NCBI GenBank assembly: GCA_018396725.1
Contig: JAGTRC010000003.1
Span: 1-48,452, forward strand
Direction of reading: 5' to 3'
Source of the DNA: Candidatus Bathyarchaeota archaeon
Lineage (GTDB): Archaea > Thermoproteota > Bathyarchaeia > 40CM-2-53-6 > DTGE01
DNA length: 48,452 nucleotides
In this document: positions 1 to 48,452 of the stretch, piece after piece
Layout of the letters: each line of letters opens with the position of its first letter
Position numbering within the stretch: the first letter of the stretch is position 1
The notes under the pieces: model-generated
Database searches by the model: none
The model's input: only the letters and a program-made list of their open reading frames with translations
Told to the model about the DNA's origin: nothing
Position numbers and translations under genes: made by a program

Positions 1-79
1 CGTCCACCCCATGGATGGGATGGGAGACATGTATGGCCAACGCTAACAGGAGCGACGCTAGGAGCATCATGGATGGCAT
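1..79 (-). CDS. Partial secreted or membrane protein (5' end only)
   Basis: The minus strand has an ATG at 79 followed by an open frame running off the left edge. The first residues are hydrophobic (MPSMMLLASLLLALAIHV, then SHPIHG), as in a signal peptide or N-terminal anchor. Two further in-frame ATGs follow within four codons, so the exact start is open. The gene would be divergent from the nuclease at 259, with about 180 bp between them that include an AT-rich stretch near 140-155 that could hold its promoter. Only 26 codons are visible and no family can be assigned. Confidence 0.45.
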   Translation of the reverse strand, partial: MPSMMLLASLLLALAIHVSHPIHGVD

Positions 80-258
80 GTGTATCCGGGGGATATTCCG
101 CCCCTCCATACCGGGGTATATTAGCGGCGGCTGGGCGTACTTAAACTTAGTTAAGCGGGGGCGTCAAATATGGGATGGCTGCACTCCAGGTTTTAAGCAT
201 GAAATCCTTAAAGGAAATATATCTTCACCGGGGATCCCTATAGTTGGATTAGATTGGG

Positions 259-615
259 TTGGGTGTTGAAGGGTTGGGTCAGACCCCTTATCGCCGGGGC
301 CGCGGAAGGGAATACTACGCCCTGAGGATCCTGCGCAGCGAGGGGTGGATGTGCTGCAGGAGCGCTGCATCCCACAGCCCCGTGGATATATTCGCGGGGA
401 AGGATGGGGAGGTCCTGCTCGTCCAGGTGAAGGGGGAGAAGGGCCGCATGGGGAGGGGTGAGCTGCAGCGCTTCCTGAGCTGGGTTGAGGCCTTCAACGC
501 CAGGGGCGAGATATGGTATTTCACGCGCAAGGGTGTTAGGAGGGTGGATGTGGGGGGTTCGAGGAGATCGGAGGGCCGGGGGGATCCCCGTGAAGGCTCG
601 GCCGTCCGTTTTTAG
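259..615 (+). CDS. Hjc-like Holliday junction resolvase / PD-(D/E)XK nuclease
   Basis: A 118-residue protein with the architecture of archaeal Holliday junction resolvase Hjc, which cuts four-way DNA junctions during recombination and fork repair. Seen: an N-terminal basic segment with RGREYYALRIL supplying the early acidic residue, then RSAASHSPVDIF with the catalytic Asp, then LLVQVKG, the (E/Q)xK part of the PD-(D/E)XK core. In classical Hjc this motif is ExK; here it is QVK, as in several related nuclease subfamilies. The basic, Gly-rich C-terminus (about the last 20 residues) looks like an extension. The start is TTG. It could be a Hjc paralogue or another small DNA nuclease of this fold; substrate preference cannot be read from the sequence. 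Confidence 0.75.
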   Translation: MGVEGLGQTPYRRGRGREYYALRILRSEGWMCCRSAASHSPVDIFAGKDGEVLLVQVKGEKGRMGRGELQRFLSWVEAFNARGEIWYFTRKGVRRVDVGGSRRSEGRGDPREGSAVRF

Positions 616-665
616 TTTTACTCGCCTCCGCCCGTTATAAGGCGTCTAGCAGGGTATTTCACCAT

Positions 666-688
666 GTAAAATACACGGTAAAATCACG
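666..688 (+). repeat. Tandem near-repeat just upstream of the crenactin operon
   Basis: Two adjacent copies, GTAAAATACACG at 666-677 and GTAAAATCACG at 678-688, end directly before the GTG start at 690. Their position in the likely promoter/leader suggests a regulator binding site, perhaps for the AbrB-like first gene product. That role is inference. Confidence 0.4.
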
Positions 689-689
689 G

Positions 690-890
690 GTGAAGAGGGT
701 GCTCGAAGCCAGAGCCCGCCTAATAATCCCCGCCAACAAGGGAAAAACCGGCATACTCTACATACCCGCGGACATCGTCAAGGACTCCTCCTTCCCATTC
801 GAACCCAACGAGACCGTGATCATAAAAATAGAAGGAGAAAAGCTCATAATTGAAAAAGATGAGGGAAACCGGAAACAGGAAAAAGGATAA
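690..890 (+). CDS. Small AbrB/SpoVT-like protein, first gene of crenactin operon
   Basis: A 66-residue protein starting at GTG. It reads like a swapped-hairpin AbrB-type fold: ARARLIIPANKGKTGILYIP, then ADIVKDSSFPF, then two short strands around VIIKIEGEKLIIEK. AbrB-like proteins usually bind DNA as dimers, either as transition-state regulators or antitoxins. No toxin gene follows. Instead it overlaps the next gene by about 30 bp and lies at the head of the crenactin cluster, so it may regulate that operon or be a structural partner. The fold assignment rests on pattern only and needs a profile search; the charged tail EKDEGNRKQEKG is probably disordered. Confidence 0.5.
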   Translation: MKRVLEARARLIIPANKGKTGILYIPADIVKDSSFPFEPNETVIIKIEGEKLIIEKDEGNRKQEKG

Positions 891-1464
891 GAAGACCAGG
901 AGGATCGGATACCTCAGATACACGGGGACCCTAGCGTTCACCCCGGAGAATAAACCAGGGGTGAACCCGCTCCACAACCTGATAAGGAGCCTAGCCGAGA
1001 ACCAACGCTACAAGGGGAGGATGGACGGCTACCACTCCTTCACCTGGGGGCAATTGGCTCCCCTGAACGAGGCCCCCCTCGAAGGCAGGACCAACCTATC
1101 CCTAGAGTTCAAATCGGCGAGGCCCCGCTTCATGGACCTCCTAGTGGAGGCGGCCCTGAGACAAGCCGAGGAATGCACCCTATCCTTCAGCCTCAGAGGG
1201 GAATCCATCGACTTCAAAGCCCTAAGGGAGATGGCGGGATCCGAAGCCGGGGATGGAGCTGGAGATGGGGCTGGGGCTGGGGCCGAGGCCGGGGAGGAGC
1301 GCATGGAGAACTTCAACGTGGTGCTCCCCTTGGACGGCGCCTCTGTGAGGATAGCGGCCTACCCCAAGGCCTCCATGTGCAGCGTCGTGGCCGCCCTGAA
1401 CAGGGAGAGTTTAAAGCCGAGCGAGGTGATCCGCATAATAATCGAGAGGGTGTTTAAGGGATGA
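859..1464 (+). CDS. Unrecognised protein in crenactin operon (possible arcadin)
   Basis: About 201 residues from ATG 859 (a TTG nine bases upstream is an alternative). The N-terminus is basic (MRETGNRKKDKKTRRIGYLR). Two segments that look folded, about residues 20-125 and 150-201, are joined by a low-complexity Gly/Ala/Asp/Glu linker coded around 1235-1300 (GDGAGDGAGAGAEAG). The C-terminal part contains LPLDGASVRIAAYPKASMCS and ends in a helix (PSEVIRIIIERVF). It overlaps the crenactin start by 4 bp, implying translational coupling. In Pyrobaculum, crenactin is encoded with several arcadins; this gene is positioned like one of them, but I cannot match it to a numbered arcadin. No enzyme motif is visible. 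Confidence 0.55.
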   Translation: MRETGNRKKDKKTRRIGYLRYTGTLAFTPENKPGVNPLHNLIRSLAENQRYKGRMDGYHSFTWGQLAPLNEAPLEGRTNLSLEFKSARPRFMDLLVEAALRQAEECTLSFSLRGESIDFKALREMAGSEAGDGAGDGAGAGAEAGEERMENFNVVLPLDGASVRIAAYPKASMCSVVAALNRESLKPSEVIRIIIERVFKG

Positions 1465-2738
1465 CGACACCGGAGGAATATAAGAGGCTATACACCTTCG
1501 GCATAGACTACGGCACGAGCGACATCAAGTTCGGCCCTATAACCTGCGGGGAGATACCTCAAATAACCGAGAACAGGGGATACCTCCCGGACAAGGACTC
1601 CATAATGTACAGGGCCTTCGAGGTGCCCAGGGACGTCATAGTCGGAGAGGAGCTGCCCCTATACCTGCAGTCGAGCGAGGACCTCTCCAGCCGGCTGATC
1701 TACCCCATGAGGAACGGCGTAATAGAGAAGGACGACGAGAGGGCTTGGAGGATCGTGGAGGAGCTCTCCAGGTACGCCCTGAACATGTTCAAGCCGGCCG
1801 ACGAGGCCTTCAAGGGCTTCCACCTGGTAGCCTCCCTCTCCTCAGTGTCCCCGAGATACATGTACGAGAGATTGTTCCAGATCTACGAGAGGATAGCCGA
1901 GGAGGATGGGACCATAAGGGCGGCCACCATAATACCCCAGCCCTTAGCGGTGGCGATAGCCCATAAGGCGACCACGTGCGTAGTGGTGGAGTCAGGCCAC
2001 GGCAACACCCAGGTATGCCCCATATCCAGGTATCCCATCAGGAACGCTATAGTGGCCGTGAACAGGGGGGGCGGCGACGCCAACGCCCTCACCAGCGAGA
2101 TCCTCAAGGACCTGGGGTACGGGGACCTGGCCAGGCAGGAGTCCTTCGTCAGGGCCGTGAAGGAGCATATAGGATTGATACCGGTGGACCTGGAGAAGGC
2201 CGTGGAGGCCGCGAAGAGCGACCATAAAAGGTTCAACGTGAAATTCAAGGTCCCCGGGACAAGGATATCCATAGAATTAGGGGAGAACGCGTGGACCCGC
2301 TTCCTGATAGGCGAATACATATTCAACCCCAACCATGAAGTCTTCCAGAGCTACTTCACCAGGGGGATGTCCAAGCCCAAGGACGTCAGGATAGGCAACA
2401 CCGTCTTCAGGGGCATGATAGACTTCGGGGAGGCGATCCTGGAATCGGTCGAGAGATGCCCGATAGAGCTCCAACCCCACCTCTACAGGCAGATACTCCT
2501 CTCAGGCGGGAACTTCAGCTGGAGGGGGCTCGAAGACCTGGAGGACTACGCCACGGACGCCCCCACGAAGATCCGCCTCCTCCTCAAGGCATGGGACATA
2601 ACCAACGTCAAGGCCTCCATGGCTGAGGCGCCCCAATACTCAGTCTGGAGGGGCTGCGTCATATACGGCTACGCGGTCCCGGAAGACTACGAATGGAACT
2701 GGGAGAGAATGGAGGGCTGGAAGAGGTTCCTTGAATAA
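1461..2738 (+). CDS. Crenactin (archaeal actin homologue)
   Basis: A 425-residue member of the actin/ASKHA ATPase fold. Seen: phosphate-1 loop FGIDYGTSDIKFG near residue 13, phosphate-2 region VVVESGHGNTQVCPI near residue 173, and the adenosine-binding loop ILLSGGNFSWRGLEDL near residue 349. The length agrees with crenactin of Thermoproteales (about 430 residues), which polymerises with ATP into double-helical filaments resembling F-actin. The overall layout (RLIYPMRNGVIEKDDE, then RGGGDANALTSEIL) is also actin-like rather than MreB- or ParM-like. It sits inside a tightly overlapping operon: 4 bp overlap upstream and 8 bp overlap downstream with a coiled-coil gene placed like arcadin-2. Expected role is a cytoplasmic filament affecting cell shape; that is family knowledge, not shown here. 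Confidence 0.88.
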   Translation: MTTPEEYKRLYTFGIDYGTSDIKFGPITCGEIPQITENRGYLPDKDSIMYRAFEVPRDVIVGEELPLYLQSSEDLSSRLIYPMRNGVIEKDDERAWRIVEELSRYALNMFKPADEAFKGFHLVASLSSVSPRYMYERLFQIYERIAEEDGTIRAATIIPQPLAVAIAHKATTCVVVESGHGNTQVCPISRYPIRNAIVAVNRGGGDANALTSEILKDLGYGDLARQESFVRAVKEHIGLIPVDLEKAVEAAKSDHKRFNVKFKVPGTRISIELGENAWTRFLIGEYIFNPNHEVFQSYFTRGMSKPKDVRIGNTVFRGMIDFGEAILESVERCPIELQPHLYRQILLSGGNFSWRGLEDLEDYATDAPTKIRLLLKAWDITNVKASMAEAPQYSVWRGCVIYGYAVPEDYEWNWERMEGWKRFLE

Positions 2739-3369
2739 GCCTAGGCCTAGACCTCAAGAGAGAATAAGGGAATACTTCCTCTCCCGAGGCTACTCAGAGG
2801 ACCCCCCGGACGATGGAGGCCTCCCATCCTTCTCAGACGGGATATACAGGACGGCGGTTAAGACCCTATCCCTGGAGGACCTCGAGGACAGGAACATGCT
2901 CCTCCAATCCCTCCTGGAGGCGGCCTCGAAGTCCGGATCCCACGACAAGACCTACGTGGCCATGCCCAAGCTCCTAGCCTCGGTGATAGACGGGAAGACC
3001 CTGAAGGAGGCGGGGCTGGGCCTACTCATATACGATGAGAGGAGTGTCGAGGAGGCCATACCCGCGAGGACGAACCCCCGGAGGATCAAAGCCGAACCCA
3101 CATCCATGGATCCATCGATGACCCGGGAGCTCCAAATCCTGAAGGCCGAGATATCGGAGCTGAAGGAGACCGTTGAAAAACTGAAACGCGAACTCAACAC
3201 CCTGAAGGGAAGCGTGAAACCCCTGGAGGGTAAGATAAAGGAGGTTGAGATGAGGCCTGAAGCCCCACCGCCGTCCCCTTCCTCGGGCCTCCCATCCTTC
3301 TTCCAGGACAACCCCTGGCTCTCAGTACTATCCCAGAGGGGCAGGGAGGATGATAAGATTGCGAGCTAG
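2731..3369 (+). CDS. Arcadin-2-like crenactin partner (coiled coil)
   Basis: A 212-residue protein starting at TTG 2731, overlapping crenactin by 8 bp. Residues about 1-105 look like a helical N-terminal domain. Residues about 130-175 form a heptad-rich coiled coil (for example LQILKAEISELKETVEKL). A Pro-rich linker (PEAPPPSPSSG) leads to a short hydrophobic C-terminal peptide, LPSFFQDNPWLSVLSQRG. Arcadin-2 of Pyrobaculum is also a coiled-coil protein whose C-terminal amphipathic helix binds the groove of crenactin and breaks filaments. Gene position and layout match that, so I infer arcadin-2 function. Sequence similarity itself was not tested. Confidence 0.65.
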   Translation: MNKPRPRPQERIREYFLSRGYSEDPPDDGGLPSFSDGIYRTAVKTLSLEDLEDRNMLLQSLLEAASKSGSHDKTYVAMPKLLASVIDGKTLKEAGLGLLIYDERSVEEAIPARTNPRRIKAEPTSMDPSMTRELQILKAEISELKETVEKLKRELNTLKGSVKPLEGKIKEVEMRPEAPPPSPSSGLPSFFQDNPWLSVLSQRGREDDKIAS

Positions 3370-3646
3370 AGCATTCCCCCGGCTCACGGAGAAGCCTATA
3401 AGGAGGATAAGGATGGTCATAGACTTGGAGGACCCCCTGAAGCCGGAGCTACCCCTGGAGGAGTTCCTGAGGCTGCACGGCGAGGATCCATACCCCCCTA
3501 GATACAGGATCGCCACGATCGAGGTGGTAACCTGCTCCGAGGACCTCCAACCCGTCCTAGCATCCGAATGCGGAACATGCCCCAAATTCGTCAAGAGGTT
3601 CGGAGATAAAATATACTGCAAAAAAGCCATGATCATAGAATACTAG
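3350..3646 (+). CDS. Small four-cysteine protein closing the crenactin operon
   Basis: A 98-residue protein whose ATG lies 20 bp inside the preceding gene, so it is part of the same transcript. The N-terminus is basic (RLRARAFPRLTEKPIRRIR), followed by an acidic segment. The C-terminal third holds cysteines at 62, 74, 77 and 90 (spacing C-x11-C-x2-C-x12-C), a plausible single zinc or Fe-S site. Not recognised as a known family. Its consistent coupling to the actin operon makes it a candidate accessory factor or a divergent arcadin; a stem-loop follows at 3662-3687. Confidence 0.6.
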   Translation: MIRLRARAFPRLTEKPIRRIRMVIDLEDPLKPELPLEEFLRLHGEDPYPPRYRIATIEVVTCSEDLQPVLASECGTCPKFVKRFGDKIYCKKAMIIEY

Positions 3647-3661
3647 AATAGACGGGGAAGG

Positions 3662-3687
3662 GGACGGGTGTGGATCCCACCCCGTCC
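3662..3687 (+). terminator. Stem-loop after the crenactin operon
   Basis: An imperfect inverted repeat (GGACGGGTGTGG pairing with CCCACCCCGTCC) begins about 15 bp after the last stop of the operon. There is no long T-run, so it may protect or end the transcript rather than be a canonical terminator. Confidence 0.35.
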
Positions 3688-3702
3688 GTTTCAGGATGAA
3701 CC

Positions 3703-3933
3703 CTACCCGCGCCACCTGCGTCTCCTGAACAATACTACGCCGTCTGTGGCTGTGCAGACGTATTCAAATCCAGCCTCCACGAGTTGCTGCGCCTCCTTGG
3801 ACGTGGTGGCCGCTTTACAGACAAACCATCATCTTTAATCTCCACTTCTCATCCCAGTTTCCTTTAGCAATTGTAGGTATTTAGCCAATCTCTTTGTTTG
3901 AGATTGGAAGAAGGCGCCCGTCCGGAATTCCAT
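3703..3933 (-). pseudogene. Degraded tyrosine recombinase (integrase)
   Basis: On the minus strand, 3933-3838 reads MEFRTGAFFQSQTKRLAKY followed by LQLLKETGMRSGD, the typical start of the catalytic domain of archaeal XerC/D-like integrases (KETGMR contains the first catalytic Arg). Two in-frame stops (3835-3837 and 3829-3831) follow. After that the same frame reads KAATTSKEAQQLVEAGFEYV and VVLFRRRR, resembling the extreme C-terminus of such integrases. The roughly 100 residues that should lie between, with the His-x-x-Arg and the nucleophilic Tyr, are absent. This is therefore a deletion-and-stop relic of an integrated element. Beyond 3933 upstream coding cannot be followed. Confidence 0.6.
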
Positions 3934-4024
3934 CAGGGATTATGCAGATATAAAATCCTTAAGATCCCGGTTTCGAGGCTTCTCGGTTTCTCCGAGTCCC
4001 TAACCATGGGGGACGCCTTGTAAA

Positions 4025-4073
4025 TTATAAGGGCCAAAATATTATTTAAACTTGTCCCTTATAAGGGCCAAAA
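4025..4073. repeat. Direct repeat of 15 bp, two copies
   Basis: TTATAAGGGCCAAAA occurs at 4025-4039 and again at 4059-4073, start-to-start 34 bp. The second copy lies in a 12-bp palindrome, CCCTTATAAGGG. The copies sit in the gene-free stretch beside the integrase relic, so they may be old attachment or regulator sites. The rest of 3934-4400 shows no convincing gene. Confidence 0.5.
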
Positions 4074-4191
4074 CGAATAAAAACCCGTCTTATAGACCGG
4101 CCATTATGCAAAAATTCACACATCAATTCTAGAAAAAGAAGGAGTTTTCGCCACGCCTCAGAAGCGTTCGCTCCCTACTCTAACCCCAATC

Positions 4192-4213
4192 TGTGAACCC
4201 GTTGTGAACCCGT
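4192..4213. repeat. Tandem 11-bp repeat
   Basis: TGTGAACCCGT is present twice back to back (4192-4202 and 4203-4213) about 200 bp upstream of the endonuclease IV start. Function unknown; it may be slippage. Confidence 0.4.
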
Positions 4214-4412
4214 CCAGCGCCCTTAAACTAAAGGATCCCTGGAATGCGCATCAAATCCAACCCTCATCGGGCCTCGGGTGCGCCGAGAATCTATCCAGGG
4301 AGCCCGGAGAACTTAAAGAGCCTAGAACACCTAAAGGGTCTAGGGGAGTGGTCGCGGCGGGCCGAGGCCCGCCTGGAACCTCGGGGGTCATCGATCCAGG
4401 GTGGAGAGGCCC

Positions 4413-5315
4413 ATGTTCAGGGTCGGGATGCACATGTCCATCGCTGGATCCATCGATCTAGCCGTGGATAGGGCCCTAAGTCTAGGGTGCACCACCCTCC
4501 AGATCTTCACGAGGAACCCTAGGGGATGGAGGTATAATCCCCTGCCCGAGGGGGATATCCTAAGGTTCAGGGAGAAGCTCTCCAGGGCGGATCTGAAACC
4601 CGTGGTGGCCCATATGCCCTACCTCCCCAACCTGGCCTCGCCCAGGGACGAGGTTTACCTGAGATCCGTGGAGTCCTTGAAGGCCGAGCTGGAGCGCTGC
4701 CACGCCTTGAACATACCCTTCCTGGTCACCCATCTAGGCAGCCACCTGGGGAGTGGGAGGGAGAAAGGCCTGGAAAGGTTCGTAGCAGCCGTGGACGGGT
4801 GCCTAGAGGGGGAGCGGGGCGGGGTAACCCTCCTCCTCGAGAACACGGCAGGTACAAGGAACAGCATAGGAGCATACTTCCAGGATCTCCAATATATACT
4901 GGAGAGGAGCGCCGTGGGGGACCGTCTAGCGGTCTGCCTCGATACGTGCCACGCCTTCGCGGCGGGATACGACCTGAGATCGGAGGAGTCCGTGGAGGCC
5001 GTCATGGAGGAGTTCGACCGCCTCATAGGCCTGGATAGGATAAGGCTGATACACGCCAACGACTCCAAGGGGGGCCTAGGCTCGAAGGTGGACAGGCACG
5101 AGCATATAGGCCTGGGAAGGATAGGGAGGGAGGGATTCAAAGCGGTAATATCCTACAATAAATTTAAGTATCTTCCATACATATTGGAGACCCCGATAGA
5201 TTCCAGGAGGAACGACAGGGAGAACCTGGAGGAGTTCAGGGGGATAGCCGCCGCAGCGGGGGCCGACCTGAACCCGGGATGGGTAGGGCTGCGGCGGAGG
5301 CCGTACCAGGCCTAA
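4413..5315 (+). CDS. nfo: Endonuclease IV (AP endonuclease)
   Basis: A 300-residue protein of the Nfo family, which incises DNA 5' of abasic sites in base excision repair. Seen: GMHMSIAGSIDLAVDRA at the N-terminus with the first metal His, LVTHLGSHLGSG, LLENTAG with the metal Glu, VCLDTCHAFAAGYD, and LIHANDSKGGLGSKVDRHEH followed by IGLGRIG, together carrying the tri-metal site ligands. The length is typical. I chose ATG 4413 (MFRVGMHMS) over the GTG at 4401 because family proteins begin close to this point. It stands alone, 45 bp before the next gene in the same direction. Confidence 0.93.
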   Translation: MFRVGMHMSIAGSIDLAVDRALSLGCTTLQIFTRNPRGWRYNPLPEGDILRFREKLSRADLKPVVAHMPYLPNLASPRDEVYLRSVESLKAELERCHALNIPFLVTHLGSHLGSGREKGLERFVAAVDGCLEGERGGVTLLLENTAGTRNSIGAYFQDLQYILERSAVGDRLAVCLDTCHAFAAGYDLRSEESVEAVMEEFDRLIGLDRIRLIHANDSKGGLGSKVDRHEHIGLGRIGREGFKAVISYNKFKYLPYILETPIDSRRNDRENLEEFRGIAAAAGADLNPGWVGLRRRPYQA

Positions 5316-5360
5316 AACGGGCAAAGAGGAGGATCACAGCTTATCATCGGGACGGGATCC

Positions 5361-8084
5361 ATGATGGGTTACCCACCCGAAGGATACGAGGAGAGATACG
5401 AGGAGGCTTATCAGCCTCCCTCCCGCAGGAGGAGATGGCCCCGCTGGATAGTCATAGCCATCCTAGCCGTGATACTGGGGGCAGCCTTATCCAGGTCAGC
5501 CCTAACCTTCTGGCTGAACATAGAGGAGTTCGGAGGGCTCTACCTGAAGCCCTTCTACCTCTCCCTCTACGGCGGGTTGATACTGGCCGCTGCAGCCCTC
5601 TTCAGGGTGGACTTCGCCAGGAGGAGGTCCCTGACCTGGTGGATGATCAGCCTCATAGTCCGGGTCTTCAAGGGAGGACCCTTAATGGACAGGAGGAGCC
5701 TGAGCTTCGGCTCCTTCACCCTCTCCCCCCATAAGTTCCTGGCATGGCAGGTGACGAAGGTCCTGTTGGCCGTGCCCTCCTTCAGCAGCCTATCCTTCGG
5801 CTTGGCAGCGTCCAACATGGAATTATCCATCAACCCGGGGATCATCGCGACGCTCGCGGGGCTCCCCTTCAAGACGCCCCCCTTCGACCCCTCCTACGCC
5901 CATGGGAATGTGATACCCCTGATACCAGGGTTGACCCTGCTCCTAGGACCCATCCTGGGAGCTTTGAGCGTGAGGCTCATAGTCCTCGTGGGGTTGACGG
6001 AGCTGGTGAGGGTCTTCACCCCTAGCCGCGATGAGGTCCTCCTGGAGGATGCCCCCGCCAAGATCGGATGGCGCGTCGCCGTCGTGGAGGCTTTGATCGG
6101 CCTAGCCCTCCTATGGACCGCCTTCACCCGCTTCACCCCCTCATATATAGATTATAACACGAGGTATATCATCGGGGGAGCCATCGGGGGAGGCGTCCTA
6201 TACCTGATCCTAGCCCTCAACGACCGGGTTAAGAACGTGGGTAGACCCATAGGCTTCTTCAAAGCCAGGAGGGTGGCCGCCCGGATACTCCCCCTATTAC
6301 TGATAGGGCTCATCCTAGGCTCCATAATCCTCGTTAACAACAGCATAGCCGACGCCCGTAAGGTCGAGTGGCTTGGACCCTACACGGCCCAGGAGATCGC
6401 CGTGAACCGTTACCTCGCCAACCTGGACAGCGTATACGAGGCCCCGTACAACTTCAGCCTCAGGAAGCCATCCCAGGAGGCCGTAGCCTCCATAATCAGC
6501 TCCAACAGGGAGCTCATGAGGACCGTGAGGCTCTGGGACTGGGAAGCCGCCTACACGAAGCTCAAGCCCGAGATAGGATTGATCCCCTACATAGACTTCC
6601 AAGACTCCGACATAATAAGGTTCAACAACACGCTCTACTGGAGTGCCTCCATGAAGCCCATCCTCCCCGAGGCGGTCCGCCCCGAAGATAGATGGTACGC
6701 CATGCACTTCTATTATACGCATGTGCCCAACGGCTTCTTCCTCCTAAACGCCCATGAAGGCGTGGTCGTGAACTCCACCAGCTTCTTCAAGCAGAGGCGG
6801 ATATACTACGGGGAGGGAGGCCTATTCGAGGAGACCTGGGCCGCGTACCCGTTGAACCGTGTGAGGAGCGACGAGCTCGGGGGATTCCTCTACGACGGCA
6901 AGGGAGGGATAGACGTATACCCGCCGGTGAGCTGGCTCTTCGAGTTCAACTTCCTATTAGCCTATAGGGACCAGCCCATCCACATAATAAGATACAGGGA
7001 CATATACACGAGGATGAGGATGCTCTTCCCCTACTTCGTCTACGACTTCAACGGGGGGAGGCTCGACATATACCCGGTGACGGATGGAGAGAACACCTTC
7101 TTCGCCGTCCCCCTCATCGTGAGGCTCGACACGACGAACGTCCCATGGAGCCGGGGAAACCCATATATGCGCCTGGCAGGCTACGCCCTCATAGACATAT
7201 ACAATGGGGACACCAAACTCTACATTATAGGCGACGACTTCTACAGCCAACTGATCAAGAGGGAATACGCCGGATACGTGGAGGATAAGCTGCCGGAATG
7301 GTTCTGGGAGCAGGCGAGATACCCCGAGGAGCTCCTCGAATGGCAGGTAGACATGTATAATTATTATCATGTGAAGGACCCCGCAACCTTCATAGTGGGC
7401 AAGGAGTTCTTCGAGGTGCCCGAGGGCGTCGACACCTATTATATAATAGCGCAGCCCCCAGGGCTCGGGGAACCCGAGTTCCTAGGCGTACTCCCCCTGG
7501 AGCTCAGGGGCGCGAAGGGGAGGAACCTCGCAGGCTACATGATAGCCAGGAACAGGGGGCCGCACCTGGGGGAACTCGTCTTCTACCGGGTCCCATTGGA
7601 GTCCGAGACCAAGCTCCTAGGCCCCACGGGGGCCTTGGAGGCCCTGGAGAAGAACCCATCCTTCGCCCAGTTGAAGACGCTCCTACGCACACCCAGGATA
7701 GGCAACATAATCCTCTACAGGGTGGGGGAATACGACGTCTACTTCATCCCGGTATACACGTCGACGGCCGGCGGCGTGGTCACGGAGATAGGGGTGATAG
7801 CCTGCGTGGGAGCAGCCTTCACAGGAGAATACTACGTGGGCCTAGGCTCCACCCCGGAGGAGGCCTTCGCATCCTTCCTAGCCCAGCTGACGGGGACCGA
7901 AAGAAAGGAGGAGCCGACGAAGCCTGAGAAGACCCTCCAAGACCTGATAAGGGAGGCGAACGAGCACCTGGAAAACTTTATGAGCCTCTGGAGCAAAGGA
8001 GATTTCGAAGGGGCGGGAAGAGAACTTAGAAAGTTCATGGACCTCTGGCGGGAGATCGCCGAGAGGATGAGCGGAGAAGGATAA
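5361..8084 (+). CDS. UPF0182 (COG1615) large membrane protein
   Basis: A 907-residue protein. The N-terminal third holds about seven hydrophobic segments (for example WIVIAILAVILGAALS near residue 30 and VAVVEALIGLALLW near residue 245). The rest is a long domain rich in Tyr, Trp and Asp (QDSDIIRFNNTLYWS, YTHVPNGFFLLNAHEG, VPLIVRLDTTNVPWSRGNPY) that matches the UPF0182 family in layout and length. Family members occur in actinobacteria and some archaea; their biochemical role is unknown. The large domain is expected outside the membrane. A C-terminal helical tail (residues about 860-905) is charged. It lies 38 bp upstream of a membrane-tethered Hsp20-like gene, probably in one operon. Confidence 0.8.
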   Translation: MMGYPPEGYEERYEEAYQPPSRRRRWPRWIVIAILAVILGAALSRSALTFWLNIEEFGGLYLKPFYLSLYGGLILAAAALFRVDFARRRSLTWWMISLIVRVFKGGPLMDRRSLSFGSFTLSPHKFLAWQVTKVLLAVPSFSSLSFGLAASNMELSINPGIIATLAGLPFKTPPFDPSYAHGNVIPLIPGLTLLLGPILGALSVRLIVLVGLTELVRVFTPSRDEVLLEDAPAKIGWRVAVVEALIGLALLWTAFTRFTPSYIDYNTRYIIGGAIGGGVLYLILALNDRVKNVGRPIGFFKARRVAARILPLLLIGLILGSIILVNNSIADARKVEWLGPYTAQEIAVNRYLANLDSVYEAPYNFSLRKPSQEAVASIISSNRELMRTVRLWDWEAAYTKLKPEIGLIPYIDFQDSDIIRFNNTLYWSASMKPILPEAVRPEDRWYAMHFYYTHVPNGFFLLNAHEGVVVNSTSFFKQRRIYYGEGGLFEETWAAYPLNRVRSDELGGFLYDGKGGIDVYPPVSWLFEFNFLLAYRDQPIHIIRYRDIYTRMRMLFPYFVYDFNGGRLDIYPVTDGENTFFAVPLIVRLDTTNVPWSRGNPYMRLAGYALIDIYNGDTKLYIIGDDFYSQLIKREYAGYVEDKLPEWFWEQARYPEELLEWQVDMYNYYHVKDPATFIVGKEFFEVPEGVDTYYIIAQPPGLGEPEFLGVLPLELRGAKGRNLAGYMIARNRGPHLGELVFYRVPLESETKLLGPTGALEALEKNPSFAQLKTLLRTPRIGNIILYRVGEYDVYFIPVYTSTAGGVVTEIGVIACVGAAFTGEYYVGLGSTPEEAFASFLAQLTGTERKEEPTKPEKTLQDLIREANEHLENFMSLWSKGDFEGAGRELRKFMDLWREIAERMSGEG

Positions 8085-8122
8085 AAGTAGAAGAGAGGAG
8101 AGAAGAGGAAGGGGAGCTGGGG

Positions 8123-8626
8123 ATGAACCGTAGAGAACCCGTTCCAGGCTATATCTTAGCGTTGATCCTGGGCTTCGCGGGCCTCCTGATCCTGGGAGTA
8201 TACTTGAGGGCCCTGTTCAGGGGGGGAGGCCTCCTGGGTATAATCCTGGCGGCTCTAGCCCTGGGCCTGCTCGCATACTGGATAAGGGAGGTAACCCACC
8301 TCTTCAAGGGCGAGGTGGAACCCGGGAAGACCGAGGGGGGATGGGATGTGGACGTGATAGAGGACTCCGAGGATATAACCATAGTCGCCAGGATGCCCAG
8401 CCCCTGCGAGAAGGTGGCGGTCCTCCTGAAGGGGAGGATACTCCAGGTGAAGGGGGAGGAGAACCTCAAGCTCAGCATACCCTTAAAGGAGGACGTCAGG
8501 ATATCAGGCTCCACATATAAGAACAGGATACTCCAGGTGAAGCTGGAGAAGATCATGAAGAAAGGCGGGGCCCGAGACCAAGGCGGAGGCGGCGGGGAAA
8601 CCCCTCAACCCGACTGGAACGAGTAA
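8123..8626 (+). CDS. Membrane-anchored Hsp20/alpha-crystallin-like protein
   Basis: A 167-residue protein with two closely spaced N-terminal membrane segments (ILALILGFAGLLILGVYL and LLGIILAALALGLLAYW). A soluble domain of about 75 residues then follows that reads like the beta-sandwich of small heat-shock proteins: WDVDVIEDSEDITIVARMP, KVAVLLKGRILQVKG, LKLSIPLKEDVRISG, and a final LQVKLEK. Strands alternate hydrophobic residues as in the alpha-crystallin domain; the usual A-x-x-x-N-G-V-L motif is replaced by STYKNRILQVKL, close to that pattern. It follows the UPF0182 gene by 38 bp. It may act as a membrane-bound chaperone or assembly factor for its neighbour. That function is inference. Confidence 0.6.
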   Translation: MNRREPVPGYILALILGFAGLLILGVYLRALFRGGGLLGIILAALALGLLAYWIREVTHLFKGEVEPGKTEGGWDVDVIEDSEDITIVARMPSPCEKVAVLLKGRILQVKGEENLKLSIPLKEDVRISGSTYKNRILQVKLEKIMKKGGARDQGGGGGETPQPDWNE

Positions 8627-8736
8627 CTCCCCCAGCCGACCGTAGCTCATCACCCCTCAACACCCCCTATACCCTATACCAGCCATCGGAACTTTTAATT
8701 AGGAGATGCAACTGTTAGCTTCCGGAGGCCTGATAT

Positions 8737-9567
8737 TTGAATGTAAAGGCTCGAATCGTAAGCCATATGATCCTGATTCTCATCATCGCCTTAGCCTCTT
8801 TAAGCCTGCTAGCTGATGCATCGCCGGAAGGCGGGCATACCACGACGGTGACGGAGCTGCGGACCACGACCCTAACCACCACGAGGACCGAGACAGTGGA
8901 TGTCACCGTGACCACCCTCCTCACGAGGACGAGCACCGTGGAGATCCCTGTGACAACCCGTGGAGTCATCCTCGTCCAGAGGACGACCCTAATCCCAACC
9001 ACTATCGCAACCACCTTCACCCACACCACGGTCGTCCCATACACCACCTGTACAATACGAACCGTGACATTCCCACATATCACAGCGCGTTTTCCAATAT
9101 GCACCGTCATTTACGAGACCCATACGATCGGAGGAGCAGCGCTGGCTCGCACCTACGTCCCCGCGATAGTTCAAGTACCCATCACTATTACGTCTGAGAC
9201 CACCCTGCTCAGCGCCACGACGGAGACCCTGGAGACCACGACTTTGGGGAGGAGCACCAGGACGGTGGAGGAGCCGATCGTCATCACCCTGGAAAACGTC
9301 TACACCTCATACGTCACATATCCAGCCACGCCCACCCCTACCCCGGAGCGGCCGGGGGGATACGACTATGGGCTGCCGAGGCTGATGGCCGGCAACCTGC
9401 CCTGGATCATCATCGCCCTAATCGCCATAGTCGCAGCCCTAATAGTTGGAGCCCGCCGCCGCCCCAGGTTTAAACCGGGCATGGCCGCTGTCTACTGCAT
9501 AAACTGCGGCGCCCAAATACCCGGCGACGTGAAGTACTGCCCCAACTGCGGAGCCCCCCAAAAATAA
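8737..9567 (+). CDS. Thr-rich surface protein with TM and cytosolic zinc ribbon
   Basis: A 276-residue protein beginning at TTG. An N-terminal signal segment (ILILIIALASLSLLA) is followed by about 190 residues extremely rich in Thr and Val (TTTLTTTRTETVDVTVTT and similar), which looks like a glycosylated stalk outside the cell. A membrane helix (WIIIALIAIVAALIVGA, near residue 228) and a basic stop-transfer follow. The C-terminus is a compact zinc ribbon, CINCG-x10-CPNCG. So the chain probably spans the membrane once with the ribbon inside. No catalytic motif. The VWA protein at 38129-39784 has the same outside-TM-zinc-ribbon order. Function unknown. Confidence 0.7.
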   Translation: MNVKARIVSHMILILIIALASLSLLADASPEGGHTTTVTELRTTTLTTTRTETVDVTVTTLLTRTSTVEIPVTTRGVILVQRTTLIPTTIATTFTHTTVVPYTTCTIRTVTFPHITARFPICTVIYETHTIGGAALARTYVPAIVQVPITITSETTLLSATTETLETTTLGRSTRTVEEPIVITLENVYTSYVTYPATPTPTPERPGGYDYGLPRLMAGNLPWIIIALIAIVAALIVGARRRPRFKPGMAAVYCINCGAQIPGDVKYCPNCGAPQK

Positions 9568-9755
9568 GATGAGAAGATGAGATAAAGGAGATTATGAGCG
9601 AAGAGGGTGGCCCGCGAAAGCCGCCCAAAACCTCCAGCTGGAGGTCCAGGTTACTTCATAAACCCGCATGGTAAGCGTCGCTGGACGGGCCAGCCGGTTG
9701 AATGGCATACCCTTTACGGTTCACCCCCAGGGGATCCCGGGGCCTCTGAGGGTTC

Positions 9756-9868
9756 TGGTGGGGCGGGCGGGACTTCCATGGCCGAGGCCATTTTGAACCC
9801 GCGATCTCCGGCTCACCCTCCCTCGGGGACCCGAGGCCGGCATCTTAGCCAAGCTGGACCACCGCCCC
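9756..9868 (-). tRNA. tRNA-Pro(CGG) with two introns
   Basis: On the minus strand the acceptor GGGGCGG (9868-9862) pairs perfectly with CCGCCCC (9766-9760), followed by discriminator A and an encoded CCA. The D-arm is 9859-9842. The anticodon stem CCGGC (9840-9836) pairs with GCCGG (9812-9808). The anticodon CGG is at 9833-9831. A 16-nt intron (9829-9814) interrupts the loop at the canonical 37/38 site. The T-stem GCGGG (9802-9798) pairs with CCCGC (9771-9767), but the T-loop is split by a second insertion of about 19 nt (9791-9773), between positions 59 and 60, that itself folds as AUGGCC-UC-GGCCAU. Removing both gives a normal 75-nt tRNA plus CCA. Boundaries may shift by one base. Confidence 0.85.
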
Positions 9869-9895
9869 TTCTCCCTCTCCATCCATATCTATGCT

Positions 9896-10063
9896 TTATC
9901 TGAAGATAAAAATATCGGGGATGCTTCCATCCTGGGGAAGCAGTTTTAAAGATGACTCTATTTCCTTAAAGGCCTCCTCTCTTTCAGCTTTATCTTGCAC
10001 CTTTGACTGGAAAAGAGTTATCTTATTGAATGGTTTTATGCTTCTGCCGGACGACGAATAGGT
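9896..10063 (-). pseudogene. C-terminal remnant of an unidentified protein
   Basis: The minus strand has 55 sense codons after an in-frame stop at 10064-10066. They read like real protein: KITLFQSKVQDKAEREEAF, KEIESSLKLLPQDG, then IPDIFIFR and stop. There is no start codon and no recognisable family. It begins 28 bp from the 5' end of tRNA-Pro, at the edge of the AT-richer island, so it is probably what is left of an inserted gene. The rest of 9568-9755 holds only a 14-bp palindrome, CCTCCAGCTGGAGG, at 9631-9644. Confidence 0.35.
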
Positions 10064-10079
10064 TTAGTGAATACCAAAC

Positions 10080-10345
10080 GGTCTGAAAAGTTAATTTTTT
10101 TCGGGTCCCGATGGACCCTATCGGGGATAGACCATATTAGGGTTAGGACTTTGAGAAGAGGTCAAGTCGTCTCTAGCGTTCCCGTAAGGGTGTATTCCAG
10201 CCCTATAAGGTCTACCCTAAGTCCTTTTCGATTAGAGGAAAGGGGTTCATCCGAAAAATATATCGGATTTCGACGTATCCTTTTATATTATCGAATACGA
10301 AGGATTTTGATCGTTTCCCCCTTAGGCCTTAGGGGAAATGTCCAG
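10080..10345. other. AT-rich stretch with a run of short inverted repeats
   Basis: No convincing gene. Successive short stems are visible: CCCGAT/ATCGGG near 10108-10126, GACTT/AAGTC near 10147-10168, CCCGTAAGGG near 10181-10190, CCTTT/AAAGG near 10227-10245, and CGTAT/ATACG near 10272-10300. It lies directly upstream of the surface-protein gene at 10361 and could be its leader or a structured RNA. No known RNA family motif was found. Confidence 0.3.
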
Positions 10346-10360
10346 CGCGAGGCTTGAAAA

Positions 10361-11194
10361 ATGAGCTTAGAGAGGAGAGGCAGCGACTCTAAAAAGGCAA
10401 GCAAGCTTCTTCTAGCAATCGTTTTAACGTCGCTTTTAATCCTTGCTTTCGCTTATGTTCCGCAGGCCAGCTCGAGGCCCAACACGACCATAAAGATCGA
10501 TGGAGACGCCAAAGACTGGGCTGGCATAGATCCAATACTCAAGGATATACAAGGGGACGAAGAAGGAGACTACGACCTACTGGAGTGCTATGTAACCAAC
10601 GACGGCTCGAACCTATACTTTATGATTCAAGTTTACGGCACAGTCATATCTACAGTCTGGGATATGGAGGAAGAGAATGGCCCCAGTCCTCCATACGCTG
10701 TTGGTTTAGATACCGATCAAGACCCCAACACCGGGGTGAGAGGCGAAAACCCGCAGCTGGACATAGGCGTGGATTACCTCATGGGAGGGCCGCTTCATAC
10801 CAATGACGGTCTTGATAACTACTTCTTCGTGGTCTTCAAGGTATCGAAGGTGAACGGGGAGCCTAAATTCGAATTCGTAGGCTTCTTTCCTTCCGCCTTC
10901 TCTAACAGCGTGGTGGAGTTCAGCTGTCCCCTTTCAGCCATCGGTAATCCTGACGCCATAGACATGGTCTTCGCTGGAAAACCGCTCGGCACGGATTTCG
11001 CCCCAGATCAAACCGACGGCGCAAATGATTACGTAACCTATGAAGTCTACGTTCCAGCTCCCCCAGGTAGGCCCCCACCATACGTTGGGGGCGAGCTCTA
11101 CTCGACCGATAAGCTTGCGGTTCTAGCGCCTTACATCGCCTTGATAGGCTTGGCCTCCACGGTCGCCATGGCTATTAAGAAGCGGAGACGCTGA
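10361..11194 (+). CDS. Secreted CBM9-like surface protein with C-terminal anchor
   Basis: A 277-residue protein. An N-terminal signal peptide (LLLAIVLTSLLILAFAYVP) is followed by a beta-sandwich domain of about 190 residues starting TTIKIDGDAKDWAGI, the classical opening of CBM9/DOMON-like domains, with GSNLYFMIQVYG and a conserved-looking GLDTDQDPNTG acidic loop that may bind calcium. A Pro-rich linker (PAPPGRPPPYVGGELYS) leads to a C-terminal hydrophobic helix (LAPYIALIGLASTVAMA) and a basic tail KKRRR. This GGE-linker plus TM plus basic cluster is the layout of archaeal C-terminal sorting or anchoring signals. The ligand is unknown. Codon and base use are less GC-rich than the flanking core genes, consistent with the accessory island. 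Confidence 0.65.
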   Translation: MSLERRGSDSKKASKLLLAIVLTSLLILAFAYVPQASSRPNTTIKIDGDAKDWAGIDPILKDIQGDEEGDYDLLECYVTNDGSNLYFMIQVYGTVISTVWDMEEENGPSPPYAVGLDTDQDPNTGVRGENPQLDIGVDYLMGGPLHTNDGLDNYFFVVFKVSKVNGEPKFEFVGFFPSAFSNSVVEFSCPLSAIGNPDAIDMVFAGKPLGTDFAPDQTDGANDYVTYEVYVPAPPGRPPPYVGGELYSTDKLAVLAPYIALIGLASTVAMAIKKRRR

Positions 11195-11282
11195 AACCTC
11201 CTTTCTTTTTCTATTTTCTAGGTTTATTTCTAAATGGTTGGTAATCGCATAATTTGCATCCTGGAGGAATGGGATAATTTCT

Positions 11283-11681
11283 TTAGGGAACCTGAAGGGA
11301 TCGAGTCTGTACTAATTTGAGCTCTATAAGCCAAGTATCCGTTGTTACTAGGATTCCCTCTAGCATTTTGGCTACCGCCACGATGTACGCATCTGCTAGG
11401 GAGAGCTCACCTCGGTGGGCGCATTTTGTTCCCCGCGATACGCGAAAGTCGATCATCTAATAGTCAACGCTGAAATCTGAGTGCCTGATTGAGGTATATC
11501 TCACCTCCGCGGCTTCTCGGCCAAGCTTTCCACATGCTTTATAGTAAAACTCTGAGAGGCGGGTCTCACACGTATAGCCTTCAGCCCTTCCGGTTGCTAC
11601 TTCATCGAACACTTCTTTAACCCGCTTATCCCCGGCGAAGTAGAGAAGGAGTACCCCGGTACCGAAGACTAGCTTACTTTT
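11283..11681 (-). pseudogene. Inactivated VapC-type PIN toxin
   Basis: The minus strand frame reads LVFGTGVLLLYFAGDKRVK, GYTCETRLSEFYYKACGK and, near the end, ELSLADAYIVAVAKMLEG with LVTTDTWLIELK. These are the successive blocks of a PIN-domain ribonuclease (YTCETRLSEFYY, SLADAYIVA, LVTTD). Two defects are seen. The first catalytic Asp in the usual LDTG block is Gly (VFGTG), and an in-frame TAG lies at 11457-11459. No start codon precedes the first block. It overlaps the end of a broken AbrB antitoxin frame, the normal arrangement of a vapBC pair, so the whole module is dead. Confidence 0.7.
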
Positions 11682-11908
11682 CTTCAGATACCTCTTTCCT
11701 CCTCTCCCCCTCCAGTTCCTTCACTATCTGGTATACTGTTTCCCTTATGGCTTCATCTACGCCGAAAAGGTCCTCCAAGGGGACGACCGGGATGAGTAAG
11801 ATCCCCTCACCGGTTTCAACAAACTTGACTTGGGAGTCCTTCCTTGTACTTCCTCCTGATATCAGCGGGGATTGTCACCGTATCTTTCTCCGTTATAGTA
11901 TAACTCAA
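11674..11908 (-). pseudogene. Frameshifted AbrB-type antitoxin (VapB)
   Basis: From a TTG at 11908 the minus strand reads MSYTITEKDTVTIPADIRRK, the N-terminal strand-and-loop of SpoVT/AbrB antitoxins. The frame then runs to a stop, while another frame continues with DSQVKFVETGEGILLIPVV, LEDLFGVDEAIRETVYQIVK and a charged end at 11676. One indel near 11850 would restore a normal antitoxin of about 80 residues. It overlaps the decayed PIN toxin downstream. The remaining 11195-11282 and 11909-12420 hold scattered fragments with no recognisable gene. Confidence 0.65.
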
Positions 11909-12420
11909 CGTATTTTCACCAATACTAATTATTAAAAAAGTAGCAGTAAATGCGATGAAATACCTATCATAAGCTCGCTTCACCCCCCTTTATTATAGTT
12001 TTATGGATCCTAGGGTTCAACGCATTCCTTCTGCTCGACAACGATGAAGTGGTTTTGGATGGAGATCCTTTAAAGAAGGCATCGAACCACCTCGAGGATA
12101 GTTTTCAAGAGCCTCATATTCAATAAGAGATTGCAGCTTCATAAAAGTCCACTATTAAAGTCAAGGGTTTCCTTGCAGTGAATCATATGAAATTCGGAGG
12201 TTAAATAGCGGGAATGTTTAGATAAGTGGGATAAGTATATTTAGTGGGTTAAAGCTAATGATGACCGTAAAAGTTGATGAAAAGAGTTTTGTCTCCTCTC
12301 TCCTTTAGAGATCGTTGAATCTCTCCCAGTCTTTAGGCTTCCGAAAAACTCTTTTTTATTCATAGAAAGGAGGAAAACGCCGTTAAATCTAACTTCCTTA
12401 GACCTGTTTTTAGTCTAAAC

Positions 12421-12457
12421 TTTATATCTAAGATATCCTGAAAATATCTTATAAGAT
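12421..12457 (+). promoter_or_regulatory. TATA box and palindromic operator of the RHH-methylase operon
   Basis: A TATA-like TTTATAT at 12421-12427 is followed by an inverted repeat TAAGATAT/ATATCTTA (12429-12436 and 12444-12451) and an overlapping perfect palindrome ATCTTATAAGAT (12446-12457). It lies 27 bp before the RHH gene. Autoregulation by that small protein is a reasonable inference. Confidence 0.5.
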
Positions 12458-12483
12458 AACGATTGGGGGATGTTAATGGTCAA

Positions 12484-12639
12484 ATGAGGAAGGCATTAGT
12501 AGCCCTCCCAGATAAGGTTTGGGAAATCCTAGACGGTGAGTTAAGGGGGAAGATGGGAGAAAGCTACAGCGAGATAATACGGAGTATAGTTATCGCATAT
12601 CTTTCGGAAAAGGGATATATGGAGAGGGGGAGGTTGTAG
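12484..12639 (+). CDS. Small ribbon-helix-helix-like regulator
   Basis: A 51-residue protein beginning MRKALVALPDKVWEILDGEL. One short strand (KALVALP) followed by two helices (DKVWEILDGELRG and SYSEIIRSIVIAYLSEKG) fits a minimal ribbon-helix-helix DNA-binding protein, in which the strand pairs in a dimer to contact the operator. Its stop TAG is directly followed by the ATG of the methyltransferase, with no spacer, so the two are co-translated. It is a candidate controller for the restriction-modification unit, using the palindromes at 12429-12457. Too small for a confident family name. Confidence 0.6.
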   Translation: MRKALVALPDKVWEILDGELRGKMGESYSEIIRSIVIAYLSEKGYMERGRL

Positions 12640-13827
12640 ATGGAAAGAAATAGGGCGATTGAATTGGTCTATGAAGAAAAAGAAGATGAGAGGAGCATCC
12701 TTGCGAGGACGAAGCCCGCCTTCCTCCATGAAGCTAAAAGATTCGGTATAAGCCTTGACGGCTCATATAATATGTTAATATTCGGAGATAACCTCCCCGT
12801 CTTAAGGGCACTAATGGATGAGCCTAGTATCAAAGGAAAGGTAAGATTAATTTACATAGATCCCCCATTCTCTACGAACCATGAGTTTAGAGCAGGCGCC
12901 TCAAGGACGGCAACCGTAAGCGCGAGCAGGAACGATAAAATCGCTTATGAGGATACCCTAGTCGGAGCAGAATACCTCGAGTTTTTGAGGAGAAGACTAA
13001 TCCTCTTGAGGGAACTGCTGGCCGATGACGGGTCAATCTATGTGCACATCGACTGGAAGATGGGACATTACGTTAAGGTTTTGATGGATGAAATCTTCGG
13101 TCAAGAACACTTCATCAACGATATAGCAAGGATAAAATGTAATCCAAAGAATTTTGAAAGAAAGGGATATGGCAATATTAAAGATATGATACTGTTCTAC
13201 TCCAAGACCGAGGACTATGTATGGAATGGGTCCTTTCAAGAGTACACACAAGAACAGATAGAGAAGCTTTTTCCCAAAATGGGTGAGGACGGGAGACGGT
13301 ACACCACTAACCCGCTACACGCCCCGGGAGAAACCAAGGATGGCCCTACCGGTCAGCCGTGGCGAGGCATGCTTCCACCGAAAGGTAGGCATTGGAGATA
13401 TCCACCGGAAGTTCTAGAGGAATTGGATAGAAAGGGATTGATAGAGTGGTCCAGCACGGGAAATCCACGAAAGAAGATATATGCAGATGAATATTTAAAG
13501 AAAAAAACTAAGAGGCAGGATATTTGGGAGTTCAAAGACCCCGCCTATCCATTATATCCAACTGAAAAGAACCTGGATATGTTAAAGACCATAGTTGAGG
13601 CGTCGTCCAACCCCGGTGATATAGTATTGGACTGCTTTGCTGGCTCAGGAACGACCCTGGTGGCTGCTGAGCTACTCGGTAGGAGATGGATTGGGGTGGA
13701 CAATTCCCCTGTCGCCATCGAAGTTTCAATAAAGAGGTTACAAAAACTGGAGAAGGTACGGCCATTCATCCTTTACAGAGTGGATAGAGCTCCATCACCC
13801 AAGGCTCCCCAAAAAATCCTTCAATAA
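12640..13827 (+). CDS. DNA methyltransferase (beta-class, N6A/N4C)
   Basis: A 395-residue amino-methyltransferase. The catalytic motif LIYIDPPFST is near residue 74 and the S-adenosylmethionine motif DCFAGSGTTLVAAELLG near residue 330, followed by WIGVDNS. Catalytic motif before cofactor motif is the beta-class order, as in type III Mod and many type II enzymes. A target-recognition region lies between (residues about 170-300). The enzyme would methylate adenine N6 or cytosine N4 at a specific site to protect host DNA. Its 3' end overlaps by 33 bp a convergent gene with a nuclease core, so the two form a restriction-modification unit. The recognition site cannot be read from the sequence. Confidence 0.85.
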   Translation: MERNRAIELVYEEKEDERSILARTKPAFLHEAKRFGISLDGSYNMLIFGDNLPVLRALMDEPSIKGKVRLIYIDPPFSTNHEFRAGASRTATVSASRNDKIAYEDTLVGAEYLEFLRRRLILLRELLADDGSIYVHIDWKMGHYVKVLMDEIFGQEHFINDIARIKCNPKNFERKGYGNIKDMILFYSKTEDYVWNGSFQEYTQEQIEKLFPKMGEDGRRYTTNPLHAPGETKDGPTGQPWRGMLPPKGRHWRYPPEVLEELDRKGLIEWSSTGNPRKKIYADEYLKKKTKRQDIWEFKDPAYPLYPTEKNLDMLKTIVEASSNPGDIVLDCFAGSGTTLVAAELLGRRWIGVDNSPVAIEVSIKRLQKLEKVRPFILYRVDRAPSPKAPQKILQ

Positions 13828-14592
13828 TAAAGCGCTTAAAACTGGTTCGTCGTCGGCTAAGCCGGAGAGAAGCTTTATATAGCTTCTGTTAAACCATACG
13901 ATTCCATCCACAACCCCAACCGCAACGATTTTCTCCTTCATCTTCCTTACGAATTCTATAACTTCTTTCAGGTCTCGAGTCTGCGATCCCCCACTCGTAC
14001 TTAAGAAACGAGCCTCGCCTACTACGAGTTTGTCGGCGGTTCTGAAAAGAAAATCTCGTCCCCTATCAAGTACGTAACCAAATTTTTCATTTAGATACTT
14101 CAGTATGCTGGCATTCCTGGCATCCAGAAATGCCTTATCTTTATAACTTTCAAATCGATGTTGCGGAAGAACGGGTATTCCTTGACTAGGAAAATAGCGC
14201 CTAAGCCAGTTATGAAATGCTGGCCCCATTACCCTATTTATATCAATGGACCTTTCAATACCTCTAAAAATCTCATCTATAGACATCTTAAGAAGCATGG
14301 AACCCAAAGTTTGAGTAACTTTAGGGTTGTTTTCCATGAGCTTTGGCTTCTGCCTTAAGATTGATGCGTAAGGATGTTCGACTGGAAAAGGATGCCCTCT
14401 CTTACTCTGCTTTAGTATAATCTTGAGTAGTTCTTTCCAGTCCCCCCTTCCATGCAGCTCTCGTATCCTGTTTTTCACATCATCCTCTAATGGCCTTCGC
14501 GGCAAAGGTTTTGCAGGATAAATTTCAGAGAGCCTATCTAGATAATTTTGGGATTCTGCGACTCTGAGGCTCTTTTCAACCCACTCATTCAA
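13795..14592 (-). CDS. Probable type II restriction endonuclease
   Basis: A 265-residue protein convergent with the methyltransferase, their ends overlapping by 33 bp. The C-terminal half has a PD-(D/E)XK-like core: Asp180 in RGRDFLFR, then Glu193 in VVGEARFLSTSGGSQTRDL, so the catalytic pair is D...ExR rather than ExK. The following GGSQ loop is typical of several type II restriction enzymes. The N-terminal half is helical and unassigned. Adjacency to a site-specific methyltransferase supports restriction endonuclease function. The Arg in place of Lys is unusual and could mean reduced or different catalysis. AT-richer codon use agrees with acquisition by transfer. Confidence 0.65.
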   Translation of the reverse strand: MNEWVEKSLRVAESQNYLDRLSEIYPAKPLPRRPLEDDVKNRIRELHGRGDWKELLKIILKQSKRGHPFPVEHPYASILRQKPKLMENNPKVTQTLGSMLLKMSIDEIFRGIERSIDINRVMGPAFHNWLRRYFPSQGIPVLPQHRFESYKDKAFLDARNASILKYLNEKFGYVLDRGRDFLFRTADKLVVGEARFLSTSGGSQTRDLKEVIEFVRKMKEKIVAVGVVDGIVWFNRSYIKLLSGLADDEPVLSALLLKDFLGSLG

Positions 14593-14806
14593 AAGGCTCC
14601 ACCTTTAGACGATTACAACTGTTAGGAACATAAGATTTTCCGTTGATACCTAAATATCAAAAGATCCCTAATCAAAACTCTATAGGCTCGAAGCTATAGG
14701 AACTTAATCTCCTATGGTTACTTTATAGATTTAATGGTTTACCGGGGCTCACAAACGGTTAGAGGTAGCTTCTCCGATAGTATAATTTTTTAAAGCTGGA
14801 AGTCTA

Positions 14807-17050
14807 TTGGAGCTGGTAGGGGTCGGCCAAGCCTTGAAGCGCCTGGAGGGTTTAAGCTCTAAGATATTGGATGCGGCCTCCTCCCCCGTCCGCCTAGCGA
14901 TATTGAAGCTCTTATCCAGTAGGGGGCCGCTCCCCTACACGGAGATAATGTTCGCGGTGAACCTTGATCCCGTGAGGGACGCCGGCAAATTCGTCTATCA
15001 TCTGAGGAGCCTCGTGGACGCCGGCCTGATAAGGCTCGACAGGAAGAGTAAGAAGTACCTCTCCACGGAGCTGGGCGAGATGGTCGTGAAGTTTTCGAGG
15101 GACCTGGAGGAGTACCTGGCCGTGAAGAAGGGTAAGATGTACGTCAGGACCTCACGGCTCGCAATAGAGGAGTTCGATAGATCCAGGATCGTGGACAGCC
15201 TGGTGAGGGAGGCGGGCATCCCCGTGGAATTGGCCCAGGAGATAGCGGCTGAGGCCGAGGAACGCCTCATAAAGCTCAAGGCCAGATACCTCACAGCCCC
15301 CCTCATAAGGGAGTTCGTAAACGCCCTCCTCCTGGAGAGGGGCCTGGAGGAGTACCGCCACAAGCTCACCCGCCTGGGCATGCCCATATACGATGTAACC
15401 CAGACCGTGGAGGAGGCGGCGAGAAAGGGTTTACCCGTGTCCACCGTGGAACGCGCGGCCGGCTCCTCGGTCCTGAAGGAGTACGTGCTCCTCAAGGGGG
15501 TTTCGAGGAGCGTAGCCGACGCCCACCTATCCGGCCTCATACACCTCGACTCCACTGAGAACTGGCTCCTAAAACCCGACTATGCATCCCATGATCCCAG
15601 GATGATCCTGAACCCGCCCAGGGGAGGCGAACCCCCCCAGGACCTCGGCGACGCTTTAAACCTGATAATTAGGGTTCACAGGCGAACCGTGGGGGAGGTC
15701 TCCCAGGGGGAGATCCTCCCCTTCCTCAACGTATTCCTCGCCCCATACCTGATGGATATGGACCACGCCCAGGCGGGAAGGCTCATCCAAAGGTTCCTCT
15801 GCGAGTTGAACGAGGAGGCCTCCATCAACCCTTATACGCCCAGGCTCTCCATAGGGGTCTCCCCCCGGATCCCGGGGGAGCTGGAGGATGAGGAGGCCGC
15901 TTCCCCTAAGGGTGGATCCTCCAGCTACGGGGATTTCAGGGATGAGGCGGCGGCAGCCGCATCCCTCATAATAGAAGCCGCAGACAGGCTTTCGAGGAGG
16001 ACGCCGCTCCTAAACCCCCTCCTCACAGTGAAGCTGGAGGACATGGATGGGATGGGTACCCTGTACGTCCTGGAGGCCGAGCATGGATCCATATACCTCG
16101 ACTTCACACCGGGCTGCGAAGCCTCCTACTCCGGCGACGGCATCCGCCTCTCCCCGGGGTGGCGGGGGGACTGGCGTGTAGACGTGGTTAGGACCGGCCA
16201 CGCGGGGACCGTATTCCTCAACCTAGCCCGGATGGCCTACGAATCAAAGGAGAACTATGAACGCTTCAAGAGGCTCCTGGACGACACGGTCCAATTGGCT
16301 GTGGAGGCCCTGAAGGCCAAAGAGGACTCCTTGAAGAACCGGTTGGACATGGGCCTCCTCCCAGGGCTTAACGGTCTAGGCTTCTCCCCCGAGGGGATGC
16401 AGCACGGCATCGGGGTCCTAGGGTTAAGCGAGGCATCCATGATCCACACAGGCTCCCCGATAGGGTTAGGCGATGAAGCCGTGGAGTTCGCTGTTGAAAC
16501 CCTGAAGCACCTGGGTGAAGCCTCCTCGGCGCTCTCCAAGGAGACGGGCCTACGGATAAATGTGGTCCAGAAGCCGTGCGAGGACGGCTCCCCGAGGCTG
16601 GCCAGGCTGGACGTGGAATCCTACGGTAAAGGCGCCGTGAAGTTCCAGGGCCTCCCAGGCAGCCCATACTACGCCGACATCCCATTGATCCCCCCCAGCC
16701 TGGACATCCCATTGGAGGTCCGGGGAAGGCTTGAAGGAACCCTCCAGGAACACCTCAGGGGCGGGCACCTCGCCCTCTTCCACGTATCGGAGGCCGACCC
16801 CGAAGCCCTCAGGGTATTCTCCCTCAAGCTCAGGGAGATGGGGGTCCTCTTCGCCACCTTCGCCATGGAGCTCTCCCAATGCAACAGCTGCCATAGACCC
16901 TCAAAGGGCCTAATCCAGATATGCCCTTCATGCGGCTCATCCTCCATATCCCATTACGGGGCAGCGTCAGCCCTCCTCCAACCGTTAAAGCTCTGGCCCC
17001 CATCTAAGGCCAAAACCTTCAACGAATGGATCCGATACACGATAAAATAG
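14807..17050 (+). CDS. NrdD-like protein with wHTH and ATP-cone, no glycyl-radical Gly
   Basis: A 747-residue protein starting at TTG. Residues about 10-95 form an ArsR-like winged helix (SPVRLAILKLLSSRGPLPYT, FVYHLRSLVDAGLIRLDRKS). Residues about 108-200 are an ATP-cone (RTSRLAIEEFDRSRIVDSL). The rest resembles class III anaerobic ribonucleotide reductase: NPPRGGEPPQDL, the active-site Cys437 in TPGCEASYSG, and TGHAGTVFLNLARMAYESK. Near the C-terminus a zinc site is kept (Cys692, 695, 706, 709). In NrdD the radical glycine lies 13 residues after the last zinc Cys in a RVTGYLRP-type motif. Here that position is Ala722 (SALLQP). It therefore probably cannot form the glycyl radical. A nucleotide-sensing regulator is one possibility; no activase gene is nearby. 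Confidence 0.75.
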   Translation: MELVGVGQALKRLEGLSSKILDAASSPVRLAILKLLSSRGPLPYTEIMFAVNLDPVRDAGKFVYHLRSLVDAGLIRLDRKSKKYLSTELGEMVVKFSRDLEEYLAVKKGKMYVRTSRLAIEEFDRSRIVDSLVREAGIPVELAQEIAAEAEERLIKLKARYLTAPLIREFVNALLLERGLEEYRHKLTRLGMPIYDVTQTVEEAARKGLPVSTVERAAGSSVLKEYVLLKGVSRSVADAHLSGLIHLDSTENWLLKPDYASHDPRMILNPPRGGEPPQDLGDALNLIIRVHRRTVGEVSQGEILPFLNVFLAPYLMDMDHAQAGRLIQRFLCELNEEASINPYTPRLSIGVSPRIPGELEDEEAASPKGGSSSYGDFRDEAAAAASLIIEAADRLSRRTPLLNPLLTVKLEDMDGMGTLYVLEAEHGSIYLDFTPGCEASYSGDGIRLSPGWRGDWRVDVVRTGHAGTVFLNLARMAYESKENYERFKRLLDDTVQLAVEALKAKEDSLKNRLDMGLLPGLNGLGFSPEGMQHGIGVLGLSEASMIHTGSPIGLGDEAVEFAVETLKHLGEASSALSKETGLRINVVQKPCEDGSPRLARLDVESYGKGAVKFQGLPGSPYYADIPLIPPSLDIPLEVRGRLEGTLQEHLRGGHLALFHVSEADPEALRVFSLKLREMGVLFATFAMELSQCNSCHRPSKGLIQICPSCGSSSISHYGAASALLQPLKLWPPSKAKTFNEWIRYTIK

Positions 17051-17067
17051 CCGGTGAAAAACCGGTT
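17049..17067 (+). terminator. Hairpin at the end of the NrdD-like gene
   Basis: CCGGT at 17051-17055 pairs with ACCGG at 17061-17065 around a GAAAA loop, directly overlapping the stop codon region at 17050. The stem extends by two weaker pairs. It lies between the convergent NrdD-like and pyrB genes. Confidence 0.3.
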
Positions 17068-17168
17068 AAAGGGACGAGACGGAGGGATATGGATACAGGC
17101 GGAGGGGAAGGGGATTGAGGGGGTTAGGGATCCCTTCCCCACCCGCATCCCGGTCATCCATCCCCTCT

Positions 17169-18172
<1,004 letters not shown>

Positions 18173-18181
18173 GTGGCCTCC

Positions 18182-18661
18182 ATGGTCGATGGAGAAGAAA
18201 AGAGGGATGAACTCTACGTTAAGAAGATAAGGAATGGAACCGTCATAGACCATGTATCCGCGGGCCTAGCCCTGGACGTCCTCAAAATACTCAATATAAC
18301 CGGGAGGGACGGTCGGGTAGTGAGCATAGCCATGAACGTTCCAAGCCGGAAATACGGCAAGAAGGATATAATCAAGGTTGAAGACAGGGAGCTTAGACCC
18401 GAGGAGGTGGATAAGATCGCCCTCATAGCCCCGAAATCCACCATAAACATAATCAGGGACTACAAGGTCCACGAGAAGAAGAGGGTTAAACTCCCAGAGG
18501 TCATAAGGGGCATAATAAGATGCGGCAACCCCTCATGCATCACGAACTCCAGGGAGCCCGTGGAGCCCACATTCAAGATAGAGGCCACGGAGCCCCTGAG
18601 CCTGAGGTGCACATACTGCGGCAGGACGATGGAACAGGAGAGCATACTCAGCCAATTCTAA
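18182..18661 (+). CDS. pyrI: Aspartate carbamoyltransferase regulatory chain
   Basis: About 159 residues from ATG 18182 (a GTG nine bases upstream is also possible). It binds nucleotide effectors and bridges PyrB trimers. Seen: N-terminal allosteric domain (YVKKIRNGTVIDHVSAGLAL, VSIAMNVPSRKYGKKDIIKV, KIALIAPKSTINIIRDYKV) and C-terminal zinc domain with RCGNPSCITNSREPVEP and LRCTYCGRTM, giving the four zinc cysteines. The length is typical. It is transcribed away from pyrB rather than following it. Confidence 0.95.
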   Translation: MVDGEEKRDELYVKKIRNGTVIDHVSAGLALDVLKILNITGRDGRVVSIAMNVPSRKYGKKDIIKVEDRELRPEEVDKIALIAPKSTINIIRDYKVHEKKRVKLPEVIRGIIRCGNPSCITNSREPVEPTFKIEATEPLSLRCTYCGRTMEQESILSQF

Positions 18662-18994
18662 GAAGGAAGTCAGCCCTCCCTGAAAAGGTATTGAAGCCTC
18701 AACGGCGAGATGGAACAGATACTCATAAGACGCTGAGTATCGGATGGTGGTGATCGATCCGTTGGACGGCTGGGGCCTGGGGCTTCAGCGGATCCATCTC
18801 CGAGAGATGAATCGGGGAGGACCTGGATGGATCCCATGTTCACGGCTGTCCCTGCCTAAGGGCCTCGACGGCCTCCCCCCAAGGTTATGAGGACTTGGAG
18901 GTTATCGTAGGCGTTCGCGTCCAGCCCATTTGTAGAGCATTGGTTCATGAACGCGCCATGGTAGCTACTGGAGGTATCCCCGTCCACCTCTACT
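18662..18994. other. Gene-free stretch after pyrI
   Basis: No supported gene. The minus strand near 18858-18990 has a frame of about 45 codons (containing YHGAFMNQCSTNGLDANAYD) after the PPC gene stop. It has no start codon or known motif, so it is not called. A short inverted repeat, ATCTCCGAGAGAT, is at 18797-18809. Confidence 0.4.
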
Positions 18995-19417
18995 TCATTT
19001 GAGGAGGTTCAGCCCCGTGGTCTCATCGTATTCCCTCTCGAGTTCAAGGTTGAGCTCCACGAGGTAGAGCTCAGCCGCATAGATTACGGTGCCCTCGTAG
19101 AGGTGTCCGCCGAGGGATCTCCCATCCCTGTCCGCCAGGGTTATATGGGCGTGGATGAGGATCTCCCCCTTGTATCGGGCTATGTTCCCCGTACAGGAGG
19201 TTATCTCGAGGGGCTCATCCACGGGGATCTTCACGTACCTCCTCTCATCCTGGTCGTAGTATCCTATGACGGCCCTCTTCACAGCCCCTATCACCCAGAA
19301 GACCGCTGCCTCGACGTTGTTCTCCTCGGCTACCCTCCTGATGGATGCGAGGAGATCCGCTCCATGATCCAGGCTTGCCACGATGCTCCTCCCAGCTGGG
19401 GCCTCGTAAACCTTCAT
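18995..19417 (-). CDS. PPC-domain (DUF296) protein
   Basis: A 140-residue stand-alone PPC/DUF296 domain. Seen: VYEAPAGRSIVASLDHGADL at the N-terminus, AAVFWVIGAVKRAVIGYYD, then CTGNIARYKGEILIHAHITL and GRSLGGHLYEGTVIYAAELY, the Gly-His-Leu block typical of the family. In plants the domain is fused to AT-hooks. Bacterial and archaeal versions stand alone, form trimers and have no settled function, although a metal site formed by conserved His residues has been noted for the fold. It stands alone between two intergenic stretches, facing pyrI convergently. Confidence 0.85.
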   Translation of the reverse strand: MKVYEAPAGRSIVASLDHGADLLASIRRVAEENNVEAAVFWVIGAVKRAVIGYYDQDERRYVKIPVDEPLEITSCTGNIARYKGEILIHAHITLADRDGRSLGGHLYEGTVIYAAELYLVELNLELEREYDETTGLNLLK

Positions 19418-19520
19418 CTATCTAGATGGCCTCCCGGCTCATCGATGGCTGATCCCCACCCTTAGACCTGGAGGATTCTATCGGCCCCTCCTAAATAGCT
19501 TTACGGGCAATTCAAGAGGT

Positions 19521-19547
19521 AAAGCCTTTAATAAAAAGCCTTTAATA
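19521..19547 (+). repeat. Tandem 13-bp repeat upstream of TPP-enzyme gene
   Basis: AAAGCCTTTAATA is present at 19521-19533 and 19535-19547. It is AT-rich and lies 80-110 bp upstream of the likely start of the TPP enzyme, so it may contain the TATA box and a duplicated operator. Confidence 0.4.
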
Positions 19548-19627
19548 ATTAAGCTAGGTATTATCTGGTGGGTGGCGGCTCCGTTTATGAAGCGTGTTCG
19601 CCTCCCTGGATGATGGGAGCTGGTCTC

Positions 19628-21400
19628 ATGGTTGAATATACTACTTCTGAAGTGATATTGGAGTACCTGGTTAGGGAGGGGGTTTCATACGCCTTCGGCG
19701 TCCCAGGCCATGGATGCACCGCCTTCGTGGACGCCTTCTACGATAGGAGGGATGAGATAACTCCTATAATGGTTAGGCATGAGCAGGCGGCCGCCCACGC
19801 CGCCGACGGCTACTATAGGGCCTCAGGCAGGCTCGCCATGTGCTTCACCAGCATAGGGCCGGGCGCCACGAACCTCGTCACGGGATTGGCCACCGCCCTC
19901 GTGGATTCCTCAGCCCTCCTAGCCGTTTGCGGATGCGAGCCCCAGAGGGATGTGGAGCGAGGGGTCCTCCAAGCCATCTACAGACATTACGAGAGCGACT
20001 TCAAGAACATCATGAGGTTCGCCGTTAAGAGGGTGTGGAGCATCCAGAAGGCTGAGAGGACCCCCGAGATAATCGTTAGGGCCTGTAAGGAGGCCACCAC
20101 CGGCAGGCCAGGCCCCGTCCTCATAGAGTTCCCCATAGACCTCCAGCACAAGGCCATAGATATACCGGGCGTACCCTCCCCGGAGGAGCATAAGCCTAAG
20201 GGCAGGATCCTGGGGGATCCCGTTATGGTTAAGGAGGCCTCCAAGCTCCTGGCCTCGGCTGAGAGGCCCGCGATCCTCGTGGGCGGCGGCGTGATCCTCT
20301 CAGGGGCCTCCGAGGAGCTCATGAGGCTGGCTGAGATGCTGGGGGCTCCCGTACTGGCCACGATGATGGGTAAGGGAGCCTTCCCCGAGGATCATCCCCT
20401 CTTCGCCGGATACGCGGGTTGGAGCGGCACCGGCCCGGGGAACGAGGTGGCTAGGAGCTGCGACGTCCTCCTCGCCGTGGGGACGAGGTTCGCGGACCTC
20501 ACCTGCAGCTGCTACGAGCCAGGAGTCACCTTCAACATACCCCCAACCAAGCTCATACACGTGGACCTGGATCCCCTGGAGATCGGCAAGAACTATCCCA
20601 CGGAGATCGGGATAGTCGGGGACGCCAAGGCGACCCTCGCCATGCTCATAGAAGCCCTGGCGGGCCTCCTGGGGAAGAGGAGCCTCGGGGATTCCCCTTG
20701 GATCCGGAGGGTCAAGGCGGCGAAGGAGAGGTGGGAGGCGGAGCTGGAGCCCATCAGATCCTCGGGGAGGTCCCCTCCAACGGTCCCCCGGCTCCTCAAG
20801 GAGCTCAGGGAGTTCCTGGGGAGGGATGCCATAGTCCTAGGGGAGGCGGGCTGGGCCCAGATATTCCTCTTCCAGCAGTTCCCGGTTTACATGCCTAGAA
20901 CCCATATAAGCTCAGGGGGCTTCTCGACGATGGGCTTCGCCGTCCCAGCCGCCATAGGGGCTAAGCTCGCCCAGCCGGATAGGCAGGTCGTGGCGTGCCC
21001 CGGGGATGGAGGCTTCTTGATGACCCTCCACGAGGTGGCTACAGCCGTCCAATACGAGATACCCATAGTGATAGTGGTGGTCAACAACCTGGGCTGGGCC
21101 TGCATAAGGGATCTACAATGGATACAATGCGGCGAGGGAAGGGACATCGCCACCATGTTCAAGCATCCAAGAGGGGACAGCGTATACGATGTGGATTTCG
21201 CGGCCTTCGCCGAATCCTTCAAGGCCCACGGCTCCACGGTTAGGAGCCCCGAGGAGATCAAGCCGGCTCTAAAAGAGGCCTTCAACTCCGGCAAGCCATC
21301 GGTCATAAACGTCTACGTGGATCCAGGGGTGACGCCGCCCCTGCCGGGGAAGTGGACGCTGCCCACACCTGAATACCTGACTAGGAAGCTGAAACGCTGA
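19628..21400 (+). CDS. Acetolactate synthase-like TPP-dependent enzyme
   Basis: About 590 residues from ATG 19628 (MVEYTTSEVILEYLVREGV); in-frame starts at 19568, 19610 and 19613 would add a poorly conserved tail. It has the three-domain plan of the acetolactate synthase/pyruvate decarboxylase superfamily. The N-terminal domain has the catalytic Glu in MVRHEQAAAHAADGYYRASG and TSIGPGATNLVTGLA. The central domain has AILVGGGVILSGASEEL. The C-terminal TPP motif is CPGDGGFLMTLHEVATAV with VVVNNLGW. No small regulatory subunit gene is adjacent, so the enzyme could be acetolactate synthase or another member acting on a 2-oxo acid. The substrate cannot be fixed by sequence here. Confidence 0.8.
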   Translation: MVEYTTSEVILEYLVREGVSYAFGVPGHGCTAFVDAFYDRRDEITPIMVRHEQAAAHAADGYYRASGRLAMCFTSIGPGATNLVTGLATALVDSSALLAVCGCEPQRDVERGVLQAIYRHYESDFKNIMRFAVKRVWSIQKAERTPEIIVRACKEATTGRPGPVLIEFPIDLQHKAIDIPGVPSPEEHKPKGRILGDPVMVKEASKLLASAERPAILVGGGVILSGASEELMRLAEMLGAPVLATMMGKGAFPEDHPLFAGYAGWSGTGPGNEVARSCDVLLAVGTRFADLTCSCYEPGVTFNIPPTKLIHVDLDPLEIGKNYPTEIGIVGDAKATLAMLIEALAGLLGKRSLGDSPWIRRVKAAKERWEAELEPIRSSGRSPPTVPRLLKELREFLGRDAIVLGEAGWAQIFLFQQFPVYMPRTHISSGGFSTMGFAVPAAIGAKLAQPDRQVVACPGDGGFLMTLHEVATAVQYEIPIVIVVVNNLGWACIRDLQWIQCGEGRDIATMFKHPRGDSVYDVDFAAFAESFKAHGSTVRSPEEIKPALKEAFNSGKPSVINVYVDPGVTPPLPGKWTLPTPEYLTRKLKR

Positions 21401-21407
21401 GCAGGGG

Positions 21408-21980
21408 CTACCCCGCCCCACGGGATGCAGCGTTAAGCTTAACCGTCTCGGCGACCAATCCCCATTCCACATCCGTGTCCACGCATCCATCCCGTTTAAG
21501 CCTGACGGCCTGGGCGGCCACATCGAACTTCTCCGCTATGAAGCTTCCCAGGACCAGTTCGTTCAGGCAGGCAACCCCTACACAAGCCTTAGGATTAAAC
21601 CTTCTAAAGATCTTCTCCACGATCCTCCCCCCGGTGAGTATGTAGATGCCCCCGTAGCCTAGCCCTTCCGCCAGCTCCAGCAGGTCCTGGATCCGGCACC
21701 TCCCACACTTGACGCACCGGTAACCGTATTCCCCCAGCTCAGCAGGGCAATCCCTAGGCCTTAAACACTGGGGGAGGAGGAGTATCCTCCCGGAGTAAGG
21801 GGTTGAAGCGAACCTGCGCCTATGGGCCGCGTTCTTCACGGCCACGTAGAGTTCAAGGATCTTCTCCTCATCCAACCCGGTCTTAGCGGCCAGCCTCTCC
21901 AGCTTCACCAGTATCGCCTCCCCAGCCTTGAAGCTGGCAATCCTCTCTATGAGGCGCATAACGGCGCTCCTCGAGGACAA
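21408..21980 (-). CDS. DUF116 cysteine-rich protein
   Basis: A 190-residue protein matching the DUF116 pattern: LLLPQCLRPRDCPAELGEYG, then YRCVKCGRCRIQDLLELAEG, then a Rossmann-like GYGGIYILTGGRIVEKIF and KACVGVACLNELVLGS. The clustered cysteines (RCVKCGRC and the CxxxxxC pairs) could bind a metal or Fe-S cluster. The N-terminal 50 residues are helical. In other archaea this family tends to lie near lipoate or redox genes; here it is convergent with the TPP-enzyme gene, leaving only 7 bp between the stops. Function unknown. Confidence 0.8.
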   Translation of the reverse strand: MSSRSAVMRLIERIASFKAGEAILVKLERLAAKTGLDEEKILELYVAVKNAAHRRRFASTPYSGRILLLPQCLRPRDCPAELGEYGYRCVKCGRCRIQDLLELAEGLGYGGIYILTGGRIVEKIFRRFNPKACVGVACLNELVLGSFIAEKFDVAAQAVRLKRDGCVDTDVEWGLVAETVKLNAASRGAG

Positions 21981-22200
21981 TCCCTCATCCCCCTAAAGCA
22001 TACTCACTTAGAGTCCCCCATGGCCGCTTAAGAGATTTATCATTGGACGAGCCCCATCCGGGGCCCGCCGCTCCACTTTCCCAGCCATCGCCTCTAAGCA
22101 TAAGTTCGAGGTGGATCTCTCCGGGGTGGATGAGGTGATCCCGGATGGAGCCCCCATAGGTTTTTATCGGATCTCGCCCCCTAATGGTTAGGTTGGATGG

Positions 22201-24348
22201 ATGGAGAACCCAATGACCGGTGGCTCCGCAGGGTTCGACGCGGTGTTCAGGCCTGGATCCATAGCGGTTATAGGGGCCTCCAGGGAGCCGGGCTCCGTCG
22301 GCCATGAGACCCTCCGCAACATAGTCGAGTCCGGTTTTCCCGGAACGGTCTACCCCGTGAACCCCAGGGCCGACGCCGTGCTGGGATTAAGGTGTTACCG
22401 TAGCGTCGAGGACCTGCCGGGCCCCGTGGATCTAGGGGTCGTCGCGGTCCCGGCCGGCGTGGTCCTAGAGGTGGCTGAGGAGGCGGGGGAGAAAGGGTTT
22501 AGGAACCTTATGGTTTTATCCGCCGGGTTTAAGGAGGCGGGGGGCGAAGGACCTAAGCGGGAGAAGCTCCTAGTCGAGTTGTGCCGCAGACATGATATGC
22601 GCCTCATAGGACCCAACTGTCTAGGATTGATAGCGGCTTACACGCCCTTAAACGCCTCCTTCGCGCCGGTCTTCCCCAAGAAGGGCAACGTGGCCTTCAT
22701 ATCCCAGAGCGGAGCCCTCGTCACATCGATTCTAGACTGGTCCATGAAAGAAGAGATAGGCTTCAGCTACGTCGTAAGCCTAGGCAACTGCGCAGACCTC
22801 AACGAGACGGACTTCATAGAGGCCCTATCAATGGATCCCTATACAAGGGTTATAGCCGCCTACATCGAGGGGGTCGGGGAAGGCCGCAGGTTCATAAGGG
22901 TCGCCGAGGAGGCTTCGAGGCGTAAACCGGTCCTAGTTATAAAATCCGGGATCTCGGAGGCGGGCGCCAGAGCCATATCCAGCCATACGGGATCCCTGGC
23001 TGGCAGCGGAGCCGCCTACAAAGCCGTCTTCGAGAGGACCGGGATAATACAGGTGGAGTCGGTGGAGGAGCTCTTCGACCTCGCCAGGATATTCTCCACG
23101 CAGCCCATACCCAGGGGCCGCAACCTAGCCGTGGTCACAAACGCCGGCGGGCCGGGGATAATCGCCACGGACGCATGCTCCAAGCACGGCTTAAACCTGG
23201 CTTGGCTCTCCCCCGAGACGATAAGCCTCCTCCGCTCAAGGCTTCCAGGAGAGGCCTCATGGGTCAACCCCGTGGACGTCCTGGGAGACGCATCCCCCGA
23301 ACGTTACAGGGGGGCTTTGGAGGCGATCCTAAGGGATAGAGGCGTCGACTCCATCCTGGTCATATGCTCACCCCAAGCCGTGACGAGGCCTAAAGAGATA
23401 GCTGAGGAGATAGTTAAGGTCAGGGATTCGGCGGCGGAGGGAGAAAGGAAACCCATCGTATGCGCCTTCATGGGGGGCGAAGCGGTCTCGGAGGCGGTCA
23501 GGATTCTATCCGAGAACGAGATCCCGAACTATCCTTTCCCGGAGAGGGCTGTCAAGGCATTATCGTATCTCTCAAGGTACGGCGAGGAGGCTGCCAAGGC
23601 CAAGGTGGAGGATGCCCCGAGCTTCAGCGTCGACAGGGAAGCCGTCAAAGCCATCCTCGAGAGGGCTAAGAGGGAGAACAGGGTCAATCTATTAATGGTC
23701 GAGGCCTTCCAGATCCTCTCAGCCTACGGCCTCAAGACGCCCCCGTCCATCCTAGCCCAGAACAGGGTCCAGGCCGTCGAGGCGGCCGAGGAGATGGGGT
23801 ACCCCGTGGCCTTGAAGGTAGCCTCCCCCCAGATACTCCATAAAACCGATATAGGCGGCGTCAAGTTGAACCTCAAGGACCGCTCGGAGGTCGAGGAGGC
23901 CTTCGACGAGATCCTCCGCAACGCATCCTCCTACATGCCTGAGGCCAGGATAATAGGCGTCGTGGTGCAGAAGATGGTTGAACCAGGCAGGGAAGTCATA
24001 GTGGGGATCCATAAGGACCCCCAGTTCGGCCCCCTCATCATGTTCGGGCTGGGAGGAATCTACGTGAACATCCTAAGGGAGGCGGTCTTCAAGCTCGCCC
24101 CGGTAACCGTGAGGGAAGCCCTAAAGATGATTGCTGAGACGAAGGCTTATCCCCTCCTGAGGGGGGTGAGGGGTGAGCCCCCATCGGATATAAACGGCCT
24201 AGCCGAAGCCATCTCAAGGGTATCCCAGCTCTCCCTGGACTTCGAGGAAATAATTGAAATGGATATTAACCCCCTATTCGTCTATGAGAAGGGAAAAGGC
24301 TGCGCAGCCTTGGACGCCAAGATAACCGTGAGACATGAAAGACCATAA
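22201..24348 (+). CDS. ADP-forming acyl-CoA synthetase (fused alpha-beta)
   Basis: A 715-residue protein in which the alpha and beta parts of ADP-forming acetate-CoA ligase are fused. N-terminal CoA-binding domain: RPGSIAVIGASREPGSVGHE. Succinyl-CoA synthetase-like part: LIGPNCLGLIAAYTPLNASF, VAFISQSGALVTSILDW. The phosphorylated His262 is in ISSHTGSLAGSGAAYKA. C-terminal ATP-grasp domain (residues about 475-715): GYPVALKVASPQILHKTDIG and MVEPGREVIVGIHKDPQFGP. Archaea use it to make ATP from acyl-CoAs produced in fermentation of peptides or sugars; the acyl group is not predictable here. It overlaps by 14 bp the downstream BioD-like/DRTGG gene. Confidence 0.9.
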   Translation: MENPMTGGSAGFDAVFRPGSIAVIGASREPGSVGHETLRNIVESGFPGTVYPVNPRADAVLGLRCYRSVEDLPGPVDLGVVAVPAGVVLEVAEEAGEKGFRNLMVLSAGFKEAGGEGPKREKLLVELCRRHDMRLIGPNCLGLIAAYTPLNASFAPVFPKKGNVAFISQSGALVTSILDWSMKEEIGFSYVVSLGNCADLNETDFIEALSMDPYTRVIAAYIEGVGEGRRFIRVAEEASRRKPVLVIKSGISEAGARAISSHTGSLAGSGAAYKAVFERTGIIQVESVEELFDLARIFSTQPIPRGRNLAVVTNAGGPGIIATDACSKHGLNLAWLSPETISLLRSRLPGEASWVNPVDVLGDASPERYRGALEAILRDRGVDSILVICSPQAVTRPKEIAEEIVKVRDSAAEGERKPIVCAFMGGEAVSEAVRILSENEIPNYPFPERAVKALSYLSRYGEEAAKAKVEDAPSFSVDREAVKAILERAKRENRVNLLMVEAFQILSAYGLKTPPSILAQNRVQAVEAAEEMGYPVALKVASPQILHKTDIGGVKLNLKDRSEVEEAFDEILRNASSYMPEARIIGVVVQKMVEPGREVIVGIHKDPQFGPLIMFGLGGIYVNILREAVFKLAPVTVREALKMIAETKAYPLLRGVRGEPPSDINGLAEAISRVSQLSLDFEEIIEMDINPLFVYEKGKGCAALDAKITVRHERP

Positions 24349-25468
24349 AATAAGAAATGAAATGGAGATGGAGGAGGAGCGGCTGCTCTTGAAGGGCTTG
24401 ATGGTGGCTTGTGTAACCCATGAATCCCATGGTAAGACGGCCCTGTGCGTTGGGCTCGCCAGGGAGTTCACCCGTAGAGGGTTGAAGGTGGGATACTTCA
24501 AGCCTGTAGGGGTGCCCCTCGCCAGGCTCGGAGATAGACCCGTCGACGAGGACGCCATACTCTTCAGGGAGGTCTTGGGATTGGAGGCCCCGGCCTGGAG
24601 GATAGCACCCATCCTCCTCAAATACAGGTATCTAGAGGCCATGACGCTCCTGGAGCAGCACAAGTTCGATGAGGCTGTGGCCGAAGCGTATAGGGAGATA
24701 TCCCAGGGCAGGGACCTCATGATATCGGAGTCCGCTAGGGAGCTCAGCCTGGGATCCTCCCTGGGGCTCTCGGTTCCAAGGCTGGCCAGGAAGCTGGGCT
24801 CAAAGGTGCTGCTCGTATCCTCCAGCTGCGAGGACAGGGCGGTGGACGAGGCCATAAGTGCTTGCATTCACCTATCCCGCGGACAGGTAGGCCTCCTAGG
24901 AGTAGTCTTCAACAATATACCTGAGCATCTGACGGGGCGGGTGAAGGAGGTGTTCGGGGAGGCCCTTTCCCTCCACGGAGTCCCGGTCCTAGGGGTTATA
25001 CCGGAGTCGATAGATTTGACGGCTCCAACGGTGGGGGAGGTGGCGGCGGCCCTAGGCGGCGAGATACTATGCTCCGATGAGGCCCTATCGAGGCGCGTGG
25101 AGACCTATATGGTGGGGGCCATGGCCGCCGAAGCCGCCGTGGCGCATTTCAGGAGGGCTAAGGGGAAGGCCGTCATAACCTCAGGGGATAGACCCGAGAT
25201 AGCCCTGGCCGCCCTGGAGACCGACACCTCAACCCTCATATTAACCGATAATATCTATCCTGAGGCGAGGCTCAGAGCCAAAGCCGAGGAGAAGGGAACC
25301 CCGATAATCCTAGTATCCTATGATGCGTATACCACGGTTCAAAGGGTCAGGGAGCTCATCGGGAGGATAAGGGCGGGCGACCAGCACAGGATAGACCTGG
25401 CCCACAGGCTCGTGGCTGAGAACGTGGACGTGGAATCCATAGCCCACCTACTCGGAATCGACATCTAA
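24335..25468 (+). CDS. Phosphotransacetylase-N/BioD-like P-loop protein with DRTGG domain
   Basis: A 377-residue protein of the COG0857 type. The N-terminal P-loop domain resembles dethiobiotin synthetase: ACVTHESHGKTALCVGLARE as the nucleotide loop, then GYFKPVGVPLARLGDRPVDED. The middle DRTGG-like domain runs over about residues 215-330 (VETYMVGAMAAEAAVAHFRR, KAVITSGDRPEIALAALETD). These two domains precede the catalytic domain in some bacterial phosphotransacetylases, but that catalytic domain is missing here, so it is probably a regulator or ligand sensor. Its 14-bp overlap with the ADP-forming acyl-CoA synthetase suggests the pair works together in acyl-CoA metabolism. A downstream ATG at 24362 or 24368 is also possible. 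Confidence 0.8.
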   Translation: MKDHKIRNEMEMEEERLLLKGLMVACVTHESHGKTALCVGLAREFTRRGLKVGYFKPVGVPLARLGDRPVDEDAILFREVLGLEAPAWRIAPILLKYRYLEAMTLLEQHKFDEAVAEAYREISQGRDLMISESARELSLGSSLGLSVPRLARKLGSKVLLVSSSCEDRAVDEAISACIHLSRGQVGLLGVVFNNIPEHLTGRVKEVFGEALSLHGVPVLGVIPESIDLTAPTVGEVAAALGGEILCSDEALSRRVETYMVGAMAAEAAVAHFRRAKGKAVITSGDRPEIALAALETDTSTLILTDNIYPEARLRAKAEEKGTPIILVSYDAYTTVQRVRELIGRIRAGDQHRIDLAHRLVAENVDVESIAHLLGIDI

Positions 25469-25494
25469 GTCGCAGGGGCATATCAGGGGTGAGA

Positions 25495-25938
25495 TTAAGC
25501 CTCCGCCGGCTCCCCATTCCATGTAGGAGGTCTCCCCAGGAACTCATCCAGCGGCATTGAGTTCCCGCATTTGCCAAGCAGGTCTCTATCTCCGGTTATC
25601 AGTTTCAGTTTTCGAGTCTCAGCCACATAGATGTAGGAGGCATCGTAGAAAGTTATGTCCCTCTCAACCGCTATCCTCTCCACGTCCCTGAGGCACTTCG
25701 GGTCGATGGAGTGCATAGGCATCTCCTCTATTATCTTAGACCATTGCTCCACGGCGTCCTCCCAGTCCTCTAGCAGCCCCCGCCTATGCTCCTTCCAGAG
25801 GATGTTCCCCAACTCGTACTTGGTTAGGTCGAGGATCATCAACTCCGTTAACAGAGAGGATGCCCTCCCACCAAACTCCTTCAGCAATGGATAAAGCGCG
25901 GAAGTATCTAAAACTGCCTTCAGCGTTCCCTGCGGCAT
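25495..25938 (-). CDS. VapC-type PIN-domain toxin
   Basis: About 147 residues from ATG 25938 (MPQGTLKAVLDTSALYPLLK). PIN-domain ribonuclease with acidic residues in AVLDTSALY, in LDLTKYELGNILWKEH, in ITFYDASYIYVAE and in LITGDRDLLGK, the four positions that hold the Mg ion. These enzymes cleave RNA, often tRNA or rRNA, when the antitoxin is lost. The start overlaps the end of the antitoxin gene by 19 bp, so the pair is translationally coupled. The usual start would be close to the LDTSAL strand, which supports ATG 25938. Confidence 0.85.
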   Translation of the reverse strand: MPQGTLKAVLDTSALYPLLKEFGGRASSLLTELMILDLTKYELGNILWKEHRRGLLEDWEDAVEQWSKIIEEMPMHSIDPKCLRDVERIAVERDITFYDASYIYVAETRKLKLITGDRDLLGKCGNSMPLDEFLGRPPTWNGEPAEA

Positions 25939-26147
25939 TCCTTCACAGCCCTCACCCATTCATCCTCGGAGATCCCCTCCATCACCCGCAGCAAAGCATC
26001 GATCGCCTCTTCAAGCTTCCTCTTTTTAGCTTGCTCCACAGCTTCAGCTAAAGCTTTCTCGACGACGCCTTTCACGTCTACGTTCAGCTTTTCAACCTCT
26101 TTTTTCAGCTCCTTCCTTATCCTAACGGATAAGACTTCCGTGGACAT
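25920..26147 (-). CDS. VapB-type antitoxin (RHH-like)
   Basis: A 75-residue protein from ATG 26147 (MSTEVLSVRIRKELKKEVEK). A short N-terminal strand (VLSVRI) and two helices fit a ribbon-helix-helix DNA-binding domain. The Glu/Lys-rich helical tail (residues about 35-75) would wrap the PIN toxin encoded immediately downstream. It is the first gene of the pair and probably represses its own promoter, near TATACAAGTGAAATTTGTAT (26161-26180), which is an imperfect inverted repeat. Confidence 0.75.
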   Translation of the reverse strand: MSTEVLSVRIRKELKKEVEKLNVDVKGVVEKALAEAVEQAKKRKLEEAIDALLRVMEGISEDEWVRAVKECRRER

Positions 26148-26160
26148 GCCTCCTTTCCCT

Positions 26161-26180
26161 GTATACAAGTGAAATTTGTA
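26161..26180 (-). promoter_or_regulatory. Palindromic site upstream of vapB
   Basis: TATACAAGTGAAATTTGTAT contains ATACAA/TTGTAT inverted halves just upstream of the antitoxin start. Such a site is expected for autorepression by an RHH antitoxin with its toxin. Confidence 0.45.
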
Positions 26181-26283
26181 TACTTAAGCTTTCCGGCGGC
26201 GAACATGAAGGCAGCCACCCCGCACAGGCTCAAACAGGCCAAGCTTTCCAGCACCTGCCAAGTTAAAAACGGTTATAGGGGAG

Positions 26284-26362
26284 GCCCCGGATCATGGGGG
26301 AGCAGCCCCAAAGCTCACGCGTAGAGCTCTCCCCTTCGCTGTTTACCGTCCGCCGCCGGGGC
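26284..26362. ncRNA. Candidate structured RNA between vapB and rpsJ
   Basis: GCCCCGG (26284-26290) pairs exactly with CCGGGGC (26356-26362). Inside lie GGGG/CCCC (26297-26300 with 26306-26309) and a perfect AGCTC/GAGCT hairpin with a 7-nt loop (26312-26328). It looks like a small multi-branched fold. It is not a tRNA, because T-loop and U33 features are missing, and no SRP or RNase P motif fits. The strand is unknown; a T-run on the minus strand ends near 26265. Rated as a candidate only. Confidence 0.3.
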
Positions 26363-26448
26363 GGGCCGTTACCCCAGCCCACGCAGATATGGTTGAGGGA
26401 TGTCCGGATAAAACCATAGGCCGAACCTAGGTTGCGCGGTGATAACCG

Positions 26449-26757
26449 TCAGATCAGCTCTATCTCTATATACACGTCTTCAGGGGTCTTTATGCGCATC
26501 AGCCTCTTCAGGAACCTCTCATTGGGATCCACGTCTATGAGCCTTTTATGGATGCGCATCTCCCATTTATCCCAGGTGTTGGTGCCCTCTCCGCAGGGGG
26601 ACTTCCGCGTAGGCACCGTCAACTTCTTCGTGGGCAACGGGATCGGCCCCTTCAATTTCACCCCAGCCTTCTCCGCTATCTCCTTTATCTCGGAGCATAT
26701 GGAGTTCAGGTCGTGGGGGTCCGTGCCGGAGAGCCTTATCCTAGCCTTACTAACCAT
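26449..26757 (-). CDS. rpsJ: Small ribosomal subunit protein uS10
   Basis: About 102 residues from ATG 26757 ([19 protein letters not shown]); a GTG nine bases upstream is possible. uS10 is part of the small subunit head. Seen: [11 protein letters not shown] at the start, [19 protein letters not shown] in the loop region, [17 protein letters not shown], and the closing VYIEIEL. The archaeal tail is present and the length is normal. It follows EF-1A by about 90 bp on the same strand, the classic archaeal order, so the two are probably co-transcribed. Confidence 0.95.
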
Positions 26758-26844
26758 GGCGGCCACCCTTCGGAGAGGATTGGACGAAATGGAATGAAAC
26801 GCTCGGTTTCACGCCCGGTATACGCTGGGGTCCTCCCTTCCTCC

Positions 26845-28149
26845 TCAGCCTTTCTCAGTGATCTCCGTGACCACGCCTACGGCGATCGTCGTCCCCATAT
26901 CCCTTATGGCGAATCTCCCGAGTTGGGGTATCTCCTTGAAGGGCTCTATCACCACGGGCCTCACGGGGCGCAGCTTGACCACTGCGCCGTCCCCCGTCTT
27001 CAGGAACGAGGGCTTCTCCTCGATCACCTGGCCCGTCCTGGGATCTATCTTCTGGATGAGCTCCGTGAACGTCGCCGCCACGGTGGAGGTGTGGGCGTGG
27101 AGCACCGGGGTGTATCCCTGGGCTATGGCTGTGGGGTGATGGATGACTATGATCCTCCCTATGAACTCCTTGGCCACCGTCGGCGGATTGTCCACGTGGC
27201 CTACCACGTCTCCCCTGTGGATCTCGGTCTTCGCCACGCCCCTCACGTTGAAGCCTATGTTGTCGCCGGGCTCCGCCTGGGGTATCCTGACGTGATGCAT
27301 CTCTATGGATTTCACCTCGCCCTTCTTGTTAGCCGGCATGAATATCACCTCGTCGCCCTCCTTGAGGATCCCCGTCTCAACCCTTCCAACGGGGACCGTG
27401 CCCACCCCGGTTATCGAGTACACGTCCTGGACCGGTATCCTCAAGGGCTTATCCACGGGTTTAGGCGGCGGCTGGAACTTATCCAGGGCCTCGAGCACCG
27501 TCGGCCCCTGATACCACGGCGTATTAGGGCTGAGCTCCGAAAGGTTGTCCCCCTTCCAACCCGAGGCGGGTATGAAGTCGATCTTCGACACGTCGTATCC
27601 CACGGTCTTCAGGAGGGACTCCAACTCCTTCCTGCACTCCTCGTAGCGCTCCTTGGAGTAGTTGACGGTGGGGTCATCCATCTTGTTGATCGCCACCAAT
27701 ATCTGATCCACGCCCAGCGTCTTAGCCAGGTATGAGTGCTCCCTCGTCTGCCCGCCCGGGCCTACCCCCACCTCGAACTCCCCCTTCTTAGCGGATACCA
27801 CGAGCATCGCCACGTCGGCCTGGCTGGCCCCCGTTATCATGTTCTTTATGAAGTCCCTGTGGCCCGGGGCGTCTATGATGGTGTAGTAGACGTGCGGGGT
27901 CTCAAAGTTCTGGTAGGCCAGGTCTATGGTTAACCCCCTCTCACGCTCCTCCTTAAGCCTGTCCAGGACGAAGGCGAACTTGAAGGTCTCCCCGACCCCG
28001 GTCTTAGCGGCCTCCTTCTCATAGGCCTGTATCGTCTTATCATCTATATATCCCGTCTTGTATAGCAGGTGGCCTGTGAGGGTGCTCTTGCCATGGTCCA
28101 CATGGCCTATGACCACCAGGTTCAGGTGAGGCTTCTTCTCAGCGCTCAT
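26845..28149 (-). CDS. tuf: Translation elongation factor EF-1 alpha
   Basis: A 434-residue GTPase that carries aminoacyl-tRNA to the ribosome. Seen: G1 [20 protein letters not shown], switch I region [18 protein letters not shown]3 [19 protein letters not shown]4 [15 protein letters not shown], then the two beta-barrel domains with [16 protein letters not shown] and [20 protein letters not shown]. It ends [19 protein letters not shown]. The length is typical of archaeal EF-1A. A TATA-like element lies around 28198-28208 on the minus strand. Confidence 0.97.
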
Positions 28150-28197
28150 CGACTATCCTCCCTTAATTCTCAACTTGTAAAGTTAAGTTACACATCC

Positions 28198-28208
28198 AAT
28201 ATTTAAGC
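28198..28208 (-). promoter_or_regulatory. TATA box of the EF-1A gene
   Basis: On the minus strand GCTTAAATATT lies about 50 bp upstream of the EF-1A ATG, in an AT-rich stretch between two GC-rich blocks. This matches an archaeal TATA element driving tuf and probably rpsJ. Confidence 0.5.
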
Positions 28209-28325
28209 ATTGGTGGAAAAATCCGAGGGGCAAGCCTATAAATCTAAACCCGGCCTTCAAACACCGACTTCGAAGCCCGAGCCTGGGACGGAAAGGAACG
28301 GGGATAAGCCCCCCGATGGACAGGG

Positions 28326-29282
28326 TCAGAGCTCAGGCACGACCCCGGGTATCCTGGGGAAGGGCTGCACCTCAGCCACATGTTCCGCCCCGCATATGTA
28401 GGCTATGAAGCGTTCCACCCCGAGGCCTGCGCCGGCCGAGGGTTTAAGCCTCCCCTCCCCGGCGAGCTCGAGCAACAGCCTATACTCATCCTTCCTTATG
28501 CCGTCCCTCTCCATCTTCCTAACTATCTTCTCGTATTCGTATTCCCTCTCCGCGCCTGAAACGACTTCCCCGAAGCCTTCGGGGAGGATGAGATCGAAGT
28601 TCCGCCACTCCCCCGAGGCCTCATCCTCGAAATCGTAGAATTCCCTCGGTATATCGGTCACCCATACGGGGTCCGGGGACTCCTCTGAGACCCGCTCCTC
28701 CCAGCGTCCCCCGTAGATCTCCATCAACTCATCCCTCCTATAGACCTTGAAGGGCGTCCCCGGCACCTTTAAATCCCTCCCGAGGAGCCTAAGCTCCCCC
28801 TCGAAGCCCTCCCTCACGCGGCGTATGGATTCCACGATGAGCTCCTCGAAGAGGCTGAAGAGCATCTCCATCCTCCCATAGGCTACCTCCAGATCCAGCT
28901 GATTGAACTCGTATAGATGCCTCCCCGTCCCAGCCCTCCGCGCACTCTCGATCCTTATGTTGGGGGATATCACGAAGATCTTCTCGGGGCCTAGGGAGAC
29001 CAGTACCCTCTTATGGATTATCATGCTCTGCATGGTCCTAACCTTTTGGCCGTAGATCTCCAATTCTATCCTCTTCTCGATGCTGGCCGCCGTGTCGGGC
29101 CAGAGGGGATCCGTGGACTTAGCGAGTATCACGGGCAGGATCCAGTAGAAGCCCCTCCGCACCAACAGGTCCACCATCACCTTAAGGACAGCGGTGCCTA
29201 TCCTGAGGATGGCTTCTCCCCCTCGGCTATCCAGGGGCCACCGCCGGAAACCCTCCTCAGAAATCCCCGTTAAAGTCTTCAT
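28326..29282 (-). CDS. Archaeal asparagine synthetase A (AsnRS-like)
   Basis: About 318 residues from ATG 29282 (MKTLTGISEEGFRRWPLDS). It is a class II aminoacyl-tRNA synthetase catalytic domain without an anticodon-binding domain. Motif 2 region: RRAGTGRHLYEFNQLDLEVA. Motif 3: SAGAGLGVERFIAYICG. The segment WPDTAASIEKRIELEIYG precedes them. Archaeal proteins of this kind, close to Asn/Asp-tRNA synthetases, make asparagine from aspartate, ammonia and ATP. The length fits that family (about 290-320 residues). A longer open frame reaches 29447, but the upstream part is AT-rich and unlike protein. The alternative is a truncated AsnRS paralogue with another role. Confidence 0.8.
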   Translation of the reverse strand: MKTLTGISEEGFRRWPLDSRGGEAILRIGTAVLKVMVDLLVRRGFYWILPVILAKSTDPLWPDTAASIEKRIELEIYGQKVRTMQSMIIHKRVLVSLGPEKIFVISPNIRIESARRAGTGRHLYEFNQLDLEVAYGRMEMLFSLFEELIVESIRRVREGFEGELRLLGRDLKVPGTPFKVYRRDELMEIYGGRWEERVSEESPDPVWVTDIPREFYDFEDEASGEWRNFDLILPEGFGEVVSGAEREYEYEKIVRKMERDGIRKDEYRLLLELAGEGRLKPSAGAGLGVERFIAYICGAEHVAEVQPFPRIPGVVPEL

Positions 29283-29500
29283 CCGCTTCTCCCCGAGCTC
29301 TAAGGGTTTCTCCCCGGAGGCTAATAAAAATTTCCATAATAAAACCGTAAAATATACATAAAAATACATTAGAAACGAATAAACATCATAATTATTACGA
29401 GAAAGTCGCACAGGATCCCCTAAGGGAGGAGGCGTGAGGCGAATCATCCCTTCCCTACCTCTATGGCTTAATGTGACTCGTATTAGGAGGGCCCGGAGAG
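29283..29500. promoter_or_regulatory. AT-rich divergent intergenic region
   Basis: No gene. 29330-29400 is strongly AT-rich (AAAATATACATAAAAATACA) and probably holds the promoter of the asparagine synthetase gene on the minus strand. The plus strand leads into the broken pilin gene. Confidence 0.4.
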
Positions 29501-29834
29501 GTGGCCTCTAGGCGTCGCAGATCCCCATATCCCCAGCCGTCGGGGTAATCCTCCTAGTCTCGATCACTGTCACGGCCGCCCTCATAACCTACGTCTACGT
29601 CGTGGGGAACATGCCCTACACGTCGACCAGCAGCGTAGACGTCATAGAGATACATAATGTACAATGGACAAGCCCCAACAAGGCGGTTTTGACGTTATCC
29701 AACCCCGGCTTATCAGCTGAGATCCTTGAAGTAGCGTATGTGGATGCCCTCCAAGGGTTCTCCTGCGGACTCGGGAGACGATAAATATTAAGGATGAGGT
29801 AAGGGACGGGCAACCTCCTGCACAGCCCACATGA
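29501..29834 (+). pseudogene. Frameshifted archaeal type IV pilin-like gene
   Basis: GTG 29501 begins ASRRRRS, the basic N-terminal part of a class III signal peptide. The following hydrophobic core is in another frame from about 29527: ISPAVGVILLVSITVTAALI, TYVYVVGNM, the hallmark of archaeal pilins and flagellin-like proteins. That frame continues with VDVIEIHNVQWTSPNKAVLT and LSNPGLSAEILEVAYVDAL and stops at 29784. A third frame then reads RETINIKDEVRDGQPPAQPT and stops at 29834. Two indels in one short gene point to a pseudogene rather than a single error. The protein would have been processed by an archaeal prepilin peptidase. Confidence 0.65.
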
Positions 29835-30105
29835 GATCCGACGGAAAAGCTCAGAACCTCAATCGTAGGATAAACCCTCAAATATTTCAAGTTGCATGGT
29901 TCGATGTTGGGCATTTCCGAATGGACCCCTCATGTGAGGCCTGGAGGGCCGGGGGGACGGGGTCAAACAGGGCTAGGGGGTGGATCCCCGGCATGCGAAC
30001 TCGGCTTGCTTCGACAAACAGGCTGGTTTGACGCGGCCGAAGCGCTATGGGTGGAGGCTAAGGGGAAACCGATGAACCGGGGATCCCCGCATCCCATGGG
30101 GGAAG

Positions 30106-31017
30106 TCAAACATGGGCGATGGGCTCCTTCATCCCCTCCTTCATGTAGGCGTAGGCCATCCTAGGCGTATTATAAGCTGCTCCTTCCAAGCCTTCCCGGT
30201 TTAGGGCGATCGCCCCGCCCCTCCCCTTTAGGCGGCTCCAAAGCAGCTCTACGGCCTGGGCGCACGCCTCGCTGGGCGGCTTCTCCGCCATCCCATCCAC
30301 AACCCTCTTGGAGAATATGAGGCGCATGAGGGCTTCGCCCCAGCCTGTGGCCGAGGCCCCGCCTATCCTATTATCGGCGTAGGCTCCGCATCCTATGATG
30401 GGGGAATCGCCGACCCTGCCCGGGCGCTTGAAGGGGGAGCCGCCCGTGGAGGTTCCGGCGGCTATGTTACCCCTGAGGTCTAGGGCTACAGCCCCCACGG
30501 TCCCCCCGCCGTCCATCCCCGGCCTAGGGTCGAAGAACTCCCCCGATGATACGGTGCCCCGGGCTTTAAGCCTCTGGTAGAGCTCAAGCTCCCTCTCGAC
30601 GATCAGCCGCTCCTGACCACACGTCTCGAACCCTATCTCCTCCGCGAAGCGCTCCGCCCCGTATCCCACCAGGAAGGCATGCTCCGTCTCCTCCATAACC
30701 TTCCTCGCCAGGGATATGGCCTTAACCACGTTCCTGACGGCGGCTACCGCGCCGAACCTCAGGGTTGAGCCGTCCATGATCATCGCGTCGAGCTCCACTA
30801 CCCCATCCCTGTTGAGGAAGGATCCCACTCCCGCGTCCAAGTTGGGATCCTCCTCCATGAGGTTCACAGCGGCCTCCACCCCATCCAGGGCGGATCCCCC
30901 GTCCTCCAGGACCTTGAAGCCCTCCAGGGCGGCCCTCCACACGGCTGAGCGGTGGGCCTCGACGAGCCCCTCAGGGATGCTCCAAGCCCCCCCATGAACT
31001 ATTATAGCGGGCTTCAC
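30106..31017 (-). CDS. Isoaspartyl peptidase/L-asparaginase (Ntn hydrolase)
   Basis: A 303-residue plant-type asparaginase. The N-terminal AIIVHGGAWSIPEG is typical. The autocleavage site that creates the nucleophilic Thr is DGGGTVGAVALDLRGNIAAG, followed by TSTGGSPFKRPGRVGDSPII and GCGAYADN, the substrate-binding loops. The proenzyme is cut into two subunits before Thr and hydrolyses isoaspartyl peptides or asparagine. It could repair or recycle damaged protein at high temperature. It stands next to a convergent-free gap of about 270 bp on its 3' side in which I see no gene. Upstream, the divergent M24 gene begins after 150 bp. Confidence 0.92.
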   Translation of the reverse strand: MKPAIIVHGGAWSIPEGLVEAHRSAVWRAALEGFKVLEDGGSALDGVEAAVNLMEEDPNLDAGVGSFLNRDGVVELDAMIMDGSTLRFGAVAAVRNVVKAISLARKVMEETEHAFLVGYGAERFAEEIGFETCGQERLIVERELELYQRLKARGTVSSGEFFDPRPGMDGGGTVGAVALDLRGNIAAGTSTGGSPFKRPGRVGDSPIIGCGAYADNRIGGASATGWGEALMRLIFSKRVVDGMAEKPPSEACAQAVELLWSRLKGRGGAIALNREGLEGAAYNTPRMAYAYMKEGMKEPIAHV

Positions 31018-31170
31018 CCCGGATCCACGCCTCCCCTTTAAACGGGCATAGAAGGACTCAAGGATTTAAAACGGTTTCCCGCCCTGAAAACCTTCTTCAA
31101 GCCCCCCATCAACATAATAATCTTTTTTATAGGATGCCGCACTAAATGAGGGGTTGGAGGAGATGCCGTC

Positions 31171-32337
31171 TTGTCCATGATACCCGACAGCGAATACTTG
31201 GAGAGGGTTAGACGCGTCCAGGAGGAGATGATCCTCCGGGACATAGACCTCCTAGTGGGCTACGGCAGCGAGTCGGAGCCCCACCACGTGAGATACCTTT
31301 CGGATTTCATCCCCAACTTCGACTTCGCAGGCTTCATAGTGCCCAGGGAAGGGGAGGCCTCGCTCATCACGGGGGGCCCGGAATCCATCGTGTACGCCCA
31401 GGCCACCTCGAGGCTCAAGAAGATATTCATCCATCCCTTCTTCCTCGAGACCTCAGCCCCGCCATACCATGAGACCGAACACATCAGGTTTAAAGATATA
31501 ATCCCTGAGGCGGCCGATGAACTCAGCAGGATCAGAAGGGTCGGGATAGTGGGTTCGAACATATTCCCATACGCCATCTACCAGGACTTGAAGAGGGCTG
31601 TGGGCGACGCGGAGATCGTGGAGGCAGACTCCATCCTATTCAAGGTCAGGATGATAAAGTCGCCCAACGAGCTGAACGTCATGAGGAAAGCCTATAAGAT
31701 AACCGAGCAATGCCACAGGGAAGCCCTGGAATACGCAGAGCCGGGGCGGATGGAATGGGAGATAGAGGCGAAGGCTAAATCCGCCATGGCCATGCTGGGA
31801 GCCGAAGGACCAGCCTACCCCATATGGGTCTGCTCCGGGCCCAGGACGAACCAGGGCTTAAGCAGATCCACGGATCGCAGGATAGGCAGGGGCGAACTAG
31901 TGCAACTATCGATAGGAGTCAAGTATCAGGGGTACTGCGGCAACATGTGCCGTCCATTCGTGATAGGCGATATACCCGGGAAGGCTAGGAGGCTCATGGA
32001 GGCCGGCTTGGAGGCTGAGAACGCCGTCATAGACGCCATGGAGCCCGGCGTGGAATCCATCCATGTACACAAAGTCTACGAGGAAATACTGCGTAAACAC
32101 GGGTTCGGGAGGGAGTTCACCCTCTACGGCCCAGCCCACGGCACAGGACTACAGGAATGCGAGGGCCCATGGATAAACGAGGAGAACCTCTTCAAACTCC
32201 AGCCGGGGATGGTCTTCAACGTGGATATATGGCTCTCAAACGGCGAATTAGGGCTGAGATGGGAGGACGGCGTAGCCGTGACGGAGACCGGGATAGAACA
32301 GCTCTCCACATACAGACGCGAAATAATATCAAAATAA
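31171..32337 (+). CDS. M24-fold protein lacking metal ligands
   Basis: A 388-residue protein of the pita-bread M24 family (Xaa-Pro dipeptidase, creatinase). I chose TTG 31171 because GGAGGAG lies 8 bases upstream; ATG 31177 is the alternative. The N-terminal creatinase-like domain is residues about 1-150. In the catalytic domain the two metal Asp of true aminopeptidases are replaced: Ser247 in VQLSIGVKYQGYCG and Asn258 in GNMCRPF. His323 (GPAHGTGLQECEGPW) is kept, one Glu is Asp352 (FNVDIWL), and Glu365 is kept in RWEDGVAVTETG. Creatinase works without metal in the same fold, so a non-metal hydrolase is more likely than a prolidase. The substrate is unknown. Confidence 0.75.
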   Translation: MSMIPDSEYLERVRRVQEEMILRDIDLLVGYGSESEPHHVRYLSDFIPNFDFAGFIVPREGEASLITGGPESIVYAQATSRLKKIFIHPFFLETSAPPYHETEHIRFKDIIPEAADELSRIRRVGIVGSNIFPYAIYQDLKRAVGDAEIVEADSILFKVRMIKSPNELNVMRKAYKITEQCHREALEYAEPGRMEWEIEAKAKSAMAMLGAEGPAYPIWVCSGPRTNQGLSRSTDRRIGRGELVQLSIGVKYQGYCGNMCRPFVIGDIPGKARRLMEAGLEAENAVIDAMEPGVESIHVHKVYEEILRKHGFGREFTLYGPAHGTGLQECEGPWINEENLFKLQPGMVFNVDIWLSNGELGLRWEDGVAVTETGIEQLSTYRREIISK

Positions 32338-32420
32338 AATAATAATATGGTGGTGATCAATAAAATCCTGGAAGCGATCCTGAAAGAGAAGGGGTAATCC
32401 TCCCCGTTTCCCCTCCTCCT

Positions 32421-32552
32421 GATCCCTTCTTCATCGGTGACTGCACCACCCCGCTATGGTTAGGGCCAGGGTCTTCGCGAGGGCTAATAGGCTGCTTATG
32501 GTCACGTACTCGTCGGGTGCATGGCGTTCCCTCCCGCGGGCCCGAAGACTAG
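32421..32552. repeat. Direct repeat copy A (duplicated M20 3' end)
   Basis: About 132 bp that match 33919-34051 with five substitutions and one missing base. The similarity continues leftwards more weakly (AAATCCTGG-AGCGATCCTGAA in both copies). Together the copies flank a segment of about 1.37 kb that carries vapBC and a pseudogene. Confidence 0.85.
32431..32552 (-). pseudogene. C-terminal fragment of M20 peptidase gene
   Basis: The minus strand repeats the final codons of the intact peptidase at 33929: HAPDEYVTISSLLALAKTLA then LTIAGWCSHR and stop, against LTIAWWCGHR in the intact gene. A one-base deletion (CATGGCG against CATGGGCG) shifts the frame just before this, and nothing of the gene remains further upstream. 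It is a duplicated 3' stub without its own start. Confidence 0.75.
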
Positions 32553-32631
32553 CATGGATAGGAAAAATCCTATCCGAACTTATACTTAGGGTATCGTATG
32601 TTTTCAGATACAGACTTGCCACTTCTGACTG

Positions 32632-33069
32632 TTAGGTCTGAGTTAGTTTGCTTTCAAGATCCGGATACGTTATTGTTTTTATGAATTTGCTCGCTGCCCT
32701 CCTTAATTTTTCGTCTTCGGTTACTAGGGTGGCTTCCGCGTTTCTAGCAGTTATAATATACGAGGCGTCGTAGAAGGTTAGTCCTTCTTTATGGGCTATT
32801 TGGAGTGTGCTGGAAAAATCTAGTTTTGTGAATTCTATCGGTTTAATCACGCCCCTTATGGCTAGGTCCTTTATTGCGGTGGCGGCGTCTATGGCGTCCT
32901 CTATGGATATCGATTTCAATAATGTTGAAAGCTTCCAGAGGCTGTTACAGGCTTCATATACGGCCAGGTCTGTGGTAGCCAGGTCTGCACGTGAGGCTTC
33001 TAATATTAGCTGTCTGCCCCTTCTGGTGACCAATGGCAAAAGTGCTGAAGCATCAAGTAAATACTTCAA
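32632..33069 (-). CDS. VapC-type PIN-domain toxin
   Basis: A 145-residue PIN-domain protein. The start MKYLLDASALLPLVTRRGR carries the first acidic residue. Others follow in LATTDLAVYEACNSLWKL, in LTFYDASYIITARN and in TLVTEDEKLRRAA. All four Mg-binding acidic positions appear present, so it is probably an active RNase toxin. It overlaps the upstream antitoxin gene by 4 bp. The module sits inside a segment bordered by direct repeats and is less GC-rich than the flanking genes, which suggests it was inserted. Confidence 0.85.
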   Translation of the reverse strand: MKYLLDASALLPLVTRRGRQLILEASRADLATTDLAVYEACNSLWKLSTLLKSISIEDAIDAATAIKDLAIRGVIKPIEFTKLDFSSTLQIAHKEGLTFYDASYIITARNAEATLVTEDEKLRRAASKFIKTITYPDLESKLTQT

Positions 33070-33290
33070 TGCACCTCCCTATCTTCACGCACAAGCTTAG
33101 CTACCAATTTCGGATCAATTTTATCGTTTAGGCGCTCTCTCAACCGCTCCAGTCTTTCCCCAAGATCCTTCAATTCTAGCTCCATAAGATATTTGTCAAG
33201 CAATTTTCTTACAGTCTCACTAATGTTAACGTTATATTTTTCCAGCTTCTCCTTTATTTCCTTCGCAACCCTAATAGTTATAACGCTCAT
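33066..33290 (-). CDS. VapB-type RHH antitoxin
   Basis: A 74-residue protein: MSVITIRVAKEIKEKLEKYN, then ISETVRKLLDKYLMELE, the strand-helix-helix of a ribbon-helix-helix domain, followed by a charged helical tail that would bind the toxin. It precedes the PIN toxin with a 4-bp overlap, the usual antitoxin-first order. Just upstream GTATTACATACTGTAATAC (33298-33316) contains a strong inverted repeat, a likely operator. Confidence 0.85.
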   Translation of the reverse strand: MSVITIRVAKEIKEKLEKYNVNISETVRKLLDKYLMELELKDLGERLERLRERLNDKIDPKLVAKLVREDREVH

Positions 33291-33297
33291 GTCTACC

Positions 33298-33316
33298 GTA
33301 TTACATACTGTAATAC
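33298..33316 (-). promoter_or_regulatory. Palindromic operator upstream of vapB
   Basis: GTATTACATACTGTAATAC has GTATTAC/GTAATAC as an exact inverted repeat around ATACT. It starts 8 bp before the antitoxin gene, as expected for RHH autoregulation. Confidence 0.55.
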
Positions 33317-33423
33317 AATCTTATAAAGATTCAGCCTTCTACACCAAGGCTTCATTCGAACACGTTACACCTATAGCCTTCTTATTTTTCCTGGCCCTGG
33401 CCGGCATATTTCGCCTTGGCGTG

Positions 33424-33858
33424 TTAGGCGCCATATGGCGTTTCAGCAGCCGCCTTCTCTAAGCCTTGCTCTTCATAAGCCTGTTCAGCGACTCCTTCTA
33501 TTGGGATTATTTGGCTTGGAAGATTTTCCACTAGCCATTTCATAGCTTGGTTTAGGCCTTTCGCCTGTATTGTTTGGAGTCTCCAAAGCTCTTTTTTGGT
33601 GCAGGCGCTTCTGTCTGCGTTTGAAATGCTTGGATGCCTATTGGGGCTTGCCTTGTTTGCTGCTGGTAATCCAGTTATGGTTTGGCTTAGCTTTCTCCTT
33701 TAGTAGTTCTAAATGGTATAAAGCCTTCCAATACTTCTAGAACCCTTACGGATTTCCACCACAGCCCAATTCTTTAAAACGCTTAGCGCTTCATTAGGAG
33801 TCAACTTTACCAGCTTCGAGGGAGATCCGCCACAGCCCTCAACAAAATCCGCCAGCAT
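33424..33858 (-). pseudogene. Broken unidentified gene inside the repeat-flanked segment
   Basis: ATG 33858, preceded by a TATA-like TTTATAT, opens a frame MLADFVEGCGGSPSKLVKL, TPNEALSVLKNWAVVEIRK, ending at TAG 33709-33711. A second stop follows at 33700-33702. The same frame then runs to 33424 and ends ELWRLQTIQAKGLNQAMKWL, VENLPSQIIPIEGVAEQAYE, EQGLEKAAAETPYGA. Another frame between them reads like a Gln/Pro linker (GIQAFQTQTEAPAPKK), so indels are likely as well as stops. No family recognised. AT-richer than the surroundings. Confidence 0.5.
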
Positions 33859-33918
33859 ATAAATCCTGGGAGCGATCCTGAAGGTGAGGGGAAACGGGGA
33901 GGATTACCCCCTCCCTCC

Positions 33919-34051
33919 GATCCCTTCTTCATCGGTGACCGCACCACCACGCTATGGTTAGGGCCAGGGTCTTCGCGAGGGCTAATAGGCTGCTTATGGT
34001 CACGTACTCGTCGGGTGCATGGGCGTTCCCCCCTGCAGGCCCGAAGACTAG
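33919..34051. repeat. Direct repeat copy B (3' end of intact M20 gene)
   Basis: Partner of 32421-32552, containing the last 41 codons of the intact M20 peptidase and about 10 bp beyond its stop. The distance from copy A start is about 1.5 kb. Confidence 0.85.
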
Positions 34052-35233
34052 GACGGGCGTCCTACTGTACTTCGTGAATATGAAGGCGTCGCATGGGAAG
34101 GGGGCGCCCCTCACCACGCCTTCCCTGCCGGTGGCCCTCATGAAGGCCTCCTCCACCGTCTTCACTATGGGATGGTTCCTATCTATCTCGCTGGGCTCGA
34201 CTATGCGCCTGATGTATGGTTCTGAGCTGCGGATCGTCGGGGGATTCCTGGATAGGATGGGATCCGTCTCCACCACCGCCCTCATGAAGCCTAGGAACTC
34301 CCTATCGAACTCCTCCTCGCTGGTGCCGGGGTAGAACTGGGGTCCCACGAGGAGCCAGCAGTCCCTGGGCAACCCCAAGGCCCCCTCAGGCTCAACCTCC
34401 CCCGCCTTCAACTTCTTAATCAACACTGGGAGGGGTATGGGCTCATCCCTGTAGAGGGGATGCCTAGGCGTCCTCTCGTTCCGGATCACCTCGTAGTTCC
34501 GCAGGGCCTCTATGATCCTAGCCATGCCGTACACCGGGTTGGTGGGCTCATAGCCGGTGTAGGGCATCCCCGGAACCCCCTCTATGGTTATGAGCCAGTT
34601 CTTATCCCCCCGGTTGGCGGGGCATATGGCCAGGGATGAGCACTCCATAAGTATGGCGGCGTCGGCCTCGTAGCCTCTAAGCCTGGCGGCCAGGGTTCCA
34701 TTAGCCCCACCGTACTCCTCATCCACGACGCTTTCAAGGATGAGATCCCCCTTAAGCCTCACCCCAGCCTCCAACACGGCCTTAGCCGCTATATAGGCCG
34801 CCGCCAACCCCCCCTTCATGTCGAAGCCTCCCCTACCGTAGATCCTGTCCCCCTCCACGGCCCCGCTGAACGGATCATATCGACTCCAGGGCAGAGGCTC
34901 CTTGGGAGAGGTATCCATGTGGCCTGAGAGGATGAGGGATCTGCCCCCACCCCCCTCCCCCCTGAGGAGGGCGACTACGTTAGGCCTGTCCCTGTAGTCT
35001 CGCCCCTTGAGATAGCCGGGGTGATCCTCGATCCCCTCAACATCGGTGGGCAGGAATACGTCCAGCTCCATACCCAGCTTCGAATACTGCCCGGCGATAT
35101 ACTCCTGCCCCTGTTTCTCATATCCCCGGGGGGGCTTATTCTCCGTGGGTATCTGGATGAGCCTCCTCGTCAAATCTACAAGCTCATCCCTTAGATCGTC
35201 GACGACCCCTAGAACCGCCTCATCCTCAGACAT
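33929..35233 (-). CDS. M20 family metallopeptidase (ArgE/DapE type)
   Basis: A 434-residue zinc amidohydrolase. Seen: ILSGHMDTSPKEPLPWSRYD with the first zinc His and the catalytic Asp, YGRGGFDMKGGLAAAYIAA with the bridging Asp, LESVVDEEYGGANGTLAA with the catalytic Glu pair, and a C-terminal GGNAHAPDEYVTISSLLALA with the last zinc His. The central dimerisation domain is present. Members remove acyl groups or split small peptides (acetylornithine, succinyl-diaminopimelate, carnosine). The substrate is not clear. Its last 40 codons have been duplicated at 32421-32552. No biosynthetic partner genes are adjacent, so a catabolic peptidase is more likely than ArgE. Confidence 0.88.
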   Translation of the reverse strand: MSEDEAVLGVVDDLRDELVDLTRRLIQIPTENKPPRGYEKQGQEYIAGQYSKLGMELDVFLPTDVEGIEDHPGYLKGRDYRDRPNVVALLRGEGGGGRSLILSGHMDTSPKEPLPWSRYDPFSGAVEGDRIYGRGGFDMKGGLAAAYIAAKAVLEAGVRLKGDLILESVVDEEYGGANGTLAARLRGYEADAAILMECSSLAICPANRGDKNWLITIEGVPGMPYTGYEPTNPVYGMARIIEALRNYEVIRNERTPRHPLYRDEPIPLPVLIKKLKAGEVEPEGALGLPRDCWLLVGPQFYPGTSEEEFDREFLGFMRAVVETDPILSRNPPTIRSSEPYIRRIVEPSEIDRNHPIVKTVEEAFMRATGREGVVRGAPFPCDAFIFTKYSRTPVLVFGPAGGNAHAPDEYVTISSLLALAKTLALTIAWWCGHR

Positions 35234-35392
35234 TCAAATCACCCCACTAAAAAGCCTATGAACTCCCACTATATAATATAGGTGTGGCGCGGTCGATCCC
35301 CGGCCCCCAGGTTGATAACCGTTGCCGAGCCGGCGGCGAGCCATAGATGAAATAGATATATAGGTATCATCGCCTTACCCCTACTCCACCGC

Positions 35393-36541
35393 GTGGAGGA
35401 GGCGGTGGGGATGATAGAGGAACTCGAGGTTTTGGAGCCCTTCGAATTCCTGAGGGGTGAGTGTAAGCGTAGGCCGGGGAGGACCCTCTTCCTAGCCCCC
35501 GAGTTCACCCTTCAAATGGTCAACTTCGCCGCAGGCTTCGCGGGGTCACGGGACGAACCATGCGCCTACATAAATACTTATGGAGGGGAGGGGAAGATAC
35601 TCCCAGACTACGTGGTGGAGACGTTAAGGCTCATGGCTGAGCAGGGCTGGATAGATGGGGTAACAGTCCTCGGGATGACCGAGAGGGCCCTGGAGAACAT
35701 GAGGGGGGAGCTCAAGAGGGGAGGGGTGAGGGTTGACGTCGAAGCCCCCTCCCTGATCGAGAGATACGACTTCCCAAGCCTGGTGAAATGGATCGTAAAG
35801 TTCATCCGGGACGTGGGATCCCAGGGCGACAGGCTCATAATAGCGTATGATGAACCCCTCTCAGCCCTCCTAAGCGCGAAGTTGAAGGCCTTCATCCTCC
35901 CCATCCACCGCGAGATGGAAGGGCTGCCAAAGGAGTACCGTGAGATCATAGGGGAGTACGGGGCCAGGGAGGTCATGTTCATCGCCCACGCAAGGGACGT
36001 GGAGGAGTCATGGAGGACCCAGAAGATGCTCCGGGAGCTCGAAGCCATCCAGGACTTGGAGAGCCGGGTTATATCCGGGGACATGTTCACCCTTTCCAGG
36101 GAGGCCAACCTGGCAGCCCTCCCTGAAACTGAGAAATATAAGGGGAGGCTCTGCTTCGTATCGGGGGCCAACGAGATCCCCATATTGACCCCATTAGCGG
36201 TTGAGGTGGATGCCCTAATCATAAGATGCGGATACGACAACTTCGATATACGCTTCCAAACCCTCCTCCATGAGCTCCAGGTTGGGAGATGCGTCATCAC
36301 CGAAGCACCCGACAGGATCGGCCGGGAAGACCTGGACACGTGGTTCTACATATCGACCAGGGCTAGGGGCGCGGTGGAGTCCATCCTGGGAGCCCGAAAC
36401 GTCTACCGTCTATGGGCTAACTGGCCGAGGGATATGATCCTGAGGCTCATGGAGAAGTACAGCTCCCTCGACACCATGGCCCACGTCCTATACTGGGGAC
36501 TAGAGAGGAAAATAATGGAGACCATGTTCAAGATAGCCTAA
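35393..36541 (+). CDS. Unrecognised conserved-looking protein
   Basis: A 382-residue soluble protein starting at GTG. It is not recognised. It has alternating strand/helix segments as in alpha/beta proteins: GRTLFLAPEFTLQMVNFAAG, WIDGVTVLGMTERALENMRG, DRLIIAYDEPLSALLSAKLK, GRLCFVSGANEIPILTPLAV, VDALIIRCGYDNFDIRFQTL. Repeated short hydrophobic strands followed by acidic loops (AYDEP, SGANE, RCGYD) could mark an active site, but no known motif fits. The C-terminus is helical (IMETMFKIA). There are no membrane segments or signal peptide. It is monocistronic; the neighbours are an M20 peptidase (divergent) and another unknown gene (convergent). Confidence 0.7.
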   Translation: MEEAVGMIEELEVLEPFEFLRGECKRRPGRTLFLAPEFTLQMVNFAAGFAGSRDEPCAYINTYGGEGKILPDYVVETLRLMAEQGWIDGVTVLGMTERALENMRGELKRGGVRVDVEAPSLIERYDFPSLVKWIVKFIRDVGSQGDRLIIAYDEPLSALLSAKLKAFILPIHREMEGLPKEYREIIGEYGAREVMFIAHARDVEESWRTQKMLRELEAIQDLESRVISGDMFTLSREANLAALPETEKYKGRLCFVSGANEIPILTPLAVEVDALIIRCGYDNFDIRFQTLLHELQVGRCVITEAPDRIGREDLDTWFYISTRARGAVESILGARNVYRLWANWPRDMILRLMEKYSSLDTMAHVLYWGLERKIMETMFKIA

Positions 36542-36722
36542 AAACCATAGGGGAGGCGGATAATACCGGATCCCCAGATCTAAACCGGTGGGGGGAGAGC
36601 TTACCCCGCCTAGACTGGGCGTGTATGCATGGAGGGGCTGAGGACGGATAGGATGGGATTCCCCGATGGGTTACGGGGATCCTGCACACGCCCTCAGGTG
36701 AAGTTTTAAGGGGGTGGGCTAG

Positions 36723-37937
36723 CTAAAGTTTCTCTATGAGCGCGTTCAACCCTTCCTCTATGGATTTCATCTCGCCTAGGAACTCGCCCGTCAACTCCTC
36801 AGGGGGAAGCCATATAGTCTTCGATCCCGGTATGGGCTTGTCGGGTACGTTGACCATGCCCTTCAAAGGCTTATATTCATATCTCATCTCGGGGATCAAC
36901 TCGCTCAGGGGGTAGTGCATGCATGGCCAGCCGCCGCTCGGCAGCTGGTTATCCATGAAGGTGAATATGGCCACCTTCCTGGCTACCTCGTAGGCCTCCT
37001 TGATGTCCCCTATGTCCCCTCCATATTTCACAAGTATTCTCAGGAGCTCTCCTGCACCCCAGCCTACTTTGCATTTGCTCGGCCATAGATAGGTGTATAG
37101 GGGCATGGAAGACTCGAACCTGAGGAGGGCTAGGGCTGAATCCAGGTAGGGCTCCGGATCGTCCAAGGAGCTCCAATCCTCCCGGAGCTTCTCGTAGAGG
37201 ACCGCTAGATAAGCCATGCACGTCCCTACATGCCAGAACTCCTGTTTCGGATCCCTGTTATCCACGACCTTAGCTATCTTCTCCCCGGGGTCCACACGGG
37301 TTATAAGCTCGCCCTCAGGCGTCATCTGTGTGTACATGCAGCCCTGCCTCATATGATCCTTGTTGGCCTCCACCAGCCTGAGTATCCACCTCCCAGCCTT
37401 GACGGCCTCCTCCCTCCTCCCCAGGGCGACCATCAGGTGGCCGAAGAACGTCGTGTTCAGGGAGCCTATGCTCTCCTGCTCCTCTATCCTCTCAGGATCG
37501 TCCCCGATGTAGTTGAAGACCCCCCCGGAGCTGTGCTGATACTGGAGTATACGATGGATGACCTTATCATCCCTCGCTATGGGATGGCCTATCCAAGCCG
37601 CCACCTTAAGGAAGGTTAAAGGCCTGTAGAGGCGCTGCATCACCTGATATTCAGGGCCCTCCTCGGGGAAGTAGAAGTCGCCGCTGGGCTGGAGGGCCTC
37701 ATCCACAACCCAGTCCAGGATCCTCCATATGAGGCGGCGATCCACCCCCGAAGCATACATGCCCCAGCAGGCTTTATGCACGTAGTCCAGGTTCCTCTCA
37801 TGGGCTATGGGGCCGTTGGGGTGGACGCGCCCCGCGAGGAAAGCCCCTCCCTCGGCGAGGGAGACCCTCACAGCCCCGAGGAGATGCCTGAACTCCCCCT
37901 CCCTAGCCTTTAAGACGTTAAGGTTCGAGGATGCCAT
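36723..37937 (-). CDS. Alpha/alpha-toroid-like protein of unknown function
   Basis: A 404-residue protein made of successive helix pairs, many ending in Gly/Trp-rich turns (YVHKACWGMYASG, YQHSSGGVFNYIGDD, GCMYTQMTPEGELITR, DNQLPSGGWPCMHYP). This resembles the six-barrel toroid of terpene cyclases, prenyltransferase beta subunits and related enzymes; QLPSGGWP is like a QW-type motif. No DxDD motif is evident, and there is no secretion signal. It could be a cyclase-like enzyme or a carbohydrate-binding toroid. The function is not assigned. It faces the unknown gene at 35393 with a gene-free gap of 180 bp between the stops. Confidence 0.55.
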   Translation of the reverse strand: MASSNLNVLKAREGEFRHLLGAVRVSLAEGGAFLAGRVHPNGPIAHERNLDYVHKACWGMYASGVDRRLIWRILDWVVDEALQPSGDFYFPEEGPEYQVMQRLYRPLTFLKVAAWIGHPIARDDKVIHRILQYQHSSGGVFNYIGDDPERIEEQESIGSLNTTFFGHLMVALGRREEAVKAGRWILRLVEANKDHMRQGCMYTQMTPEGELITRVDPGEKIAKVVDNRDPKQEFWHVGTCMAYLAVLYEKLREDWSSLDDPEPYLDSALALLRFESSMPLYTYLWPSKCKVGWGAGELLRILVKYGGDIGDIKEAYEVARKVAIFTFMDNQLPSGGWPCMHYPLSELIPEMRYEYKPLKGMVNVPDKPIPGSKTIWLPPEELTGEFLGEMKSIEEGLNALIEKL

Positions 37938-38128
37938 CCCTCCTCCGCTCCCTAGGCTAACCCGTATACATTTGGCGGTGAAGGTATAAAAAAGGATCGA
38001 TGGTTAGAGGGCCCTCGACGACCCTTTTTCACCCTCAGCTGGATCCACGGCCGCAGGGTCTCCATGCATCCCCGCCGCATGGCATGGGAGGCCCCCTTCA
38101 TCCTCCACGCGGCGATCCCAGGTTTGCC

Positions 38129-39784
38129 CTATCTCCTCCCGGTTGGGGGCGGTGGGGGCCTCCTGAACGCCCTGAGCGTTGAGGGGGGCTTCCCCCGAGG
38201 CCTCGGGGGTGGCGTCTTCCTGTACACCCTTATGTCGTAGTATCTTCCGCATCTCGGACAATACCATCTCCTCGCCACCCGGGAGTATCCCAGGGGGCTA
38301 CCGCACCTCGGGCACCTATGGGCTACCACCGGTTTCTTAGCCACGAAGTATTTAGCGTAGGTTATCCCGGCTAGGGTGATCACCACGACTATGATTAGTA
38401 GGACGATGATCCACCAGAATTCCCCTATGGGCTGCTTTACTTCAACCAACCCCGACGCCGTGTTATCGGCCCTGTTCGACTCCCATATCCGGTTGTCGGG
38501 ATCCGCCTTCACGGTTATCCTGTAGATGCCCGGGTCCACGTCGCTCGTGTTCCATTGGATCAGGAGCGTCGTGGATCCACCTGGATTGAGGGTTATCTCC
38601 CTGCTGTCTATCAATGTACCGTTCACGTCGGTTCTAAGCTCGAAGCTGTCCCTTACGATCCCATGGTTCAGCAGGCTCACGGTCACGTTTACGAGTTCGC
38701 CCTGGGTCACGTTAGGCGTCTCCACGGCGAAGCCCGTGATGGCTATTCCATGATATAGAAACCCCGGCGGGAGGTTTATTATGGCTGAAGCCTTCTCCGC
38801 CGTTATATACTCAACTCTGCAAAGGATCGCAGCCGGGTCCAGCTCCAGGGCCTCCTCCGCCCTGGCCGTGTAGGTTACCTCCCAGCTCTCGCCGACCTTC
38901 AAGGTCCCCACGTTCCATCTAAACGTTAAGCCCGCCTCGCTGGTGGATTCCTCGTCGGGCGCCTTAGAAGCATCCCTATTATAGGCTAGGAAGGGGGGCA
39001 GCGTCTCGGTCACGACTATGTTGGTGCCCGCGAAGGAGAGCTTCGTAGCTATCTCCCTGTAGATGCCCTCCAACTCCTCGGATTTAGCCGCGAAATAGTA
39101 TTCTCCACCGGTGGTTTCAGCTATGAGTTGGAGGACCCTCTCGTTTACATCCGCCCCCAACCCCACGGTGTAGATGATTATCCCCCTCCTCTTACATTCC
39201 AGGGCTAGCGCCTCGAACTCCGAGTCGGGGAGCTCCGTGGGGAAGTTGTGGAGGCCGTCCGTGAGGAGCACCTCCACCAAGGGGGCTTCAGCCCTAGGCG
39301 AGTATAATAGGAGCTGGTTCGCGGCCAGGATGGCGTCGTATATGTCGGTGGCCCCCTGGGCCTTGGCGGCGTCTATCTGCCGCTTCAAGGCCTCCTTGTT
39401 CGCAGCCGTCATATAGGTGAGGTTCACCGAGGATATCCTATAGTTATAGTAGACTAGGCCTGCGCGGTCCTTCTCATCCATATAGTCCAGAAATATCTTA
39501 GCGGCCTCCTTGGCGTCCCTGATCTTCGACCCCAACATGCTCCCGGACCTGTCTAGGATTAGGACCACGTCCACAGGGGTAGGGATCACGCCGCCCGCGC
39601 CCCTGAGGCTTATGGTCACCTCAACGACCCCATCCTTCTCAACCCTGGAGGGCGTAACGGTCTTGGAGGCCTCCACGTGGGGGAACTCCTCCTGGGCGTT
39701 CACCCTCACCGTGAAGCCGGTATCGGCTGTGAAAGAGACGGCTATTACGAGGAGGAGCAGCAGCGGGAGCACTATCTTCCTCAA
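38129..39784 (-). CDS. VWA/CARDB surface protein with TM and zinc ribbon
   Basis: A 551-residue protein. Signal peptide: IVLPLLLLLVIAVSFTADTG. A von Willebrand A domain (residues about 70-245) has an intact MIDAS: LILDRSGSMLGSKI, with DIYDAILAANQL and LLTDGLHNFP. A linker and beta-rich region precede a CARDB domain (GFAVETPNVTQGELVNVTVS, ESNRADNTASGLVEV). A membrane helix (FWWIIVLLIIVVVITLAGIT) follows, then a cytosolic zinc ribbon, HRCPRCG-x(n)-RWYCPRCG, and a Pro/Arg-rich tail. VWA domains mediate metal-dependent protein binding, so this is probably an adhesion or surface-assembly protein. A GGAG-repeat ribosome site (minus strand, 39790-39815) lies before the start. Confidence 0.82.
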   Translation of the reverse strand: MRKIVLPLLLLLVIAVSFTADTGFTVRVNAQEEFPHVEASKTVTPSRVEKDGVVEVTISLRGAGGVIPTPVDVVLILDRSGSMLGSKIRDAKEAAKIFLDYMDEKDRAGLVYYNYRISSVNLTYMTAANKEALKRQIDAAKAQGATDIYDAILAANQLLLYSPRAEAPLVEVLLTDGLHNFPTELPDSEFEALALECKRRGIIIYTVGLGADVNERVLQLIAETTGGEYYFAAKSEELEGIYREIATKLSFAGTNIVVTETLPPFLAYNRDASKAPDEESTSEAGLTFRWNVGTLKVGESWEVTYTARAEEALELDPAAILCRVEYITAEKASAIINLPPGFLYHGIAITGFAVETPNVTQGELVNVTVSLLNHGIVRDSFELRTDVNGTLIDSREITLNPGGSTTLLIQWNTSDVDPGIYRITVKADPDNRIWESNRADNTASGLVEVKQPIGEFWWIIVLLIIVVVITLAGITYAKYFVAKKPVVAHRCPRCGSPLGYSRVARRWYCPRCGRYYDIRVYRKTPPPRPRGKPPSTLRAFRRPPPPPTGRR

Positions 39785-40032
39785 CTCTGATCCTTCTCCT
39801 TCTCCTTCTCCTTAATATTCACCCGATTTGGATTAGTATCATTTTTAATATAATGGAGTAAAGATTTAACTTTAAGCTTTAAGCGTTTAACAAGTATAGA
39901 TGTGATTTAAAGTTAAAATCGAAACCGCCATTTACCCGAACAAGTTTAACCGGGCGGGGCGCAGCTCTAAACGAGGCTTGAAGGGGTCCTGCTCCAATCG
40001 AAGGCCTCCAAAGCTCGCTGGGATAAGCTCAA

Positions 40033-40374
40033 TTAGATGGACTGCCTCCACGCAAACTCGTCCAGCGCCCTCTCCACCTCCGCCATACGAGCCAGGGCTG
40101 ACGCCCCGCCCACGAGGACGGCTACACCAGCCGCCTCGGAGACCTCATCCCTGGTAGCCCCAGCCGCCAGGCTCCTCTGAACATACACGGCCACGCAGGA
40201 TTCACACCCAGCCGCTAGAGCCGCTGCGAGGGCTATAAGCCCCTTAGTCTTAGCGTCCAAGGCTCCATCCTCAAGGATGGCATCCATGAACGTCGAGAAA
40301 CCTTCGGCGGCCCTGGGATTACCCTTGGACAAGGCTTCGAAACCCCCCTTGAAATCCTCCACACGCCTCCGCAT
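40033..40374 (-). CDS. Carboxymuconolactone decarboxylase-like (AhpD fold) protein
   Basis: A 113-residue all-helical protein with the AhpD/CMD signature: LIALAAALAAGCESCVAVYV, in which Cys-x-x-Cys (CESC) could be redox-active, followed by AGATRDEVSEAAGVAVLVGG. Stand-alone domains of this family act as alkylhydroperoxidase-like thiol peroxidases or unknown hydrolases. The typical catalytic His three residues after the second Cys (CxxCxxxH) is not present here; the residues are VAVYVQ, so activity could differ. Monocistronic, upstream of it on the same strand are the suf genes. Confidence 0.8.
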   Translation of the reverse strand: MRRRVEDFKGGFEALSKGNPRAAEGFSTFMDAILEDGALDAKTKGLIALAAALAAGCESCVAVYVQRSLAAGATRDEVSEAAGVAVLVGGASALARMAEVERALDEFAWRQSI

Positions 40375-40447
40375 CCCATAAACCCTCCAAGCTTCAACGG
40401 AGATAATAATCCCTTCACGATCATATATGGATTGCCCGTAAGCCGGC

Positions 40448-40567
40448 CTATGGGATGGGCGGGGCCTCCAGGCGGTCCCGCTCGGATTCCGGAACCCTCC
40501 AGCTGGGATGCAGCCTCAACGCGGCCTCGAGGAGTAGCCTTCCAGCCGCCCCCATCCAATCCACCAC
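40448..40567 (-). CDS. Possible small protein after sufBD
   Basis: A 39-codon frame follows SufBD by about 25 bp on the same strand: GTG GTG or ATG start, then DWMGAAGRLLLEAALRLHPS and ERDRLEAPPIP. Codon use is GC3-rich like the neighbours, which supports coding, but there is no family match. It may be a small accessory peptide of the suf operon or chance. Confidence 0.25.
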   Translation of the reverse strand: MVDWMGAAGRLLLEAALRLHPSWRVPESERDRLEAPPIP

Positions 40568-40592
40568 ACGTGTATGGTCGACTTCTCTCACC

Positions 40593-41828
40593 TCAGATGG
40601 CTCTGCTCGTGGTGGCGTCGATTATCCTCTGAACCTCCTCCCTCAGGGCTCCCGATAGGCCGAGGATCTCCACGTCCAGGAACCCCTTCACTATCAGGGA
40701 TGTAGCCTCCTCCTCGGATAGGCCCCTGGCCATCAGGTATTCTATCTGGTCCTCGGATATCTTCCCCACGGCTGCTTCATGGGAGAGCTCGGTCCCCTGG
40801 GCTTCCCCGACGAGCTCGGGTATGGCGTGGAGCATCGCCTTATCGGATAGGAGGAGCCCCCTGCACTCCAGGTGGCCTCGGCTCTCAGGATCCTCCCCTA
40901 CCAGCATGCCCCGCGTATAGATCCTTGATTCGCCGGCTGCGATGGCCCTGGTGACCATCTCCCCCCTGCTCCCCCTGCCCCTCAGGTGGATCCTAGATCC
41001 CACGTCTACGACGGCCTTTCCAACCCCGTATATCAGGGTGTTGAAGCTCGCCCTGGAGCCCTCCCCTACGCAATAGGCTACAGGATAGGTTTGAAGGCTC
41101 CTAACCGGGGATGTGCAGACATAGTTGCTTATGAACGTGGCGCCGTCCTCGACGACCACCCCCGTCCTAGGCCTCACATCCATCCCCTCGGCCCAGCCGT
41201 GGATCATCGTGAAGACCAGCTTCGAGCCCTCCCTGAGGATGAACTCCGAAACCCCCACGTGTAACCCCCTCCTCACGTTGGGGTGGACCGTGCACCCGGT
41301 TATCAGCTGGGCCTCGGAGCCGGCTTCGAGGATCACCAGGTTGTGGACGTTCTGATCCAGGTTATCCCTGGATATGAGGAAGCAGGACTGGATGGGCAGG
41401 GTTACCCTGCTGCCCGGGAGTACCCTTATGAAGTAGCCTTGATCCCACTCCAGCTCCGCCAGGGCGGTGTATTTATCCAGGTCTACAGGGACGACCCCCC
41501 ACCAGTATTTTCTAAGCCATGGATGCTTGGAGAGGGCCTCCCGGGTGCTCATTACCTCCAAGCTGTCCCTGTAGGCCTCCTCAACGGCCCCCATGACCAC
41601 GCTCCCATCGGATTGAAGGTACGCCCCAGCCCTGGCGGAGCCCTCCAGATATACGCCCACCCTGGCCGCCTGCTCCGCTATCACTTGCAGAGGGGCCGAC
41701 CCAGATGAGCCTCCGACCCCTCCCCTGTCGATCCTCGAGTAGCTGGAGAGGTCCAGGTCGGGGCCATATGGCGAAGGCTTATTCAACGCTAGCTCGGCTT
41801 TCCCTCTAACTTCCAGCATTTCAGGCAT
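40593..41828 (-). CDS. SufBD-type Fe-S cluster assembly scaffold
   Basis: About 411 residues from ATG 41828 (MPEMLEVRGKAELALNKPS). It has the right-handed beta-helix pattern of SufB/SufD: NLVILEAGSEAQLITGCTVH, KLVFTMIHGWAEGMDVRPRT, ASFNTLIYGVGKAVVDVGSR and IYTRGMLVGEDPESRGHLEC, then the C-terminal helical part ELSHEAAVGKISEDQIEYLM and ARGLSEEEATSLIVKGFLD. The conserved His/Glu pair of the family is in LSHEAAVG. Archaea often have one such subunit pairing with SufC to build Fe-S clusters. It overlaps SufC by about 40 bp. The longer frame to 41885 lies mostly inside SufC and is less likely. Confidence 0.88.
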   Translation of the reverse strand: MPEMLEVRGKAELALNKPSPYGPDLDLSSYSRIDRGGVGGSSGSAPLQVIAEQAARVGVYLEGSARAGAYLQSDGSVVMGAVEEAYRDSLEVMSTREALSKHPWLRKYWWGVVPVDLDKYTALAELEWDQGYFIRVLPGSRVTLPIQSCFLISRDNLDQNVHNLVILEAGSEAQLITGCTVHPNVRRGLHVGVSEFILREGSKLVFTMIHGWAEGMDVRPRTGVVVEDGATFISNYVCTSPVRSLQTYPVAYCVGEGSRASFNTLIYGVGKAVVDVGSRIHLRGRGSRGEMVTRAIAAGESRIYTRGMLVGEDPESRGHLECRGLLLSDKAMLHAIPELVGEAQGTELSHEAAVGKISEDQIEYLMARGLSEEEATSLIVKGFLDVEILGLSGALREEVQRIIDATTSRAI

Positions 41829-42487
41829 TTCTCGTATCCGCCCTCCATTATGGTCTCCATGATCTCCCCGGGGTCCCCGGAGCACACGATCCTCCCATCT
41901 ATCAGGACGTAGGCCAGGTCAGGCTTCAAATACTTCGATATGTATCCTAGATGGGTTACGAGTAAGCCCGACTTTCCCCTCAGCTCCCTCTCGAGGAGGC
42001 GTCCAATAACGTTCAGGTTCTCCACGTCCACGCCTGAGTCGGGCTCATCCAAGAGGATGAAACGGGGGTTCGAGGCTAGAGCCTGGAGCACCTCGGAGCG
42101 CTTGACCTCTCCACCCGAGAAGCCCAGGTTGAGGTCCCTGCCCAGGAAACCCGAGATCCTCAACTCCTCGGCGAGGGATAAAGCCTTACTATACGCCTCC
42201 CCATCCCTTAAACGGAGGAGATCCGAGAGTTTAACGCCCCTGATCACAGGCGGGTTTTGGAAGGCTATGCTGAGGCCCAGCCGGATCCTCTCGTAGATGG
42301 GCAGCCCCGTGATATCCCTACCATTGAAGATTATCCTCCCGGACTTAACCTTGTACCTGGAGAAACCCGTGATCGTCATGAGGAGCGAGGATTTCCCGGA
42401 GCCATTAGGCCCCAGGAGGACGTGGACCTCGCCCTCAGGAACCTCCAGGTTCACATCCCTTAAAACGGTCCTACCATCCACCTCCAC
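41789..42487 (-). CDS. sufC: SufC ATPase
   Basis: An ABC ATPase with Walker A LLGPNGSGKSSLLMTITG, signature LGFSGGEVKRSEVLQALA, Walker B RFILLDEPDSGVDVENLN and the switch His in LLVTHLGYISKYLKP. It drives conformational change in SufBD during Fe-S cluster assembly and overlaps sufBD. The only canonical start in this frame is GTG 42487, but homologous residues (ALRVEDLTVEVDG) extend at least 10 codons upstream without a start. An ATG at 42573 near a TATA-like element would join this frame if one base were added in the GGGGG run near 42530. So either a non-standard start or a one-base error or mutation. Confidence 0.88.
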   Translation of the reverse strand: MEVDGRTVLRDVNLEVPEGEVHVLLGPNGSGKSSLLMTITGFSRYKVKSGRIIFNGRDITGLPIYERIRLGLSIAFQNPPVIRGVKLSDLLRLRDGEAYSKALSLAEELRISGFLGRDLNLGFSGGEVKRSEVLQALASNPRFILLDEPDSGVDVENLNVIGRLLERELRGKSGLLVTHLGYISKYLKPDLAYVLIDGRIVCSGDPGEIMETIMEGGYEKCLKCWKLEGKPS

Positions 42488-42674
42488 CGTTAAATCCTCA
42501 ACCCTTAGAGCAGCCGGCGTGGCGGGTCCACCCCCGATGCGGAAGGCCCAATAATATTCCAGGTAGGATCCATCGGATAGAAGTTTATTAATCTATCTAA
42601 GAGGCCCTCATCTAATCCAGATTGGGGAATTCGGGGAGCTGACCGCCGGATCCGGGTATCCGATGGACTCTCCT

Positions 42675-43088
42675 TCATCCCTCCTCCAGCGTCCTCTTCG
42701 CCTCAAGGTACTCCTCCCTGGAGATCTCCCCCTTAGCGTATCGGAGCCTCAGGGCCTCCAGGGCTTCATCCCTCACCTTCACGTACTTCCAAGGTTTGGC
42801 CTTGAGGGCCGCGGGGATGAAGGTGGCTAAGGCCCATATTACGAACACGGCTATGATCAAGCCGAATATCGCCCATAGGAGCCCGCCTAGGACCGCTCCG
42901 AAAACCCTGGCGAACCCGGTTAGGGACTCCGAGAGCGGGGCAAGCACGGGGGCCTTGACGACCCCTAAGACTACGGGGAGGAGATAGGCGAAGAGGAATA
43001 CGGCGAGGAAGGCTATCAGGATCCCTACGAGGGCCTTCAAAAGTCCGCCCAAGGCGCTGTAAAACCCGTGGAGATCCTCATCCCCCAT
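42675..43088 (-). CDS. Small membrane protein with SHOCT domain
   Basis: A 137-residue protein. Two membrane segments (LVGILIAFLAVFLFAYLLPVV and LGGLLWAIFGLIIAVFVIWA) with a loop between. The C-terminus is a SHOCT motif, LEALRLRYAKGEISREEYLE, which is a short domain found at the ends of many membrane proteins and thought to mediate oligomerisation. No enzymatic motif. Same strand as sufC but more than 180 bp upstream of it, so not necessarily one operon. Confidence 0.8.
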   Translation of the reverse strand: MGDEDLHGFYSALGGLLKALVGILIAFLAVFLFAYLLPVVLGVVKAPVLAPLSESLTGFARVFGAVLGGLLWAIFGLIIAVFVIWALATFIPAALKAKPWKYVKVRDEALEALRLRYAKGEISREEYLEAKRTLEEG

Positions 43089-43346
43089 TCGGAAAACCTC
43101 CTCTAACCATGAGGTTGACAGGGTTAATAAGAGTTATTGAAGCTGGAAGTAATCGATCAGATCCAGGCAACGCTGCGAGGATCAGCCGATCCAAAGCCCA
43201 GGTGGCCAATAGATGCTCGGGACGCCGCCCAGGCTTCTAGGGATCCCCCAAGCAATGTTGGGCGGCATCCCCTCAACCGTTCAGGAGCCTTAAAAACAGG
43301 TAGGGCTCAGATATTGCTTAGATGATTGTTGGAGGGTTCAGGTGAG

Positions 43347-44282
43347 TTGAAGGTGCTCTACGACGGGGATCCCGGTATAGATGATGCCTTGGCCATCCTC
43401 CTGGCTTCAAGGATGGAGGATGCTGAGCTCATAGGGGTCACCACGGTGGCGGGCAACTGCTCGGCGGTTCAGGCCGCCAGGAACGCGCTGAACATCCTCG
43501 AACGGGTCGCTGGTAGGCCTGAGGTGCCCGTAGCCGTCGGCGCCGTTAAGCCCCTGCTCCGCGGATTCAAGCCGTCGTATGAGATCCATGGATCTGATGG
43601 GCTCGGGGAGACCCATCTACCGGATCCGGCGATTAAGCCTTCCAGGGTTCACGGCGTGGACATGATACTGGAGGCTGCCAGGGAACTAGGGGATGAGCTC
43701 ACATTGGTTACCGGGGGTCCGCTTACGAACCTAGCCCTCGCGGTGGCCAAGGACCCCTCCATGTCCTCCCTTCTAAAGAGGGTTGTAGTGATGGGAGGAT
43801 GCATAAGATCCCCTGGAAACGCGACGGCCGCCTCCGAATTCAACGTCTACCACGACCCTGAGGCTGCGAAGATCGTCTTCAATTCAGGCCTACCCATAAC
43901 GCTGGTGAGCCTGGACGTCACGGCGAGGAGGGAGAACCTCATCCGCCGAACGGACCTGAAAGCCCTTAAGAAGCGTGGAGACGCCGCCCATGAAACGGTC
44001 TACAGGATGCTATCCTACTACGTGGAGGCCTACAGGAGGTACAGGTTCATGGACGGCTGTTATCTACACGATCCTCTGGCCATGCTCATAGCCCTGGAAC
44101 CCCGCCTCTTAATGGACGCGGAGCGCATACACGTGGACGTTGAGACCGTGGGAGAGCTGACCCTGGGCAGGACCCAGGCGGATCTGCGCCGCAACCCCTC
44201 AAAGCCCCCGAACGTGGTCCACTGCCTCAGAGTGGATTACGGGGAAGCACATAGTTTATTTAGGCGCCTCATATTCGAGTAA
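43347..44282 (+). CDS. Inosine/uridine-preferring nucleoside hydrolase
   Basis: About 311 residues from TTG 43347 (MKVLYDGDPGIDDALAILLA); TTG 43326 is in frame upstream. The GGAGG at 43331-43335 is a usable ribosome site. It hydrolyses the N-glycosidic bond of nucleosides for salvage. Seen: the calcium-binding N-terminal DGDPGIDDA, VTTVAGNCSAVQAARNAL, LVTGGPLTNLALAVAKDPS, VVMGGCIRSPGN, ATAASEFNVYHDPEAAKIV, and HDPLAMLIAL with the last Ca ligand. All core residues look intact. It lies immediately upstream of uS12 but is probably separate. Two hundred and fifty bases upstream hold no gene. Confidence 0.9.
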   Translation: MKVLYDGDPGIDDALAILLASRMEDAELIGVTTVAGNCSAVQAARNALNILERVAGRPEVPVAVGAVKPLLRGFKPSYEIHGSDGLGETHLPDPAIKPSRVHGVDMILEAARELGDELTLVTGGPLTNLALAVAKDPSMSSLLKRVVVMGGCIRSPGNATAASEFNVYHDPEAAKIVFNSGLPITLVSLDVTARRENLIRRTDLKALKKRGDAAHETVYRMLSYYVEAYRRYRFMDGCYLHDPLAMLIALEPRLLMDAERIHVDVETVGELTLGRTQADLRRNPSKPPNVVHCLRVDYGEAHSLFRRLIFE

Positions 44283-44388
44283 AGGCTGTAGAAGACCGGC
44301 AACAGCGGATTAAGATGAGGTAGAGTGAAGTAAAGTAAATATAACGGGTATGGTTCACTTTGGAGTTGAAAGCGGGGAATAATGGGAT

Positions 44389-44826
44389 ATGGCTAAGAAA
44401 GCTAGAGGGTTGAGGGCCGCTAGAAGGCTCAGGAAGAACCATCAGAGGATGAGATGGAAGTATGCGCCTTATAAGAGGCGTATACTAGGCCTGGACTATA
44501 AGGTGGACCCCTTAGAGGGGGCTCCGCAGGCCAGGGGAATAGTCCTGGAGAAGGTGGGCATCGAATGCCGCCAACCCAACAGCGCGATCCGTAAATGCGT
44601 GAGGGTCCAGCTCATAAAGAACGGCAAGGTGGTGACGGCCTTCCTCCCAGGAGATGGGGCCCTCAACGTCGTGGATGAGCACGATGAGGTCTACGTGGAG
44701 GGCATAGGGGGCCCCGAGGGTAAGGCTTACGGGGACCTGCCCGGCGTACGATACAGGGTGTTCAAGGTTAATGGGATAGACCTGTACTCCCTGGTCGTAG
44801 GCAAGAAGGAGAAGCCCCGAAGGTGA
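44389..44826 (+). CDS. rpsL: Small ribosomal subunit protein uS12
   Basis: A 145-residue decoding-centre protein, archaeal length. Seen: basic N-terminus [20 protein letters not shown], then [40 protein letters not shown] and [20 protein letters not shown]. The PNSAIRK segment is the universally conserved loop at the decoding site. tRNA-Ser follows 42 bp downstream. A TATA-like AGTAAATATAACGG lies about 50 bp upstream. Confidence 0.97.
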
Positions 44827-44868
44827 TGGAAAACTTAAATTAAATCGTATAGCCTACCTTTATTGGGC

Positions 44869-44979
44869 GCCGGGATCGCCTAGCGGTATGGCGTCGGCTT
44901 GCTAACCCTCCCGGTCGTATCGGCGGAGAGCCGATGACCCCCACGGGTCTCGTGGGTTCGAATCCCACTCCCGGCGCCA
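44869..44979 (+). tRNA. tRNA-Ser(GCU) with a 24-nt intron
   Basis: Acceptor GCCGGGA (44869-44875) pairs exactly with TCCCGGC (44969-44975), discriminator G, then an encoded CCA. The anticodon stem TCGGC (44894-44898) pairs with GCCGA (44930-44934). The anticodon GCT is at 44901-44903. The loop is interrupted after position 37 by a 24-nt intron (44905-44928, boundaries within one base). A long variable arm with ACCC/GGGT stem confirms serine. The T-arm is GTGGG-TTCGAAT-CCCAC. tRNA splicing endonuclease would recognise a bulge-helix-bulge at the intron. Confidence 0.93.
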
Positions 44980-45052
44980 AACCTTTCTAAAAAATCTTCG
45001 GCCTCCCCCAGGGGTTAAGGGATTTAATTTGACGGGGTCTCCGCCTCGTATC

Positions 45053-46300
45053 TCACGAGCTTAGGTTTCTCCGAATTATCTCCTCCAGGTCCCCCCTCTC
45101 TACCCGCCTCGGGTTCCCCTCCAGCAGCCTCCTGATCTTTAAAGTATCTTCGACGATGGTGGGGATGTCCTCCTCCACAACTCCTAGATCTCCTAGGTTG
45201 CTCGGGAGTTTCAAATCCGCAATTAATCTTCGGATCGCTGAAACCGCCTTCGAGGAGGCTTCGCTGTCGGATAGACCCTTCACGTATTCACCCATGGCCT
45301 CCGCGATCCTCCTCGATGCTCGGGGATTTAACGGAGAATTGAATTCTAAAACTGAGGGTAGAACCGCTGCGACGGTTTCCCCATGGGTTGAACGGAGCTT
45401 CCCGCCCACCGCTAAGGCTATGGCGTGGGCTAATCCTAATCCAGCGTTCGTGAACGCTACTCCGGCTAGGAGGCTGCCCAGGGACATATGCCACCTCGCC
45501 TTAGGGTCGAAGGGGTTGCCGTAGGCTCTTCGAAGGAATTTACCGATCAACCCAACGGCGGTTAGGGCGAAGCCATCGGTCATGGGGTTGCTCCCCCCAT
45601 AGACCGGCCTCTCCCCAGGTTTAAAAGCTAACTTCGCGTCGAACCTTCGAGTAATATATGATTCAACGGCGTGGCTTAAGGCGTCGATCCCGGTGGAAGC
45701 GGTCACCCTGGGCGGCATGGATACGGTCAGCATCGGATCCACGAGGGCGAGGATAGGCTTCTGGTAGACGCTGGATATCCCGACCTTAATCTTCTCATCC
45801 GGGAGGGAGATGACCGACGCGGGCGAAACCTCTGATCCGGTTCCGGCGGTGGTTGGAACAGCTATCACAGGCGTCCCATGGCCGGGTATTCCCTTACCGA
45901 GGCCCGTTGGAGGAGCGATATAATCCATTAGATCACCTCCATGGCGCAGGATTACCCCGGTAGTCTTAGCGACGTCGATGCTGCTCCCCCCTCCCACGGC
46001 TACGAGGAGATCCACGTTAAACTCCCTAGCAAAACTAATGCATCGCTCGAAGTCGCTGATGGAAGGCTCAGGGGACACACCACTGTAGATAGAGGCCTCA
46101 ACGCCTCCCTCCCCCTCTAGGATAGCCTTCACGGAACCGGGGATCCCCGTCTTCAGAAGCCCCTCATCGGTAACTATGAGAGCCCTTCTACAGTTCAAAA
46201 GCCGAGCCTCGTAGCCGACCTCATCCACCGCGTTCCATCCAAACTTTATCCGCGGAACAGAGAACTCGAACACCGTCTCAAACCTGTACAACCCCGCCAT
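45053..46300 (-). CDS. Iron-containing alcohol dehydrogenase
   Basis: A 415-residue group III dehydrogenase. Seen: NAD(P)-binding LLVAVGGGSSIDVAKTTGVI, VIAVPTTAGTGSEVSPASVI, and metal ligands in STGIDALSHAVESYITRRFD, NAGLGLAHAIALAVGG and RSTHGETVAAVLP, which supply the Asp and three His of the iron or zinc site. Members reduce aldehydes or oxidise alcohols; some act on hydroxyacids. The substrate is not apparent, although the chain is longer than the minimal enzyme (about 385 residues) because of an insert near FKPGERPVYGGSNP, like hydroxyacid-oxoacid transhydrogenases. Confidence 0.9.
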   Translation of the reverse strand: MAGLYRFETVFEFSVPRIKFGWNAVDEVGYEARLLNCRRALIVTDEGLLKTGIPGSVKAILEGEGGVEASIYSGVSPEPSISDFERCISFAREFNVDLLVAVGGGSSIDVAKTTGVILRHGGDLMDYIAPPTGLGKGIPGHGTPVIAVPTTAGTGSEVSPASVISLPDEKIKVGISSVYQKPILALVDPMLTVSMPPRVTASTGIDALSHAVESYITRRFDAKLAFKPGERPVYGGSNPMTDGFALTAVGLIGKFLRRAYGNPFDPKARWHMSLGSLLAGVAFTNAGLGLAHAIALAVGGKLRSTHGETVAAVLPSVLEFNSPLNPRASRRIAEAMGEYVKGLSDSEASSKAVSAIRRLIADLKLPSNLGDLGVVEEDIPTIVEDTLKIRRLLEGNPRRVERGDLEEIIRRNLSS

Positions 46301-46477
46301 GCTCCCAACCTAACATTAATAAACTGATTCGTATTAATTGATGGGGGCTATATAAAGCTGAGTCGTTTAAATCTATATTTTTCGTATTTTGTTCGAAGGG
46401 TAATTCATTGGAAAAGTAAAAATTATAAGGTTCTAGGTGGACCAGAGGGATGGGCTCTGGACGTGAGGTCCATCTAA

Positions 46478-48064
46478 TCAGTTGAGCAGCCATTCCTGCA
46501 TCTTATCTGAGGATATGCCGTTCTCCACGAATAGGAACCTAATATCTTTTAGGTTTAGCTTTAACATATAATACGAGTCAAAGCAGTATTTGACGGGTAG
46601 CTTGCGTACGAGGAAGTTCTGCGTATCCATCTGATGTTGTTCTAGGCCCAGCTCAGCCTGCTTGGGGTAGGCTTTCCAAACTCCGGAGCGGGGCTCATAG
46701 TATATTACATGGTTATGGCCGATATATCTTCCAGAGAGGGGCCACCTAGCTATGGAGTTAGCCGATATCCCCAGGCTTTTAAGCCATGAATCGACCAGGG
46801 CCACCTCAGCTACACAGCATCCCACGCACGGCTGGTTCTTTTTAAACCGCTCGTGATACTGCCAATCCACGTTCACAACCTCACCGTATTCAACGTCAAC
46901 CCCATCCACATCCATTATGGTGTCCGATGCCCCTTTGGATTTAGTGTAATGGTATCTCCAGTGCTCCTTATATCCTGAGAAGTAGAAGTATTCCTCTATA
47001 CTAGCCACTATGGAGTTTACGTCGCTACCCTTGCACCACCCAAGCCTTTCAGCGTCAATCCTCATCTCCTTTAAAGTGTCCGGGCTAGTTGTATCCCACA
47101 GGTATGCTTCGAGTGTCATCTTCTCTTTCATAAAGGCTTGAAGCGGGTAGGGGCCTCCGCCCAGAGCCCAATATCCCCCTCTGCACATGGTGGTAGTTCC
47201 CCTCCAAGCCCAGTAGAGCATCGCATCGAGGGGTAAATCCGATAATGGCGTCATACCCTTCTTCACCTGCCATTCGATTATCTCCCTGCCCAGCCACAGC
47301 ATCTCCCTGTCATCAGCCCTAACCTGGTTTTGAACTGCCTCGTCCCCTATGACCCTGAATACTCCGTCGACGATCGCTATCGATAAGGCTACCAGATCAT
47401 TCCTCTGGAACTCCTCATCCTCAGCCAGCTGGTACAAGCCTAAAAGCTCAGCGTTCCATTTCGGGACCTTGTATCCAAAAGAAGATGGATCAGGCCTACC
47501 ATACTTAACCATGAGGTTGAAGGCCTCCTCCACATCGGGGTTCTCTGAGAGCAACCTTAAATAGGCGATGTCCTCCAAAGCCTCAACAGCCTCCACGCTA
47601 TCTGACTCTGGGATCTTCCTGAGCTCATCAGCCAACTCAGGTGAAGCCCTCTCTAACTCCGATAAGTAGTACAGCTTGAGCTGCTCCGAGTATCTCGCGG
47701 GATCTAGGAGAAACTTCCGCTCCAGCGGGATTAATATGCCGTCTTCCATACACAGCTTAGTCCCGTTAACCATCCTAGCCCATGTACTATTAATAGTAAA
47801 GAGGTATTTGAGGAAACCCTCTGGAGGCAGATTCTCCATCAGCATCGTCTTAGTGGATTCCTCGAAGGTTGCCTCCGTTGAGGTTAAAGTTGTTTTAACC
47901 TCTATGGATGATGGCTCAACCATCGTGGTGGATGTGGCCCGTGCGGATACAAATGATGTGCTATACGTTATGTTTTGGGGTTTAGGCTTCCAGAGGGAGT
48001 AACCTAGTCCGGTCGAGGCCGCTATTACAGCGAGGAGTATGACTACCAGAACTCGCCTATCCAA
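46478..48064 (-). CDS. Secreted transglutaminase-like protein
   Basis: A 528-residue protein. N-terminal signal or anchor (RRVLVVILLAVIAASTGLGY), then a Ser/Thr-rich stalk to about residue 75 (SARATSTTMVEPSSIEVKTT). A large helical region spans about residues 80-400. The C-terminal part has the pattern of a transglutaminase core: VGCCVAEVALVDSWLKSLGI with the candidate catalytic Cys, and later GHNHVIYYEPRSGVWKAYPK with the candidate His. The third residue (Asp) is not certain. Such extracytoplasmic domains act as thiol proteases or cross-linkers. Several Cys pairs (TMCRGG, LGWCKG, QPCVGCC) could form disulfides outside the cell. AT-richer than the core genes. Confidence 0.6.
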   Translation of the reverse strand: MDRRVLVVILLAVIAASTGLGYSLWKPKPQNITYSTSFVSARATSTTMVEPSSIEVKTTLTSTEATFEESTKTMLMENLPPEGFLKYLFTINSTWARMVNGTKLCMEDGILIPLERKFLLDPARYSEQLKLYYLSELERASPELADELRKIPESDSVEAVEALEDIAYLRLLSENPDVEEAFNLMVKYGRPDPSSFGYKVPKWNAELLGLYQLAEDEEFQRNDLVALSIAIVDGVFRVIGDEAVQNQVRADDREMLWLGREIIEWQVKKGMTPLSDLPLDAMLYWAWRGTTTMCRGGYWALGGGPYPLQAFMKEKMTLEAYLWDTTSPDTLKEMRIDAERLGWCKGSDVNSIVASIEEYFYFSGYKEHWRYHYTKSKGASDTIMDVDGVDVEYGEVVNVDWQYHERFKKNQPCVGCCVAEVALVDSWLKSLGISANSIARWPLSGRYIGHNHVIYYEPRSGVWKAYPKQAELGLEQHQMDTQNFLVRKLPVKYCFDSYYMLKLNLKDIRFLFVENGISSDKMQEWLLN

Positions 48065-48387
48065 CCATATCTAACCCTCGGATTCTATATGAATAGTTTT
48101 TTTAATTCCAAGCTATTTAAAGATTTCGTCAGCCCCTTAGCTCGTTCAGTTTTAAGAGACCATGGATAAGGTGCTATGTGCAGTAGAAATTTTTGCATTT
48201 CTGAATCTAGTGTATCCAAGATGGCGATGGGCGTTACTTTAACGACCTCAAAACTGAAGTATCAAAAATCGGTATAAGCGTTCAAGGCCTTGGAGTAGGA
48301 AGCCAATAAAATCTCATGTAATCCTACACTGATAAAGGAAAATAAGTTGTTGCGGGGACAATTGGGTTTTATGGCTGGTGATGGGTC
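48065..48387. other. Intergenic stretch of 323 bp
   Basis: No supported gene. It is AT-rich near 48085-48120 (AGTTTTTTTAATTCC), where promoters for the divergent flanking genes could lie. Short reading frames near 48220-48290 lack family likeness. Confidence 0.4.
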
Positions 48388-48452
48388 ATGCCTAAGGTCG
48401 GGGTCAGAGGGGTTAAGTTATACTATGAGGAGCTGGGTGAAGGCCCGGACAT
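48388..48452 (+). CDS. Alpha/beta hydrolase (partial, 5' end)
   Basis: ATG 48388 opens a frame MPKVGVRGVKLYYEELGEGP that runs off the right edge. This is the common N-terminal strand pair of alpha/beta-hydrolase-fold esterases and peroxidases (the V...YYEE.G.G pattern ahead of the oxyanion strand). A GGTGATGG ribosome-site-like sequence precedes it. Only 21 codons are present, so the substrate and the catalytic residues are unseen. Confidence 0.7.
   Translation, partial: MPKVGVRGVKLYYEELGEGPD

Follow-up and report, generated by a model that had tools for sequence, protein, structure and literature searches.

A winged-helix protein with a catalytically depleted NrdD body in Bathyarchaeota, a putative nucleotide-sensing regulator of ribonucleotide reductase genes

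The window, i.e., the whole 48,452-nt stretch of contig JAGTRC010000003.1 of a Candidatus Bathyarchaeota archaeon that was analyzed, encodes a protein resembling the class III ribonucleotide reductase (RNR) NrdD, which raises the question whether this protein is an enzyme or a regulator and, if the latter, of which genes. A previous sequence-only reading described it as an NrdD-like protein fused to an ArsR-like winged helix but lacking the radical glycine, and proposed an RNR fold reused as a nucleotide-sensing regulator. The gene and the parts of its product are:

14807..17050, + strand: winged helix, ATP-cone and NrdD-like putative pseudoenzyme, 747 aa, start at TTG14807
14864..15094, + strand: ArsR-type winged helix, residues 20-96, with HTH_20, HTH_5 and DUF7347 above cut-off and ordered helices in the model
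15137..15406, + strand: ATP-cone and linker, residues 111-200, PF03477, the best-conserved part of the family
15407..16876, + strand: NrdD-like body, residues 201-690, PF13597, drifting, matched to 4u3e by Foldseek
16880..16939, + strand: Zn ribbon, Cys692/695/706/709, all four Cys in 106/113 relatives

The fusion was borne out by Pfam domains, by an AlphaFold2 model and by structural matches to NrdD. HTH_20 (residues 25-77, 31.4 bits, cut-off 27), HTH_5/ArsR (23.0 bits, cut-off 22) and DUF7347 (28.7 bits, above cut-off) all support the ArsR-like character of the N-terminus in Pfam searches. The ATP-cone at residues 111-183 scored 25.2 bits in the protein scan (cut-off 25.8) and 29.3 bits in the genome scan, and the NRDD profile (PF13597) spans residues 211-735 (1e-44). 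All NCBIfam NrdD models stayed below cut-off, with TIGR02487 at 148.5 bits and 326 required. The AlphaFold2 model, computed with 63 aligned relatives, has a mean pLDDT of 92 and a pTM of 0.78, and the closest solved structures identified by Foldseek were all class III reductases, among them T. maritima NrdD (4u3e) with an E-value of 1.5e-25 and a TM-score of 0.74 by target length. Thus, the modeled body really has an RNR fold, preceded by a domain of the DNA-binding type. The class III features present are this fold and the C-terminal Zn ribbon, whose four cysteines are kept as previously claimed.

The radical and catalytic positions were determined from an alignment in which 113 family members were set against 15 bona fide NrdDs encoded by neighboring genes. 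In the window protein they are occupied as follows:

15581..15583, + strand: Tyr259 at the position of a conserved NrdD Cys (T4 Cys79), Cys in 15/15 NrdDs and 0/113 relatives
16139..16144, + strand: Gly445-Ile446 at the position of the finger-loop Cys-Cys, Cys-Cys in 15/15 NrdDs
16970..16972, + strand: Ala722 at the glycyl-radical position, Gly in 14/15 NrdDs

Ala722, situated 13 residues past the last zinc ligand Cys709 in the context A-A-S-A-L-L, falls into the radical-Gly column, just as the earlier reading had placed it. In 14 of the 15 NrdDs this column holds the Gly within R-[VI]-T-G-Y-Y or R-V-V-G-Y-L; the ORF of the 15th stops short of it. Gly718, which had been raised as an alternative radical site, aligns with the Ser of S-R-[VI]-T-G and was rejected. 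The claim that Cys437 ('FTPGCEASY') is a retained active-site (thiyl) Cys had to be abandoned, too: the Cys-Cys of NrdD aligns nine residues further on with Gly445-Ile446, Cys437 is absent from the relatives shown, and the active-site Cys is lost as well. In NrdD, the finger loop carries the radical Cys, and the Cys of the reductive half-reaction is Cys79 in T4, Cys175 in E. coli and Cys125 in T. maritima (PMC4493059). The T. maritima enzyme has an Ile at the finger-loop tip, yet keeps the S-C-C-R motif, the radical Gly and Cys125 (PMC4493059); the window protein has neither this motif nor the radical Gly nor an equivalent of Cys125. As judged by the alignment, every radical or catalytic residue tested is missing from the window protein. 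Among its relatives, 22/113 have a Cys at either position of the finger-loop pair, and radical Gly and finger-loop Cys are both kept in 7/113. The Cys79 equivalent, the finger-loop Cys and the radical Gly occur together in none of the 113, as opposed to 14/15 NrdDs, the ORF of the 15th being truncated. The radical column varies across the 113 relatives, with Ala in 29, a gap in 20, Gly in 19, Ser in 12 and Thr in 9.

A search of the genome, which is about 99% complete in 32 contigs, with the NRDD profile gave a single match, the window protein, and no other NrdD. NrdG was not found in this genome either, the best match to the archaeal NrdG query reaching 34 bits, compared to 127-131 bits in three NrdD-bearing control genomes. 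An NCBIfam NrdG candidate (27 bits, 371-aa frame) looks like another radical-SAM protein and was rejected by the archaeal NrdG search with its positive controls. In addition, a TIGR00244 search of the genome identified no NrdR. Given the completeness and contig number, the absence of NrdG, a further NrdD and NrdR is probable, though not proven. The genome does encode two class II reductases (NrdJ), one on contig C9 (18787-20751) with its own ATP-cone and one on contig C3 (62003-63403) without an ATP-cone; neither gene adjoins the window gene, the latter being located some 45 kb downstream on C3. This inventory is in line with the earlier proposal. dNTP synthesis in this genome must rest on NrdJ, and the window protein must be without a route to a glycyl radical. 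As a separate observation, the two nrdJ genes (L040, 2150-4279, - strand; L041, 2680-4521, + strand) show about 65-75% similarity along much of their length and share an identical 284-base tract in mid-gene as well as further blocks of 91-98%. This pattern suggests either gene conversion between the paralogues or an artefact of the assembly.

At E<=1e-5, relatives of the protein turned up in 244 of 300 genomes of the phylum. As weak matches at this threshold include ordinary NrdDs, only about 80 full-length matches and some 70 matches over winged helix and cone were counted as family. A named scan confirmed 447 loci encoding relatives; the best 80 of these belong mostly to Bathyarchaeota/Hecatellales, with one labeled Freyarchaeota and one Njordarchaeum. 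Viral contigs gave no match. The winged helix was present in 112/113 relatives and in 0/15 NrdDs. Mean identity to the window protein amounts to 68% in the ATP-cone, 54% in the winged helix and 31% in the body, and the trend is reversed among the 15 NrdDs, in which conservation is higher in the body than in the cone (column entropies of 1.2-1.4 and 1.55). Eight cone and linker residues (R114, I128, L132, E135, Y161, R168, R184 and R189) are found in 112/112 aligned members. In a tree built without the winged helix, a single branch with a support of 100/100 splits the winged-helix proteins from the NrdDs; by this tree the family has one origin, given a root on the NrdD side, and several of its rows are long-branched.

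Which genes such a protein may serve is best approached through its neighborhood. Downstream of the gene, the window contains:

17169..18122, - strand: pyrB, syntenic, convergent neighbor, presumably not a component of the system
18173..18661, + strand: pyrI, syntenic neighbor, presumably not a component of the system

The order in Bathyarchaeia is regulator, nrdD (followed by nrdG in two cases), pyrB in reverse orientation and pyrI (L049, L051, L063, L065, L066, L077 and L099), and the window represents the same locus without nrdD. Among the 59 named loci whose downstream flank spans 2.5 kb or more, an RNR gene follows on the same strand within 1.5 kb in 10, and in 12 if up to about 2.6 kb is allowed. 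The neighbor is nrdJ at L061, L075, L084 and L136 (Bathyarchaeia and relatives). In one further family, the regulator gene lies directly upstream of nrdJ on the same strand in 21/21 genomes, with a gap of 98-435 nt. All six tested genomes of this nrdJ-linked family encode archaeal AmoA, indicating that these organisms are ammonia oxidizers (the profile was PF12942, as PF02461 does not detect archaeal AmoA). In ammonia oxidizers, a glycyl radical enzyme, being oxygen-sensitive, would not be expected. The neighbor changes from one unrelated RNR class to another, whereas the regulator is retained, which we regard as the strongest argument for a function in RNR expression or activity in general.

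We conclude that the window protein is probably an RNR pseudoenzyme acting as a putative nucleotide-sensing transcription factor for RNR genes, in agreement with the regulator originally proposed. The domain make-up, the loss of catalytic residues, the lack of NrdG and of another NrdD, the conserved winged helix and cone, and the linkage to RNR genes all support this assignment. Counted against it are the failure to find a shared operator, the non-adjacent nrdJ genes in this genome, an RNR neighbor in 10/59 loci with pyrB in most, the co-presence of NrdR in one Bathyarchaeia family, and residual Gly or Cys in some relatives.

Linkage to RNR genes, together with a fold and an ATP-cone type shared with the neighboring NrdDs, would also be expected of a regulator at the protein level, i.e., a dead NrdD body that hetero-oligomerizes with the active reductase, NrdJ or NrdD, and tunes its activity, with the winged helix as a protein-protein module or of secondary importance. 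However, the reductase here and in the ammonia oxidizers is the class II NrdJ and thus belongs to another RNR class, which makes NrdD-type hetero-oligomers less natural, and the winged helix, second only to the cone in conservation, has its matches among DNA-binding families. Such a role is therefore unlikely.

pyrB and pyrI follow the gene as the sequence-only reading had stated, and a regulator of pyrimidine biosynthesis rather than of RNR would fit the 37/59 loci at which pyrB is found on the opposite strand no more than 5 kb downstream. However, pyrB is convergent with the gene, nrdD (and nrdG) are located between the gene and pyrB in several Bathyarchaeia, and the neighbor in ammonia oxidizers is nrdJ. 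As pyrB is convergent and related genomes have nrdD in between, the proximity of pyrB/pyrI is best read as old synteny rather than as a sign of the target, and control of pyrB/pyrI appears quite improbable.

A working radical enzyme with an alanyl (aminoacyl) radical at Ala722 would be compatible with the common Ala, Ser and Thr of the radical column (29, 12 and 9 of 113), and other homologues of glycyl radical enzymes have been shown to carry aminoacyl radicals (PMC11528403); like them, the window protein has a glycyl-radical-enzyme fold with Ala replacing the radical Gly. However, the reported Ala/Ser/Thr enzymes lie outside NrdD, which served as the outgroup (PMC11528403), the column is gapped in 20/113 relatives, the finger-loop Cys and the Cys79 equivalent are lost, and NrdG is absent from this genome and from one sampled ammonia oxidizer. 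With both the catalytic cysteines and the activase missing, this is very unlikely. Finally, the lost catalytic residues and the drifting body could be taken to mean that the gene is a decaying pseudogene or a functionless chance fusion, a reading that is barely tenable and already contradicted by the conservation pattern, i.e., intact frames of 700-780 aa in many families of the phylum, invariant cone and winged-helix residues and four Zn Cys in 106/113 members, and by the confident model.

As an RNR-directed transcription factor, the protein would descend from a class III RNR paralogue that lost its radical chemistry. The winged helix would bind DNA upstream of RNR genes, perhaps also of its own gene, and the ATP-cone would sense the balance of dATP and ATP, while the dead NrdD body may serve as a dimerization scaffold and possibly as a second nucleotide-binding site. 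Bound nucleotide would alter the oligomeric state and thereby DNA affinity, resulting in feedback on dNTP synthesis as for bacterial NrdR; the targets in this genome would presumably be the two nrdJ genes. By analogy, the putative regulator would act as a repressor: in the case of NrdR (PMC9110341; PMC12176259), the ATP-loaded protein does not bind DNA, and dATP/ATP-loaded tetramers bind and repress. As the cone of NrdR is of a different type and the one here resembles those of the partner NrdDs, details of the mechanism may differ. We tentatively advance the wider possibility that, throughout the Thermoproteota including aerobic ammonia oxidizers, the dead winged-helix class III reductase is a general dNTP sensor that controls whichever RNR is present, reading nucleotides through the ATP-cone and the old substrate and specificity sites.

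Of the known systems, NrdD (PF13597; T. maritima 4u3e, T4 1hk8, P. copri 8p2s) shares with the window protein the barrel fold, the ATP-cone and the Zn ribbon; the window protein differs in lacking the radical Gly, the finger-loop Cys and the Cys79 equivalent, in its N-terminal winged helix and in the missing NrdG in the genome. NrdR (TIGR00244) likewise joins an ATP-cone to a DNA-binding domain (PMC9110341; PMC12176259). Linkage to RNR genes is shared with NrdR at the level of the family (nrdJ in 21/21 genomes, nrdD/nrdG in Bathyarchaeia), whereas adjacency is absent in this genome, and nucleotide-dependent control of RNR transcription, a property of NrdR, is proposed for the window protein. 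In contrast to the Zn-ribbon DNA-binding domain and the about 150 aa of NrdR, the window protein has an ArsR-type winged helix and about 750 aa with an RNR body, and its cone resembles those of archaeal NrdDs (V-R-T-S/RTS motif). One Bathyarchaeia family (f5, L169-L172) encodes both a full-length NrdR (154-160 bits) and an HTH-fused pseudo-NrdD, i.e., two candidate RNR regulators in one cell, so that the two proteins are not strictly alternatives. The winged helix is shared with ArsR/SmtB-type regulators (HTH_20, HTH_5, DUF7347, above Pfam cut-offs), but domain composition sets these apart, the effector part here probably being an ATP-cone and an RNR fold instead of a metal site in the winged helix; the metalloregulator model scored 24.4 bits at a cut-off of 55 bits. 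The aminoacyl radical enzymes discussed above (PMC11528403) differ in that the window protein also lacks the catalytic cysteines and the activase.

No published description of an HTH-fused, catalytically dead NrdD was found in the open-access literature, and neither targeted term searches of two large RNR phylogeny papers (PMC9531940; PMC9669993) nor papers on NrdR yielded an HTH-fused NrdD. ATP-cone regulators of RNR are themselves known; what appears to be new is a putative one in which the DNA-binding domain is of another kind and the body is an RNR pseudoenzyme. It is a clear example of the conversion of an enzyme fold into the sensor part of a putative transcription factor. We know of no mechanism for the transcriptional control of dNTP supply in archaea lacking NrdR, and the family provides a candidate dNTP regulator that is widespread in Thermoproteota and located beside nrdJ in ammonia oxidizers, some of which are cultured. 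It also sets a trap for annotation: since family proteins exceed the NRDD Pfam cut-off, aerobic archaea may be listed as possessing an anaerobic class III RNR.

The promoter region of the window gene contains two elements:

14680..14717, strand not assigned: CTATAGG direct repeat pair (14680-14700) followed by an inverted CCTATGG (14711-14717), candidate own operator
14786..14794, + strand: TATA-like box TTTTTTAAA, identified by eye, similar in several related promoters

As TTTTTTAAA lies only 12 nt upstream of TTG14807, translation may start either there or at TTG14834. The CTATAGG pair has an exact match once in the genome, at this site, and was not seen upstream of relatives; the CTATAGG/CCTATGG element is a speculative candidate operator of the window gene. 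Palindrome and shared-word searches of three promoters revealed no convincing operator common to the window gene and the two nrdJ genes. Footprinting of the regulator and nrdJ promoters of the 21 ammonia oxidizers gave conserved promoter-like stretches and no clear common operator. An Rfam search returned tRNAs only, and nothing in L043. In ammonia oxidizers (L043, L149-L168), a short conserved element occurs about 100 nt upstream of nrdJ, between regulator and nrdJ. It reads as a 7-codon mini-ORF in many genomes, e.g., ATGAAGTTCATAGTAGCGGTGTAA, and could be a leader element or an RNA.

Elsewhere in the window, a convergent type II restriction-modification pair precedes the gene (12640-13827, + strand, and 13795-14592, - strand), in which an N6/N4 DNA methylase (PF01555) faces a Tsp45I-type restriction enzyme (PF06300). 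Further downstream, two small lookalikes of PIN-domain (VapC-like) toxins were noted by eye at 25495-25959 and 32632-33069, both on the - strand.
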